From Cristatella mucedo (Eukaryota; Bryozoa; Phylactolaemata; Cristatellidae): DNA of 64,000 nucleotides. Below are positions 1 through 64,000 of the stretch, in pieces. The notes under the pieces are model-generated. The model did not search any database and was not told the origin of the DNA. It worked only from the letters and a program-made list of their open reading frames with translations. The DNA is taken from assembly GCA_009760855.2 (NCBI GenBank), contig WPIO01000046.1, positions 1 to 64,000 of the forward strand, in the 5' to 3' direction. The translations under genes and the position numbers were made by a program. The number at the start of each line of letters is the position of its first letter. Within the stretch, counting starts at the first letter, position 1.

Positions 1-1630
1 GGACTAGCAGTGACGAATGGCACAACCTGCAGGAGAACGAGGATGCATTGAGTGTCAGAGCCTCAGATCAAGGTGTCGCCAGGATTTCGCTAAGGGCGTC
101 TTAACGTTTTGCATCAATGGACTGACCGTTGAAGCTCACGGCAGCCGCTCGACGCGCGCGGGTTACCTGCCATCGAGGCATTCCACCTGCAGCTGCAGTC
201 CAGCTGTACCTCGGGAGCTTTGACACTGCAGTCTGCGCGGCGCGATTGGAGAGAGCCGCCACCTGCCGCGGGTACCGCGCTCGGGCCGGTCCGTGTCGCC
301 ACGTGACCTACTCCCACTCCTCCCGCTAGTCCGCGCGGCTGTTGGTAGCTCCTAGTGCAGCTACATAGTATAGTTGTAATGTGGGGTTACGTCCTCTAGC
401 TGCATGTGCTGCGCGCGCGTACGCGTGCGCGCACGCAAGCACGCGCATAATGTACACATGTATATATGCATCTTTTGCAGCAAATGTAAAGCGCTTAGAA
501 CAAACGCTTCAGCATCGCTACTATTGTACGTCGAGTGCTCGCTGTTTTTCGAACGCGGCGCGCGCGGCTTCTACGTCCGGACAGAAGTAGGCAGCAAACG
601 CTGCGCTCGTAGCGCTCCTAGCGGCGCCAGTCTCAGCCGACGTGCGACGAACACCGGCAACGCCGTGTATCATGGCCGCCGAGACTCGTGTAGGTGCCTT
701 GCCGATGCATCGCGCAGCTACGCCGGTAGTAGCGAAACGAAGAGGCGGCGACGAAGAAGAGCGGCCCCCCCCCCCCCTACCTCAGTGCAACGAGTCCGTA
801 TCCATTGCGCCGAGAAGTCTATTTGACCGCGCTCAAGTGTCACGGACGTTCAACAGCGGCCATGACATACATCGACAGGGCTCGTTGGCCCGGAGTGAGC
901 TCGAACCTGCTCAAATGCCTAGGTCATATCCGGAAGCGAAACTGACAGCCTATTTATTGTATTGTGGCGTCGGCTTTTCAGCGGCCTGAGCCGTAGATTA
1001 TCGCGCGAACAATCCCTAGCTACTACGGAAAGTTCTGGAAAGGCGAAGTACAATTGCGCAGCCGCTTCTGCAGCGTCCGCCGACCGTCGCGGGCAAGCGG
1101 GCGATTTTCAAGGACGATGGCAAGGTGACGAGGCAGGGTGACGATCCTCTAGGAGGCACCCAGGCACTCCGTCCGGCAAAGAGCCCAAAGAGTTGGACTA
1201 ACCGTTAAACGTCCTCCTGGCACGCTCAAAGTGTTCGACGCCTGGCCGACTGTTCAAGTGCAAAAGCGGGCGCTAGCTGTGTACACTATGTTCGCGGGTC
1301 GCATCTGCGCGAACGTCCAGAAATTAGCGCAACGTCAGTCCTAATACAGCGAAATCGTGCGGCGCTGCACTCCGCCTACAGCGTCGCTGAAAATGGCTGA
1401 CCGCGCCGCGTAGGCACAAGAAAGTGTAATTCTAGCGGACAGCGGACAACGTAGATCGATTTCTCCGCGACTGTCTGCTTCTGCCCAGGTCGAAGTTTGG
1501 TCCTCTGCTTCGCAATTCCTCGCAGAGACCTCGCATTCCTCGCAGAGAACTCGCTACGATCGCGTTCTCACACCAGCCAGCCGGAGCAGGAATGCAGGGC
1601 AGCGTAGCGCCGCCGCCGCCGCCGCGGCTG
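1..1630. other. GC-rich stretch without a recognisable gene
   Basis: Open frames here are short, overlap on both strands and resemble nothing known to me. Visible structure: an alternating purine-pyrimidine tract (CG/CA/TA steps) at about 410-470 that could adopt Z-DNA, a run of 13 C at 765-777, and high CpG density throughout. A non-coding 5' region of a host gene is possible but not shown. Confidence 0.5.
472..500 (+). mobile_element. LINE-A 3' tail fragment (half hairpin)
   Basis: The stretch TTTTGCAGCAAATGTAAAGC and the following GCTTAGAA match the sequence leading into the LINE-A 3' hairpin (compare 10,824-10,848), then similarity stops before the second half of the stem. It is either a truncated relic or a short chance match; the near 29-base agreement favours a relic. 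Confidence 0.45.
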
Positions 1631-1667
1631 CGGCGGCGCAAGCCTGCAGTGCAGGCTTGCGCCGCCG
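1631..1667. repeat. Near-perfect 37-bp palindrome
   Basis: Arms of 18 bp, 1,631-1,648 and 1,650-1,667, are exact reverse complements separated by a single G. The left arm reads CGGCGGCGCAAGCCTGCA. Such a structure can extrude as a cruciform or hairpin. It belongs to none of the repeat families in the window. GCGCAAGCCTGCAG recurs as a half-site near 3,466. Confidence 0.9.
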
Positions 1668-1737
1668 GAGACTCGATCTGCGCGCCTCTCGAACGGCGCC
1701 CCTAAGTCGTGGGAATGTAGCCGCGTCAGGGGTATCA

Positions 1738-1830
1738 TCAATATAAATATAAATATAAATATAATTCATTTATATAGCGCCCCAAGAGAACTTGATCTCT
1801 ATTCAGGCGCTTCACATGTGCCTCGGGGCC
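1738..1830 (-). mobile_element. SINE-B 3' end
   Basis: On the minus strand this reads GTGAAGCGCCTGAATAGAGA, a short loop, the complementary half of the stem and then TATAAATGAATTATA, i.e. the SINE-B hairpin tail. The tRNA-like head is missing or degraded. The AT-rich end has grown into an ATAAAT microsatellite (about 1,738-1,765). Confidence 0.8.
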
Positions 1831-2834
1831 ATATCCAACATCCCACGCTAGTGGCAGGTTACTGCGCGGCCGCGCCAATAGCCTAACCGCCGGCCGCAGG
1901 TTCGCACTAGCTACAACAGCAGCAGCAAGCAGGCGCACCCAGCCACTGTACGACTGCTGTCTGTAAGTCCAACGGAAGCGCTTCGCGCGCCTAAACCAGC
2001 ACAGTTACGCGAGCGAGGAACATCGTAATGCGAATCGATGTTTCTTTCCTTCGCAGAGAGAAGAGCGGACCACAAAACCGATGAGCGTCGTACGCGCGCG
2101 CCCGGGCGACGCCCTGCTGAACGGAACAGATCGACGAGCGCGCGAGCGGCAAACGAGCAAACAGCGAGAGTCCACTCCGCCGAGGCAGGCCTCTATGCCC
2201 AGTCGCGGGAAAGTGCGAGGGCCTCCAGAGGCGTCGTCAAACTAGAAGCTAAAGGGAGAGGTGAAAGTGATTTTCGTGGCAATAGCTAAGAGGGTTGGCT
2301 GGCTGTCGTCGACTGAATTTTCAATGCACTCACTACGCGAGCTCAGAAACCTTGGCTGCTCGCCGCCGCTGCTCGCTCCCAAGCGCAATTGGCGGGCGCG
2401 ACGCCTCCGCCCCGCCGCCGCCGAAGAAGGCGCTCTGGGAGTTCAGGAGCGGTTTTTTACGGCGTAAGCGGCGTCGGTGCGCTCCCGCTGTGTGGCTACC
2501 TAGGTAAGGGGTGCGCCTCCCCCCTCCCCCGCGCGCCGCAGCTTTCCGTCGGCGAGCCTCGTCGCTAAATCTCCGTCCGAGGAGCGATGCCAAACGTCTG
2601 ACGTCCTCCGCAATCGTGCGAAGCCCTTGCTGCGGCCAAGCGAGAAAGGTTGCGTGGCGATCAGGGCGCAACGTCAGCGCTGCGACGTCCGCACGAATTT
2701 TTAACGAGCCGCTCCGCTTTACGTCGACGCGGAGCGTAGGCTCGAGGTGACGTCGTTCGGGCAGTGAGTGCACCTTCGTGGGCGCCGATGCGGCTGCTGA
2801 TCGCAGCGAGGGGGCTGCATGGAAAAAGTAATCC
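1831..2834. other. GC-rich stretch, no gene recognised
   Basis: Several overlapping open frames on both strands (for example 2,333-2,773 minus) reflect GC-rich composition. I see no domain, splice structure or repeat family here. Confidence 0.45.
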
Positions 2835-3000
2835 TGGCTGATTTAGCAGCCTCGTTTGTATAGCGGCAGAAGAGCCTTATCGCTGGCTGTCACCGCCGCT
2901 TGCAGTTGGCATCAATAGAGGAACGTCCAGCTGCAGGCTTCAAACCCATCAACTCGGTCGTGAAGCGCTAGCGCCTTACCTCCTGCGCTATCGCGGCCCA
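2835..3000 (-). mobile_element. SINE-A, full-length but diverged
   Basis: Read on the minus strand, a tRNA-like head shows an A box (TAGCGCAGGAGGTAAGG) and a B box (GGGTTTGAAGCC), followed by the SINE-A body with AGCGGCGGTGACAGCC-like hairpin sequence and the terminal GAGGCTGCTAAATCAGC. It is clearly older than the copies at 34.7 and 60.0 kb. Confidence 0.8.
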
Positions 3001-3072
3001 GTGCCCCAGCGCTGATCGGCTAAAGCCACGTCAGTGCTGAGAGAGGGGCAGCTGGCGAAGACGCAACGACAA

Positions 3073-3139
3073 GCCTCGCTTCAAGGGCGCGACCCGCCGA
3101 CGCACCGACAGGCCTCGCTTCAAGGGCGCGACCCGCCGA
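3073..3139. repeat. Two-copy 28-bp direct repeat
   Basis: GCCTCGCTTCAAGGGCGCGA followed by CCCGCCGA occurs exactly at 3,073-3,100 and 3,112-3,139, a 39-bp period. It lies just upstream of the GCC array and looks like a local tandem duplication. Confidence 0.9.
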
Positions 3140-3232
3140 GTTAGCGCGTCTGTTCCTTCTCTCCCGACTTGAGGGCAGCCGCCTGCTAGCGGTCGCCCGA
3201 CGTTTGCCGCGGCGGCCGGCAGGCCGGAACCA

Positions 3233-3342
<110 letters not shown>

Positions 3343-4024
3343 TGGGCCGCAGGCGCGCGGCCGAGCCGTGGCTGGCTGAGCGAGCCACGGCTGGCTGCGC
3401 GTTCGTCGGCAGGAGAGTGTCCAGCGAGACGTGCCCGGACATGGCGGACTGGATGGAATGGCGGGCGCAAGCCTGCAGGAGAGCAGGTCTGGAGGGGGCG
3501 AGGCGGCGGCAGCCTGCAGGAGGCTTCCGGCACAGGGCCGACGAGGGAGCGCCTGTCGGCGGGCGCCTGTCGGATGCGCCCCTGGCGCCATTTTTCTCGG
3601 CAAGCCCGATAGCCTTCCGTGCGCGGCAGCTTGCCAGCAGGCAGCTGCATCGAAGTTGTCGCAGTTTGGCGAAGATGAAACTTGAGCATGGATCACATTT
3701 AATCGCCGCTCTACGGGCGGTAAATAAGCTCGAGCCGTGGGCATTAGCTTGCCTACAGCGAGTAGTACAGCCATCAGCGCGGGCTTCCTCTTTAAAAAAA
3801 GACGGTCCGCTAGCTTTCGTGCAATTCATTCTCAAGTACGCGACCACCGCAGGTCAGTAGCTGTCCTGTCATGTTGATCGCATGCGGTCGTAGCAAAATA
3901 GCTTGTCGATAGCACGTCGAGGCCAAAAATTTTGATTCGCACTTCTGTACCAGTGTTTTATCGCAGAGGTCGACGCGCCGCGATTCCGCAAAGAAATGGC
4001 TAGTACTGGAGTAGATCGGAATCG

Positions 4025-4403
<379 letters not shown>

Positions 4404-6324
4404 TCAATGACAAGGCAAAGTACCCTGACCCTGCTCGGTCAAGCGGGCATGCGTCGTGCTATACTGGTACGGAAAACCACACCAGAACACTCTCGCGCGG
4501 CCGTGGTTAGTAGGATTCCTGGTTAGCATGAGCGCTGAATCGTGCACAGGCAAGCTTGCAAAACGTGCAGGAACAGAGAAGTCATGTTCTTCACGGGGGG
4601 GGGGAAGGGAGCTCTCCAGAAGCAAGGTTTAGCAGAAAGGAGGCATCGCCGAGGCCGAGACTCGATCGACTCGCAGTCGGAACCGCCGCCGGTGACAGAA
4701 TCAGATAGCGATTTCACGACTTTTCACCGCCGGCCCCTAGAGCGTTTCGGGCCGCCGCCTAATCGCTGAGCCATTTCAAACGATCGCACGCAGTTACTGC
4801 GCGTCTGAGGAAATGAATATAAGTCTTTCTAATATCTTTTTCTGGCGAGCAAGTATGGCGTTGACCCTCGCTAGCGGCGACAGCGATTTCTGGCGACGGC
4901 GGCTAGTCTGGAGAGGAGTCGGCCTCGAGGTGAAGCAGCAGCACTGCTCGACGCCAGCCAGCCTCTGGCAAAGCGACGGGCGCTGGCGCTCCAGCCGGTG
5001 AAAGAACGCGGACGATCGTGATTGATTGCTTTTTCTTAATGACAACAAACGAGGCCTCTTTTCGACCCGGGCTGGAAAAAAAAGAAAACAAAACGACCCG
5101 CACGAGCGCTCGCTCGAGGCCCAGCAGCGGCAGCAGCACTGCGGATACGCTGCCGCCAGCAGCCTCCGCGGCAACACGCCGCCGGCGGGCGGGAACGCTC
5201 CGAAAAGACGCGCCCGCGGCCACCCTAGGCGAAGTTGCTGCATCGCCGACGTAAGGTCGCGGCGGCGCCGCCCGTCCAGCGCGCGCGCGCCCGGGACGCC
5301 GGGCTGGTCCGACGGACCTGGCCCGTCACCAGCCGCCGCCCCGGACGCCACCGACCGCGAAAGGCCGGGCCGCTGGCCGCAGACCGGTGGCCGGCGGACG
5401 TTGAGCGCCTGCTTATTTATAAGTTCCGCCGCGTTTCCGCCCGCCGCCCGCAGGGCTTCCGTTGCGCTTCCGTCGAGCGGTGGCCTCACTCAAGTCGACT
5501 TTAACGGCTGTCGCGCCGCCGCGGTCGGTGACCGACTCCGCCGGCAGACCGTCGGCTAGGGGACGTGCGGGACCAACAGACCGGAAGCGTCGGTCGGCAA
5601 GCGGTTGGAAAATCCCCCCACCCCCGCTTGGCGACTCAAGAGCCAGGTCGTGTGCGGCCGCGACGATCGAATGCAGCGTCGATCGGCATTGGTGGTTAAT
5701 AACGTGGCCAACCAAGTCTTTCCCTTTGCGTGCGGCGCCGTCGGCGGCTGATCGCCGTCAAGTCGGCCGGTGCGACCGGCATCAGGCAGCACCCATCGGC
5801 CGCGTGTCCGTTAGGCGGGTGGGGGGGCATGTACACGGCGAATGAACCGCCGAAGACTGGAACGGCAGTCCCCGAGACCTGTGGTCTGGAAGTTACCGGT
5901 GGGTCGCAAACCGGTCTTCGGGCCGGGCACAGCGCCTGACCCGCCCAAGTCGTATAGCCGCGAACTTTCGCGGCTGCCGTTAACCTCCTCAGCCATTGTA
6001 TAGCCACAGGCCATAAAGCTCCATCGAAGGCCCGGTTACCAATCCTCATCCGTCGAAGTAGCGGGCACTCCAATCAAAGGGCCATAAATCGCTTCGCCGT
6101 CTAGATCAGACGCCGCAAAGCCACACCAAATGCCCATTTCCGGCCAAAGGATGCGGTGCCGTAAGACAGCGCTGACGCCGAGTCTGAGTGTCTCATTACC
6201 GAGCTTTGTCCTTTGTCAGATGGCTGCGAGAGATCCGCAGCCCATACGCAGCCTATTTTCAACCTCGAAAGAGTTCGAGGACGCAGTGATAAGGTTACCG
6301 TAGCCATGTCAGTCCATGTAGTTG
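4404..6324. other. GC-rich stretch, no gene recognised
   Basis: Both strands are open for long distances (about 4,794-5,489 minus and 5,026-5,559 plus), typical of stop-poor GC-rich DNA. The products are arginine/alanine/proline-rich with no domain visible. G-run near 4,595. A CpG-island promoter is possible but unsupported. Confidence 0.4.
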
Positions 6325-6493
6325 CGATTAGGCGGGTGCTTTTCACGATCTTGTGCCCGAGGTCACGTGGGTTCGATTCCGGCGGTGGGCAATTCCTTAT
6401 CGCCGCTGCAAGCGGTGGTGATAGCCGTTAATGCTCTCCTGTCGTTAAACCAAAGTGGCTGTTAAATCAGCTAGAATTAACTTATTTTTATTT
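6325..6493 (+). mobile_element. SINE-A copy
   Basis: Contains the B box GGTTCGATTCC, the diagnostic body CGCTGCAAGCGGTGGTGATA, then GGCTGTTAAATCAGCTAG and a T-rich tail (TTATTTTTATTTG). The 5' head is diverged. Confidence 0.85.
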
Positions 6494-6542
6494 GCGACTT
6501 CCGGACTAGACTACCACACTTCTCTCCAAGCAGGTCAGCCTC

Positions 6543-6685
6543 GTTGGTTTGGCCCAGTGGCTAACGTGCTCGCCCTGACCAAGGTCTGGCCGAGGTAGAG
6601 GGCTCGAGCCCTGCGGCATCTGCGAAGCGTCTGAATAGAGATTAAGTTCTCCTAGGGCGCGATATAAATGAATTATTTATTTTTC
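6543..6685 (+). mobile_element. SINE-B copy, full length
   Basis: tRNA-like head (TGGCCCAGTGGCTAACG as A box; GGCTCGAGCCC as B box) joined to the hairpin tail GAAGCGTCTGAATAGAGATT with its complementary half CTCCTAGGGCGC, then ATAAATGAATTATTTATTT. This is a clean example of the family. Confidence 0.88.
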
Positions 6686-7634
6686 CAGCTCACTCAAAAA
6701 TGAAGATTGCTCGTGGCGAAAAACTTGACAAGTAAATTTTTCTGTCATAGCCGTAACGAATGCCGCATTAGCACCACTTCACTTCAAAGTGCACCGGCAC
6801 CCGAATCGAGCACCGCATCGACTTCAAGATACTGTCGCTTAGTCTTAGGTTTTTTAATTCTCTGGTTCCAGTTTACACTTTTTACCGCTTGCTGTTAACT
6901 TCCACTTTTAACGCACACACTTCTCGGGGTCTGTAAGATAATGATAATTATAATAATAATAATAGGTCCTTTACGTGGCACCCCGACAAAAGCGCGCAAA
7001 GGACTAAAGGTAGCCGACAAATTCGTGCAATACTAGCAACCTCAAGAAATGCGTGCACGACAAAAGCGGGCAACTGCAATATTAATCTTTAGTTATGATT
7101 CAGTTGATTTTACCAGCTTGTTGTCTTCCAAATCGATTACATTACTATTATGCCAAAAAGGAATTAACGCTGCATTGCTACTGCAGGTGTTGAAGTAATA
7201 ATAGTACGTTCACTTTCTTCATGGATTAGTAATGCAAACCTTTAATCCGGCATATACCATGTGTCGGATTTTGAGACAGCCAGTCAGAATGCCCGTTCAG
7301 CCGTCTTTCCTGGAGCGAAGCTAGTTGGATGCTCGTTTCATCTTGGACCAAATCTTTGGCGCGGGTTCGAGGTTCAAGATTTCAATTTTGCAACAAATTA
7401 CCGTGGCGGCGAAAATCAGCGGAGGCACGTCAAAATATTCTTAGCGCTGCCGAGCTTTGTTCGTGGAGTGAATGTCTGCTGCTTTCAACAAATTGGCCGA
7501 TGACTGCCCTCCTTTAATGGCACCGTTGATCAACTACTAGGAAGACATTTACATTTGTAGAGAGCTAAGAGAACGACGTGCAAATCCTAGGCTAATTTGC
7601 AACTACGGAATTTCTGTAAGGTCCCACAAATAAG
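6686..7634. other. AT-rich stretch without gene
   Basis: No recognisable coding sequence or repeat family. A short TAA-rich microsatellite lies at 6,938-6,965. Open frames at 7,261-7,517 are short and unconvincing. Confidence 0.45.
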
Positions 7635-8470
7635 CGCGATACGCTGCTATTTCCACACTAAACGTCAGAATACTGCAGTTTTGATTTCAAATTATACAGA
7701 ATGATGATGTTACAGATTTACCTGCCAAATTTCAAGCAATTGTGCCTGCGAGTTCTCGTGCTACGGCCTCAAATGGCCCGGGCTAGCCAACCTATTTACA
7801 CTTTTGAACTTCAATACACCTGCCATTTCCACAAAAGTTTTGCAATGCTACGGTTTCGACTCCAAATTATAGGGAACAGCATCCAAGGTATACCCACCAA
7901 AATTCACGGGATTCCTATTTCGCGTTCTCAGGCTATGGCTTCTAATGGCTCGGCCCAAATGCAGCCCTAAGTAGTCAAACTGCGATACAGCTGGCATTTT
8001 AACAAAGCTTCGTGCAACTGCGGTTTTGATTGAAAATAACAGCAGGCGATGGTCCAGTTTAACCAAACAAACTTCATGCAATTGCGCTTTCGCGATGTCA
8101 GGCTACGGCCTCTAATGGTCCGAGCCAGCCAGCCTCCCTACACATTCCAATGCAGCTGCCATATCCACATTAGGTGCCGCACAACTGCGATTTAGATTCC
8201 ACTGTATTGTGGCAAACTGTGTTCCGGGTTAAGCCTCAAAATTTCGTGCGACTGTGACTGCATAGGGGGCGTTTTCACGCCATGGTCTCAAACGGCTCGG
8301 GACAGCAAGCCTCCCTAAATATTCAAACTGCGATGCTGCTGCCATTTCTGCAATAGGTGGTGCAAAACTGTGGTTTTGATTCCATATTATAGAACAAAAT
8401 GTTTCGGGTTTACCCTACCCAATGTCATGGAATTGGATGGCGATTTCTAATGCTCTGGCCTCCAACGGTC
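7635..8470 (-). repeat. ~170-bp satellite-like array, reverse-oriented arm
   Basis: About five degenerate monomers, recognisable by the landmark GGTTTTGATTCCAAATTATA near 7,679, 7,852, 8,022, 8,189 and 8,364, i.e. spaced 167-175 bp. Each monomer also has TGGCCTCTAATGG and CAGCTGCCATTTCCAC segments. The strand is assigned relative to the arm to the right, whose monomers are reverse complements. Confidence 0.8.
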
Positions 8471-8708
8471 CAGCCATCAAAGGCCATAACAATGCACCGC
8501 ATAAGCTCAATCGCATACAAATTGTTGGGTGACCCCGGAACACCATTTTCCGTAATTGGCAATAAAAACCGCAGTTTCACGGTGCCTACTGATAGAATAG
8601 TAGCAATATCGCAGTTCGCAGAGTGGGCCGGGCCATTGCACGAGAGCCGGCATTGGCTATAGCATGCAATTTGGTTGGTAAACCCGGAACACTGTTTGCT
8701 GCAACATG
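8471..8708 (+). repeat. ~170-bp satellite-like array, forward arm (left part)
   Basis: From about 8,471 monomers run in the opposite orientation: AGGCCATAAC, GGGTGACCCCGGAACACC, GGCAATAAAAACCGCAG. The forward arm is cut by LINE-A at 8,716 and resumes at 10,913. Confidence 0.78.
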
Positions 8709-8716
8709 AAATATTT

Positions 8717-10645
8717 ACCACAGACATTAAACTAGCCAAGTCTACTAAACGAAAGCTTGAAAAGGCATACAAAAGATCCGGACTAACTGTCCATCGACAA
8801 GCATATGAAGACCGTGTGTAGTGTAGGTCGTACCAATCGATCCTAGCAAAGGCCAAGTCTAGCTTCTATAGAAACATTGTTGAATCACAGATGCACAATC
8901 CAAAAATGCTGATGTCGACAATAAACCATCTCCTCAACCGTTCCCAGGTTAGCTCCTTACCTGATGATCCTTGTGATGATCTAGCCGATCGCTTCTCTCG
9001 ATTCTTTGTGCAGAAGATAGACAAGATCAGGGAATCCATCCCTGCGATGACAACCTTCCCACTAGAATGCTGTTCCTCGGTTCCTGGCTGCGCCTCAATG
9101 TCTGCATTTAAGCAGGTCACTAGTGATCTAGTCCTAAAGCTCGTATCTCAATCAAAGAAGACAACAAGTCCATTGGACCCTATTCCCACTGTCCTGCTCC
9201 TACGTTGCATTGATCTGCTGCTGCCATACATAACCAACATCAATAATATGTCATTAGCCTCAGGTCAGGTTCCAGCACCTTTCAAGAAAGCTGTAGTCAG
9301 GCCACTTCTCAAGAAAGCTACACTAGACCAAGAGAACTTAAGCAACTACCGCCCAGTCTCCCTTCTACCATTCCTATCAAAGACACTGGAACGGGTCGTG
9401 GCGGATCAGCTAAACTCCTATATCAAAACCTCACACCTTGCTAGTAAGTTCCAGTCTGGCTTTAGAGCTAATCACTCCACAGAGTCAGCATTGCTTCAGG
9501 TATACAACGACCTACTTAGGAATGCAGACATGGGTAGAGTGTCTCTTCTTGTTTTGCTCGATCTTTCGGCAGCTTTTGATACCATCGATCACAAAGTACT
9601 TCTAGAGCGCCTCTCATCTCGCCTGGGCATCACTGGCACTGCTCTGCAGTGGTTCAGGTCCTATCTCAGTGGGAGACTCCAGAGTATTGACGTGAATGGA
9701 CAAAGATCATCTGAAGTACCTCTAAAATATGGAGTACCTCAGGGCTCAGTGCTAGGTCCGGTCCTTTTCACGGTTTATACTCTGCCTCTTGCTGATGTGA
9801 TTGCCAAGCACAATCTAGGCTTTCACTTCTATGCGGATGACACTCAGTTGTACCTTTGCTTTGATCCCTCCCAGCCTTCGAGCACCTCAAATTCTCTCAA
9901 CTCACTTGCTGCATGCATGGATGACATCCGCACATGGATGGCAGCAAATTTTCTAAAACTAAACGATGATAAAACTAACTTACTAGTTAGGGGCAAACCC
10001 AGTGTGATTCAGAAATTGGAAAGGCTGACTTTCAAAATTGGCTCTGCCAGCATATCTCCAGTTGAATCAGCTCGAAATCTAGGTGTCATATTCCAAAGCG
10101 ACCTCTCTTTAGACGACCACATCAGCTCCGCAGTCAAATCTTACATTGCTAACATTCGGGCTTGTTTAGATAATACCACGTCCAAGTTGGTCCATGCATT
10201 CGTGACATCCCGTTTCGACTTCTGCAACTCACTGCTTACTGGCCTACCAGCATGTGCGATCAGGTGATTGCAGCTGGTGCAAAACTCTGCAGCTAGGCTT
10301 GTCTGTCGTGAGCGTCGCAGTTGACAAATTACTCCACTTCTCGCCGACCTGCACTGGCTACCAGTGAGGCAACGGATTGACTTCAAGGTTTTGTCGCTCA
10401 CTTTTAGGTCTCTTCATTCTATGGCTCCAGCCTATCTTTCAGATATACTACCCCATCAGGCCAAGCATCGTACCACCCGCTTCTCGGAATCCAACAGTCT
10501 GGAAATACCTCGTATAAACCTTAAATCCTTTGGAGACCGTGCATTTAGTTCGTATTCTCCCAAAGCCTGGAACTCCCTCCCGACCTGCGTCAGAACATCC
10601 CCTGACCTGACCACATTTAAAAGGAACTTAAAAGCACCTATTTAG
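8717..10645 (+). pseudogene. LINE-A ORF2 reverse transcriptase, broken
   Basis: The frame reads from the truncation point through the reverse transcriptase to a shortened C-terminus. Numbered from the Met at 8,891: NYRPVSLLP (152-160), [10 protein letters not shown] (224-233, catalytic Asp), GVPQGSVLGP (281-290), YADD (314-317, catalytic pair), then the thumb. These are diagnostic of non-LTR reverse transcriptases of the L2/CR1 group, which copy element RNA at nicked target DNA. Three in-frame stops break it: TAG 8,819-8,821, TGA 10,265-10,267 and TGA 10,322-10,324; the second matches CGA in other copies. Compared with the 34.6-kb copy it also lacks a short in-frame piece after HISSAVKS. The C-terminus ends early (10,645) through loss of two bases relative to copies ending in RTAFSGSL. 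Confidence 0.93.
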
Positions 10646-10835
10646 GACAGCATTTAGTGGGTCCCTGTGATTCGTCCTTGATGTGCTTATGCGTGCTGAC
10701 ACTGTGCATTCTGCCACTAACCACATTTGCATGCTGACCCTGTGCATGTCACCCCTAACCATATTATTCATTTTGTTTGTTTTTCAAGCATGATTTTACT
10801 TACTATTCTATTGCATATCACTTTGCAGCAAATGT

Positions 10836-10875
10836 AAAGCGCCTAGAAAGAGATTAAGTTCTCTGAGGGCGCTTT
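10836..10875 (+). promoter_or_regulatory. LINE-A 3'-terminal hairpin (probable RT recognition structure)
   Basis: Outer stem AAAGCGCC (10,836-10,843) pairs with GGCGCTTT (10,868-10,875); inner stem AGAGA pairs with TCTCT (10,860-10,864) around a TTAAGT loop. The same structure ends nearly every LINE-A piece and, slightly altered, every SINE-B. In stringent LINEs such as eel UnaL2 a 3' stem-loop is required for reverse transcription; applying this role here is inference from the conservation. Confidence 0.75.
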
Positions 10876-10912
10876 ATCAAGTGCAATATTATTATTATTA
10901 TAATTAAATATT

Positions 10913-12235
10913 AAAACCGCAGTTGCTCAGTGCTCGATGCGGAAATTGCAGCTGTATCGCAGTTGGAATATGTCGCATGTTGTAATAGGGATGCCTGCTG
11001 GTCGGCGCGATCGGAGCGCTCAGCATGGGAAAGCCCATTCGCTATGCTAGGAAATTTGCTTGGTAAACCCGGAACGCCGTCTTCTGTAAGGCAGAATGAA
11101 AACCGCAGGTGCTTGACGCCTATTGTGTAAATGGCAGCTGTATCGCTGTTCGATTATGTAGGAAGGCTGGCTGGCCCAACCCGTTAGAGGTCATAGAGAC
11201 AAAGCGAAAACACGATCGCATGAAATTTCATTGTCTAATCTGGAATACTGTTCTCTATGATTTGAAATCAAAACTGACCTTGTGCGAAGCCTTTTGTGCA
11301 AATGGCAGCTGTGTGTTGCAGTTCAACTCTTTAAGGTTGCTACATGGGCTCATCTATCGGAGGCTATATAGCCTGAAATATATATATGATATATATATAT
11401 ATATATGATAAATATATGATATATATATATATATGAGATATATATATAACTTGAGAACTCACAATCGTAGTCGCGTGAAATTCGGTCGGTTAACCTGGAA
11501 TACTGCGCTCTATCATTAGAAATCAATGCAGTGTTTTGCGAAGTTTTTTTTGGAAATGGAAGCTTTATTGCCGTTCGAATGTTTTGGGCTGTCTTCTCAA
11601 CCGGACCAATAGAGGCTGCAGCACGAGAATGGGCAGTGTGGCGCACTTGGATGACATTTATTGGGTAAACCAGGAACACTGCTTTCTACAATGTGCAATC
11701 AAAACTTCGCTTGCGAAACGCTTACTGTGAAAATCGTAGCTGTGTCGCAGTTTAATTCTGTAGGGCTGCCATCTGGGCCGGGCCACAGGAAGCCATAGCA
11801 TTAAAAAGGTGAAAGCTCAATGGCGTGAAATCTGGTGGGTATACATGGAATGCTGCCATCTATAATTTGGGAATCAAAGCACAGTTGTGCGAAGCTTTTA
11901 GCGAAAAAGGCAGCTTCAATGTAACAAATTTTTTAGCTGCCGTTTGGGCAGGGCCATCGGAGGCCATAGCATGAGAACACACGAGAAAAATCCCGTCAAT
12001 TTCGGTGGCGTAAACTTGGCATATTGTCCTCTATAGTTTAAAATCAAAACCGCAGTTTCGTGAAGATTTTTTAGAAATGACAGCTTTATTGCCTTGGGAA
12101 AGTCTAAGTAGGCTGTATGACCCGGGCCATGTGAGACCATAGCGCGATAACGTGCCAGCGCAATTGCATCGAATTTAGTGAGTAAATCCGTAACATCATT
12201 CTCTTTAATTTGGAATCAAAACCGCAACATTCTGA
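10913..12235 (+). repeat. ~170-bp satellite-like array, forward arm (right part)
   Basis: Landmark GGAATCAAAACCGCAG or variants at about 10,914, 11,095, 11,264, 11,519, 11,697, 11,871, 12,042 and 12,212. Intervals are 169-181 bp except 11,264-11,519, which contains a TA microsatellite. Monomers share GGCAGCTGTATCGCAGTT, GGCCATAGC and TGGGTAAACCTGGAATAC. No coding capacity. Confidence 0.8.
11378..11450. repeat. (TA)n microsatellite inside the satellite array
   Basis: Runs of TATATA broken by GATA and GAGATA; it accounts for the one over-long monomer interval. Confidence 0.95.
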
Positions 12236-12529
12236 CGTTTATTGCAGCTGTATTGCAGAATGTCGTAGCAATAAATCCTAGGACCAGAATGTATGGGCTC
12301 AAAATATATTTAAAAGCTGGCATGAATTATAATGTGCTTTGACATACACGATTTGTGTATTTTCTCTAATAAAATACTCTAATTATGAAAATCTCTTTAA
12401 AAAATTATTTTCTGAGCTCTTTAGTCGGTGCTTACTTTTGTCTTGCGGGCTTTTTCGGGTTACCTCATTGTATAGCACCTTAAAGAGAACTTATTTATAT
12501 TTATTTTAATCTCTACGTAGCTGGTAGAT

Positions 12530-12690
12530 TGTGCCTTCAGCTCCTGAGTTCCCAAAGCCTGGAATGCACTGCCGACCGACATCACGACATTGCCTGACTT
12601 GACGACGAAATTGAAAGCTATGCTAAAATCTCACTGACTCTGCATAGCTAATACTGCATCCAACGATTCGCCCTGTCTGTACTAGCGGGC
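12530..12690 (+). mobile_element. Old LINE ORF2 C-terminal fragment
   Basis: A frame encodes VPKAWNALPT, DITT and LPDLTTKLK, corresponding to the LINE-A C-terminal segment SPKAWNSLPT...SPDLTTFKRN. It is strongly diverged. Just upstream (12,467-12,528) a split tail-like sequence (TAGCACCTTAAAGAGAACT ... AATCTCTACG) may be a separate minus-strand tail relic. Confidence 0.6.
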
Positions 12691-13195
12691 GATGCAAGCT
12701 TTCAAGTTACTGTAATTTGTCAACTGACATTGTAACGCCGAAGGCTCGGCGGAGGAGGCGTACCCTGCCGCTGACCAAGCGTCATAGGCCACCGTCGAAG
12801 TCGAGTAAGAGTTTCGCGTCTACGTGCAATAAGCGGGTCACCTCGCCTACGGCTTTCCTGGCGCCAACCTACACACCGTTACTACGGGATCGTGAGCTCG
12901 CGGCGTTAATTGGAAATAGACACACGCACGAGTAAGCTTTATTCGCAAGCGCACAGTGTCGCTGCGCGTCCAGTTCAGTTTAATCCCCCACACTCCTCGC
13001 CAGCTCTCGCTGAGACAGGCGCTCTAACGGGGGAGAATAGCGTCCCCGTACTTACTTAGGCCACCTGCGTCTACACTGGCGAGCGACCCAAATAGAGGGA
13101 GGGCCCGAACAACCGGCTAACTCTTACGGGGGAAAATACCTCGTCGTTCTCGGTAGCCTTGGTCGTCCTATTCTGGAGAGCGACGCAAATACGGG

Positions 13196-13385
13196 CCGCG
13201 GTAGCCCGGGAGGTAAGCTGCTCGCTCTTTACGACCCAGGTCGTGGGTTCAAATCCTGCAGTTGAACTGCCGCAGGCGATCCTTTATTGCCGAGTGCAAG
13301 CGGCAGCGATAGCCGTAACGGCTCTTCTGCCGCTATGAGATAAGGCTGTGTAAATCAGCTGAAGTAAATAAGGAACAAATAAATA
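13196..13385 (+). mobile_element. SINE-A copy, diverged
   Basis: A box GTAGCCCGGGAGGTAAG, B box GGTTCAAATCC, body CAAGCGGCAGCGATAGCCG, ending GGCTGTGTAAATCAGCTG and an AAATAAAT tail. Confidence 0.82.
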
Positions 13386-13605
13386 GACGCAGGGACGCGG
13401 ACAACCAGGTTCGCGATTGGCGACGTCGGTTCAGGCGGGCAGCGGCTTGCATACAAAAGCGTCCGTCGCTTCGCCGGAACCGGAACTCCTGAATTCCGGC
13501 GAACTGGGATTCATCTTACAGCTTACGCGAAGTGGGTTGCTTAGCCTACGTAGACACTCCCTGCTTCTACTTCCGCTCGCGGGACTGTGGGTAGCCCTAA
13601 TACTA

Positions 13606-13876
13606 CTCTTCTACTCTCCTACTGCCGACTATGGCAGATCCTTTTCAGCGGTCCTGAGCTGCTACTTCTATGCTACTCACTACCTCAACTGCTCTCCTGA
13701 CTCTGCTATGCTTCCCACTTTCTCTTTGTTGCGTGAGACGAAGTCTGTTGGCTACCGAATGCGTACCGAAAGCCGCTTAGGCTGTGAGTGCGCTATGCAA
13801 AACTCTCCTGCGTAACACCCACATGGTCTTTATGACTTTGTGGAGTTACAGACGGAGATACATTACATTACATTAC
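13606..13876 (+). mobile_element. LINE-B 3' end
   Basis: Encodes the conserved C-terminal segment (ADYGRSFSAVL, YFYATHYLNCSPDSAMLPTF, VGYRMRTESRLGCEC) and ends with ACAGACGGAGATACATTACATTACATTA, split here as GGAGATA followed by (CATTA)n. 5'-truncated at about 13,606. The coding frame ends with a TAA at 13,813-13,815. Confidence 0.85.
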
Positions 13877-14721
13877 CTCCTCAAAGCGCCGCTTCCCTAC
13901 GCCGCCGGGACCACGCGCGCGCGTGCGCGCACACGCACGAGCAAAGTGCGCGCTACGGGCACGCCGGTGCGAACGCACTCGGTGGCGCATCCCGCGGGAT
14001 TCTCGCGGCGGTGACGGCGCTCGCTCTCGCTGTCCCGCGGGATGCGGCCAATCGCCGGCGTGAGCTGCCCGCCCACCTCATTCACTCTAAACGCAGAAAC
14101 GAGTCCGGCAACTGTCGGACGGCTGGCGGCTGCGGCGAGCGGCGGCGACCTCCAGCAAGCGTCGCCCTACTCTAGAATAGCTGGCCGCTACAAAAGGGTG
14201 GGCAGGTTGGAGCTTAGTGACAATGTGCCCGGCGCCGCGGATTGCTACGGTAAGGAATTGCTACCGTCGCCCATCGAGAAACCCGTTTCCGGCTTGGATG
14301 CCCAAAGGTTGCCACAAATTCTTTTCGGACTGAGTTATGGCCGAAATTGACAGGCAAGCCGACATCGATCAGCAGCTCCTGCGGAGAGCCGGCCAAAGTG
14401 ACTGGCACAAGTACCGCAGCCGGGGGCAGTTCTGGCCCCTCCTATCTCACCGCACTGCTTCTCGAAGACAAAGGTGTTTTTTTTTTAGCAGAGCGCTTCA
14501 CTAAAATTAAGCCCGGCTGGTGCTGTGCGACGTCATATCCTCACTTTGTAGCCAACGCGACGTGCCCGTAACGCGTAGGTTCTCACAGGACGCTCTGCCG
14601 ACGTATTTTTATTATTATAACTTACGTCGCACACACCAAGAATACCTGCAGATCGCGTGCAACGTGCGATTGGTTTGTATATCGTAGCGGCAGATACGGG
14701 TGCATTCGCCTGCTCGGCTAA

Positions 14722-14878
14722 GCGCCGCGGTGGTAGCCCAAGGTGCTCGCTCCTCACGGCCGAGGTCACGCGTTCGATTCCTGCGGTGGGCGATCCTTTG
14801 TAGCCAACTGCAAGCGACGGCGATGGCCATCGAGGATAATCTGCCGCTATACAAACGAGGCTAAGAAATCAGCTAATA
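14722..14878 (+). mobile_element. SINE-A copy, diverged
   Basis: Head with GTAGCCCAAGGTGCTCGC, B box CGTTCGATTCC, then CTGCGGTGGGCGATCC, the CAAGCGACGGCGATGGCC body and GGCTAAGAAATCAGCTAA terminus. CpG-rich version of the family. Confidence 0.82.
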
Positions 14879-15010
14879 CAATGTAGTCTGTCGTTCGCCG
14901 CATAAATCAAAGTTCGGCCAGCGTAGCGCGGCTGCATTTTTGATGATGTATCTTCATCTGTACGTACCTGTAGTAGCGTATCGCCAGCTTGACGGAAATA
15001 TTGCGACACA

Positions 15011-15023
15011 GAATATATAAATG

Positions 15024-15090
<67 letters not shown>
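15011..15090. repeat. (TA)n microsatellite seeded by a SINE-B-like end
   Basis: ATATAAATGAATTATATATA at its left edge matches the end of SINE-B (compare 6,661-6,680), suggesting the roughly 65-bp TA run grew from a SINE-B tail whose body is lost. Confidence 0.85.
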
Positions 15091-15093
<3 letters not shown>

Positions 15094-15489
15094 CGACGGA
15101 CGGACGCCACTGCCTGTGGACGGCGAGCGTAAAGGAAGCCCGCGTCGGAGCGCGCCGTTTCTATCGAGGCGCAGCGCGAGCGCTCAGGCAGCGCGGGTAA
15201 CGGCGTGCGCCTCGGCATTACGCCTACGCGTCAAAGTGTCAGGTCAGCACTTCGGCCGCAAAGATAAGAGTGCCAGTCAGTGCAATGTCGAGAATAGCGG
15301 GGGGGGTGCGGGGGAGGTGTGTCAGCCAGCGCTATGGTCAGCTCCCCGACTTGCGACGGTTCGACACGCGAAAAAAAATCGAAAACAATCTTTACCTACG
15401 AAAACTTTCAAAATCCGCGCGCAGTCAGTAGATTTGGCAACGGCGCAAACAATAAGGAGAAAACGATGTCTGACAGCTACGAAATGTAA

Positions 15490-16213
15490 TGTATCGTATC
15501 TACGTCTGTAACTCCACAGAGCCACGAACACTGTGTGGGCGTTAACGCCGGAAAATTGTGTATGGCGCACTCACAGCCTAAGTGGCTTTCGGTAACCATT
15601 CGGTAGCCAACGGACTTCATCTCGCGCGACAAAGCGAAAGTGAGAAGCATGGCTGAGTCAGGAGAGCAGCTGGGGTAGTTAGTAGCGTGGACGTAGCAGC
15701 TCAGGACCGCTGCAAAGGATGTGCCATAGTCGGCAGCAGGAGAGTAACCATTGTTGCGTAAGAATTGCGGAAGTGAGCTCAACAGTCTAGGCCCTGCAGA
15801 GCTAAAGCTTCTGTCACCAACGGTCTTTAAGCGAAAGAACTGAGCAGCAAATTTATTGTCCACATAGGACCAGAGGGTGCGAAGAGGCTGAAACTGGTGC
15901 AGCAGTTCTGCTAGGTACAATAATAATAATGATACACTTGATAAGGCACCCTAAGAGAGCTCAATCTCTTTCTATGCGCTTTACATTTGCCGCAAAGGAA
16001 ACACGATCGAGTGGTGAATGGTATCATGCTTGATAAGCAACATGAATAACATGATTTAGGGTGACTTGCACATGGTCAGCATGCAAGTGTGGATAGTGGC
16101 AGAATACAGCTGTGTCAGCACGTATAAGCACATAAAGAACGAATCACAGGGACCCACAAAATGCTGTCATAAATAGTATGAAGGAGCCAAGCAGTGGTGG
16201 GCCTTGTGGGTCC
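15490..16213 (-). mobile_element. LINE-B 3' portion, interrupted by LINE-A
   Basis: A minus-strand frame (15,920-15,477) encodes the LINE-B C-terminus: YLAELLHQ, FRLKTVGDRSFSSAGPRL, then the family-specific segment ending near HNFPA. LINE-B similarity runs to about 15,917, is broken by 260 bp of LINE-A, and resumes at about 16,178 with GAAGGAGCCAAGCAGTGG, which matches 47,402-47,419. Confidence 0.85.
15918..16177 (-). mobile_element. LINE-A 3' UTR and tail nested in LINE-B
   Basis: Starts with AATAATAATAATG, then the hairpin in reverse orientation (somewhat mutated: AAGGCACCCTAAGAGAGC) and the 3' UTR up to GACCCACAAAATGCTGTC. The flanking LINE-B sequence joins across the gap, showing insertion after LINE-B was in place. 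Confidence 0.88.
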
Positions 16214-16394
16214 GTGCATTGAGGGGGATACTGATGGCTCTCTCTCTCTCTCTCTTTCTCTTGCTTGCGTGACTTTCTAGAGGCAATGCTATGGAAATAC
16301 TCGAGATTATGGTACGTAAATACAATCTTGTTCCCTTATTCCCATTTATCTCTGGAAGAGAATCCGTCATTATCAAACTATCGCGAGTACATCC

Positions 16395-16470
16395 CGTGAA
16401 GCGACTAGAAAGAGATTGAGTTCTCTGATGGCGCCTTATCAAGTGTATTATTATCATTATTAATATTATC
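16395..16470 (+). mobile_element. LINE-A hairpin tail
   Basis: GAAGCGACTAGAAAGAGATT, loop and TTCTCTGATGGCGCCTTATC followed by ATTATTATC. Almost only the hairpin is present. It abuts the SINE-B at 16,488. Confidence 0.82.
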
Positions 16471-16487
16471 CCTCTTTTGATGCCGGG

Positions 16488-16640
16488 CTGGTTCGGCATA
16501 GCGATTAAGGTGCTCGTCCCGATCAAGGTCTGGTCGAGGTCGTGGGCTCGAGCCGCGTGGCAAATGTAAAGCTCCTGAATAGAGAGTACTTTCTATTAGG
16601 ACGCTTTACAAATTATTTATATTATATATATTATTATATT
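16488..16640 (+). mobile_element. SINE-B copy
   Basis: Head GGTTCGGCATAGCGATTAAGG, shown here as GGTTCGGCATAGCGATTAAG, B box GGGCTCGAGCC, then a mutated hairpin (AAGCTCCTGAATAGAGAG ... ATTAGGACGCTTTAC) and a TATATATTATTATA end. Confidence 0.83.
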
Positions 16641-17125
16641 GTAGAGCAGCAGCTGTATGCGATCATAGTCGTGCAGCTGACGTCAAAGTCGTGCCGCTGA
16701 CGTCGGCAATATCGTTCGCTGTCGATTCCCGCATTTGCCTAGAGCTTGTGCAAAGGTTCTCCACCAGAGCGACCTCTTTCGGCGACGCCGTTGTACGGAG
16801 CATTGGGTTTCGCTTTCTGACTTGCAGCGGCTGCTGGGGCCATAGCGGAAATGATCCCTCTGATGAGAGCGGCTACGTATTTTGCATTGAAAGAGTACTC
16901 TAGCAATCGGCCCTTTTTGACAACCCAAACAAGCGGTCTCGTCCGCTAGAGAGCCTTATTCAGTTAACGATCAAGATATCGAGGGAGCTGTGCAAACACA
17001 TTATTATTATTATTATATCGTGCAGATCCGAAGCGTCTGTCGCAGCTCTGGCCCGCCCTAACCTGGAAGAAATCTGTCCACACTGTAACGGTTGCTCGGG
17101 TGTTGGAGGTAGTAATCTTACTATC

Positions 17126-17270
17126 GCGCATGTTATTCATGTTGTTTATCAAGCATGATATTACTCACCATTCAATTGTGTTTCCCTTTGCAGCAGATGT
17201 AAAGCGCCTAGAAAGAGATTGAGTTCTCTGAGAGCGCTTTATCAAGTGCGTTACTATTATTATTATTATC
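17126..17270 (+). mobile_element. LINE-A 3' UTR and tail
   Basis: Begins TTATTCATGTTGTTTATCAA, includes TTTCCCTTTGCAGCAGATGT and an intact hairpin (AAAGCGCC ... AGCGCTTT), and ends (ATT)n. About 145 bp, extreme 5' truncation. Confidence 0.9.
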
Positions 17271-17523
17271 GCGCATTATGTTCTGCTGGCGCTTTAGGAG
17301 ACTAATCGATAGCACACAGTTCGGCTACGGCTAGCTAGCTTAATGGCGTCGTCCGAGAGAGCTCCACTCTGAGCGGAACCTTCGCTCGCCGCCTAGTCCT
17401 GGCGGAGCTGTAAAACTATTAATTGAGCCTCACACTCGACTATTCGTCTCGCTAACCGAGAGACTCGTCGGCTGCTAAGCACGTGTTGGTCGGCACACGC
17501 CAGCAGCCTAAGCTGCTGGTAGC

Positions 17524-17904
17524 GTGGCCGTTGGTGAGCAATCCTACGATGCCGAACGGCGCCGAACGCGCGCCACCAGGAGGAAAGTGAAGCGAAGCGA
17601 GTGCGTAAAGCGCGAACAGGACACGCAATCGGCAGACGCCGAGATCGGACGCTTCGCGCGCGGACTCGATGCGGCGGCGGCGGCGGCGGCGGCGGCGACG
17701 ATGCGTCCAGTTTTTCCAAAGTTCGCGGCCAGAGATGCGCTCGCGCTAAAATGTGCGCAGGACGCAGCGAGAGAAGCGGAGAAAGAGGCGACGCAGTTCA
17801 GCCAAAGCAGCGAGTCCGAGGGCAGCGAAACCGGCGGACTTTCAGTAGCCCTAGGAGAACCGCCCCCCCCGTCGCCGTCGCCGTCGCTGCCGATGCGCCA
17901 ATGA
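17524..17904 (+). CDS. Weak candidate coding frame, unknown
   Basis: A 126-codon open frame in GC-rich DNA. The first ATG is at 17,701 after an alanine run made by a (GCG)n tract; after it come FPKFAARDALALKCAQDA, an acidic serine-rich stretch (SSESEGSETGG) and a proline-rich end. The frame runs out where a SINE-A relic begins. No family recognised; the minus strand is also open, so it may be chance. A 5' exon of a host gene is the alternative. Confidence 0.2.
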   Translation: MAVGEQSYDAERRRTRATRRKVKRSECVKREQDTQSADAEIGRFARGLDAAAAAAAAATMRPVFPKFAARDALALKCAQDAAREAEKEATQFSQSSESEGSETGGLSVALGEPPPPSPSPSLPMRQ

Positions 17905-17911
17905 GAAGAGA

Positions 17912-17990
17912 CCGGCTTATTTGTCAGCCTCGTCTGCATAGCGGCGGAGGAGCGCTCAGCGGCTCTCGCCGGCGCTCGCGGTTGGCCAGC
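17912..17990 (-). mobile_element. SINE-A 3' fragment
   Basis: Minus strand ends with AGCGGCTCTCGCC...CGCTATGCAGACGAGGCTGA-type sequence, matching the SINE-A 3' half (compare 14,800-14,870). GC-rich and degraded, no head. Confidence 0.6.
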
Positions 17991-17992
17991 GT

Positions 17993-18031
17993 GGAGTCGC
18001 TTACTTCAGGATTGCTGAAGTAAGCGACTCC
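17993..18031. repeat. Perfect 17-bp inverted repeat with 5-nt loop
   Basis: Left arm 17,993-18,009 (GGAGTCGCTTACTTCAG) and right arm 18,015-18,031 are exact reverse complements around GATTG. It has no T-run after it and fits no transposon end seen here. Confidence 0.92.
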
Positions 18032-19316
18032 GCGCTCCGTGAAGAGCGAGCACCTTGCCTGCTGCTGCGCTATGGCGGCTCAGCGCGAACCGCTTCGACA
18101 ACGTACCACGGCGGGGGTTCGTCGCTGATCGACGGCGGGGGAAAATACGCTCAGCATTCTCCGATATACCGACAGTCTTCTCCGTGACGTCAAAGGTGAG
18201 CAAAAAAAGCCTGCCCCGCTCTGTGGTGCGCAAAAATCGAGGCGACTCGCGTGGAGGCTCGGCGATTTCGGTGCAGCGAGTCGGATTCGAGCTCAGTCAG
18301 CGAGCTACACACGGTACGGTTTACGTGCGCTCCGAGTAGAGAGCAGAGCTTTTCATCTCTGACGTCAGCTGACGAGCGGTGCTCTGGCAATCAATCGTCC
18401 GAGCTCCTCGGTCCACTTCGAAGCGTAAGAGATGCCGCAAACGTCCGAGTCGAGCTCTACGGATTAGTAGCGAGTAAAAGACGGATTGCTCCATGGGTAT
18501 ATCGGCTTTGCAGGCTTTGCTTGCGAAGCAGAGGCGGCCACTCGCGCGATGCGGGATAGCACTGCGCCCATCGTCGCCCACTCCTGCATCGAGCGCTTTC
18601 GCGGAAGCGGAGCGGACGACATCGTAGGTACAGCGTGCCCTGTGAAGGTGAAGGCCACATTTTCACGTGACCTCTTTGGTGAGAAAGCAACTTCCCAATT
18701 TCAAAAATTTAAGTATTTTAATGAGCACCCTTCGCAATTATTAGTCTTTTGTATGAAGATATTATTCGTTTCTACAGCCTGCTCCTCCGAAGCCGTTAAA
18801 ATAATTAAATGCAATCTTAAACATGATCGAGAGTCGGACGCACTACACGAAGTGCGCTTCGTGATTAAAGAAGGCCGACATAGGAGCCTTCAAGGAGTAC
18901 ATAGAGCTGCAAGTACATAACATTGATAATAATGCTTCGTTTGTGGAATGTCAAAAATAATTTAATTTGTCATCTCTGTAGGTTTACAATACCCAATGAG
19001 AGAATCAACATCAAAGTGCTATTGACGTGCACGGTATCGTGGATGCAAAAGCAAACAAATATATCGAGTTTATGCCAGCTTGAAAAAGCAATCCTGAGTA
19101 CACTCACGGCCACCGCTTAGTAAAACATCTGGCCAATATCATGCATTAAATTGGGCCCGCATATGCACGCAACGCCCACGCCAGAGCAAATGAATACAGA
19201 CAAGTTCACTGGGGCGAGGGAAAATCTTACCGGAACCGTTGCTTCCTTATGTGGGTCGAAATTATTCAAGTTCATTTATTGCAGGTGGTGAACCTAGCCG
19301 GACGCGAGTTTCAGAC
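18032..19316. other. GC-rich to AT-rich transition, no gene recognised
   Basis: A 144-codon frame at 18,486-18,920 (plus) crosses the composition boundary and encodes nothing I recognise. The segment 18,690-19,130 is AT-rich. No repeat family detected. Confidence 0.4.
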
Positions 19317-19624
19317 TGTAGTTTGGTTCATACATCAGAGAGCCAGCCGATGAACAACGCCAACGGTTTATTGCACAAAGCACGGAGCCGCAAGACGCAC
19401 GACTGCCTTCGCCTCCTTCTCCCACTCGAGTCTCATCTCCTCGCCTCCGGCTGTCCATTGGCCAACCCCGATGGTGAATCCACCATCTGTTCACCAGCGG
19501 GTTATCGGCCTGTGTCAACGCCTCATTAGAAGTGGACCACAGCTGTGCACAGGCCCTAGTCAAGGATGCTCCCACTAGCTGTTGAGGAAAGGAGCGGTAC
19601 CAGCCCGAATGCAATCGAGCTACA
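19317..19624 (-). repeat. 3' LTR of the gag-only element
   Basis: About 308 bp. Its terminal TGTAG and CTACA form the usual short inverted repeat. AATAAA at 19,367-19,372 on the minus strand. Relative to the other LTR it carries an extra CCACCAT-like 7-bp segment after GGTGAATC and a rearranged pyrimidine-rich stretch. Confidence 0.9.
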
Positions 19625-19723
19625 CGCCCCCTTGACCGTAAGGTCACAAGTTTGTAGAACCAACGCATGTAGCTGCAATGTACAGGGCAGCATTGAGCGA
19701 GCCAAGCCTCTACAAATGCGACA

Positions 19724-20227
19724 CTACAAATGCAGTGCCGTATCGGCATGGCAGCCAGCATCAATAGCTGACCCCACAGGCAGGCTGGCTACCTTACAGC
19801 TGCTCGAAGGAGGCGTGCTGGTGCACGGCCTTTCGCGACCAATCCGCAACGTGATCCACCGGCCATCGTCGCCGAGCTGACGTCCACAGCCACCGTTTTT
19901 CTGACCTCGGCTGCCGTCGCTCCATCCGGTTCTGCCGCCGCGTCTCCGACATCCGGCAGCTGCTTCTTCGGCCTGTACAGCCTCTCCAACCTTCACAGTC
20001 TCTCCGTCCCGAGCTGACTCCCCGTGCTGCACAGACTCTCCGGCCTGTGCGGCCTCTTCGGTCTGCCCAGTCTCTGCGGCCAGCACAGACTCTCCTTCAT
20101 GGACAGTCTTGCCGTCCTGTGCAGACTCTTCGGTCTGCACACACTCTCCGGCCTGCGCCGCGTCATAGCCCACCGGCTGGTCGCAGTCCAACGTCACCTT
20201 CATGGATTGCACTCCATCGCAGGCCAA
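19724..20227 (-). CDS. Second, repetitive ORF of the LTR element
   Basis: 167 codons, overlapping the gag end by 28 bp in a different frame. Residues about 25-90 are degenerate repeats of the type AQAGESVQ and DGETV, made by 18-27-bp repeats such as GGAGAGTCTGTGC on the minus strand. It is followed by a Gly/Arg-rich part and a C-terminal IDAGCHADTAL stretch. It could be a gag C-terminal extension reached by frameshifting or a degenerate remnant; no enzyme motif is convincing. Confidence 0.4.
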   Translation of the reverse strand: MACDGVQSMKVTLDCDQPVGYDAAQAGECVQTEESAQDGKTVHEGESVLAAETGQTEEAAQAGESVQHGESARDGETVKVGEAVQAEEAAAGCRRRGGRTGWSDGSRGQKNGGCGRQLGDDGRWITLRIGRERPCTSTPPSSSCKVASLPVGSAIDAGCHADTALHL

Positions 20228-20832
20228 TGCCTGTCACGGGCGCCGCCGCCTTCCTCGCGGGCGCCGCCGCCTTCCTCGCGGGCGCCGCCGCCTTCCTCGC
20301 GGGCGCCGCCGCCTTCCTCGCGGACGCCGCTGACTGTCGCCTCAGCCACACCGCTGACCGTTGCCTCGCACAACGCCGTTGCTTCGTCGAACACCATCGC
20401 AGCCTGATCAACAATTACCGCTTTGAGAGCCGTTGCTTGCCGCCACGGCGTGGCAGCCTGACAAACCTCTGTCGACCGGCAAACAGTCGGTGATCGCTGC
20501 TGCCGCTTCCGGTCGCTCCTGTCGGCCCTCTCAGTCCGACCAGCCTTTACCCGATCAGCGTGCAGTAATCGCGCTCTACCGGCCGGCGAGGTGAATGCCC
20601 TCACTAGGGCCTCACGAAGGTTGGCATAGTCATCATGAACTGCCTGCGGGAGCCTCGAGGCAAGCGTGAAGCCTTGCATCGCAAGGAGCAAAAACAAGTA
20701 CCACTCACTCGGTTCGCAGTCACTTTTCTTGATCTCCCTCTCGAAGTTCAGCAGCCAGCCAACGAAGTCTCCGAAGCCATCGAAGCCTAGGGACGCTGCA
20801 CAAGACATCTCCCAGGGCGTCATCGGCTCCAT
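20200..20832 (-). CDS. gag-like protein of the LTR element
   Basis: About 210 codons. The start chosen is the ATG at 20,832, only 14 bp inside the 5' LTR; the open frame continues upstream into the LTR without need. The N-terminal half resembles the capsid-type gag of Ty3/Gypsy-like elements: DFVGWLLNFEREI, then EWYLFLLLAMQGFTLASRLP, then YANLREALVRAFTS, matching the usual pattern of an aromatic-rich helix, a leucine/alanine helix and a final LREALxxAF helix. A basic linker follows, then four copies of the heptapeptide REEGGGA near the C-terminus. No zinc knuckle (CxxC...H...C) is visible. A conventional primer-binding site next to the LTR is not obvious because the ATG is so close. Assignment as gag is by pattern, not by search. 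Confidence 0.7.
   Translation of the reverse strand: MEPMTPWEMSCAASLGFDGFGDFVGWLLNFEREIKKSDCEPSEWYLFLLLAMQGFTLASRLPQAVHDDYANLREALVRAFTSPAGRARLLHADRVKAGRTERADRSDRKRQQRSPTVCRSTEVCQAATPWRQATALKAVIVDQAAMVFDEATALCEATVSGVAEATVSGVREEGGGAREEGGGAREEGGGAREEGGGARDRHWPAMECNP
20238..20321. repeat. Four perfect 21-bp tandem repeats inside gag
   Basis: Unit GGGCGCCGCCGCCTTCCTCG plus C, four times; in the minus-strand gag frame it encodes REEGGGA. The period is a multiple of three, so the frame is kept. Confidence 0.95.
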
Positions 20833-20846
20833 CCCACGAAATAGCT

Positions 20847-21147
20847 TGTAGTTTGGTTCATACATCAGCGAGCCAGCCGATGAACAACGCCAATGGTTTA
20901 TTGCACAAGGCACGGAGCCGCAAGACGCACGTCTTCACTCGCCCCTCTCTCCCTCTCTAGTCTCCTCTCCTCTACTCCGGCTGTGCCTTGGCCGACCCCG
21001 ATGGTGAATCTGTTCACCAGCGGGTTATCGGCCTGTGTCAACGCCTCATTAGAAGCGGACCACAGCTGTGCACAGGCCCCTCTCGGGGATACTTCCACCA
21101 GCTGTTAAGGAAAGGAGCGGTACCAGACCGCATGCAATCGAACTCCA
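20847..21147 (-). repeat. 5' LTR of the gag-only element
   Basis: About 301 bp. A polyadenylation signal AATAAA is present on the minus strand at 20,897-20,902 (GTGCAATAAACC), placing the R/U5 boundary near the interior end. The LTR ends next to the internal region with CAAACTACA. Confidence 0.9.
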
Positions 21148-22943
21148 CAGACTTTCGGCGCGAACGAGCTACAGGCTGGACGCAGAGTAAATTTCAATTT
21201 CGTGCGGCACACGGCGAGCTGAATAGTCAGCGAGGAGTGGTTGGTTCAAATATATTCGCCTTTGGTGTAAAGTGTGCTTTCCTAGTCACTTATTTATAAA
21301 GCAAATGGAAAGTAGCGATTTCTACACACAAATTTTGGTTCTCTGGTCTGGAAAATAATATTCGACGTTATCCGGTTTTGCTATCGAGAACGAAGGTGCG
21401 AACATCAGATAACCACATTCAGCGAGAAATTTCGACGCTGCCTGAATTAGTGTGGGTGAGGTGACGCAAGCGTGTAGAGACTAATGCATGGAAGTGTAGT
21501 AATAAAATGTGACTTAAACGAGCATTTTAGTTTATATTGCTGCAGAGAGAGAGAGAGAGAATCCTGAATAGCCTTATGTGATTGACACGTCCATCGAGAG
21601 GTTGCTTGCACCTAGCAGATGCATTTTGATTCCTGCGTGGACGATTTAATGAAACAAAAGTGAACACATTTTTCAATTAAAAAGCGTCTTTTAAGACTTG
21701 CGTGACCTACAAAGCATATTTTGGCATGCTTGCTTGTAGTCAATACAAGCCTCGGGCACCTCGTTTCACGTGCGGGCACTGCAAGAGAACTCGTGAAGGT
21801 GAACAATTACTGCCCGTTAGATCGAAGGTGTGGCGCACTATTAGGCAATTTATGAACTGTAATTTTTAAACCCACATAATTCTGGAATGTTTACAGATTA
21901 GTACACGGAAGAAAAAAGCCATTAGGTTTGCTATCCCAAGAGTGTGGCGGAAACTGGGTGAGCACTCAAGTAGCTGCCGACTCTGCATGGCGGACCCTTG
22001 GACAGGTCGAACTGGAAAGGCCGCGCCAGCCGCTATGTACGCACATATTCCTTCATCCATCGCCCAACTACCACACTGACCTGAGCTCGCCTCACCTAAC
22101 CTTTGGAGAAGGATCAGAAATCTCAAGAAGAGAGCGGCAAGTCGGAAATCGAGGACAATGTCGTAGATTCGGATTCAAACTTCACCAATGCGACTCAGTC
22201 AGGAGAGAAAGCGACACTTCCCCGACCAGAGAGACTTCAACAATCTGACAAAAAGACCTTGCTCTCAGCGACACCAGAGCTCAGCTTCTGCCATCGAGAC
22301 TCAAGGGGCGGAACTCTTTTTTGGGAAGAAAGCAACGAAGCAGACAAAGCGTCGACGACGAGTTTTTCCAACTTGTTCAATTGGCCGCGCTTCTGCAGCG
22401 AGTCAACGGGCCGGGTAGTTTATTTCAAACTATAGGAATCCGCCTGCAGCCAGAGTGAGTTTCGCCTATTCACCGAGAGATCATCCCGGCGCCCCTCGCA
22501 GCCGCGCAGCTTCATACCGGAAACAAGTGCCGGTCTCTCCCGATAGCTCACTCTGTCCACAAGTGAGAGGACCGCACCGGATGTTGCCGGACGTTTCTCA
22601 AGAGCACGACGTATGGCGCCTGTGGCCAGGAGATCGTCGGAGGCTTCGAATGCGTGTGGCCACGTGGGCCTCTTGAGGAATGTTCGCCGAGGTTTCTTTG
22701 TTTTTCCCCCAACGCGACAACGGGACCCTTAGGAGCACTATATCGCAAAAGGTGCCGGCGAAAGCGGATCGATTCTATCTTGGGCAGCGTGTCGTGTGGG
22801 AGCCGCCGCCGCTCGATACGCTCGCTGCCTTTCAAAAAGAGCTGACGAAGCACCGTACAGCATCTAGTAACAGGCTCGTCGTCGTCCAGTTTGTCGCGCG
22901 GATTAAAAAACGAGTCAGCTGCTTTCAACGACCCCCGAAAAAA
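21148..22943. other. Unassigned region with weak protein-like frames
   Basis: A plus frame at 22,103-22,435 encodes an acidic Ser/Glu-rich stretch (EKDQKSQEESGKSEIEDN), and 22,680-22,958 encodes KVPAKADRFYLGQRVVWE. Neither has a clear start or splice context and I recognise no domain; a decayed gene or transposon is possible. Short GA repeat at 21,544-21,560. Confidence 0.3.
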
Positions 22944-23085
22944 GCTTTAGCTGATTAACAATAATATTAATGATAACAAATAATAGTAATAGTAATAGTA
23001 ACAACAGCCTCGCTTACGAGGCGGCAGAGGAGCCTTGACGGCTACCGCCGCGGCTACCGCTGCGAGCAATCAAAGATTGGCCACT
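22944..23085 (-). mobile_element. SINE-A 3' part with expanded microsatellite
   Basis: Starts TTTAGCTGATTAACA, then a TAATAG-rich microsatellite of about 45 bp, then CAACAGCCTCGCTTACGAGG, the SINE-A end. The microsatellite sits within the SINE terminus rather than after it. Confidence 0.65.
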
Positions 23086-23397
23086 GAAAGACTCGCGAAA
23101 CCCACGTGACACGGATCGTAGGGAGCGAGCGCTGTACCCTTGGACTAAGACCCCGGATGTCTTTCCGCAGCTGTCGGAGGGAAAGTCAAAGCCGGCATCT
23201 TCGTCGGACCGCAGATATTAGAGGATATTAGAGTTTGATGAATTCGCCAAGAAGTGGAACTGGACAGTGAAAATGCGTTAAAATGCTCCTTTCCAGTGGT
23301 TCATGACTGAACACTGTGTACAGCTAGTTCAGACTCTCACAAAGAAATATACAAAATGGGATTTCCAATGCCATGAATATGAACATGAATGCAGTTC

Positions 23398-23530
23398 GTT
23401 TCCATAGCACCCTGAGAGAACTGAATCTCTCTCAACGCACTTTACTTATGCCGTAGGGCTCGAGCCCACGACCTCGGTCTTCAAACGCTAGCATCTTAAC
23501 CCTTGCACCAAACAGGTCACCCTGGCTTTA
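23398..23530 (-). mobile_element. SINE-B copy, diverged
   Basis: Minus-strand order: head with GTGCAAGGGTTAAGATGC, B box GGGCTCGAGCCC (CTACGGCAT follows), then a mutated hairpin (AAGTGCGTTGAGAGAGATT ... GGGTGCTATG). Confidence 0.75.
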
Positions 23531-26384
23531 GCTGCGTTTACGCGATCGACTTTCCTCCTGACCGACATGGACGTCCCTCCTAGTTGCGACGTTTGCACTA
23601 GTGATTTGACGGCCGATTTAGTCCCGCCCGCAGTCTCTGCTCAAATCCAGAGGGACGGTGCGAAAGAGGGTTTCCCCGGAAATATGCCAAGCTATCACCT
23701 GCAGAAGTTGAGTTCGCCGCTGTAGTCACCATCGTAGTATGAGAAGAATATAAATCAAAAGGAGATAAGCAAATCAAAAATCTTTTTCGGGAAAGTTCGC
23801 AGTGCAAATTATTGTGCACCGTTAAAGGCGTGCGGTGTGGGTTTATAGTGCTAGGTAAAATGCGCCATTACTGGTTTGTTGGTGGATTTAATAAACAGAT
23901 GCATGGCGTCTCCCTCTAAGTAGAAAAGGCTACAGCCTTGGCTACAACGCATAAGCTTTCCATGTTCAAGGACTTGTTCTGAACGTCTCTCTATAATTCG
24001 AGCCTACGAACGTCAGCTTGGACCGCTGGACGTACGCGATGAGTGCCAGGGTTTCGATTGGTCGGCTGGTCCAATGAGGAGCTAGACGGTAGAAACAGAT
24101 TCTCCTTCTTGACAGTCTGCCGAGTTGGCATCCCCCCAAAAAGGTGGTGACACATGGTAACGTAGTAGCCCAATCCAGAGGGATACCAATCCAAATTCAA
24201 TACCGATTTAAGAGGAAAGTCGATCGTGTCAACGCAGCCATTATTTAATACTCAGTTGCACCCTACTGTTAGAATCAGGCTGGATTTACGCTATAGACTT
24301 TGCGCCTGTACGAAATTCTGCGGCGCTCTGGCGTTGTATTAGAGCAGATGCTGGATGCCCGTACCCTCAGCCCATGTCAAAAAGAGCTTTCTAGGCTATG
24401 GATACGCGCTCGTTACACTAAGATACGAGCGCTCCTCAGTGCAGCTGCCGATAAGTCACGTCCATCAAAATTGGTACCGGAAGTGTTGGATAATCATTGA
24501 CGCGAACTTATAGCATCTTGTGCCAGCTTCTTTGATTGCGACTTTAATAGTGATGACGATTGAACCTATATTTACGGAATTATATATTTCTATGACTAAG
24601 CGACGTGCTGACGGTGGTATTGAGTTTCTCGAATACTGAAGTAACTGCCCACTCTACAGAGCTTCGGAATTCCGAAAATTCCTCTCTAAAGTGCTATTAC
24701 CTTCGAAGCCATGCTGCGAAATTCAACATCGTGAGTTTTGAATATATCGCACTGAGCTAAGTCCGTTGAATTATTCTTAAGAAATGAACGTTCTTGAGCA
24801 CTGTGTTCGTGACGAAGTATATCGGCTGCAGGGCAGCCGTAGCGCGTCCACAGCAGTATGCAAAAATTGATCGGAGGTGAACACTCACAACTGTGCAAAC
24901 GGTACGACAAGGATCACGATGCAAGTCTCTCTTTTTTAACATTTGATACGCAGAGGCACCGTAAACGGTTGCCTTCTCTCCTAAAAAGTGAGCAATCTCA
25001 TTAAGAACGCTTTATCTAGGCCGGTAAGCCAAACGAACCGCGTGCTAATCAGCTTTAATATTGCGGGTTCGCAGACGGCGGAAAATACGCTTGGAATTTC
25101 CGGAAAACCAGCCGTAGCGTCCGTAGCTGCACGACTCGTAGAAACTATAGAGAGGCTCTGCATAAATGTCTGAGGTTTTACAGCGATGAGGTATTCCAAG
25201 GGTCGTACTGCAGACGGCATTTTCGCCTCCTGAAGTTGTCCGCCTGGGCTGCGGATGTGGTGGGTCCAGCAAAGCCGGTAGCACTTTTCTTCGAGGAGAC
25301 AGTAATGTGGCTGTAATGTCGATCGCTCCGGCAGCCCTCGAATGTCCATTGTGGGAATCAGCGGTCAGTTAATGAGGACGTGCCACTTGCCGCTGAGGAC
25401 GCTGTGGGGCCCTCGCAGATCTCGCTTTCAGCGCGCTTCAGTCTGCTGCGGGCGGCGGCAGACCACAGGCCGGTGCGCACGTAGGGGTGCAGGCCTGTAA
25501 GGACGGCACAATTCCGGCAGGTAGGGTCAGTGAAGGACCGTACGCTGGTCAGCATCTCCGGCCAAGAACGTCGCAGATCAGCGGACTGTGGGCCACTTAA
25601 GAAAGAAGTTCAAAGCTACTCGGCGCGGTATTTTGCCGGCAGTTCGTGTCGGCACTAGGCTGTAGGGAAGCCCGAAAGGCCCGCCCTAAGCTCGCAGAGT
25701 GATCGGCGCCAAGGCAGTAAAAAGGCCAGGGACTCGGGCCAGCCAATAATGGATGACGAGGGCGCGCGTCGTGCTCAAAGGCCACAGCGAGCACGGCGAG
25801 GCGTGCCGAGGTAAAAGGCTCCGGAGAAAAGGTCGCGCTGGCTCGAGCCTGCTGCTGCTGCTGGCTCGAGCCTGCTGCAGCTGCTGGTAGTGCGCCGTAT
25901 CGGGGGTCTCGCTGCAATCCTCGGCGGCAAAACGCACCGTTCGTAAAGCGTGCGAGTCCTTGGCAACGCGTAGCAAATATATACCGGCGAAGCTGGAGAC
26001 TCGAAGCGTGGCACAGCGAGTCGCGCAGATGCTGCCCCTCCCACCCCCCAGTACGCGCGCGTGAGCGCCAGCGGCAAAATCAACAGAGTCCAGCCCATAG
26101 CTTACTATAGCAAGTCAGTGGCGCTATCGGATGACGGTCTACTTAGGAAGCAATGATGTAGGCGATGTACACGAGAGTTAGCACCGCAAGCTATGCTCGT
26201 GTGTATGCAAGCAGTTCTGCAGCGCCAGCTTTGGCTCCGTACAACTCACTCGCTCGATCTCTTGCTCGATGTCTTTAGCGAAAATGGCTACTGCGTTAGT
26301 TGTCTTTTGGTTGCCGCATAAGCGTTGGTCATTGCGTACTGGTTTATTGTCGTTATAATGCAGGAAAAGAACTACCGACGCCAC
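23531..26384. other. Long stretch without recognised features
   Basis: A 66-codon plus frame at 24,300-24,500 (ends with EVLDNH) looks protein-like and follows an AG at 24,295-24,296, but no further exon signals support it. The region 25,840-25,900 has short GCTGCTGCT/GGCTCGAGCC repeats. Otherwise I see nothing. Confidence 0.35.
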
Positions 26385-26580
26385 GACATCCCTGATTCAG
26401 CGACATTTAATTTGACACTTAAACAGAAAGTGTAGACGCTCGTGTTTTTCTCAGCATTAAATGGGTCCATGCGATTCGTCCTGCGTGTACTTATGCATGC
26501 TGACACTGTGCATGCTGCCACTAATCGTATTGGCATGCTGACCCGGGTGCATGTCACTTCTAACGATATTTCGCCAGTTG
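26385..26580 (+). mobile_element. LINE-A 3' UTR fragment without tail
   Basis: GCATTAAATGGGTCCATGCG and TGCTGACACTGTGCATGCTG match LINE-A after the ORF2 stop (compare 35,462-35,530). The copy lacks the hairpin and ATT end, so it is a deleted or broken element. Confidence 0.8.
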
Positions 26581-27302
26581 ACATTGTTGACACTTTCAAC
26601 TCGTTGTCGCCAGCGTAGTGTCGCCGCAAGGCTATCGGCAGGATTTTTTGGCAGTTTTTTGTAAAAAACTAGCTCTCGAAGCTGATTATCCGAGTAATTC
26701 AGCTGGGATTCGTGGATGGCTCCGCGTAGAAGTGAAGCGGAGGCCGTTAGCTCATCACTGCCATTGTTTGATCGAATACCGAGATATGGGTTAAAAACCC
26801 ACTTACCATACCCAACAATTTTCGGAAGATTTGCATCTTTGCATTTGAGTTTAAAATGCCCACTTCCTAATAAGAACGTTTGTGGGAAACTGAGCAGCTC
26901 ATTGGACCACTTGCTCGACCGCCGGACCTATATGTAACTGTTGCGAAGAAAACGTTCATTTTTGTAACAATCTCTTGGAGCGCTGCAGGCGGATATTAAG
27001 GTTTAGGGTAGCCTTGGCTATCTCAGTCGGCCATCATTCGAAAGCGATTCGACCAAAATGAGCGCCGCACACAGGTCAGCCCGCTCAAAATACAGTAACG
27101 TCGGGACTCTTTCGAGATATGGCCGCGGTTCTACTTTCGTGGAGAGGCGCGGCACTATCTCGGCTGTCTCTTCTTTGTGATGTCCAAGTAATAATAGCAA
27201 TAATAGGTCGACTTCAGAATTTTCTGAGAAAATTAAATACCTATTCAGTCTACTTGAAACTCGCTGAAAAAAAGTATTAATACCACTCGCCACTCGATCG
27301 CG

Positions 27303-27425
27303 TTTCCTTCGCCGCTTAAATGTTTAGCGTCTAGAAAGAGATTGAGCTCTCTGAGCGCGCTTTATCAAATGCATTCTTATTATTATCATTACTAGTATCA
27401 TTATTATTATTATTATTATTATTAT
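27303..27425 (+). mobile_element. LINE-A hairpin tail
   Basis: TTTAGCGTCTAGAAAGAGAT, loop, CTCTCTGAGCGCGCTTTATC, then a long (ATT)n run. Very short 5'-truncated insertion. Confidence 0.87.
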
Positions 27426-27738
27426 GACCTAGGGGTTCCAGGCATGTATAGTGCTATGCTTAGACGAGCTTGCAAAAGGAGGGCGACAGCGAACCGCCAC
27501 GCTACGCTAGGCTAGGCGAGGCCTGCTTACTGAAGCAAACGAAAAGCCAGTGGATGGGCGTTTCTCTTCCACTGCCAAGTCGGCCTACTTTCAGCTAGAG
27601 AACAGAGGAACAGTCAGGGCCGGCTTTAATGAGAACGCGACGGGAAGACCTGGGTGCACGTTTGTGACAGCGAGTCGCGATTGCAGTTTCGCTGTTCCCG
27701 TTGCGGTTCCGCGGCTTCCCGCCCGCCCGCCGGGCATC

Positions 27739-27775
27739 GGGGGGGGGGGGGGGGAGGGAGGGCGAGCGGGCGGAC
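27739..27775. repeat. G16 homopolymer and adjacent G-tracts
   Basis: Sixteen consecutive G at 27,739-27,754 followed by AGGGAGGGCGAGCGGG. Prone to G-quadruplex formation and to length error in sequencing. Confidence 0.9.
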
Positions 27776-29504
27776 TGCGCGCCACGTGCCGCTTCCTGAT
27801 AGTTTGAACGCGCAGCCTGCCTGCTCGAGGCGGTGAGTGATGTGGCAAGCAACAGCTGCGGCCGGGTTGATCGATTTAACGCGGGAGGGGGGGTAAGTCG
27901 AGGAAAGACGACAGAGGACGCTGGGTCGCCGCCGGATGACGCTTGCCTGTGCCCAGCGCCGTAAGAGCGCCGTTTCTTGAGTTCCATCTGAATACACGAG
28001 GCATTTGCCGTCGCTTTACTCAGCGTTTTAATGATTACTGCACTTCCCTTCAATAAGCGCTTCCGGCATGCGTTCTTAATCGTCCTCCACTAGTGAAAAG
28101 CCCAGCGGCTCGTCTGGTCCTTTGTCTACGGCTTAGCAGCATCCCAACCATCCCGCGTCTGTCAGACCCTCGTCATCCCGCGTCTGTCAAACCTTCGGCG
28201 GCTTCCTATCGGCTACCGAATCGCCTCCCCTCGATTTCAAGTCATGCCGCAGTCGTTCGCACTAAAGTTGAATCATCTGGGCCACAGGCCTTTGGCTCGT
28301 GCGCGCCGGAAGTCGTGAATTATCATTCGGCCAAGGTCATTACGTGCAACAGCCTTGAATCGTCTAAGTCTCGGCTCATCCTCACAAGTTCAGATAGCGG
28401 TACAACGCGTGCCATGTGCAAACATCTGAAGCTAGCAACACGCCGACGATAACAACGCAGCGCCAACGGCGATAACGTTTTAGTAAAAGCGCAGCAATAG
28501 CCTGTATATCACGGCCGATACGACTGGTGACTTCCAGCCGACTCGAACCGGCTTACGGCGGCTCCCGCTCAGCGCTGGACTCACCCACCAGCAGACTGAT
28601 GCTCCGAGAGAGTGACTGCGGTCACACACCTGCCTTATTTAGTAGCCAGGTCATAAGTCAGGCTTTATTACCGCTTTATTACAAAATTATACACCCCGCT
28701 GCTCATTAGCCTTGGCTTATTGAGGTGATTTCGTTAGCACTCGGTTCTAATTCACGGGCGAGCTCGTTATGTTTAATCCAAGGTCAGCTTTCAAGGTCAT
28801 CATCCATAATCGCGGGGCGCTGCAACACGACTGTTATGACCAGCTTTCTCTTCGCCCTAGTCAACAAGTGCTTTTGTATGTGACCTTTTTTCGTGCTTAC
28901 CTGTGAGTGCTTTATTTTATTGTCATCGGCTAGAAGTCATACAAACAGGTGAGAATGAACACATTCACGTTTGGTTTGAAAAGCTGATCTATGCAATATG
29001 CTTACTTTTGATTGTTCGATACCATTAATGATATCAATCTCATAGCTACTGATCCTCTCATAGCTAGTTCAAGCGCTTGGACAGAGATCAGTTATTTTAA
29101 ATTACTATACCAGTGACCTGTTATTATAATGATTTTTCTGCCATTGCTGTCAGCTCATTTACAAATTGAAATGTCAAGGCAATACGAGACGCCGTATGGT
29201 TTGACAAAAGAATGCGGTGTAGCGGCGTCGTCAGCAGCAGCTTCCGTAGCCCACAGACACAGCACTCGTAGCTGCGCTGGTTCTTGCCGACGCCCGAGAA
29301 ATGCCGACGACTGCCGAGCCTTGCGTCGCTTCTGGAGACTCGCAGGTGCAGCACCAAGACGCACCGACGGCGGTTCCGCAGGGAAACGGCCAAGAATGAA
29401 AAGTGCCCATTCCTTAGTGTCACAAGTTTATATCCGTAGCCTAGAAAACTCCATTCGGCAGCCGCGGACGATTGCAGATAGCTCGCATCATTCGCACGAT
29501 TCTC
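27776..29504. other. No gene recognised
   Basis: Mixed composition. Long frames at 27,595-28,053 (minus) come from the GC-rich part near the G-run. No repeat family of this window is found between 28,060 and 29,500. Confidence 0.4.
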
Positions 29505-29806
29505 ACATCTCTCTCTCTCTCTCTCTCTGTTGTCTCTCTCTGTCTCTCTCTCTCTCTCCGTCTCTCTGTCTCTCTCTCTCTCTGTTGTCTCTCTCTGTCT
29601 CCTCTCTCTCTCTCCGTCTCTCTGTCTCCGTCTCTCTGTCTCTCTGTTGTCTCTCTCTGTCTCCTCTCTCTCTCTCCGTCTCTCTGTCTCCGTCTCTCTG
29701 TCTCTCTGTCTCCGTCTCTCTGTCTGTCTGCCTGTCTCTCTCTCCGTCTCTCCGTCTCTCTCTTTCCGTCTCTCTCTTTCCGTCTCTCTGTCTCTCTGTC
29801 TCTCCG

Positions 29807-29846
<40 letters not shown>

Positions 29847-29894
29847 GCTGTCTCTCTCTGTCTCTCTCTGTGTCTCTCTCTCTCTCTCTCTCTC
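29505..29894. repeat. Compound (CT)n / (CTCTGT) microsatellite
   Basis: About 390 bp of polypyrimidine plus strand: CT runs punctuated by GTCTC, TGTTG and CCGTC. Mirror image in composition of the array at 4,025-4,403. Long serine/leucine or arginine/glutamate frames across it are artefacts. Confidence 0.97.
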
Positions 29895-30194
29895 AGCTTC
29901 TAGAGCATGGCAGAGAGCTTTCGGCAGCCTCCGCTGTCGTCTTTCCGGCACGCTTTCGTTGCACGTTGCTGTGCGAGAGAGTGCCTTACCTTGCAGCGCA
30001 TTTTCTTTAAGGATCTTTATTGGTATTCGTTGAAAACGCGTTCTGGTTCCAAATTTAAAGTCTAACCCTAATTCGAAAGCCATTTAAAGAACGTGTTAAA
30101 CAGAAAGCACAGCAGCCCAAATGTAAAATTCACTCTGCACAAATCGGGCAGCTCTCAATTATGCCAACTCAGCGAATGCGCAAGCGGAATCGCC

Positions 30195-30392
30195 GGAAGT
30201 GTCGGAAGCACTGCTACCGCTGAAGCGCCGGAAGCGCTGCTACCGCCGGAAGTGCCGGAAGCGCTGCTACCGCTGAAGCACTGCTACCACCGGAAGTGCC
30301 GGAAGCACTGCTACCGCTGAAGCGCCGGAAGCGCTGCTACCGCTGAAGCGCCGGAAGCGCTGCTACCGCTGAAGCGCTGCTACCGCTGAAGT
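30195..30392. repeat. GC-rich minisatellite, 26-27-bp unit
   Basis: Units such as GAAGCGCTGCTACCGCTGAA followed by GCGCCG, alternating with the variant ending CCGGAAGTGCCG and with shortened 15-16-bp units GCTGCTACCGCTGAAG. Seven or so imperfect copies. Frame is not kept throughout, so it is unlikely to be coding. Confidence 0.92.
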
Positions 30393-30902
30393 GCACGCGC
30401 GACAGCTAAAGAGATCGCTGTGCGGAGAGCTCGATCTGCTGGACTTCCGTGTCCACTCTTTGAAAAGCACGGAAAGTTCGTAGTCTCGTGAAGTCCTAGC
30501 ATTTCAATGAACAATTTTAACTATGACAGCATGTGCAAACTATCACTCCCTTTCCCAAACCTTTCCGTCCTCTTTTTTGACACTCATCATTGCCATAACC
30601 TCGCTTAATGCGTCTAAATACTCCACGAAGTATCAAGAGTAAACGCCATGTTGCGGCTGAACTAACAAGCCTAGCTTATTATAGGGGTTGACATAGACCA
30701 TAGACAATTCAGCGTTCATTTTTGGCCAGAAAATAGAAGTAGCAAAACATTTTCAATACAGACTAGGGGAGAACTATCTTCACGTAACTGAAATTTAATG
30801 GTACGCATGCAACAAGGCCACGGTGGCTGCCCTTAGCGCATAAATCGATTTTACGCTTTGACCACGCCTCCTTACTAATCGAGGAGTGAGTTTTCGCTTA
30901 TT

Positions 30903-30996
30903 TTATAGATCGTGTTTTCTTTGCAGTAAATATAAAGCGCCTAGAGAGGGATTGAGTTCTCTGCGGGCGCTTTATCAAGTGTGTTATTATTATTGA
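30903..30996 (+). mobile_element. LINE-A hairpin tail
   Basis: TTCTTTGCAGTAAATATAAA, hairpin AAGCGCCTAGAGAGGGATT ... GCGGGCGCTTTATC, then (ATT)n. About 94 bp. Confidence 0.88.
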
Positions 30997-31236
30997 AGCT
31001 GGTACACACAAAGCATGCACTCTTTGCAGACCAAGTCTACTCCCGTAGGGGAGAATTGCGAAACGCATAGGAATTTCTCTTTCCATACGACATGATCTTC
31101 TAAAATAATGTCGTTCCGATAAACTGACTGAACTGTGCAACTTGAACTGAATGAGCAAGGATTCAAATACGTCGCGTCATGTCTGGCGCGGAAGTCTCGG
31201 AGCTAGAAAATTTGTATCGATGAACCAAAAATATTA

Positions 31237-31415
31237 GCCGATTTAGCAGCAGCCTCATTTTGTATATAGCGGTGCAGGAGCCTTAAAAACAAGTATCACC
31301 CACCGCGGGATTGAACCCGCAGCGGCGATACAGGACAGCACCCACCGCAGGATTAGAACTCGCGACTTCGGAACCGAGGTCGTGAAGACCAATCGCCCTA
31401 CCTAGTGTGTGCAAT
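31237..31415 (-). mobile_element. SINE-A copy with internal duplication
   Basis: Minus-strand SINE-A (GAGGCTGCTGCTAAATCGG end; A/B boxes intact in outline). The segment carrying the B box occurs twice: CACCCACCGCGGGATTGAAC at 31,294-31,313 and CACCCACCGCAGGATTAGAA at 31,339-31,358, a tandem duplication of about 45 bp. Confidence 0.82.
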
Positions 31416-31497
31416 GGCGAGGCCAGCTATAAGATCCTGACCTTCTTTTAAATCTTGTCAACTAACGCGAGGCCTCGGCACTATGTCTGGACACAGT

Positions 31498-31590
31498 GAT
31501 ATATATATATATATATACATACATATATATATATATATATGTAGATATATATATATATATATGTGCGTGCGTGCGTGCGTGCGTGAGTGC
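31498..31590. repeat. (TA)n then (GTGC)n microsatellite
   Basis: TA run interrupted by CATACA and GTAGA, followed by GTGCGTGCGTGCGTGCGTGA. Alternating purine-pyrimidine over the whole stretch, so Z-DNA-prone. Confidence 0.95.
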
Positions 31591-31621
31591 GTGCATGTAT
31601 ATATAGCCGGGATACCGCATT

Positions 31622-32425
31622 CAAGGTGGGCCATGCATTTGGAAATCCCAACTCTACACGCATTTGTGACATCTTGTCTTGACATCTGTAACTCACTTCT
31701 TGCATGTCTTCCGGCCTGCGAAATAGTGGGCTTACAGTTAGTGCAAGAATCTGCAGCTATGTTTGTTATCGCGAGCGTCCCAGTTGCTGCGTTTAGCCAC
31801 TTCTCGCTGACCTGCTGTGGCGTCCAGTGTACCAGAGAATTGACTTTCTTACGCAACGACATCTACTCTCCAACTGCCGACTGTGGCACATCTTTTTCAG
31901 CGGTCCTCAACTGCTACTTCTATGCTACTCACTACCTCTACTGCTCTCCTAACTCTGCTATGCTTCCCACTTTCTCTTTGTTGCGTGAGACGAAGTCTGT
32001 TGGCTACCGAATGCGTACCGAAAGCCGCTAATGCTGTGAGTGCTCTATACAAAACTCTCCTGCGTAACACCCACATGGTCTTTATGACTTTGTGGAGTTA
32101 CTGAAGGAAATACATTCACGGTTTCGTCATTCACCTGTAGTCCCGTCATTCTCTGGCTCCAGCCTACCTATCGGAAGTACTCCCAATCAGGCTACACGTC
32201 GTACTAAGCGCTCTTCTTACACAGGTCGCGTAGCTGTGCCTCGAACCAACCTGAAATTCTTTGGAGACGGTGCCCTCTATTCGTATGCTCCCAAAGCCTG
32301 GTGCTCACTCCTGTCATACTATGCTGAGGCATCTCCTCACTTGAGGACATTTCAAGAGAAGCTAAACTTGCATTTGTTCCTCGCAGCATTTGCTTCGTCC
32401 GTGTTATATATCCTTTGCGTGCTTA
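31622..32425 (+). mobile_element. Diverged LINE-A-like ORF2 3' half, interrupted by LINE-B
   Basis: Left piece (31,622-31,847) encodes HAFVTSCLDICNSLLACLPA and further thumb residues; right piece (32,117-32,425) encodes RRTKRSS, VPRTNLKFFGDGALYSYAPK and so on. They are the two sides of the LINE-A segment around IDFKVLSLTFRSLHSMAPAY, split by a LINE-B insertion. Stops and frameshifts show it is dead. Confidence 0.85.
31848..32116 (+). mobile_element. LINE-B 3' end nested in LINE-A-like copy
   Basis: Starts CTTACGCAACGACATCTACT (compare 42,700) and ends GAGTTACTGAAGGAAATACATT, where the (CATTA)n end is only one unit. 269 bp; the target duplication is at most a few bases. Confidence 0.87.
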
Positions 32426-32439
32426 TGCCACTGAGTCTT

Positions 32440-32600
32440 CACGATGGAGATAAGAAGGTGCTCGCTCTTGATGACCCGGGTCGTGGGTTTGAGTCTTGCA
32501 GCGTGCGATCCTTCACTGTCCCTGCAAGCGGCGGCGATAGCCGTTAAAGGTTCATCTGCCGCTTTACAGAATTAGGCTGTTAAATCAGCTTACTAGTACG
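32440..32600 (+). mobile_element. SINE-A copy, diverged
   Basis: GATAAGAAGGTGCTCGCTCTTG head, quoted in part as AAGAAGGTGCTCGC, B box GGGTTTGAGTC, body CTGCAAGCGGCGGCGATAGC, end GGCTGTTAAATCAGCTTA. Confidence 0.8.
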
Positions 32601-32621
32601 CATACTGACTCTGTTACAACT

Positions 32622-32745
32622 AACTTAAATTGCCATACTTAGTGTACCGCACATGTAAAGCGCTTACGAGGAGACCAAGTTCTCTTACTGCACTATGCAC
32701 ATATACTATGACTATTATTAAATATACACTATTATAATTATTAAC
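32622..32745 (+). mobile_element. Degraded LINE tail
   Basis: ACATGTAAAGCGCTTACGAG, loop AAGTTCTCTTACTGCAC and a TATTATTAAATA end resemble a mutated LINE-A tail. The stem is no longer complementary. Confidence 0.55.
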
Positions 32746-33223
32746 CAAGAGTTCAAACGGAGCCCCGCACGGCGAAACGCACTGGTCTGCATTAGGCAGC
32801 AGCCGCCGCCGCCGCCGCCGCAGCCGCAGCTTAGCACTTCCGAGCCGCACTTCCAGTCCGCATCAACCTAGCACGACAGCTTAGCCTTCTGCGGTCAGCA
32901 ACAATACCGCGGCCAGAGGCCGGGCGAGACCGTCCGTACACTCTCCGGATGCAGCTGGCTGCCCTTGACACATCCTTTGTGTTCCGGTGAAGCTCGTCCT
33001 GCGATTCGGGCCGACGTTGAGACTGGATTCCCAGCGGACCAGGAAGGGATTTCCTGTGTTGCACAAGGACAGAAGGACGCCGGCGTCACCGCCGTCACAC
33101 GAGAGACTGATTTGAGGAAATCCCCGCGTGGAAAGAACTCGGACGCTCCGCCCCCCAAAGCGGCGGCTGCTGCTGCTCACTTTGTTCGCTCGATGATGAG
33201 AATGAAAGAGTCGCACGCGCCGC

Positions 33224-33278
33224 ACGTCGTACGTACGCACGTACGTACGTACGTACGCCGCCTGTCTGTCTGTCTGTC
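33224..33278. repeat. (ACGT)n and (CTGT)n microsatellite
   Basis: CGTACGTACGCACGTACGTA... followed by CTGTCTGTCTGTCTGT. The ACGT run is self-complementary. Confidence 0.93.
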
Positions 33279-33436
33279 CGCCCATCCAGCGCTGCAAAGC
33301 AGTCAAGTCCGCACGCCGCCAGTCCACCGAGTCGCACCGACGTTACGCCTCCAGTCTCGGAGGCCGCCCGGTAAACAAGCCTGGGAGCGGAAGTCGCAGC
33401 CGCGAGTGCGCTAGCGATAATACCAAGAGTGGTACG

Positions 33437-33485
33437 TTTGTGTGGCGCTCTCGGAGAACTGAATCTCTTTCTGGGCACTTTGCAG
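33437..33485 (-). mobile_element. LINE-A/SINE-B tail relic
   Basis: GTGGCGCTCTCGGAGAACTG and AATCTCTTTCTGGGCACTTT are a reverse-oriented hairpin tail; no ATT or TA run remains. Confidence 0.7.
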
Positions 33486-34127
33486 GAGCTGTATAGAGAG
33501 CATTACCGAACGATTGGTGGTAAAAATCCGCAAGCGGCGGGCGCAGTGTAGGCAGTCACGTGCAGCACGCTCAAACCTGAAACCGCGAACGATTATTTCA
33601 GTGCGTACACAGGCTCCGCTTCGCGGCGTCTTCGGAGTAAGGAGTACAGCCTAAAAGGACGAGCGTTTGTATTTTGGGCTCGCGCTCGCTGTCGGCAACT
33701 GTGTCGCTTCCATGTCAACGAGCAGACGAGAAGCGGTCGAAGCGGGCGGTCGTCAGCTGCTCTAGCGTTCAAAAGAGGAGCGCTATTTCTCGAGCAGAAA
33801 TACTGAGCCCAGAGACCTCGACCCGTCCGAGCTATCAACTGCGGTGGCCCTTTGTTCTTCTTACTAAAGACAGGTTAAACAAGGTCGTGAAGCCGCAGTC
33901 AAAGCCGGTGTCAACTCAACTACTCGTCACTACGGTCAGCTGCGTTCCTTTTGCTGTGCCCAAAGTGGCCGGCCTTAATTTAAGCATGTTTTGCTCGATC
34001 TTTCGGCAGCTTTTGATACCATCGATCACAAAGTTCTTCTAGAGCGCCTCTCGTCTCGTCTGGGCATCACCGGCACTTGTCTGCAATGGTTCAGGTCCTA
34101 TGTCAGTGGGGACTCTAGAGTATTGAC

Positions 34128-34662
34128 TTGAACAGACAAAGATCATCTGAGGTACCTCTGAAATATGGCGTACCTCAGGGCTCCGTGCTAGGTCCGGTTC
34201 TTTTCACGGTTTATACTCTCCCTCTTGCTGATGTGATTGCCAAGCAAAATCTAGGCTTTCACTTTAATGCGGATGACACTCAGTTGTACCATTGCTTTGA
34301 TCCCTCCCAGCCTCCGAGCACCTCAAATTCTCTCAACTCACTTGCTGCATGTATTGATGACATCCGCGTATGGATGGCAGCAAATTTTCTAAAACTAAAC
34401 GATGATAAAACCTACTTATTAGTTATGGGCAAACCCAGTGTGATTCCGAAATTGGAAAGGCTGACGCTCAAAATTGGCTCTACCGCCAGCATATCTCCTG
34501 TTGAATCAGCTCCAAATCTAGGTGCCATATTCCAAAGCGACCTCTCGCTAGACGACCACATCGGCTCCACAGTCAAATCCGCCTATTTTCAGCTTCATAA
34601 CATTGCTAAAATTCGGGCTTGTTTCGATAAGGATACCACATCTAATTTGGTCCATGCATTCG
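34128..34662 (+). pseudogene. LINE-A reverse transcriptase fragment
   Basis: Encodes the palm and thumb: EVPLKYGVPQGSVLGP, then FNADDTQLYH, so the first residue of the YADD box is changed to Asn (TAT to AAT), then WMAANFLKLNDDKTYLL and SAYFQLHNIAKIRACF. Upstream sequence (33,985-34,127) encodes [11 protein letters not shown] in another frame; a single-base deletion in CAGTGGG-GACTC near 34,107 separates them. Inactive. Confidence 0.92.
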
Positions 34663-34840
34663 GAGCCGTGATGGCACACTAGGTAAGGCGGTTGCTTTCA
34701 CGCCCTCGGTCCCGAGGTCGTGGGTACGATTCCTGCGGTGGGCGATTGTTTATCACCACTGCAAGCGGTGGTGATAGCCGTAAAGGCTCTTCTATCGCTA
34801 TACAAAAAGAGGCTGTTAAATCAGCAAAGGGTTTATTTAT
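34663..34840 (+). mobile_element. SINE-A unit 1 of a tandem pair
   Basis: GAGCCGTGATGGCACACTAGG head, quoted in part as GAGCCGTGATGGCACACTAG, B box GGGTACGATTCC, perfect body hairpin TATCACCAC ... GTGGTGATA, end GGCTGTTAAATCAGC and GGTTTATTTAT. Young copy, nearly identical to 60,004-60,190. Confidence 0.93.
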
Positions 34841-35013
34841 GGTGAGCTGTAATGGCTCACTAGGTAAGGCGGTTGCTTTTCACGACCTCGGTCCCGAGGT
34901 CGTGGGTTCGAATCCTGTGGTGGGCGATCCTTTATCGCCACTGCAAGCGGTGGTGATAGCCGGCAAGGCTCTTCTGTCGCTATACAAAAAGAGGCTGTTA
35001 AATCAACTTTTTT
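34841..35013 (+). mobile_element. SINE-A unit 2 of a tandem pair
   Basis: Follows unit 1 directly (GTGAGCTGTAATGGCTCACT head; GGTTCGAATCC B box). Ends GGCTGTTAAATCAACTTTTTT at the return to LINE-A. The heads differ, so it is not a simple duplication of unit 1. Confidence 0.92.
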
Positions 35014-35484
35014 GTGACATCCCGTCTCGACTTCTGCAACTCACTGCTCGCTGGCCTACCGGCATGTGCGATCAGGCGATTGCAGCTGGTGCAAAACTCT
35101 GCAACTATGCTTGTCTGTCGTGAGCGTCGCAGTTGCCACATTACTCCACTTCTCGCCGACCTGCACTGGCTGCCAGTCAAGCAACGGATTGACTTCAAGG
35201 TTTTGTCGCTCACTTTTAGGTCCCTTCATTCTATGGCTCCAGCCTATCTCTCCGACATACTCCCCCATCAGGCCAAGCATCGTACCACCCGCTTTTCGGA
35301 ATCCAACAGTCTAGAAATACCTCGTACAAACCTTAAATCCTTTGGAGACCGTGCATTTAGTTCGTATTCTCCCAAAGCCTGGAACTTCCTCCCGACCTGT
35401 GTCAGAACATCTCCTGACCTGACCACATTTAAAAAGAACTTAAAAACACACCTATTTAGGACAGCATTTAGTGGGTCCCTGTGA
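35014..35484 (+). pseudogene. LINE-A ORF2 C-terminal part
   Basis: 156 codons from TSRLDFCNSLLAGLPACAIR to a full-length C-terminus THLFRTAFSGSL and TGA. In this copy the two positions that are stops in the 8.7-kb copy are Arg (CGA) and Cys (TGC). It is the downstream half of the SINE-interrupted ORF2. Confidence 0.92.
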
Positions 35485-35821
35485 TTCGTCTTTGATGTGC
35501 TTATGCGTGCTGACACTGTGCATGCTGCCACTAACCACATTTGCATGCTGACCCTGTGCATGTCACCCCTAAACATGTTATTCATTTTGTTTGTTTTTCA
35601 AGCATGATTTTACTTACCATTTAATTGCATTTCCCTTTCCAGCAAATGTAAAGCGCCTAGAAAGAGATTGAGTTCTCTGAGGGCGCTTTATCAAGTGCAT
35701 TATTATTAATATTATTATTTAGTAACCCGCTGGCAGTCCTATGCCGGAGCGCTATATCAGCCAGAATATGGCAGCCCTCGAGATTGCCTGCTAATCCTAA
35801 ATTACGACCGATTAATTATTA

Positions 35822-36312
35822 TTCTTTGGCTCCAGCCTACCTATCAGTTCTAACGATCCACCAGGCATAACATCGTACCACCCACTTTTTGGAATCCAAC
35901 TGTTTCCCTATACCTCGTACAAAACTCAAATCTGTTAGAGACCGTGCCTTAAGTTCGCATGCTTCCAAAGCCTGGAACTCATTCCCGACTTGCATCACGG
36001 CACCTGTTGACTCGTCCAAATTTAAAAAGAAACTGAAACTGCATCTATTTATCACAGCATTTGGTGGGTCCCTGGGATTCTTCGTTTATGTGCTTGCGAG
36101 TGCTGACGCTGTGCATGCTGCAACTAACCACACTTGCATGTTGACCCTGTGCATGTTACCTCCAGCCATATTATTCATGTTGTTCATTCAACGTGCTACC
36201 ACTGACTGATCGAGTTTCTTTTGCAGCAAATGTAAAGCGCCCGGGGAGAGAGAGAGAGAGAGAGAAATTGAGTTCTCTGGGGGCACTTTGTCAAGTGTAT
36301 TATTAATATTAA
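35822..36312 (+). mobile_element. Older LINE-A-like 3' end
   Basis: Encodes CFPIPRTKLKSVRDRALSSH and ASKAWNSFPTCITAPVD-like residues (106-codon frame from 35,889), then a 3' UTR and a hairpin tail whose stem region has expanded into (GA)n at about 36,245-36,264. Ends ATTATTAATATT. Confidence 0.87.
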
Positions 36313-36352
36313 AAATTAACGTGTCATTTTACAGCGCCATAAAGTACCAGAA

Positions 36353-36492
36353 TCTGGTTTGGTTCAGCGGTTAAAGGGCTCGCCCCGACCAAGGTCTGGC
36401 TGAGGTCGTGGGCTCGATTGAGCCCGGAGGCATATGTGAAGCGCCTGAATAGAGATTAAGTTCTCTTGGGGCGCTGTACAAATGAATTGGAT
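36353..36492 (+). mobile_element. SINE-B copy, full length
   Basis: TGGTTTGGTTCAGCGGTTAA head, B box region with a small GATTGAGCCC insertion, hairpin GAAGCGCCTGAATAGAGATT ... TTGGGGCGCT, end GTACAAATGAATTGG. Confidence 0.88.
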
Positions 36493-36496
36493 ATTT

Positions 36497-36606
36497 TCTT
36501 TTTAATCTCTAGCCAGACGCCTCACATGCACCGTCGGGCTCGAGCATACGACCTTCCGTTGGTCAAAGGCGAGACCCCCTTCACCCCTGAACCAGGCCAG
36601 GGCGCC
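36497..36606 (-). mobile_element. SINE-B copy, opposite orientation
   Basis: Minus strand: head GGTTCAGGGGTGAAGGGG, shared box GCTCGAGCCCGACGG-like, then GTGAGGCGTCTGGCTAGAGA. The hairpin 3' half is lost. With the preceding copy it forms an inverted tail-to-tail pair. Confidence 0.75.
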
Positions 36607-37959
36607 GGGCTTGTGCGTGCAGCTTGTGGTCGTTAGTCGCCATACTGTGGGCTCCTAGGCGGCCAGTCTTGCTTTGCACTTCGAGGTCGCACCAAGGGCG
36701 AGCCAGCGCGTCGCGCGACGCGACGCGAGCCCACCCTCGCGTCGCGTCGCTGGCGAGCCTGCGCTCGCGTCGCGTCGCGCGTCGCGTCGCACGTCGTGGG
36801 CGAGCCAGCGTGAACTGGCCGAGCACTCAGGCCACGCGTCGTGCCGCGCGGGCGAGCCCTCGTGCACCGGCGGAGCACCCAGGCCACGTGTCTCCAGACA
36901 GCGAGTAGTGCGACTAGTTGGTTGGTTTTCGAAGTGCCGGCAGCTTCATAGATATTTGGCATGCGTGGCCAAGGACTAGCAACGTTACCAGCGCTGCGCA
37001 CGCGGCAAAGGTCTCTGGTGCATAAGCCGTCGCAGTGCTCGTGCGTTGTAGTTGTCTTCTTTGTTTGGCATGCGAGCGTCTTAGAGATCGTTCGGGCGAC
37101 GCTAGGAACAATAACGGCGCCAGAGTAGAGCGCCTTTTCGTCGTTTAGGCGAGTGTCGTTTACAGCTCTTACGTTTACGATACGAAGTCCGAGGATGCAC
37201 ATACAAGTTTACTGAAATTGACGTTGTGATAGTCCGTAGGGTTGGTAGACCAGATCCAATTGTCGCTTGTTGCGTGTGGTTAACGTACAGAAAAGAAGCG
37301 TGCCATTCCGTCCAGTAGCCTCGCCACCGTTGAGCAGATCGTTTCAGTTTATAAGTAGTCGAAGATACTCCTGGCAGAGACTAAGCGGTGATGACTTAAG
37401 CATGTTTGCAAGCTTTTCTATAATGAAGCTAGGGAACACTCTGGAAGGTTTTTCCCAGTCACCTATTATAGGTCCCTAACAACCTCTCAGAAGAATAACC
37501 AATATCTTCCCTCCACCCGCCAGCGTCCTGACAGCCGCTGACCCAATCTCCCGAAACTCTTTTAATTTAGGCTTGAATGTAAAAAAGTAACACTTGGAAC
37601 GGTATAGGTTCAGAAGTGATGACGGTCGCTGGTAGCCGAACACAAAAGCAGCAGTCGATAGCAGATATGTGGCATTTTGCAAAATAAAGCGTATCTCCGT
37701 GCCTTCACGAACGCCACAAATCGAGCTCGTACAGTTGCAGCGGCCATTTGATGCCAAAGCTTTTGGCAGCTGTCGGAGCATCGCGACGAATCTAAAAGAT
37801 GTCAGTAGAGCCCCGGCCCTTGCACTCTGCTCTTACCGGCCAGTTTTACGCTCGAGGCAACGTTGTCAGGGGGCGCATTAGCTCGTCGTGCGTTTATCAA
37901 AAGATTTACAGTATTCTTAGTTCGATCGGATCCTTTCAAACCATTCCCTTGCAGCTAGA
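36607..37959. other. CpG-dense block and unassigned sequence
   Basis: 36,690-36,880 is dominated by CGCGTCGCGACG words and is extremely CpG-rich, possibly a local tandem expansion. The rest has no gene or repeat family I recognise. Confidence 0.4.
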
Positions 37960-38162
37960 CTGCCACTAGCCACATTTGCATGCTGACCCTGTGCATGTCA
38001 CCCCTAACCATATTACTCATTTTGTTTGTTTATCAAGCATGATATTACTCACCATTCGATTGCATTTCCCTTTGCAGCAAATGTAAAGCGCATAGAAAGA
38101 GATTGAGTTCTCTGAGGGTGCTTTATCAAGTGCATTATTATTATTATTATTATTATTATTAT
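37960..38162 (+). mobile_element. LINE-A 3' UTR and tail
   Basis: From GCCACTAGCCACATTTGCAT through TTTGTTTGTTTATCAAGCAT, hairpin (one stem mutation, GGGTGCTTTATC) and a long (ATT)n. Confidence 0.92.
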
Positions 38163-38504
38163 CAAGAGTCTTTGAAGCTCTACGGACACAGCGAAGCTAA
38201 CACCGGTTGCCAGCTCAGATCCTCTTCTGATGGAACGGAATAAGTATAGTCGGTTTGGTTTCATATCGCAAGAAATAGCCGACAAAGCGGTATATTTCAA
38301 AGTCAAACTTAAGTAAGTTCTATAACCTATAGGTAGGAGCACAATATGCAGGCCTAGCCACTGAATTTATCCAGTTACCAACAATAAGCTAGCTACTAAA
38401 TGTTGTTTATGAACTGGAGGAGCACATTTCGCATTGACCAAAGTGAAATTTACATCCCTTAAAACAGTGGGGCTAAATCATAATCCAAGATACTTGAACC
38501 AATA

Positions 38505-38645
38505 CAGCCTTTAGCCCGTACATAGCGGTAGAAGAGCATTTGAGGCTACCATCCCGTTTGCAGCAGGCGATCAAATAGTGTCTGCTGCAGAAATCGAACC
38601 CCCGACCAATGCAACCAGCGGAGCCTTAGGGTTAGGGACCAAGGA
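38505..38645 (-). mobile_element. SINE-A copy, diverged
   Basis: TACATAGCGGTAGAAGAGCA, GGCTACCATCCCGTTTGCAG and B-box complement GAAATCGAACCCC match SINE-A on the minus strand. Confidence 0.68.
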
Positions 38646-38658
38646 TGCTCTTATTATA

Positions 38659-38697
38659 CGACCGACGAGTGACGTTCCGTCCACTCGTCGATCGTTC
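38659..38697. repeat. 39-bp dispersed palindromic repeat, copy 1
   Basis: Contains the inverted repeat CGACGAGTG (38,663-38,671) / CACTCGTCG (38,682-38,690) with a 10-nt loop. The full 39 bp recur exactly at 44,957-44,995. Confidence 0.92.
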
Positions 38698-38755
38698 GGG
38701 TTGGCCACTGGCAGCTGCGTCTCCGAGGCCAAGTGGGTCGCTGCTTTAGATGCGA

Positions 38756-39196
38756 TTAGACGGGTCGTGCTGTGCCTCTCGCCGTCGATTGAGAGCTTCC
38801 GTGGAAGACAGCATTGCTGGCCATTGGTCGTAAAAGTGTTCCCTCAGCAGAACTCGTAACATTCGCGATGAGGTCGGGCACTAGAAGTGCCCGAACCAAA
38901 GGGTCCGCTGGTACTTGGGCCGCAGGCCCGACAGTGGGGCTACGCAGGCTGCCGCCCATCTTTTCCAATCCGTTAATGTCTGTCATTCCGTAAGCAGCAG
39001 CGACTTCTTCAGCACCAAGGCTGCCTGCGGTCATGGCTTGAGTGCTCAAAGCAAGGCCGCTGCAGGCGAGGCGAAGTTTGTACCGTCGGTCGCCAGGCTT
39101 GGCTGTCAGTCTCGGCTCGCTGTCCTCGCTGGCGTCGGCATCGTCCTCTTCCAGATCTGGTACGGGGCCAGTCCGTCGCTGGTTTTGTCTGAGCAA
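38756..39196 (-). pseudogene. Unrecognised ORF, possibly decayed
   Basis: 146 codons: an acidic start (PDLEEDDADASEDSEPR), a basic patch (KPGDRRYKLRL), then SGLALSTQAMTAGSLGAEEV and SPTVGPAAQVPADPLVRALL. The same strand stays protein-like upstream to about 39,330 (VNIGSTDVAVEDTTIVSEHD) in another frame, as if one frameshift near 39,235 had broken a longer frame. No family recognised. A retroelement gag-type protein or a host exon are both possible. Confidence 0.3.
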
Positions 39197-39335
39197 ACTA
39201 GCGAGCCGACAGTTTCTCCTCAGTTTGGCGACATCAGCCTTTCAACAGTATTGTCGTGTTCAGATACGATTGTCGTATCTTCTACAGCGACGTCGGTACT
39301 ACCAATGTTTACTATTCTCGGATCGGTAATCTGAT

Positions 39336-40504
39336 TACTTCCTTGCTACATTGCTACGGTTCGTGGGGACCTGACTATGGTGGCACACTCTATCATTGAC
39401 ACGGTGACAACTCCTGCTGACTGGGCGAAAAACCGATATCGGAGACTCGTTAGCGGCATTGCGATTGGCTATAGAAATAGAGGAGAAGCAGGTACTCATT
39501 CGTCGAAGCGTCAGCGTTCGCTGTTCTGGCTTCATGCACGAGCTGACTCGTAAGCTCGAGATTGGTCTGCAGAACTGTTGGACGCACGCATGCAGCAGGA
39601 TTAGAATAGTCTCGCTTATGAACTGCTGGTGACTAGCATGGACCCGTCCTCTTTTTGGTTACTGGCGGATCGCAAATGACATGGCAGTTGTTATCTATGT
39701 ATATTTATGCAAGAAGTCGCACACCCGAAGATCGAATCGACAATACGGCAGGCAGTGTATTAACAATTGCAGGAAGCCACGAAAGAGCTAACGACCGTCA
39801 TGACCGATCCTAGCTCCTGAGAATCTCAAAGCGTGTCACTGGGTCCTCTGTTTTCCTTCTTCGACTTCCGCCGACGTAGTAGGCTCACGGGGTACTTCGG
39901 ACCCTACATCATTGCTAGGTTTTAGGGTTTTGTAAGTGCGGCACTCGCAGTACGTTACTGTAGCAATATTCTGCTGCATCGGGTCACGCGTAACGCAGGC
40001 ATGGCGAATTTATACATTCAGGTGCTCCGTACGCCACGCGCGATTTAAAGTGCCGGCCCGAGCCTAGCAGATGCCGTCGCTCGGCATGCTGCTCCTCAGG
40101 CGACGACCTCTTTAGAACCTGTCGGTTGAGCATGCTATGCCCGCTGCTCATAGCGAGGCTTGGAGGGTCTCATCATCACCGACATCCCTGACCGGAGACG
40201 CTCTATCGCTGGCTGCACATATTCAGTGCTAATAGTTAATACGACCCTCGTCGACCTCGTCGAATCCACCGCGGCACCCATTGCCCCTAACAGAAGCCGT
40301 CCAAGTTTGGCCTTCCGGGAGGCTCGGCATTGTTGCAAACCTGGTGTCGCTGCTGCTATGTCCGGACAGACTAGACCACAAACGCAGCGTTCGTAACAGC
40401 ACCGGTATCAGCTGACAGGCGACGAATGCCGGCGAAGGCCTGCAAGTTGTAATCACGGATGGCGACCTGTATGTACAGCACCAATGCACTCAGGTTAGCC
40501 GATA
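39336..40504. other. No recognised feature
   Basis: Both strands have only short frames. No member of the repeat families is visible. Confidence 0.4.
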
Positions 40505-40731
40505 GTAGCGTGTCGCCGTCTGTAACTCCACAAAGCCACAAAGACTAGGCGGGTGTTACGCTGGAGCGTTTTTTATAGCGTAGCACTCACAGCCTATGAG
40601 GTTTTCGGTACGCATTCTTTAGCCAATAGACTTCTTCTCACACAAAAAGAGAAAATGAGAAGCATAGCTGAATCAGGAGAGGAGTTGAAGTAGTGAGTAG
40701 CTTGGAAGTAAAAGTTTAGGACCACTGGAAA

Positions 40732-40908
40732 TGAATGACTAGCTGATTCAACAGCCTCTTTTATATAGCGACAGAAGAGCCTTTACGGCTATCACCACCG
40801 CTTGAGGTGGCGATAAAGGATCGTCCAACACAGGATTTGAACCCACGACCTCGGGCCAAGGTCGTGAAAAGCAACCACCTTACCGAGTGAGCCATCACGG
40901 CTCACCAA
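40732..40908 (-). mobile_element. SINE-A nested in LINE-B, with target duplication
   Basis: Flanked by GGAAA at 40,727-40,731 and 40,909-40,913. Removing it restores LINE-B continuity (ACCACTGGAAA to GGATGGGCC). B box GGTTCAAATCC and A box TGGCTCACTCGG on the minus strand. Confidence 0.92.
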
Positions 40909-40913
40909 GGAAA

Positions 40914-41267
40914 GGATGGGCCGTGGTCGGCAGCAGCAGAGTAGCTGTCGCTTCGTAAGACTTGTGAAAGTGAGTTCCAAAGTCTAGGACCCGCAGAGCA
41001 AACGTTTCTGTCGCCCACGGTCTTTAAGCTGTAGAATAGAACAGCTAATTTATTGACCATACAAGATCTGAGGGCACGAGGAGGCTGAAGCTGGTGCAGC
41101 AGTTCAGCTAGGTAAGAAGGAGCCAAGCTACGACAGGCCTTGTAGGGCAGTGTTAAAACTTTGCTTTGTTCCCGTTGATCAACCGGCAGCCACCCTAGCT
41201 CTTTTAGCAGAGGAGACACGTGGTCAAACCTCTGGGATTTGCAAACTAGCCTTGCAGCCATATTCAT
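40914..41267 (-). pseudogene. LINE-B ORF2 C-terminal part
   Basis: Encodes ARLVCKSQRFDHVSPLLKEL, GWLPVDQRE, YLAELLHQLQPPRALRS and TVGDRNVCSAGPRLWNSL, then SDSYSAAADHGPSF, where SINE-A interrupts it. Matches the LINE-B copies at 15.9 and 47.3 kb. Confidence 0.88.
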
Positions 41268-41625
41268 AGCCAGCTACAGTGGCCTAGTGGCTTTTTTAAT
41301 AGCTGAGCCAAAAGAGAATAGCAATAATGAAGCAGAGCCAGATCTATGGAGCTAGTTAAAGTTTACGCAACATATCTCCGTGGAAGACAGTTCCTAATTT
41401 TAGATAGGGATCGGACGAGATGGGTAGCTGTGGAAGCAGTCTTCTTAACGAAACTTGAAAATTTAGGCAGCTGCTAAAGGTGACACCTACATTCCGAGAG
41501 CATGGTCGCACAAAAGCGTCACCTTTTGGAAAAGCAAAGCCTTCTTGTCAAGCCACATGCTTAGGGTGTCCTATTAGCAGCGCTTCAGTTTTATCGTCGT
41601 TAGTTTAAGAAAATTTGCCCGTCAT

Positions 41626-42129
41626 TCAGGATCGAATTTCGGCAAGGCAAGCATTCAGTTTATCAGTTGCTGTAGCAGATTCTGACGGTTTAAATGACAA
41701 GTACAGCTGAATATCGTCAGCATAAATGTGATATCCTATTCCATCGGCCTTTATAACTTTTCCCAGAGGTTGAGTAAAAATGGAGAACAGCAAGAGACTG
41801 AGGACGGACCCTTGAAGGACTCCGCAGGTGACTGGTCTGGTAGATGAGACCTGACCTCCGTACAACACGGATTTAACATGATCGGTAAAATGTAATATAA
41901 ACCACGCCAGTACCTCGTCTTCCAGATCGATTACTGCTCTCGATTGTTCAAGTAGGACATAGTGATCAATGGTGTCGAAGGCAGCTGATAGATCTTGCAG
42001 GGGTAGGGCTGTGACCTTCCCGTCATCGCTGGTGCATATGATGTCATTGGTTAGACAAAGAAGGGCAGTTTCAGTGGAGTGCTGCCGCTTTTTCCCCGAT
42101 TGCAATTTTTTTGAAATTGCAGTCTTCAA
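41626..42129 (-). pseudogene. LINE-B reverse transcriptase core
   Basis: 167 codons: [34 protein letters not shown] (first catalytic Asp), VLQGSVLSLLLFSIF and HIYADDIQLYLSF (YADD catalytic box). Compared with LINE-A the core shares the same L2/CR1 signature but differs at many residues, so LINE-B is a separate family. Usual flanking motifs continue in other frames on both sides (WM-NFLKLNDDKTEAL equivalent near 41,600), so the gene is frameshifted. Upstream endonuclease sequence is not present. Confidence 0.9.
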
Positions 42130-42691
42130 TGTGTGCTACCAGCTGCTGAGCGACAATTTCTCAAGGAACTTTGGGAAAAAAGAAAAAAGGAAAACTGGGC
42201 GATGGTTTGCAAGGATCTCTGTCATCTAATCCATGCTTTTTTAAGTGTCGGTCTAACGATAGCCGACTTGAAGGACTTGAGTGCAACCCCTTTTTCCAGA
42301 AAAGCATCAACAATCTCGGTTATGGCTGGGCTAAGTTGGTCTGCCGATGTTGTGTGAGCCTTCTGCTTCTGCTACTGTAATGAGTGCAGCAGCATTCGGT
42401 CATTAATGTATACCCGCCTGCAGCAAGTGGTTGGGCAATTGACTCGGCAAAGCGTCAGGCCTTCGATGTAAGGATGTTGCGCGCCACAGCTCCACTTCCC
42501 CATCTACGGGAGTCAGCCAGCACTCACATGCACGTTGAGAGAAATGAAGACTGAGTCTCGTTTATCGCTCACATCCGTGCCGTGCCTCCATGAGACTCCA
42601 CTAGAGCTGCTGCCGCTGAAGCCACAGCAGTACTACACTAGCAAAGACCGCAGCGATGAGTATAGGATCCTCAGGGTAACTAGTTCCTTAG

Positions 42692-42985
42692 CTATGGACT
42701 TCTTACGCAACGACAACTTCTCTCCTGCTTCCGACTATGGCTCATCCTCTCCAGCGGTCCTGAGCTGCAACCTCCGTGCGACTCACTACGTCTACTGCTC
42801 TCCTCACTCTGCTAGGCTTCCAACTTTCTCTTTGTTGCGTGAGACGAAGTCTGTTGGCTACCGAATGCGCACCGAAAGCCGCTTAGGCTGTGAGTGCGCC
42901 ACACAAAACTCTCCTGCGTAACACCAACGTAGTGTTCGTTGCTTTTTGGAGTTACCGACGGAGATACGTTACGTTACATTACATA
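42692..42985 (+). mobile_element. LINE-B 3' end
   Basis: FLRNDNFSPASDYGSSSPAV and VGYRMRTESRLGCECATQNS frames, ending ACCGACGGAGATACGTTACG and TTACATTACAT. Opposite orientation to the neighbouring LINE-B. Confidence 0.87.
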
Positions 42986-43989
42986 ATTGCATCTTGTGTT
43001 GAATCCCTTTCCTGTTGATAAGCATTCTCGATACAGTTCATAGTTCTATACCCTGGGTCATTTTTAATATGCTAATAATGAAGAAAACTTTCATAATCTT
43101 ACTTAATTTTACTAAAAATGTGGAGGCAATAAACAGCACACATGCAGGCCCACAATATAGTGGCGCGTCTAGCTGGAGTTCAAATTTTAAGTGTTATCGG
43201 TAGCATTGCAAAGCATGCTGCAGGCCTACGACATATAAATATAACATAACAGAGGCGACAACAAAATGAGATCAGAACGCCAAGTGGCTTTGAGTAGCGC
43301 ATAATTTGCTGCGAAAGCCCGGCAGGTCGCCGAATAAGCCGAAAATGTATTGTGGAGCCTGCAATGACGCACGGCTCGAAACTCGCCCAAATGAATTCGG
43401 TGTGGGTTTCGCAGGCTTGACGAGCTTGTAGAGGAGATATCGCGGAGAAATGAGGACCAACTGCATGCAGCAGCATTTCTAAGGAGATGCGCGATAACTT
43501 ACCGATCGACTAAAACGCGAAATGCTGCAACTGGTGAGCCACGCCCCGGAAGTTCGCAGTTTCCAAGTCGGTCAGTTTTGACCACATTACGTTTTTTCTC
43601 ACGTTTTAACGTTAATTTTTACTCTTTTACTTCCTTAAAATGCCTCGCCTCGTCGTCGAGCGTCGCTGCGCCAGCGGCGACGCTCTCGTTAAAGGCTGCC
43701 TCTGCAATCTGCCGGCGGAGGTAGTGCCACCAATGGTTGCCGCTTTAGGCCGTTGGTGTAAGCATCTGCTTTGGGGGCAGCAGTTGTACTCAATGTATTA
43801 GCGGCCGTTGACGTACGCTTTTTATAGCTGAACCGTTCACCCAAGGTTCTTACGTATCCGCGTCGCCTGCGAAACCGCCTAAAGCTACTGCAATCCACGT
43901 GGACCTCAGCTGTTGGGTTTATAGATAGCACCGTGCAATTCGTATCCTTGTGTGACTACTGCTAGCTTAATGGGCTGAAGAAGGCCGCC
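42986..43989. other. No recognised feature
   Basis: AT-rich then mixed. Minus frames at 43,180-43,476 and 43,689-43,931 are short and not recognised. Confidence 0.4.
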
Positions 43990-43993
43990 ATTT

Positions 43994-44019
43994 GAGCCCG
44001 ATGGCGGTAACCCGGGTTA
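43994..44019 (+). repeat. Left terminal inverted repeat
   Basis: Pairs with 44,801-44,826. Contains the palindromic core AACCCGGGTT. Confidence 0.85.
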
Positions 44020-44120
44020 GCATGGTAACCCGGGTGCGAGCGGACTGCGATAAGTACCTAAATGTTGGTCAAAATTGTATGCAAAAGGCCAACAATGTCG
44101 GGATCGTCGAGTTCTATTCG

Positions 44121-44679
44121 TCAGCAGAAAGACAGCAATTTCGAAAACGATAATTTTAATTGATCAAGTGCGCAGCGGTTGACCAGATCCAGGGCAAGGA
44201 ACCAGGGCTCGATCACGAAAATTGAGCCTATTTTTTTGAGAAATAGCTTAAGATTGATGGCTGATTTGGGACAACCACTGGTGCCATCTTCGGGCGCCAC
44301 ACAGAACGTATACGCACGCCCGGAGCAGCCTTCTGCGCTGATGCTCTTTTTATCTGCCACGAGTCTGCGCCATATGCCGGATGCCGCCGCCAACAGGTCA
44401 ATATCGCCAATATCATCCGGATCTTCGTCCTCACTGTCAGCGATACTACCCAGGCGAGCACTGGCGCAGCGATTTCGGACCTCCTGCATAATCTTTTCAG
44501 ACCAGCGGGGGGGGGGCAATGAAGTTCCCGGGAAATGTTTCCAAGAACTTGCACACCAGTTCCATTGCGTTGTTAAGAACATAATTGCTAACATCTTTTA
44601 TGTCGTCATTAAAGCCAACCATAGCGTGCATCCTTTCATGGAGCTCTTGCGCACAGAGTTCTTCAGATTGCTTCGACAT
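44121..44679 (-). pseudogene. Unrecognised ORF inside the inverted-repeat element
   Basis: Starts at the ATG at 44,679, preceded by an in-frame stop about 27 nt upstream. The first 60 codons (SKQSEELCAQELHERMHAMV, then VSNYVLNNAMELVCKFLETF) run into a C10 tract (44,507-44,516) and stop. A second frame, open from 44,594 to 44,121, continues with SEKIMQEVRNRC, an acidic stretch SIADSEDEDPDDIGDIDLL, WRRLVADKK and a hydrophobic end (IGSIFVIEPWFLALDLV). A one-base slip in the C10 tract would link them into roughly 185 residues, so either the tract length is wrong in the sequence or the gene is frameshifted. No family recognised; it could be a transposase remnant, an accessory protein or captured host sequence. 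Confidence 0.5.
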
Positions 44680-44800
44680 GACTCTGACGGTGCTGCTCCT
44701 GCATCAGGTCAGCGGCGGTTTCAACTTGGAAACGCTCTATTTTTAGAGCAGCTATCCGCAAAATAAAGAATTAATTGCGATTGTACTTGTGGAAATTCGA

Positions 44801-44826
44801 TAACCCGGGTTACCATCATCGGGCTC
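44801..44826 (-). repeat. Right terminal inverted repeat
   Basis: Reverse complement of the left end except two positions. Confidence 0.85.
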
Positions 44827-44956
44827 ATTTACCGAATCAAGTACGACCCGGGCTTCGCGCATAAAGTCAATTAGGGGAATATGAGTACTAATACTAATAT
44901 CAATAACAGGGTCTTACGTGCAATGTCTTTACTGCAAAAGCATTCAAATCTCTATC

Positions 44957-44995
44957 CGACCGACGAGTGACGTTCCGTCCACTCGTCGATCGTTC
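44957..44995. repeat. 39-bp dispersed palindromic repeat, copy 2
   Basis: Identical to 38,659-38,697 over all 39 bp, same orientation; similarity ends sharply on both sides. It lies about 130 bp outside the inverted-repeat DNA element of 43,994-44,826. Confidence 0.92.
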
Positions 44996-45922
44996 TATGG
45001 CTTTACTAGCAGCTGCAAGAGAAGCGACAACCGAGGTTGATGGTGAATCAAGATCAGCCTGTTTACGTTAGCCAACATGCAAAAACACTCAAGAAGACGC
45101 CGAGTGCCATTGAGGTTTTTTGGGACCCCTGATCGCCAGCTTGCACCGAAGCGTGCGCGCGCGCGCGAGCGTGCACGTGCGCACGGAGAGAAATTCACAT
45201 CCACCTGCGATCGGAGAAAGCTGAGAAAGCCGCAGGCGAGCGCCCCACCACGTGACATGTAAACGGTGCGCCGCCCGTTATTAATGCAGGCGGCGACAGA
45301 AGCCGGAAGCGGGTTCCGGAATGTCCGCGTACGCAGTGAGCTCCTGAACGCGATAGAACGTCGACTAAGGTGGCCTTGGCTTTGAGGGAGCAGCGAGCCT
45401 TGCCCTTCCAGCATCCGCCTACTTGAGCTGCTACCGAGAGTCGAGCGGTTTTCGGGAGGACAAGCGGCCAGCGGCTGATGACTTCGCGGGCGAGCGGCGA
45501 ACGAATGCACATGCGGCATTCGACGAGCCATCCGTCAACCTGAACTGCCGTCTGCGATCAAGCGGCTCCACAGCGGACGATGGCTTCTGGGTGCTAGATT
45601 GCGACTGCCAAATTATTCATTGTTCGCCGCTCCTGAATATAGCCTATAGCAGCATGGAACAGATGACGTGATAACCCACGGTTAAGCAGCATAAAAGCCG
45701 AGGTAATGAATAAGTGCAGAGCTCTGTCTTAGCAGTTAAGCTAGCCAAGTTGCACTCCATACAGTGAGCCTTACTATGAACACCATGGTTTGCAGTGGGT
45801 GACTGTAACCCACCGGTGCTGTCAAATAAACCGTTTTACGCCGCGGATATGGATTTGTTAGCGTAAGGTATGTGGGCTCTCCGTAGCTGCCGTATTCTGC
45901 TGCAATCGGCATACTTGCTGTA

Positions 45923-46128
45923 TGTAGATTGGTCATCGTCGCGAACAGCAACAGAACGCCAGCCGACGAGCAACACCACCAGTTTATTTCACTAAACACG
46001 GAGCAGTGGGAAGTGCGACTCTCTTCTCCCCTCTCTCGCTCCGAGTGCCTGCGACTCCCTTGTCACAACAATCACTAATAGCCCATTCCGACCGCATATC
46101 ACATCGAGTGCCACAGCCCACTCGTACA
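45923..46128 (-). mobile_element. LTR related to the gag-only element
   Basis: Minus strand has GTGAAATAAACTGGTGGTGT and TGCTCGTCGGCTGGCG, parallel to GTGCAATAAACCATTGGCGT and TGTTCATCGGCTGGC of the 20.9-kb LTR. Candidate ends are TGTAGATTGG at 45,923 and CGTACA at 46,128. Adjacent 45,736-45,922 may be the start of its internal region (frame from MPIAAEYGSYGEP). No second LTR found, so it is a broken element. Confidence 0.6.
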
Positions 46129-46944
46129 ACGATCAGCGGCACTGCCATCAATTAAACGAAACCACACTTGGGGGGTATTGATGATGCACAAACAAATCGC
46201 CAGCCATGCATTAGGTTCAGTGCTTCACTTGTATTTGTCCCGCGTTGGCTGGGACTAGCCTACTACGAGCGCTTCGTTCACGACCTAGTTCAGTCAGGAC
46301 GTGGAAGCCGCTACACCTCGTTCTTAACACTGCCCAGCCTGATGACGTCGGTCCGAGGGCTATCTCAGATATCGATCTGAAACTCGATTATTTAATTGCA
46401 AAACTCTGCCTCGGCCTTTTCTGAAACGGATTGAGGCCAACTACAAAAATCTTCGAACGCCAAGCTGTGTAATGAAAGTTCCTTTGTTTTGACTAACTTT
46501 TTCATGCCTACCTTTACCTTTACCGTTAGCTACTCCTTGCTTTTCCGATGTCGGCTGTAAACCAAAAGGCGTCAGGGCGGTAGCGGACCTATCGCTTAGA
46601 CGAGAGGTGGAGAATCGTCTAGAACGTTGGCTAGCCTCGTCTTTTAGCCCACCGATAAGGCAAAGTGGGCAAAAGGGTCACGCAGAAGGACAGAGGCCGC
46701 TAGTCTTTCGGGTGCAGCATCGATGTCAAGAGGCTTATGAGGTCTTGAAGCGTATACAAGTTTGGCTAAAGAAATAGAAAGACGGTGATTGGAGAGTGAA
46801 ATTTGCATATGATCAAATGTGAGAAAAGGGGTTAAAATCCAAGTCGAATGTTTACAATCCTGAAAGAGTATTTTTTGTTAAAGGCTCGGCCTTTTAAGAA
46901 ATTTTGTCAGGGCTTTAATGCGGGCCGGGAGGCAAAAGGATTAA
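46129..46944. other. No recognised feature
   Basis: No open frame or repeat of note. Confidence 0.4.
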
Positions 46945-47445
46945 CGTAATGTAATGTATGTAATGTTATGTAATGTACTATGTATCTCCGTCAGTAACTC
47001 CACAAAGTCATAAAGACCATGTGGGTGTTACGCAGGAGAGTTTTGTATAGTGCACTCACAGCCTAAGCGGCTTTCGGTACGCATTCGGTAGCCAACAGAC
47101 TTCGTCTCACGCAACAAAGAGAAAGTGGGAAGCAAAGCTGAGTCAGGAGAGCAGTTGAGGTAGTGAGTAGCATAGAAGTAGCAGTTCAGAACCGCTGAAA
47201 AAGATGTGCCATAGTCAGCAGTTGGAGAGTAGTTGTCGTTGCGTAAGAATTGTGGAAGCGAGTTCCACAGTCTAGGACCTGCAGAGCTAAAGCTTCTGTC
47301 GCCAACTGTCTTTAAGCGGAGGAATGGGACAGCTAATTTATTGTCCACACCGGACCTGAGGGCGCGAACAGGCTGAAACTGATGTAGCAGTTCAGCTAGG
47401 TACGAAGGAGCTAAGCCGTGGCGGGCCTTGTGGGTCAGCGTAAGA
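46945..47445 (-). mobile_element. LINE-B 3' end
   Basis: Begins with the reverse of the (CATTA)n terminus (TAATGTAATGTATGTAATGT), then CTCCGTCAGTAACTCCAC and a minus frame 47,348-47,028 encoding FLRLKTVGDRSFSSAGPRLW, SLPQFLRNDNYSPTADYG and the full family C-terminus. The best preserved LINE-B C-terminus in the window. The frame continues 5' to about 47,440. Confidence 0.9.
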
Positions 47446-47654
47446 ATGTTGACACACTCCCCAGCACCTTATCGTAATGCTGCAGTATTTCCCTGCTGCC
47501 GCCGGTCCAATACATCCCAAGTGGCATCTTCAACAGCTAGCTTAGACGCGTGGAAGCCATTTTCTATTCTACGGACGTGGCCGCATGAACGTACATGGGC
47601 TTGGCGGTCTAGCAGGTGTCTCGCAGTCTAGCGGAAGCTATGCGGTATATTTCT

Positions 47655-47725
47655 CTCTGTCTCTCTCTCTCTATTTTATAGTATACAATATAAGAATATA
47701 TATATATATATGTATATACATATAT
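47655..47725. repeat. CT and TA microsatellites
   Basis: CTCTCTGTCTCTCTCTCTCT then ATTTTATAG and (TA)n. Confidence 0.9.
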
Positions 47726-48030
47726 TAGCATATTTCCCGACGACCATTGCTCTTACAGCCCTAACAGACTGCGAGGACGGCGAATTTCAGCCAGGCAAAA
47801 GAAAATGGCTGACGCCGAGCACAGAAGATGCTCTCTGACGCAGGACTGACGGCTTCCGCACCTACATGCTTTGTCGTGTAGCTGCATATATTCTGGAAAG
47901 TTAGGTAATGAGCAGCAGTGACCAGGCAACCTGACGAGGCTACTAGCGGTAAAGCGCGGATGACCTGCAACAGTAGTCAGTCTTCTTTTCGACCGCTGCC
48001 GGTCTGCTGTACAGATAGTTTCAGTGGGTA

Positions 48031-48383
48031 ATAATAATAATAATAATATTGCACTTGATAAAGCGCCCTCAGAGAACTTAATCTCTTTCTAGGCGCTTTA
48101 CATTTGCTGCAAAGTGATACGCAATAGAATAGTAAGTAAAATCATGCTTGAAAAACAAACAAAATGAATAACATGGTTAGGGGTGACATGCACAGGGTCA
48201 GCATGCAAATGTGGTTAGTGGCAGCATGCACAGTGTCAGCACGCATAAGCACATCGAGGACGAATCACAAGGACCCACTAAATGCTGTCCTAAATAGGTA
48301 TGTTTTTAAGTTTCTTTTAAATGTGGTCAGGTCAGGGGATGTTCTGATGCAGGTCGGGAGGGAGTTCCAGGCTGTGGGAGCAG
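48031..48383 (-). mobile_element. LINE-A 3' end
   Basis: (TAA)n, reverse hairpin, 3' UTR and the last codons (KTYLFRTAFSGSL) up to CCAGGCTGTGGGAGC. Nearly identical to the 55-kb copy, so young. Confidence 0.92.
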
Positions 48384-48560
48384 GTACGGTCATCCGAGGT
48401 GCCTCGTAAGTATGGATGTGGGTGGAACCCAAGGGATCTGTGCGCGGTTCATCTCTTTTCACAGTGCATACTCTCGCTCAAGCGGATATAATTAATCATC
48501 ATGCACTATTTAGGCTTTCATTTTTATGCAAATGGCACGCCACTGTACGATTCCATGATG
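48384..48560 (+). mobile_element. Old LINE reverse transcriptase fragment
   Basis: Plus-strand frame pieces EVPRKYG, LFSQCILSL and LGFHFYANGTPLYDS align with EVPLKYG, LFTVYTLPL and LGFHFYADDTQLY of LINE-A. The YADD box has become YANG, so both catalytic Asp are lost. Weak similarity may continue to about 48,700. Confidence 0.75.
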
Positions 48561-48778
48561 ATTCATTCACGGACGTTGTACTCCCTAGTATACGAAGTAA
48601 CGGAAATTTAAATTCGATACACTGCTCGACGGAGAGCCCGGACAGGTATGTCAGAAGTATTATTACGTGGCAGTTGAAAATTCTCGAAAGACAACCTCAG
48701 GTGCAGATTTTGCACCGCACAGCTGCAGTAGTCTTGCTGCACTGTTAGGAAGACCCGCAAATCGTGAGTTACAGAAGT

Positions 48779-49569
48779 AATAATAATGCTCTCGATAAAG
48801 CGCCCTCAGAGAACTCAATCTCTTTCTAGGCGCTTTACATTTGCTGGAAAGGGAATTGCAATTAGATGGTAAGTAGAATCATGCTTGATAAACAAAAAAA
48901 ATGAATAATATGGTTAGGGGTGACATGCACAGGGTCAGCATGCAAATGTGGTTAGTGGCAGCATGCACAGTGTCAGCACGCATAAGCACATCAAGGACGA
49001 ATCACAGGGACCCACTAAATGCTGTCCTAAATAGGTGTTTTTAAGTTCCTTTTAAATGTGGTCAGGTCAGGAGATGTTCTGACGCAGGTCGGGAGGGAGT
49101 TCCAGGCTTTGGGAGAATACGAACTAAATGCACGGTCTCCAAAGGATTTGAGGTTTGTACGGGCTATTTGTAGACTGTTGGATTCCGAAAAGCGGGTGGT
49201 ACGATGCTTGGCCTGATGGGGGAGTATATCTGAAAGATAGGCTGGAGCCATAGAATGAAGGGACCTAAAAGTGAGCGACAAAACCTTGAAGTCAATCCGT
49301 TGCTTGACTGGTAGCCAGTGCAGGTCGGCGAGAAGTGGAGTAATGTGACAACTGCGACGCTCACGACAGACAAGCCTACCTGCAGAGTTTTGCACCAGCT
49401 GCAATCGCCTGATCGCACATGCCGGTAGGCCAGCGAGCAGTGAGTTGCAGAAGTCGAGACGGGATGTCACGAATGTATGGACCAACTTGGACGTGGTATC
49501 CTTATCTAAACAAGCCCAAATTTTAGCAATGTTATGAAGCTGAAAATAGGCAGATTTGACTGTTTGTTG
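48779..49569 (-). mobile_element. LINE-A copy with probable target duplication
   Basis: 790 bp, flanked by AGAAGT at 48,773-48,778 and 49,570-49,575. Contains the reverse hairpin, 3' UTR, and ORF2 from SAYFQLHNIAKI onward. Confidence 0.9.
49027..49485 (-). pseudogene. LINE-A ORF2 C-terminal part
   Basis: 152 codons, open from LVHTFVTSRLDFCNSLLAG to a truncated C-terminus KRNLKTPI, the same two-base loss seen in the 8.7-kb copy. Otherwise intact, with RRLQLVQNSAGRLVCRERRS at the site where the 8.7-kb copy has stops. Confidence 0.92.
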
Positions 49570-49575
49570 AGAAGT

Positions 49576-50351
49576 GTACCTGCAATGTCCCCTAATACGT
49601 GTGCAAGCTCGGCTGTTGTACCATTATCTAAGCAAGTCAAAGAGCGATTGCTATAAATAAAAAAAACTGATAATCTGGTAGTGACACGTGACTGCCAGCT
49701 CGCTCGTAGTAGCACGTGACTTCCAGCTCGCTCTTAGTGAAGCGTGATGTGACGGCCGTCAGGTCATACGGCGTGCAGCGCTCGGTATTCAGCTGGCTCG
49801 AAAAGAAAATCGCCTGGTTGGCGTAACTTTCAGAGAACATAGTTCGGCAGAAAAACACCGCTGCCCCTCGACCTCAAGCACGGTGAGGTTGTGGCGCGAG
49901 TTTTTGCAAGATCAAATAGAAAGCTCATCTCGGTTGAGCAGAGCTGGCAAGCCGGCCGCGGCGTTTCCGCCTGCCTCGCTCATCGACCGGGAATGTCGGG
50001 TCAGCGTGTCATCCACACGCACGGCTGATTACACGGGCACCTTAGCTGGAATTCGAATCTTTCCGTCGTAGATTCAATGCATTTAGGCTGCTTAGGCTTT
50101 TCGCTCGTCAAACCGACAGGAAGGTTTTTTATTCTCCAACCGAGTGGGCCGTGAATACGCTAGTCATTCAAAGCCTTACAGACTTGGTTTATACAGAGTG
50201 GCATCCGCGTACGTAACAGCTGTCTACAAGAAAGCGGATATAGGGAACGCAGCTGATAGTGTGCATTGTACAACCTATATTTACGCTCTCTAGCAGAGAA
50301 ATAGGCTGTGCTGCGAATTACGTCATCATTCAATGCCCTACGGAAAATGCT
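49576..50351. other. No recognised feature
   Basis: Mixed composition, short frames only. Confidence 0.4.
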
Positions 50352-50687
50352 GCCCTGGTTTAGCTCCGGGGTTAAGGTGCTTACCTTTGACTTTCGAGGT
50401 CGTGGGTTCGAGCCCTACGGCATACGTGAAGCGCCTGTACGTAAGAGATCTCTTAGGGCAACGATTCTCAGCCTGTGGGTCGCGATCCCTTTGGGGGTCG
50501 AACGACCCTTTCGCAGGGACCACCTAAGACCATCGGAAAGCACGCATTTCCACATTTCGCACGCAAAGATTTTATGGTTGGGGGTTGCCACAACATTTGA
50601 AACTGCATTAAAAGGGGTCACGGTAGTAGGAAGGTCGAGAAACACTATCTTAAAGCGTCTAACAAATAAAATATATTTATTTTACAT
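50352..50687 (+). mobile_element. SINE-B interrupted by a hAT element
   Basis: Head GCCCTGGTTTAGCTCCGGGG, B box GGTTCGAGCCC, GAAGCGCCTGTACGTAAGAG and CTCTTAGGG up to 50,458; after the insertion the tail resumes as CGTCTAACAAATAAAATATA. The head is a good tRNA-like sequence. Confidence 0.85.
50459..50647 (+). mobile_element. Non-autonomous hAT element, SPIN/URR1 (Charlie)-like
   Basis: 189 bp. Left end CAACGATTCTCAGCCTGTGG and right end GGTCGAGAAACACTA form an imperfect inverted repeat of the hAT type. The inner sequence (GGGTCGCGATCCCTTTGGGG, GACCATCGGAAAGCACGC, TTTATGGTTGGGGGTTGCCA) closely recalls the SPIN/URR1 group of Charlie-type elements known from tetrapods and some invertebrates. Flanks TCTTAGGG (50,451-50,458) and TCTTAAAG (50,648-50,655) match at 6 of 8, the expected 8-bp hAT duplication. 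No transposase. Confidence 0.85.
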
Positions 50688-50804
50688 TTATGGTATTTTG
50701 TACTGAGGGACGTAAAACTCCGTGTTATATAAGAATGTGAGAAACGACAAAATCAGCGTCTATCAATGTCAAGGCCTTGAAGTGTGACCTTGAGTGTACA
50801 CCTT

Positions 50805-51225
50805 GTGTAGCTTTTAACTTTTAGGCCCTTCATTGCTTTTCTGCAGCATATATATCATAAAAATAATAACCAATCAGGGTCTCTAGCACGGTACTACATG
50901 CTCGTCTGACGGAAGTTCTTTATGTATGCCTCAAACTAACCTTAGATACTTTAAAGCCTGTGCCTAGTGATCGTACACCCCAAAGTTTGGAGCTCAACAG
51001 CGACTGTCCAAGTACGACATATCAGACTTTTCGGCATTATAAAGAAGCTAAAACCTACCTGTTCGCCTTAGCATTTATTCCAAGTGCAGGATCGTCCATT
51101 GTGTGCTCAAGCGTGCTGACATTGTGCATTTCACCACTAGTCAATCGACTTGCTTCATTTCTCGCTTACGGAAAATTCAAAGACAGAGATTAAGTTCTCC
51201 TATGGCGCTATAAAAATGCTTGAAA
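50805..51225 (+). mobile_element. Old LINE 3' end with SINE-B-like tail
   Basis: TTTTAGGCCCTTCATTGC, CTCAAACTAACCTTAGATAC, CCAAAGTTTGGAGCTC and CTGTTCGCCTTAGCATTT follow the LINE-A C-terminal order in diverged form. The 3' end AGAGATTAAGTTCTCCTATG and GCGCTATAAAAATG is closer to the SINE-B tail (6,640-6,670) than to LINE-A. Confidence 0.75.
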
Positions 51226-51730
51226 TTATTTTTATTTTTATGACTTCGCATTTTTCTACCCGATGCACTCCCTCACGGAGGAGCTGTATTCGCAGACGTA
51301 CTGCCCACATCCTTCGAGTCGATCTTAAGTTGTGCCATGTAACTGTGGCTCTACAGGAATCCCCGTCGCACGTAAAAAAACAACCACTTTCAAATTGCTC
51401 ATTACAACGTAGTAAATCATTCGAACAGGGCTTTTCAGCGAGGCTTTTGGCTATGTATTACATGTCAACACCGTTAGACGGGACGCGTGTCAAGTTTGCA
51501 GGCAAAGCAAGCGTTGCGACGCTAACCGAGCTAGTTGGATTTAGGCAGCAATTTTGAAGTCAACCTGTTTCACGGAAATTGCCAAAATTAATTCACTTAT
51601 TTTGAATTTTGTTGGTTCGACAATGCCTCACAGCCGGGATGCGAATATTTGGGTACGTTCACATAGTGATACTGCGCTTCGCACCGAAGTGCTTCTATGG
51701 CTACAACGACGACGTCTCGGCTTTGAGCAG

Positions 51731-52080
51731 AGAATGCCGGATACAAAGCCAAAGATGAGAAACTCTCATTAAAAATCATCGAACAGATGCTAAGCGACAA
51801 TTCACTACCTAGTCCGAACAAGCGAGCGGCTGCTTCGGCTGCTTCTGGTGGCTCGCCTCTCTCTGCTATGAGCAATGGTGTCAATCGCCAGGCGCCGATA
51901 AACCTCTTCGCAGACTTGAAAGTATCCGAAAATGCCAACCAGGCTATTGCAGATAAGCCAGCCTCGACGTTGGGACAATCTCAAGCGCGACTGTGGATCT
52001 CAGAAAGCCAAGATGAAATGCGCGTTATTTACCGTACGTACGGACGTAAATATGATAGCGCAGGGATACCAGGCCAGTGA
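51731..52080 (+). CDS. Candidate host exon, unknown product
   Basis: Open from an AG at 51,729-51,730 region to a TGA at 52,078-52,080: AGYKAKDEKLSLKIIEQMLS, then Ala/Ser-rich, APINLFADLKVSENANQAIA and ARLWISESQDEMRVIYRTYG. The residue mix is protein-like and low in repeats. The first ATG is at 51,787. The minus strand is also open over 51,597-51,938. No family recognised; a terminal exon or a decayed gene is possible. Confidence 0.35.
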
Positions 52081-52751
52081 CCGCAACTGCTTTTATTTCA
52101 AGTAGAGCGAGCTGCCGATGATGACGCGTAAATGGTCATGATGACGCCGAAAGGATGGTTAATAGCCAGAAGTCTGAATAGCAAGTGGCATTGAGCGTCT
52201 TCTTGAGTGCGCTAGCATGCTGGCCTTAGGATGCTACTCGTTTGCTTGCTTGCTCGTCTAAGCAAGACACCGTGCTTGTCATTATCTCTGGGCTACCGTT
52301 ACTCTCTCATCCAGTTGAAAAGAACCCGTACAGAGTTTGGTTCTGTCGGGCGCAATGCAAGCGATCTTTTATCATTATTATTATTATTATTATTACTAAG
52401 TGGTGCTTCGCAACTACGGACTACTTCTCGGTCGCATCAACTTCAATAGCAAGTTTTCCTACATTGTCCCTTGGTTAAAATAAACTCCTTGAGTGGCGGG
52501 GTCTGCCGCTTTATTACATCGTAAATACGAACACGCCCCAGTATATGCCATTCCCAAGCTGTCATCCACCATTTTTTGAATGTCCGCGGCTCGTTAGACG
52601 ATAGGTCTGACTGTTTATTAGATTGGCAATACCGGAAATCGTCGGCTAGACGTCGACCCACGCTCCACAGCTCCCTGCCAATGTCTTGGTTCGAACGCCT
52701 GAACTCGTCGGTCCTGAAGCAAAACACAGCCAGCCAAGAATTATCGAACAT
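52081..52751. other. No recognised feature
   Basis: A (ATT)n tract lies at 52,368-52,396 without a LINE hairpin. Frames around 52,443-52,974 are open on both strands and unrecognised. Confidence 0.35.
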
Positions 52752-52807
52752 AGATCGATGGTCGAAGATCGATGGTCGAAGATCGATGGTCGAAGATCGA
52801 TGGTCGA
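52752..52807. repeat. Four perfect 14-bp tandem repeats
   Basis: Unit AGATCGATGGTCGA four times in a row. Confidence 0.95.
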
Positions 52808-53139
52808 AGAAAGAGAGCGACGCCATCTGCAAGCGCTGTCGGAACATTCGCAGCGAGAGCGACGCTGCGAAGCCTTCGGGGCGAAGTTTTGAGATATTAA
52901 TACTGAGTCGATGCATATTTATTTCATTACAGGGGCTGAAAAGGCTACCAGCTGAGCGTGCCTTCAGCGGCTAAGCTGCTCGTAAATAGATTTCTTGAAC
53001 GTACTATCACTTTTGTTCATTAGTGATCGTATTTGGAGGGTTGGCAGTACCGATAGAGGAACTGGTCACTGTTGTTAGACAGGTCTGGAGAGGCGTGGCC
53101 TTAAAAAACTTTGTATCTCCTACCGCGAACCCAGTTACT

Positions 53140-53330
53140 CTTCTTCAGATGCATTTAGCTCACAACCGAATCACTGCGCGTCGTCTCCTGATTTGACGAT
53201 AGTAAAAAAGAATTTGAGTGGAACAAACCGTTTTGCTCGTCGAATTTCTTCCGTCAGAGTAAAATGCCATTTGTGTGCCTATTTACGACGATGCTGTGCA
53301 TGCCATGACTAGGTATTTTATTTCCTTACC
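53140..53330 (+). mobile_element. Very old LINE 3' fragment
   Basis: Frame pieces SSPDLTIVKKNLS and a following GATGCTGTGCATGCCATGAC correspond to SPDLTTFKRNLK and the LINE-A 3' UTR. Weak. Confidence 0.4.
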
Positions 53331-53984
53331 TATTCATGAGTCGGTCCATGTTACTCGTTAGAAGCCAGGTACGGACGAGCGGCCGTTTGAGATTTCTCTC
53401 TTGTACATTTGCACACTTCTCTGAGCATGATACTGGGTGGTTTTGAATGATTGTCTCAGCATGATACATTTCTTGTCACCAGCTGTTAGCTGTCGCTTCT
53501 CTGTCAGCTTGTTGTAAAGCACCACAATAGAGAATCGGTTTTCTTCAGGCGCCGTAAAAAAGCTCACAATTTTCACTATTCCCATTCTGAGTGCACCTAT
53601 ACGCTTGCTTTTTAAGGTAAACTGGCTTTTTTCCCCTACCGCTGTTTTTCCGTTAAACTCACGGTCGGTCGGTCATTTTGGAATGCTGGCCATCCTCATA
53701 ATAATCAAGCCGCTTAAAGTGATTCGTGAAATAGATCAAATTAATGAGCCTCGTTCAGCCTGTCACTGCAACGCTGATAACATCAGACGCCGTAGCAATT
53801 CTTAACTCGTAAGCCGGATATTGCAGCATTATATCCTCTGAAATCTCCGAGATATCGGAAATCTCCGAAACGCTGCCAAAACTGGACGCCGTGGCCTCAC
53901 AAACTCCGCCTTATGTTAATGCCGGTGCTCGCAGCGACGCGAGCGGCGCGTTTACGTCGCGCGCGGGGGGGGGGGAGCGCGCTG

Positions 53985-54045
53985 TAATAAATAATAATAA
54001 TAATGCACTTGATAAAGCGCCCTCAGAGAACTAAATCTCTTTCTA
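53985..54045 (-). mobile_element. Hairpin-only LINE-A insertion
   Basis: ATAAATAATAATAATAATGC, then the reverse hairpin to AATCTCTTTCTAG, and nothing else: about 60 bp. The plus neighbour is a G11 run at 53,965-53,975. Confidence 0.88.
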
Positions 54046-54048
54046 GCT

Positions 54049-54640
54049 GTGCTAAAACTTCTCATCAGCTCATCGTCGTGCATATCCTCGCTCAATTGCT
54101 TCGGCCTTGCGGCGTCGCGCTCGGCCGGCTATAGCTGTGCGACAGACTGCCCCGCTCGACGGCTGCTCAGAAGCAGCGCAGCTCGTCGGACGCGCTGCGC
54201 TGCTTGGCGAAGCGTCGGCGCCCAGCGCTCGCAGCACCGCCGCCTCCGCTGCACCGGACATGGACGGCGCGGCCCGCAGCCGTCGCTCCACCTAGTGCCC
54301 GCCGTTGGCCGGTGCTAGCTTTTGGGTGCAGGTAGCGAGCGCAATTTCTTACTTCCTTCGCTCTATTGTCGCTGGCTTCGAGCGGCCGCGGGCAGCAATT
54401 ACCCCGCCAATGCCGGCCGTAAATGGGCAGGAAGTGTCGCCCGCTGACGGAGGGGTTTTGACATTCGGAGGCGATGACCTTCGAGAGTCGCCGCCGCTGA
54501 TTAACGGGCTCGTCGATTTCCTGGTCAGGACAGCGGCGGTGGCCGGCCCGCTTGCCGCGGCGATCGGAAGGCTTCGGCAGTTGGTCAACTCGAAAGTGAC
54601 GGCTTCAGGCGCACGCCGCCAGGAAAGCCTCGTTGCTTAA
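54049..54640. other. CpG-rich segment with weak coding candidates on both strands
   Basis: A plus frame 54,305-54,640 encodes VQVASAISYFLRSIVAGFER and LINGLVDFLVRTAAVAGPLA, helical in character; a minus frame from an ATG at 54,259 encodes SGAAEAAVLRALGADASPSS. No domain recognised; could be a CpG-island promoter region. Confidence 0.25.
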
Positions 54641-54892
54641 GCGTAGATTCCGCTCAGGCAATGGTCGACGGATTCAGCGGCCATTTGCATTTAGCCGCAG
54701 AAGAGCGTGAGCGGCGAGTCTCCCGCTTGTTCGCAGGCAGTTGGGCAGTGCTCGCTCACAGAACCCAGGACTTGGGCGGTACGAGGACGCCTGAGTGGGC
54801 GCGGTGCGAGAGCCTCACCCTTCGGCACAGACGCAGGCAAGCCCGTCGGTAGCTCTTTGTTGGGCCCCGAATTCGACTTTCAAGATGTAACA

Positions 54893-55413
54893 ATTGACTT
54901 CAAGGTTTTGTCGCTCACTTTTAGGTCTCTTCATTCTATGGCTCCAGCCTATCTTTCAGATATACTACCCCATCAGGCAAAGCATCGTACCACTCGCTTT
55001 TCGGAATCCAACAGTCTAGAAATACCTCGTACAAACCTTAAATCCTTTGGAGACCGTGCATTTAGCTCGTATGCTCCCACAGCCTGGAACTCCCTCCCGA
55101 CCTGCGTCAGAACATCCCCTGACCTGACCACATTTAAAAGAAACTTAAAAACATACCTATTTAGGACAGCATTTAGTGGGTCCTTGTGATTCGTCTTCGA
55201 TGTGCTTATGCGTGCTGACACTGTGCATGCTGCCACTAACCACATTTGCATGCTGACCCAGTGCATGTAACCCCTAACCATGTTATTCATTTTGTTTGTT
55301 TTTCAAGCATGATTTTACTTACTATTCTATTGCCTATCACTTTGCAGCAAATGTAAAGCGCCTAGAAAGAGATTAAGTTCTCTGAGGGCGCTTTATCAAG
55401 TGCAATATATTAT
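54893..55413 (+). mobile_element. LINE-A 3' end, young
   Basis: Begins within ORF2 at ATTGACTTCAAGGTTTTGTC, with an open frame to TYLFRTAFSGSL (TGA 55,187-55,189), then the 3' UTR, an intact hairpin and a short AT-rich end. Confidence 0.93.
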
Positions 55414-55427
55414 CAACTCCGGCGGAT

Positions 55428-55451
55428 GGGTGGGTGGGTGGGTGGGCGGGG
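55428..55451 (+). repeat. (GGGT)n G-quadruplex motif
   Basis: Six G-tracts of three or more separated by single bases. Single-base loops favour a very stable parallel quadruplex. Starts 15 bp after the LINE-A end. Confidence 0.9.
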
Positions 55452-55689
55452 TTGCCGTTTACTCACCCAAAATAAGATGGGCAGCGAGGTCCTGCTGTCG
55501 CGTTGCTTCACACCACACCCACTTCGACCGTGCACACAGCACAGTATTGATTGATTGTACTGAGCGCAGATGATTGAAAGTGATGAACAGCTCGTACTCG
55601 TCGCACGCACTTGGAGGAGGAAATATCGGCAGCGCGGACTGTCTGACGCGAACGTCGATACAGCCACATTGCACAGCCGTTCATTAATC

Positions 55690-56010
55690 TTCACTACAGG
55701 CCTAACGAGCAGCGTATCGAACTCCAGGTTCTGGCTCTTTCCTTTTGGCTGTTGCGTTCTCTCGCTCCAGCCCACCTTTACGAGCTGGTTTCACATGAAC
55801 CTCCCCCTCCCCTCCCCCGTCGCACCACCAGCTCTTCTGACTGGTTCGTTGTTTGTGCACATGTCTAACTACAAATATTTTGGAGACCGCGCCTTCATTT
55901 TTCTACGCTCCCAAAGCTCAGAACTCACCATTGACTGACATCACGTCATCTCGTTTTGGGCGATATTAAAAAAGAAGCTAGAACCTAGCGGGTACCTGGT
56001 CTTCCTCACA
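55690..56010 (+). mobile_element. Old LINE 3' fragment
   Basis: CGCTCCAGCCCACCTTTACG, NYKYFGDRAFIFLRSQSSEL and GATATTAAAAAAGAAGCTAG parallel the LINE-A C-terminus in a diverged copy. Confidence 0.7.
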
Positions 56011-56461
56011 GCCTTCACTCTGTCCGAATGAACTGACCTTTTGTGCGGTTTTGCTCAAAGAAAAAATTCGCATGTTGCGAGTAAAGACAAGCATAGTACG
56101 CTTTTCATAGAGCTCAGTGAACTCTTCTTTTATTTCTGTGAGCCTTGCTTACCAGTGCATAATTAAGGGCATGTTCCTGACCGGGTCCTACTAACTGGCG
56201 GCCTTGAGTACCTTCTGTGTGCTTGTGCGAGCTCGTCTGTGAACGACACCTGGGTGCCTTAGCTTTCGTGCCTAAGCAAAATACCTTGCAACTATCGTTT
56301 ATTGTTTCTCAAGCTCTGAGTTATAAAGTACCTGAATATAGGGCGAGTACTCTAAGGACGCTTCACAAGAGAATTTGTATCATCGTTATTCTTTTCTCAA
56401 AGCTTCATTCATCTATATCCATCTTTGTGCATCTGCTTGTATATGTAGTTTATAGTTCATT

Positions 56462-56555
56462 TATGTAGCAGCTCTCTTAGAGAACCTAATCTACATCCAG
56501 GCACTTAACACATGCCGCAGGGCTCCTCGAGCCCCTATATACCTTTGCACCTCAA
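56462..56555 (-). mobile_element. SINE-B 3' part, diverged
   Basis: TAGCAGCTCTCTTAGAGAAC, AATCTACATCCAGGCACTTA and GCCGCAGGGCTCCTCGAGCC match a reverse SINE-B tail and B box. Confidence 0.7.
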
Positions 56556-57474
56556 TAGCGCGAAGCGATTTCCGAATTTCAGACATTCGCAATGCGATTT
56601 GCTACTGTGTGACACACTCCGCTTAGGTTCGAAATTGCCTGTGCCCTTTGATGCTCGGGTTATTTTCTGATTCAGAAGATGCAAATGTCTGCGATTATAA
56701 GCAGCAATTTTTCATGAAGTTGGATTCTTCTTGTACTCTTCCCTTGAGTGCAATGTCATTCAAAATGCTTTATACACTCTTCCACGTTTGTAATAGGCAT
56801 GATGGACGTCAGCGTGAGAGAATCACCAGACGTAATGGGCCGTGGGGTAAGGAATCCTCAGGCAGTTCAAGCAGAGGTCGCATGCGCTTGGTAGGATTGT
56901 GTAGGCGTACTTCCTCGCGAACCTGTAGAGATGACCTGCAGCATGTGGTCAAAGGATCAGTTCGCACTTCTACAGCTACAGAAAACTCCAAGTCTCCACT
57001 CGGTGAACGTCAAGCTACAGGCTAATGACAGGAAGCACTGTCAGAAGTGTCTAGTGTCCGTCAACTTTCAGGAAAAGACAGACGGCAAACGGAATGAGGA
57101 GCATGCTGAGCGTGTAGCCGTCACGGAGGCGTTGAGTCGAGAGCAACGTCACGGAGCCGAGACAAACGTTCGAGCGACGTTTTGCTGTACATCAAGATCT
57201 TGCTGTCGCTAGAACGGGAAGCCACGACTTCTGCAGTATTTGCATTCTGCTATAAATATTATCAGTTGCTGGGACTTTTCTCTGCACAGTGATTCTACTT
57301 ACTCCCGGCACTGAATTCACAAGTATTTACAGTTGGGAAGTCGCGGCGGAAAGTAGCTCATGTGGCTACAAGGATCTTATGGGGTTCGATCAAGCAGTAC
57401 AAATGTTATCCCGCCCGTGCGTGTTCCGGTTTACATGCACATTTATAACAGTATTGTTTTACCGCGAGTAACTG

Positions 57475-57476
<2 letters not shown>
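56556..57476. other. No recognised gene
   Basis: A 125-codon plus frame at 56,648-57,025 starts protein-like (GLFSDSEDANVCDYKQQFF) but has no supporting context. Confidence 0.35.

Positions 57477-57546
<70 letters not shown>
57477..57546. repeat. (GA)n microsatellite
   Basis: About 35 uninterrupted GA units. Confidence 0.97.
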
Positions 57547-57549
<3 letters not shown>

Positions 57550-57807
57550 CTACAAGTACATGTATGGGCTCAAGAGTTTGCACTCGAAGCCGTAGAGAAT
57601 TATTAGAGGCTCCGTAAGCATTTCGTCCACATCAGATTATATTTAATTTGTCAGCCCATTATTCGCAAGTCATCTATTCTTCATTTACCCTGAAACTGCT
57701 CCGTGATTTATTTCGTGAAATGATCTACTTCCGGCTTTTTCGAACCGTTGCCATCTCAGGGGACAAGGCTCCAAACATGTGCGACGGCAATTCTGAATCC
57801 CGTTCAC

Positions 57808-58146
57808 GCATAAACGAGCCAGTTCTTTCTAAGTGTTGCAGCGAATAGCGACAGTAGCGCGATCTTGGCCGGCTCGAAGATGAAAATGTGCTGCAGCAAC
57901 GCCCATCCGAGCAGACTTAGCCATTCGCGTGACTCGAGCTCGTGTAGGCCCACGCCCACGTGCGCCGCCGCGAGCAAGGCCGCCGCTCCTTGCAGCAGAG
58001 AAAACGCGACGGCGGTGCGAGCGATCCGTGGCGAGAAGAACTTGGTGTGCTCGCCGCTCATCTCCATGTCAAGCTGCAGCAGGTGCGCCTCCGATATCTT
58101 GATGGCGTCTTTCACCAGGCCGGGAACGATGCCGCGGCAATGGAGC
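57808..58146 (-). CDS. Candidate exon of a multi-pass membrane protein (polycystin-1-like?)
   Basis: The minus-strand frame reads LHCRGIVPGLVKDAIKISEA, then MEMSGEHTKFFSPRIARTA, a first hydrophobic segment (VAFSLLQGAAALLAAAHVGV), HELESREW, and a second (LSLLGWALLQHIFIFEPAKI, ALLSLFAATL) ending KNWLVY. The W-x6-Q-x4-E-P-x-K-I pattern in a membrane helix resembles the helix preceding the large loop in polycystin-1/PKD1-like and REJ proteins, where a Q/E-P-x-K motif is typical. Possible splice sites: AG before 58,146 and GTGAAC after 57,808; the 339-bp length is a multiple of three. Codons are GC-ending, unlike the AT-rich surroundings, which supports coding. The family assignment is by motif memory; other multi-pass proteins are possible. 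Confidence 0.45.
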
Positions 58147-58989
58147 CTGATTCAACACGAACGCCGAACGTGGTTGTAGCGGAGAGGCTTCGCAAGTCGA
58201 AAGTGGTGCATGCATAGTGCAATGGCATAATGCATTTGGCAAGCAAGCGATTTCGATTACAAGGTCATCAAAATAGCTGCGCCCCTCTGCGTCCGAGCTA
58301 CTTCGTCTAGAACTTCTTCTTTCATCGCGAAATGAAGCAACGGCTTGCTTGCGAGGTTTTCAATTGCAACTTAAGAGGTTACGAATCCGATGTTGAAAGC
58401 ACGCAAAAAATTCAAAGGGCTGCACGGAATGTACAGTATGTACTGCATACCATCCGAGTATATATATTCTATGAGTGTACATCTTCGGAAGGTAAAGTCC
58501 ACAAATAACTCATTAGCTTGGGCTAAGGATTGGATTTTAAGAGATGAGAAATAAGCTTTAAACTTGAAAGCTGAAAATGTATATTACTTTTATTGAGAAA
58601 CAATTTTTAGCCTGGTACGTGCGTAAACTTCCTAAGTTATTGAGATAAATTTAATAAAATTGAAATTTACTGAGAATTATAACAGACAGTAAGTCTTCAA
58701 AAGCAGTGAAGATAGGTTGCTCTGCCATTGTAAGATTTGTCTGTACAAAGGTGATGCAAGAGAAAATCCGACTGGTGAACTGTGCTGATTTACTAGACTT
58801 GACTACTCACCTCATCGTGAGGTTCGTTCTTCTAAGTAATCACTGTTTTGTATACTATTTTTATATAGATGAACAAGAGTAGCTTGAACAATTGCCATTG
58901 ACTACTCAGGATATTTTGTAGTATTTCCTCTTTATGATTTTGCAGCAGAGTGTGGACACCATCTATACCGTCATACTGGTCTGTCTTAC

Positions 58990-59064
58990 CAAAGCATGCA
59001 TGTCCAAGCAGCCGAAAATTATCACTTTGTAGCCACGTTGAATGATAAAGTACCCAATGACGAT
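58990..59064 (-). CDS. Possible 75-bp micro-exon
   Basis: Bounded on the minus strand by a pyrimidine-rich acceptor (GTTCTTGCTTTCACTTAG) and a strong donor (GTAAGACAG). One frame gives 25 hydrophobic residues beginning IVIGYFII. It is upstream of, and on the same strand as, the 57.8-kb candidate exon. Splice signals alone are weak evidence. Confidence 0.2.
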
Positions 59065-59505
59065 CTAAGTGAAAGCAAGAACGACACCGCAAAGCCATGG
59101 AGTGAACGAACGTCAGCATAACGGGGGGAGGAGGGACAGCATGCAGCCTCAGCCAAATTCTTCCGAGAAAAATAGCGCGATATCGAAGCAATCGTGAGCA
59201 CTCAAGTCATGCATTCGTAGGAGTGAAATGCAAAGTGCTTAAGAGGTTCTACCTACCGATCAAAGAAAGCTGGCCTGCCGCTAGGCAGCACGATGTGAAT
59301 AGAATGACTGTGTTAACCTACTTAAACTGAAAGGAAGTGCTTGGAATTGCATTTCTTCAAACGTGACTTTCGAAGGCATTGGTATAACTAACTTTCGTTG
59401 CGTTGTAGCAGTCCGTGATTGGTTGCAGTCAATGCAATACTCTAGCTACGATTGGCAACACTGCGAAGTATAACAGGCCATTTATTATAGCATGGTCAAT
59501 ACACC

Positions 59506-59579
<74 letters not shown>

Positions 59580-59592
59580 TAGATAGATAGAG
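59506..59592. repeat. (GA)n / (GATA)n microsatellite
   Basis: AGAGAG run of about 70 bp then GATAGATAGATAGATAG. Confidence 0.97.
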
Positions 59593-60003
59593 AGATTGTG
59601 TTCTGTATGTATGCCTGCGCTTCTGTATGCTAGATCAAGAGTAGCTTAAAATGATACGTTTATGGATTCAACACACTATGGCACGTATAGTTTCCTATCG
59701 GTTGGCTCCTAAAATTGTCGTCTCACTGTAAATGTCTTTGAAATGCACGTACCTATGGGTATATATCTATATTGAGCATTTACATTATATGCTTACTTCA
59801 AGACCTGTTTGCATCACAGCTAAAGACTCACAGAGTCACAAACTTTCCCGAAACATGAAGATTCATGCATTTTTGCATTGCTCTTACTTGACAGAACACA
59901 CTACAGCTGGACCATCCCATACCAGGACCATCCCTTACCATCCCCTACTCCTTCATAGGCTTGCGCATGCAGTCTGCTAGGGGATCAGGGTACCTTACAG
60001 TTT

Positions 60004-60190
60004 GAGCCGTGATGGCACACCAGGTAAGGCGGTTGCTTTCACGACCTTGGTCCTGAGGTCATGGGTTCGATTCCTGCGGCGGGAGATTCTTTATCGCCAC
60101 TGCAAGCGGTGGTGATAGCCGTAAAGGCTCTTCTGTCGCTATACAAAAAGAGGCTGTTTAATCAGCTAGGATTTATTTATTTATTTATTT
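60004..60190 (+). mobile_element. SINE-A, reference copy with target duplication
   Basis: Perfect 7-bp duplication ACAGTTT at 59,997-60,003 and 60,191-60,197. Order: tRNA-like head, hairpin-rich body (CCACTGCAAGCGGTGG; AGCCGTAAAGGCT), GGCTGTTTAATCAGC and (ATTT)n tail. Young. Confidence 0.95.
60013..60074 (+). promoter_or_regulatory. Internal RNA polymerase III promoter (A and B boxes) of SINE-A
   Basis: A box TGGCACACCAGG at 60,013-60,024 and B box GGTTCGATTCC at 60,064-60,074, close to the tRNA consensus and spaced as in tRNA-derived SINEs. Confidence 0.75.
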
Positions 60191-60341
60191 ACAGTTTTCT
60201 CTACCAGGAGCTACTGTCACAGAGCTCAAGATCACAACTGCCTGAAACTTATCAACAAGATGTCAATCAGTACTTGATAATTCTGTTAGATGGCTTCGGT
60301 GTCTTGAGCGAAAAGTCAGGCAGATTCAGCTACACATTGCT

Positions 60342-60420
<79 letters not shown>
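60342..60420. repeat. (TA)n microsatellite at a SINE-B end
   Basis: TA run with one CATA interruption, joined directly to the 3' end of the reverse SINE-B that follows. Confidence 0.95.
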
Positions 60421-60421
<1 letters not shown>

Positions 60422-60552
60422 CCTATACATAGCGCCCCAAGAGAACGTGATCTCTATTCAGGCGCTTCACATATGCCTCGGGGCTCGAGCCGACGACCTC
60501 AGTCAGTCCTTGGTCGGAGCGAGCACCTTAACCGCTAGACCAAACCAGCAGC
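60421..60552 (-). mobile_element. SINE-B copy, full length
   Basis: ATACATAGCGCCCCAAGAGA, CTCTATTCAGGCGCTTCACA, B-box complement GGGGCTCGAGCC, head GGTTTGGTCTAGCGGTTAAG on the minus strand. Confidence 0.9.
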
Positions 60553-60591
60553 TTCTACGATATTATGTGTGACTACGTTACAATGCATAGC

Positions 60592-60842
60592 CGCGCTAGT
60601 GTGGCCCAGTGTTTAAGGTGCTCGCCCCGATCAAGGTCTTGCCGAGGTCGTGGGCTCGAGCCCCACGGCATACAAGGATGATATAACTCACCATTCAATT
60701 GCATTTCCCTTTGCAGCAAATGTAAAGTGCCTAGAAAGAGATTGAATTCTCTGAGGGTGCTTTATCAAGTGCGTTGTTATTATTATTATTATGTGAAGCG
60801 CCTGAATTGAGAAAGTTCTCTTAGGGCGCTATACAAATTAAT
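60592..60842 (+). mobile_element. SINE-B interrupted by a LINE-A tail
   Basis: Head CGCTAGTGTGGCCCAGTG, GGGCTCGAGCCCCACGGCAT to 60,673; resumes at 60,793 with GTGAAGCGCCTGAATTGAGA, hairpin and TACAAATTAATTATATATA. Confidence 0.9.
60674..60792 (+). mobile_element. LINE-A tail nested in SINE-B
   Basis: AAGGATGATATAACTCACCA through TTTCCCTTTGCAGCAAATGT, hairpin (AAAGTGCC ... GGGTGCTTTATC) and (ATT)n. 119 bp. Inserted between the tRNA-related head and the hairpin of SINE-B. Confidence 0.9.
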
Positions 60843-60905
60843 TATATATATATTTAATTATAATATATATATATATATATATTATAATTATTATATATAT
60901 ATATA
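60843..60905. repeat. (TA)n microsatellite at a SINE-B end
   Basis: Grows from the SINE-B terminus; contains TTATAATTATTATATATATA inversions. Confidence 0.93.
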
Positions 60906-61077
60906 ATGCATCTTCGCGCTAGTTCTGCTGCTCGCCCGGCAAGAGGGATGTAAAGATGCTGCGTCGGAGATAAAAAAAAAGCTGCTTCTGGCAACTCACT
61001 GATATCTGAAATTGTGTAATCCAATGAAACCTCGGTTCTGTCCACTGGGTCACTAAGTTTTTGAGAAAATTTCAATG

Positions 61078-61883
61078 CAGTCAGCCCCGACTTACGAAAT
61101 AGAGAGGGACCGGAAAACCTATCGTAAGTCGAATTTTTGTAGCTCGAGATATAATACGTACTACTACAATATACGCTCTGACGAAGATATAGAGAGGTAA
61201 CGAGTTGAATTCTTTTTAAACACTTGGCAAATAAGAAGTAAATAGGAGCGAATAAATCAGATTATATTCACATACCATAATGTGGAGTATTTTAGGCATA
61301 AAAAAGCTGTTAGTTGTAGTACTATACATTGAGTACTATTGGGAGGAGGGAGAGAAGGAGTTGGACGACCTTGCCTATAGATCACCAGCTAGCTCCCTTC
61401 CCTCTTACTCTAAACCCTTGTGACTGGGTCAGATCGAAGGAGCTGCTTCGATAGTGCACGGTTGGGGTTCACTAGTTTCTATTTTGATGAAATAAGAATC
61501 AAACTTTGACCGCTTCGTTTTTTTTCCAGCCATCTCAAAATAAACAAAATATCTAATAAAGAATTAAGTATTAGTAAATCCTGTAATAAAGTATCAAATG
61601 GCAAAACCATAACACAAAATATGAGAACGCACGAGATCACCCTGAGCACTTCTTGCCTCTAGCAAATCACGCAAGCAAGAGAGAGCCATCAGTATCCATA
61701 ATGCTTAGCTATCAGACAACTTTTCTTTCCTACTGTTTGCTGCGTTATCAAATCTACTGACAGCGAACGGATTTGAAAGTTTTCTCGGATAAATTTTGAC
61801 TTTAGATTATCTTGCGTGAATGTTACAGAGTTCTTATCTCCAAATTTTCTTAAGTCGAGCCGTCGTAAGACGACGGCTAACTG
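61078..61883 (+). mobile_element. Non-autonomous Tc1/mariner-class element, pogo/Tigger-like
   Basis: Left end CAGTCAGCCCCGACTTACGA with CGTAAGTCGAATTTTTG inside, right end (reversed) CAGTTAGCCGTCGTCTTACG with CTCGACTTAAGAAAATTTGG. CAGT...CGACTTACG ends are typical of pogo/Tigger-type elements. TA follows the right end (61,884-61,885); the left flank is TG, so one TA is mutated. No transposase seen in the 806 bp. Confidence 0.6.
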
Positions 61884-61885
61884 TA

Positions 61886-62723
61886 ACTAGCTTCTTGAGA
61901 ATTGTACACGAACGCGAACCCATGCACCATCACAATCTAACCATCACACTCTCCGGCATTTTTTCTCTTGATTTGTCAAAGTTATGTTCTAGATCTGCCC
62001 ATTTTGTCTGGCCTTCAACTTTTAGTCAGTGTCTTATTATTGTTATTATTATTGAGCTCTATTGTCGAGTAGCGTTGCTTTCCAACCAGAATCATTATCT
62101 TCTCTTTGTTAATTGTCAAATATTGGCAGCGCTACGAGCTTACGTTGGATATCACCAGTTGAGAACCATGACATAATTCCAGGAAACCGGTGCACTGCAT
62201 TACCAGAACATCTGCACCTGCTTCCAGTCATAAATTAATGACTGGCAAAACTCTGCCGTATCCATTGGATGACGACAGCTAAAGTACTAGCAGACACCGG
62301 CAAACATGCAATTTTTGACCGATAAGCGAGTGAAAACATATCAGAGCCTTGTCGCAATAAATACAAGTGCAGTACTTTTCGAAAGGTCCCTCACGAACAC
62401 TCGAGAAAGTTCGACAGGCTAGCCTAATGGAAGCTAAGCAGTTTGGCGAAATGGCGGGCGGGATTAATTGTGCTTATTCTTCCGCTTGGAGTATTTGTGC
62501 TTCTAGCCGCTGCACCCTAAAAACTTTCAGTCATCACACGAGCCACTGGTTCCTATCCGGCTAAGATTTTACTCTATTTCATTTTACTTTTCAAAGTCAC
62601 AATTTGCCTTTCTGGCAAGACATTACTTTCAGTGCGAAGCTAATATCGCTGTGAAATAACGACGGGGAATTATCGATGGATTTATGCAGCTACTGGCATA
62701 TGTATATACAGCTGTTTTATGTC
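61886..62723. other. No recognised feature
   Basis: AT-rich with short frames only. Confidence 0.4.
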
Positions 62724-63635
62724 TATAATAATAATAATAGTACATTTGTATAGCACCCTCAGAGAACTTAGTCTCTTTCTACACACTTTACATGTACTGT
62801 AAAGGAAGCATGACCATATAGTTAGTAGCAACATTCGCAACGTCAGCAAGAGTGACTTGAATGGAGATGACCTGCACAGAGTCAGCATGCAAATATGGCT
62901 AGTGGCAGCATGCACAGTATCAGCACGCATGAGCACACAAAGGAAGAATCCCAAGGACCCACTAAATGCCATGATCAAATAGGTGCTTTTTAGCTTTTTT
63001 TTTTTAAATATTGTCATGTCAGGGGATGTCATGACGTCCATCGGGTTCCAGGCTTTGAGAGCGTACGAACTAAAGGCTTGGTCTCCAAAGTATTTGAGGT
63101 CTGCACAAGGTATAACTAATTGATTCGCAAAAGCCGGTGGTACGATGCTTAGCCTGGTGGGGCAGTAGATCTGATAGGTCGGCTGGAGCCAAAGAGTGAA
63201 GGGACCTGAAGTGAGCGACAAAACCTTGAAGTCGATGTGTTGCTTGACTGGTAGCCAGTGCAGGTCGGCGAAAATTGGTGTGATGGGGTAACTGCGATGC
63301 TTATGACAGACAAGCCTAGCTGCAAAGTTTTGCACCAGCTGTAAGCGCCTGGTTTCATTGGCCGGTAGACCAGCAAGCCGTGAGTTGCAGAAGTTACAAA
63401 TGCATGAACCAATTTGGACGCGGTATCCCTGTGTAAACAAGCCCGGATTTTAGCAATGTTATGTAGCTAAAAGGTGGCAGACGTTGCTGCGGTCACTTTG
63501 GAACCGCACACCAAGATTTTGTGCAGATGCAACAGGTAATATGCTGGCAGAGCCGATCTTGAGCTATGTGACATGCTTTCCAATTTTTGAGTCGCACTCG
63601 GCTTGCCCATAGCTAATAAGTTGGTCGCGTAATCT
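62724..63635 (-). mobile_element. Older LINE-A copy
   Basis: Reverse hairpin tail (CACCCTCAGAGAACTTAG, mutated), 3' UTR and ORF2 to LLAMGKPSATQKLE (about 63,610). A minus frame 63,440-62,682 encodes LQLVQNFAARLVCHKHRSYP, DLHWLPVKQHIDFKVLSLTS and DLKYFGDQAFSSYALKAWNP with frameshifts; a poly-A/T stretch near 62,997 adds another. Diverged but clearly LINE-A. Confidence 0.9.
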
Positions 63636-64000
63636 CCACCGAAAGCGAAGAGAGAACGAGAAACGTTAAAGAAGATAGTTTATAAATCTTTCATTGTGGA
63701 ATGAAGCAAGTGGGTGCATAAGGAGTCGCAAGCGGCGACGAAATCTGAAAAGGCTGAGTGGCTGATAGAAATTGAATGCAATCAATCTCCAGGCTCCTTT
63801 TTCAATTTGCATTCGTATGTGCAGAAAGCTGTACTGAGAAGAGCGGAGTAGGAAAAAGGAAGGCGCGTTAGTTTTTCGTAGTGCGATTATTATCTTAAAT
63901 TAACTCGAACTAACTTACACGTATTGCATCAGCGACTCGAAGTTTGCAGTTCTCCACAGCCAGCGTATCTGAGTAGGATCAAGATGGTACGCATGCACCG
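63636..64000. other. No recognised feature
   Basis: Nothing identified to the window end. Confidence 0.4.

Follow-up and report, generated by a model that had tools for sequence, protein, structure and literature searches.

What is the 833-bp element at positions 43994-44826 of the window (the whole analyzed stretch of 64,000 nucleotides from Cristatella mucedo), and does its open reading frame (ORF) belong to it or to some other gene? The first-pass annotation had described an inverted-repeat element that may be a new non-autonomous DNA transposon family, or one that has taken up another gene. The anatomy that it listed is all present: the element is bounded by ATTT on each side, its 26-bp terminal inverted repeats (TIRs) match at 24 of 26 positions, a second GGTAACCCGGGT lies inside the left end, and the minus-strand ORF, starting from its own ATG, is split into two pieces in different frames on either side of a C10 tract (Table 1). 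Considering all data, we assign a probability of roughly 85% to the reading that this is a decayed non-autonomous copy of a cut-and-paste DNA transposon, internally deleted and moved in trans, and of the Sola2 type by description.

Table 1. Features of the 833-bp element and its flanks (window coordinates).
Feature	Position	Strand	Basis
Left target-site duplication, ATTT	43990..43993		sequence
Left TIR, 26 bp in the window copy	43994..44019	+	inverted-repeat comparison
Extra subterminal GGTAACCCGGGT	44024..44035	+	also present in the family consensus
Left retained parent segment, with the 3' part of the transposase gene (minus strand)	43994..44448		alignment to long relatives
Second ORF piece, other frame	44121..44594	-	amino-acid match to long relatives
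Internal-deletion junction, about 1.9 kb of the parent missing	44446..44448		alignment to long relatives
Right retained parent segment, with the 5' part of the transposase gene (minus strand)	44446..44826		alignment to long relatives
ORF from ATG, 60 aa (MSKQSEEL...), N-terminal transposase piece	44497..44679	-	amino-acid match to long relatives
C10 run on the coding strand (G10 on plus)	44507..44516	-	frame shift between the ORF pieces
Right TIR	44801..44826	-	inverted-repeat comparison
Right target-site duplication, ATTT	44827..44830		sequence

In the family consensus the TIR is 28 bp long and perfect, and the left one ends in a perfect 16-bp palindrome, GGTAACCCGGGTTACC, which starts at consensus positions 13 and 796, within the ends. 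The core motif GGTAACCCGGGTTA, allowing up to 2 mismatches, occurs five times in the window, all inside the element, with 0.19 occurrences expected. Other copies of the ends had been suggested as a check, and they were found: the end pattern GAGCCCGATGNNGGTAACCCGGGTTA with up to 2 mismatches has 333 matches (166 + 167) in the genome that the window comes from (572 Mb in 688 contigs), 100 of these places being listed, and the reversed pattern used as a control has none (0 + 0). The excess of the core motif in the window, together with these end matches, means that the element is not a product of chance.

The search of the same genome with the element and its flanks yielded 44 matches from the best 40 scored of 462 candidates. 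These are the window copy, 39 others, mostly almost full-length and with identities of 83-87%, and 4 short matches to the ends. At least 176 matches, from the best 150 scored of 891 candidates, were obtained with the 157-aa ORF piece; all these genome counts are lower bounds. In total, 113 loci (numbered with the prefix L below) were collected, many of them repeating one place or lacking one end, and 67 distinct elements had exactly one left and one right end, each within 6 substitutions. The mean divergence of 53 aligned copies from the consensus is 8.1%, or 6.2% when CpG-type sites are left aside, and hence the burst is not recent. The family is possibly uncatalogued, but it is an ordinary non-autonomous one, of a known kind.

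The flanks of the 67 elements carry perfect 4-bp duplications in 30 cases, and at least three of the four bases agree in 51, while random re-pairing of the flanks (2000 shuffles) yields 10.4 perfect pairs on average and 20 at most. The perfect duplications are ATAT (12), ATTT (9), AATT (4), AAAT (4) and AACT (1), so that 29 fit AWWT and all 30 have A in the first and T in the last position. These types were tallied on 66 elements, the 67th, L109, having no perfect pair; it is one of the 37 copies of which this is true. At other lengths the flank agreement in the same 67 elements is 20 (2 bp), 2 (3 bp), 0 (5 bp), 3 (6 bp), 0 (7 bp) and 2 (8 bp), where the 2-bp agreement is expected given the ATAT targets.

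To find empty sites, the two flanks of each of the 67 copies were joined and searched for in all collected loci and in the window. Matches crossing the insertion point were obtained for 10 of 67 copies, besides L004, which is a self-match. In the four alignments inspected (L008, L030, L061, L095) a related repeat of the window is continuous across the site and has the target once (ATTT, CATA, AAAT and ATAT, respectively); these repeats belong, or are related, to the window's retroelement. The empty-site check proposed earlier thus succeeded in part, with paralogous empty sites for other copies, while the joined flanks of the window copy matched only its own two flanks. The many copies, the AWWT duplications and the empty sites of other copies bear out the first half of the initial interpretation, a non-autonomous DNA transposon.

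Longer relatives with a transposase, also anticipated in the first-pass annotation, do exist, and they carry a decayed transposase gene between ends of the same kind. L109 is a 2545-bp element with ends at 0 and 2 mismatches and flanks AATT/ATCT; about 2.1 kb of it is matched by L111 (83%) and L113 (81%), whose full length is probably about 2.7 kb, one end of each being outside the stretch examined. L090, of 1237 bp with the same kind of ends, carries a transposase-like piece. Aligned with L111 and L113, the 833-bp consensus splits into a left block (1-448) and a right block starting at 446 or 450, separated in the long elements by 1904 bp (L111) and 1886 bp (L113); the two blocks share 3 bp (CTA) in the L111 alignment and none in the L113 one. 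In L109 the right block also begins at 446, and the left block stops at 327. In window coordinates, left-segment matches of L110, L111, L113, L090 and L018 end at 44448 (earlier in L109), and right-segment matches of L109, L111, L112, L113 and L018 start at 44446-44450. The longer coding elements thus share the ends of the short one, which lacks their internal part at one junction, and this is best read as the result of a single internal deletion that was copied many times afterwards.

The reverse order of events, in which the 833-bp form came first and later received the 1.9-kb middle as an insertion, is highly improbable. It could draw on the prevalence of the short form, since among the collected loci, mostly fetched by similarity to that very form, the junction is spanned by 78 distinct sequences and broken in 9 loci at 8 places. 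Yet the transposase core lies in this middle, flanked by the N- and C-terminal parts of the same protein and oriented as they are, and the partial relatives L090 and L018 keep different parts of the middle, as deletions would leave them.

Comparison with the same long relatives accounts for the ORF. The piece beginning with the ATG is 75-82% identical at the amino-acid level to L109, L111 and L112, and 57% identical to L113. The second piece consists of about 28 aa out of frame, followed by the rest of the N-terminal part and then by an acidic C-terminal tail and downstream sequence; the tail and the downstream part match L090, L110, L111 and L113. In L111 a single open frame covers the part that follows the core and terminates with the acidic stretch. 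Judging by these alignments, the ORF that had been called unknown combines the N-terminus of the transposase with its acidic C-terminal tail and lacks the catalytic core. The C10 tract is a private frame-shifting change of the window copy, as it alone among 53 aligned copies has a G run longer than 3 in this place, GGGTGG being found in 32 of 53.

The second half of the initial interpretation, the uptake of another gene, is accordingly not supported: in the alignments the two halves of the ORF correspond to opposite ends of the transposase gene of this very family, brought together by the internal deletion, and the reading of the ORF as a captured or selected gene is largely refuted. That it is a captured host gene, or an accessory gene under selection in the short element, now has very little probability. 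The consensus minus-strand frame is open over 139 codons, and its observed-to-expected ratio of replacement to silent changes is somewhat below 1 (0.71 in the N-terminal part, 0.74 for the whole), but the test is weak: the same DNA read in the plus-strand frame has a ratio of 0.84, a transition weight of 2 was assumed, and the 53 copies were selected by the presence of both ends and by length (780-860 bp) rather than at random. Moreover, stop codons are present in most of the listed matches of the ORF piece, a part of the 176, and in the Pfam scan of the window's ORFs no family reached its cut-off.

Near the left end, an open frame on the plus strand, which converges with the transposase gene, was also observed at consensus positions 103-651 and at 724-1125 of L113, with the sequence MSGSSSS (MLGSSSS in L113). 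It was considered as a second gene, and the two stretches scanned have no Pfam match.

The part of the transposase missing from the short form can be approached through the long relatives. All transposase copies examined are broken; still, pieces from separate broken copies share the stretch IADLSSG and stretches resembling LFIVLDNCVGQNKS and LPGHTHNQAD. The Asp residues of IADLSSG, VLDNCVG and PGHTHNQAD form a candidate DDD triad, with a catalytic role that is plausible from these fragments. In the Pfam scan the pieces of L113 and L112 match DUF7869, annotated in Pfam as a domain of unknown function, with 33.4 and 36.8 bits, respectively (cut-off 26 bits), the L110 piece scores 18.7 and 19.1 bits, under the cut-off, and the pieces of L090 and L109 have no match to this domain.

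Genome-wide, DUF7869 has three matches from 14 candidates, each of them above the cut-off, with 47.3, 34.4 and 33.6 bits. All three places are already among the matches of the L090 transposase-like piece, which number 36 at E <= 0.1, itself included. The domain was found in none of 14 control genomes, and no relative of it was found in the viral contigs searched. Searches of PDB sequences yielded either no match or four with E of 0.067-0.5 to unrelated proteins, none of them significant. We consider it likely that, in Sola2-type elements, DUF7869 forms the catalytic domain of a DDD transposase, in which case the proteins carrying it elsewhere would be transposases or domesticated ones. The three DUF7869 matches found in this genome all fall in one AWWT-duplicating transposon family, which suggests a specific, testable function for the domain.

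Sola elements were reportedly first described in 2009. For Sola2, one study describes AT-rich 4-bp AWWT duplications, including ATAT, AAAT and ATTT (PMC3627910), and for Sola in general another gives a DDD transposase, 4-bp duplications, TIRs of 11-1124 bp and, in most cases, lengths of 2-9 kb (PMC10741241). The family described here resembles these elements in several respects. Its perfect target duplications are of the same length and, apart from the single AACT, of the same AWWT type; the TIRs of 26 bp (window copy) and 28 bp (consensus) lie within the reported range of 11 bp or more; and the parent, of 2.5-2.7 kb, has a putatively DDD-like transposase. Derivatives without most of the transposase region, DFa-1 and DFa-3, are likewise described for Sola2 (PMC3627910). 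In TIR length the family differs from the cited amoebozoan ones, with 26-28 bp as compared to 12-13 and 21 bp.

In Repbase, according to PMC4455052, non-autonomous elements are filed by duplication length and terminal bases, a family being matched at terminal positions 1-11 to another non-autonomous one with a duplication of the same length. The element is also similar to miniature inverted-repeat transposable elements (MITEs), being short, non-autonomous and present in many copies, with inverted ends and target duplications, though its 833 bp slightly exceed the 800-bp limit of a MITE database (PMC5199201), and it keeps both ends of the parent's gene. Membership in Sola2 is a good fit that we infer from published descriptions of Sola and Sola2, not from transposase homology.

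A transposase from another, possibly unnamed, DDD superfamily with 4-bp AWWT targets would yield the same anatomy and history. This we regard as rather unlikely, since AWWT, the 4-bp duplication, the length of 2.5-2.7 kb, the TIR length and the putatively DDD-like core all agree with Sola and Sola2 as described, even though the features matched to them are only the target, the length and the triad, each by description, and the name DUF7869 does not occur in the literature returned for DUF7869 or Sola2.

Under the Sola2-type reading, the parent of about 2.5-2.7 kb would have encoded one transposase on the strand corresponding to the window's minus strand. In one parent copy, a deletion of about 1.9 kb would then have removed the entire DDD-like catalytic region while sparing both ends. 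As suggested by its anatomy, the short form was probably mobilized in trans by the transposase of the parent, which presumably bound the palindromic GGTAACCCGGGTTACC, a putative binding site in each end. The enzyme would cut at GAGCCC and insert the element into AWWT targets, producing the 4-bp duplication, and the copies would have decayed since.

Some other repeats of the window deserve mention. An ORF at positions 8822-10267 of the plus strand encodes the reverse transcriptase of a retroelement (RVT_1, E = 1.2e-32), and stretches downstream of it recur at 35011-35724, 48018-48382, 48760-49499 and 55072-55429. Two copies of the transposon family, L089 and L056, seem, when read by eye, to contain inserted pieces of this retroelement. 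Another repeat, at 6366-6454, 34719-34807, 34901-34989 and 60060-60148, has a GGGTTCGATTCC-like stretch resembling the B box of tRNA genes, and is possibly a tRNA-derived SINE; ARAGORN found no tRNA gene in the window. Finally, a tandem 21-bp repeat, GGCGCCGCCGCCTTCCTCGCG, occupies positions 20239-20327, inside open frames of both strands.
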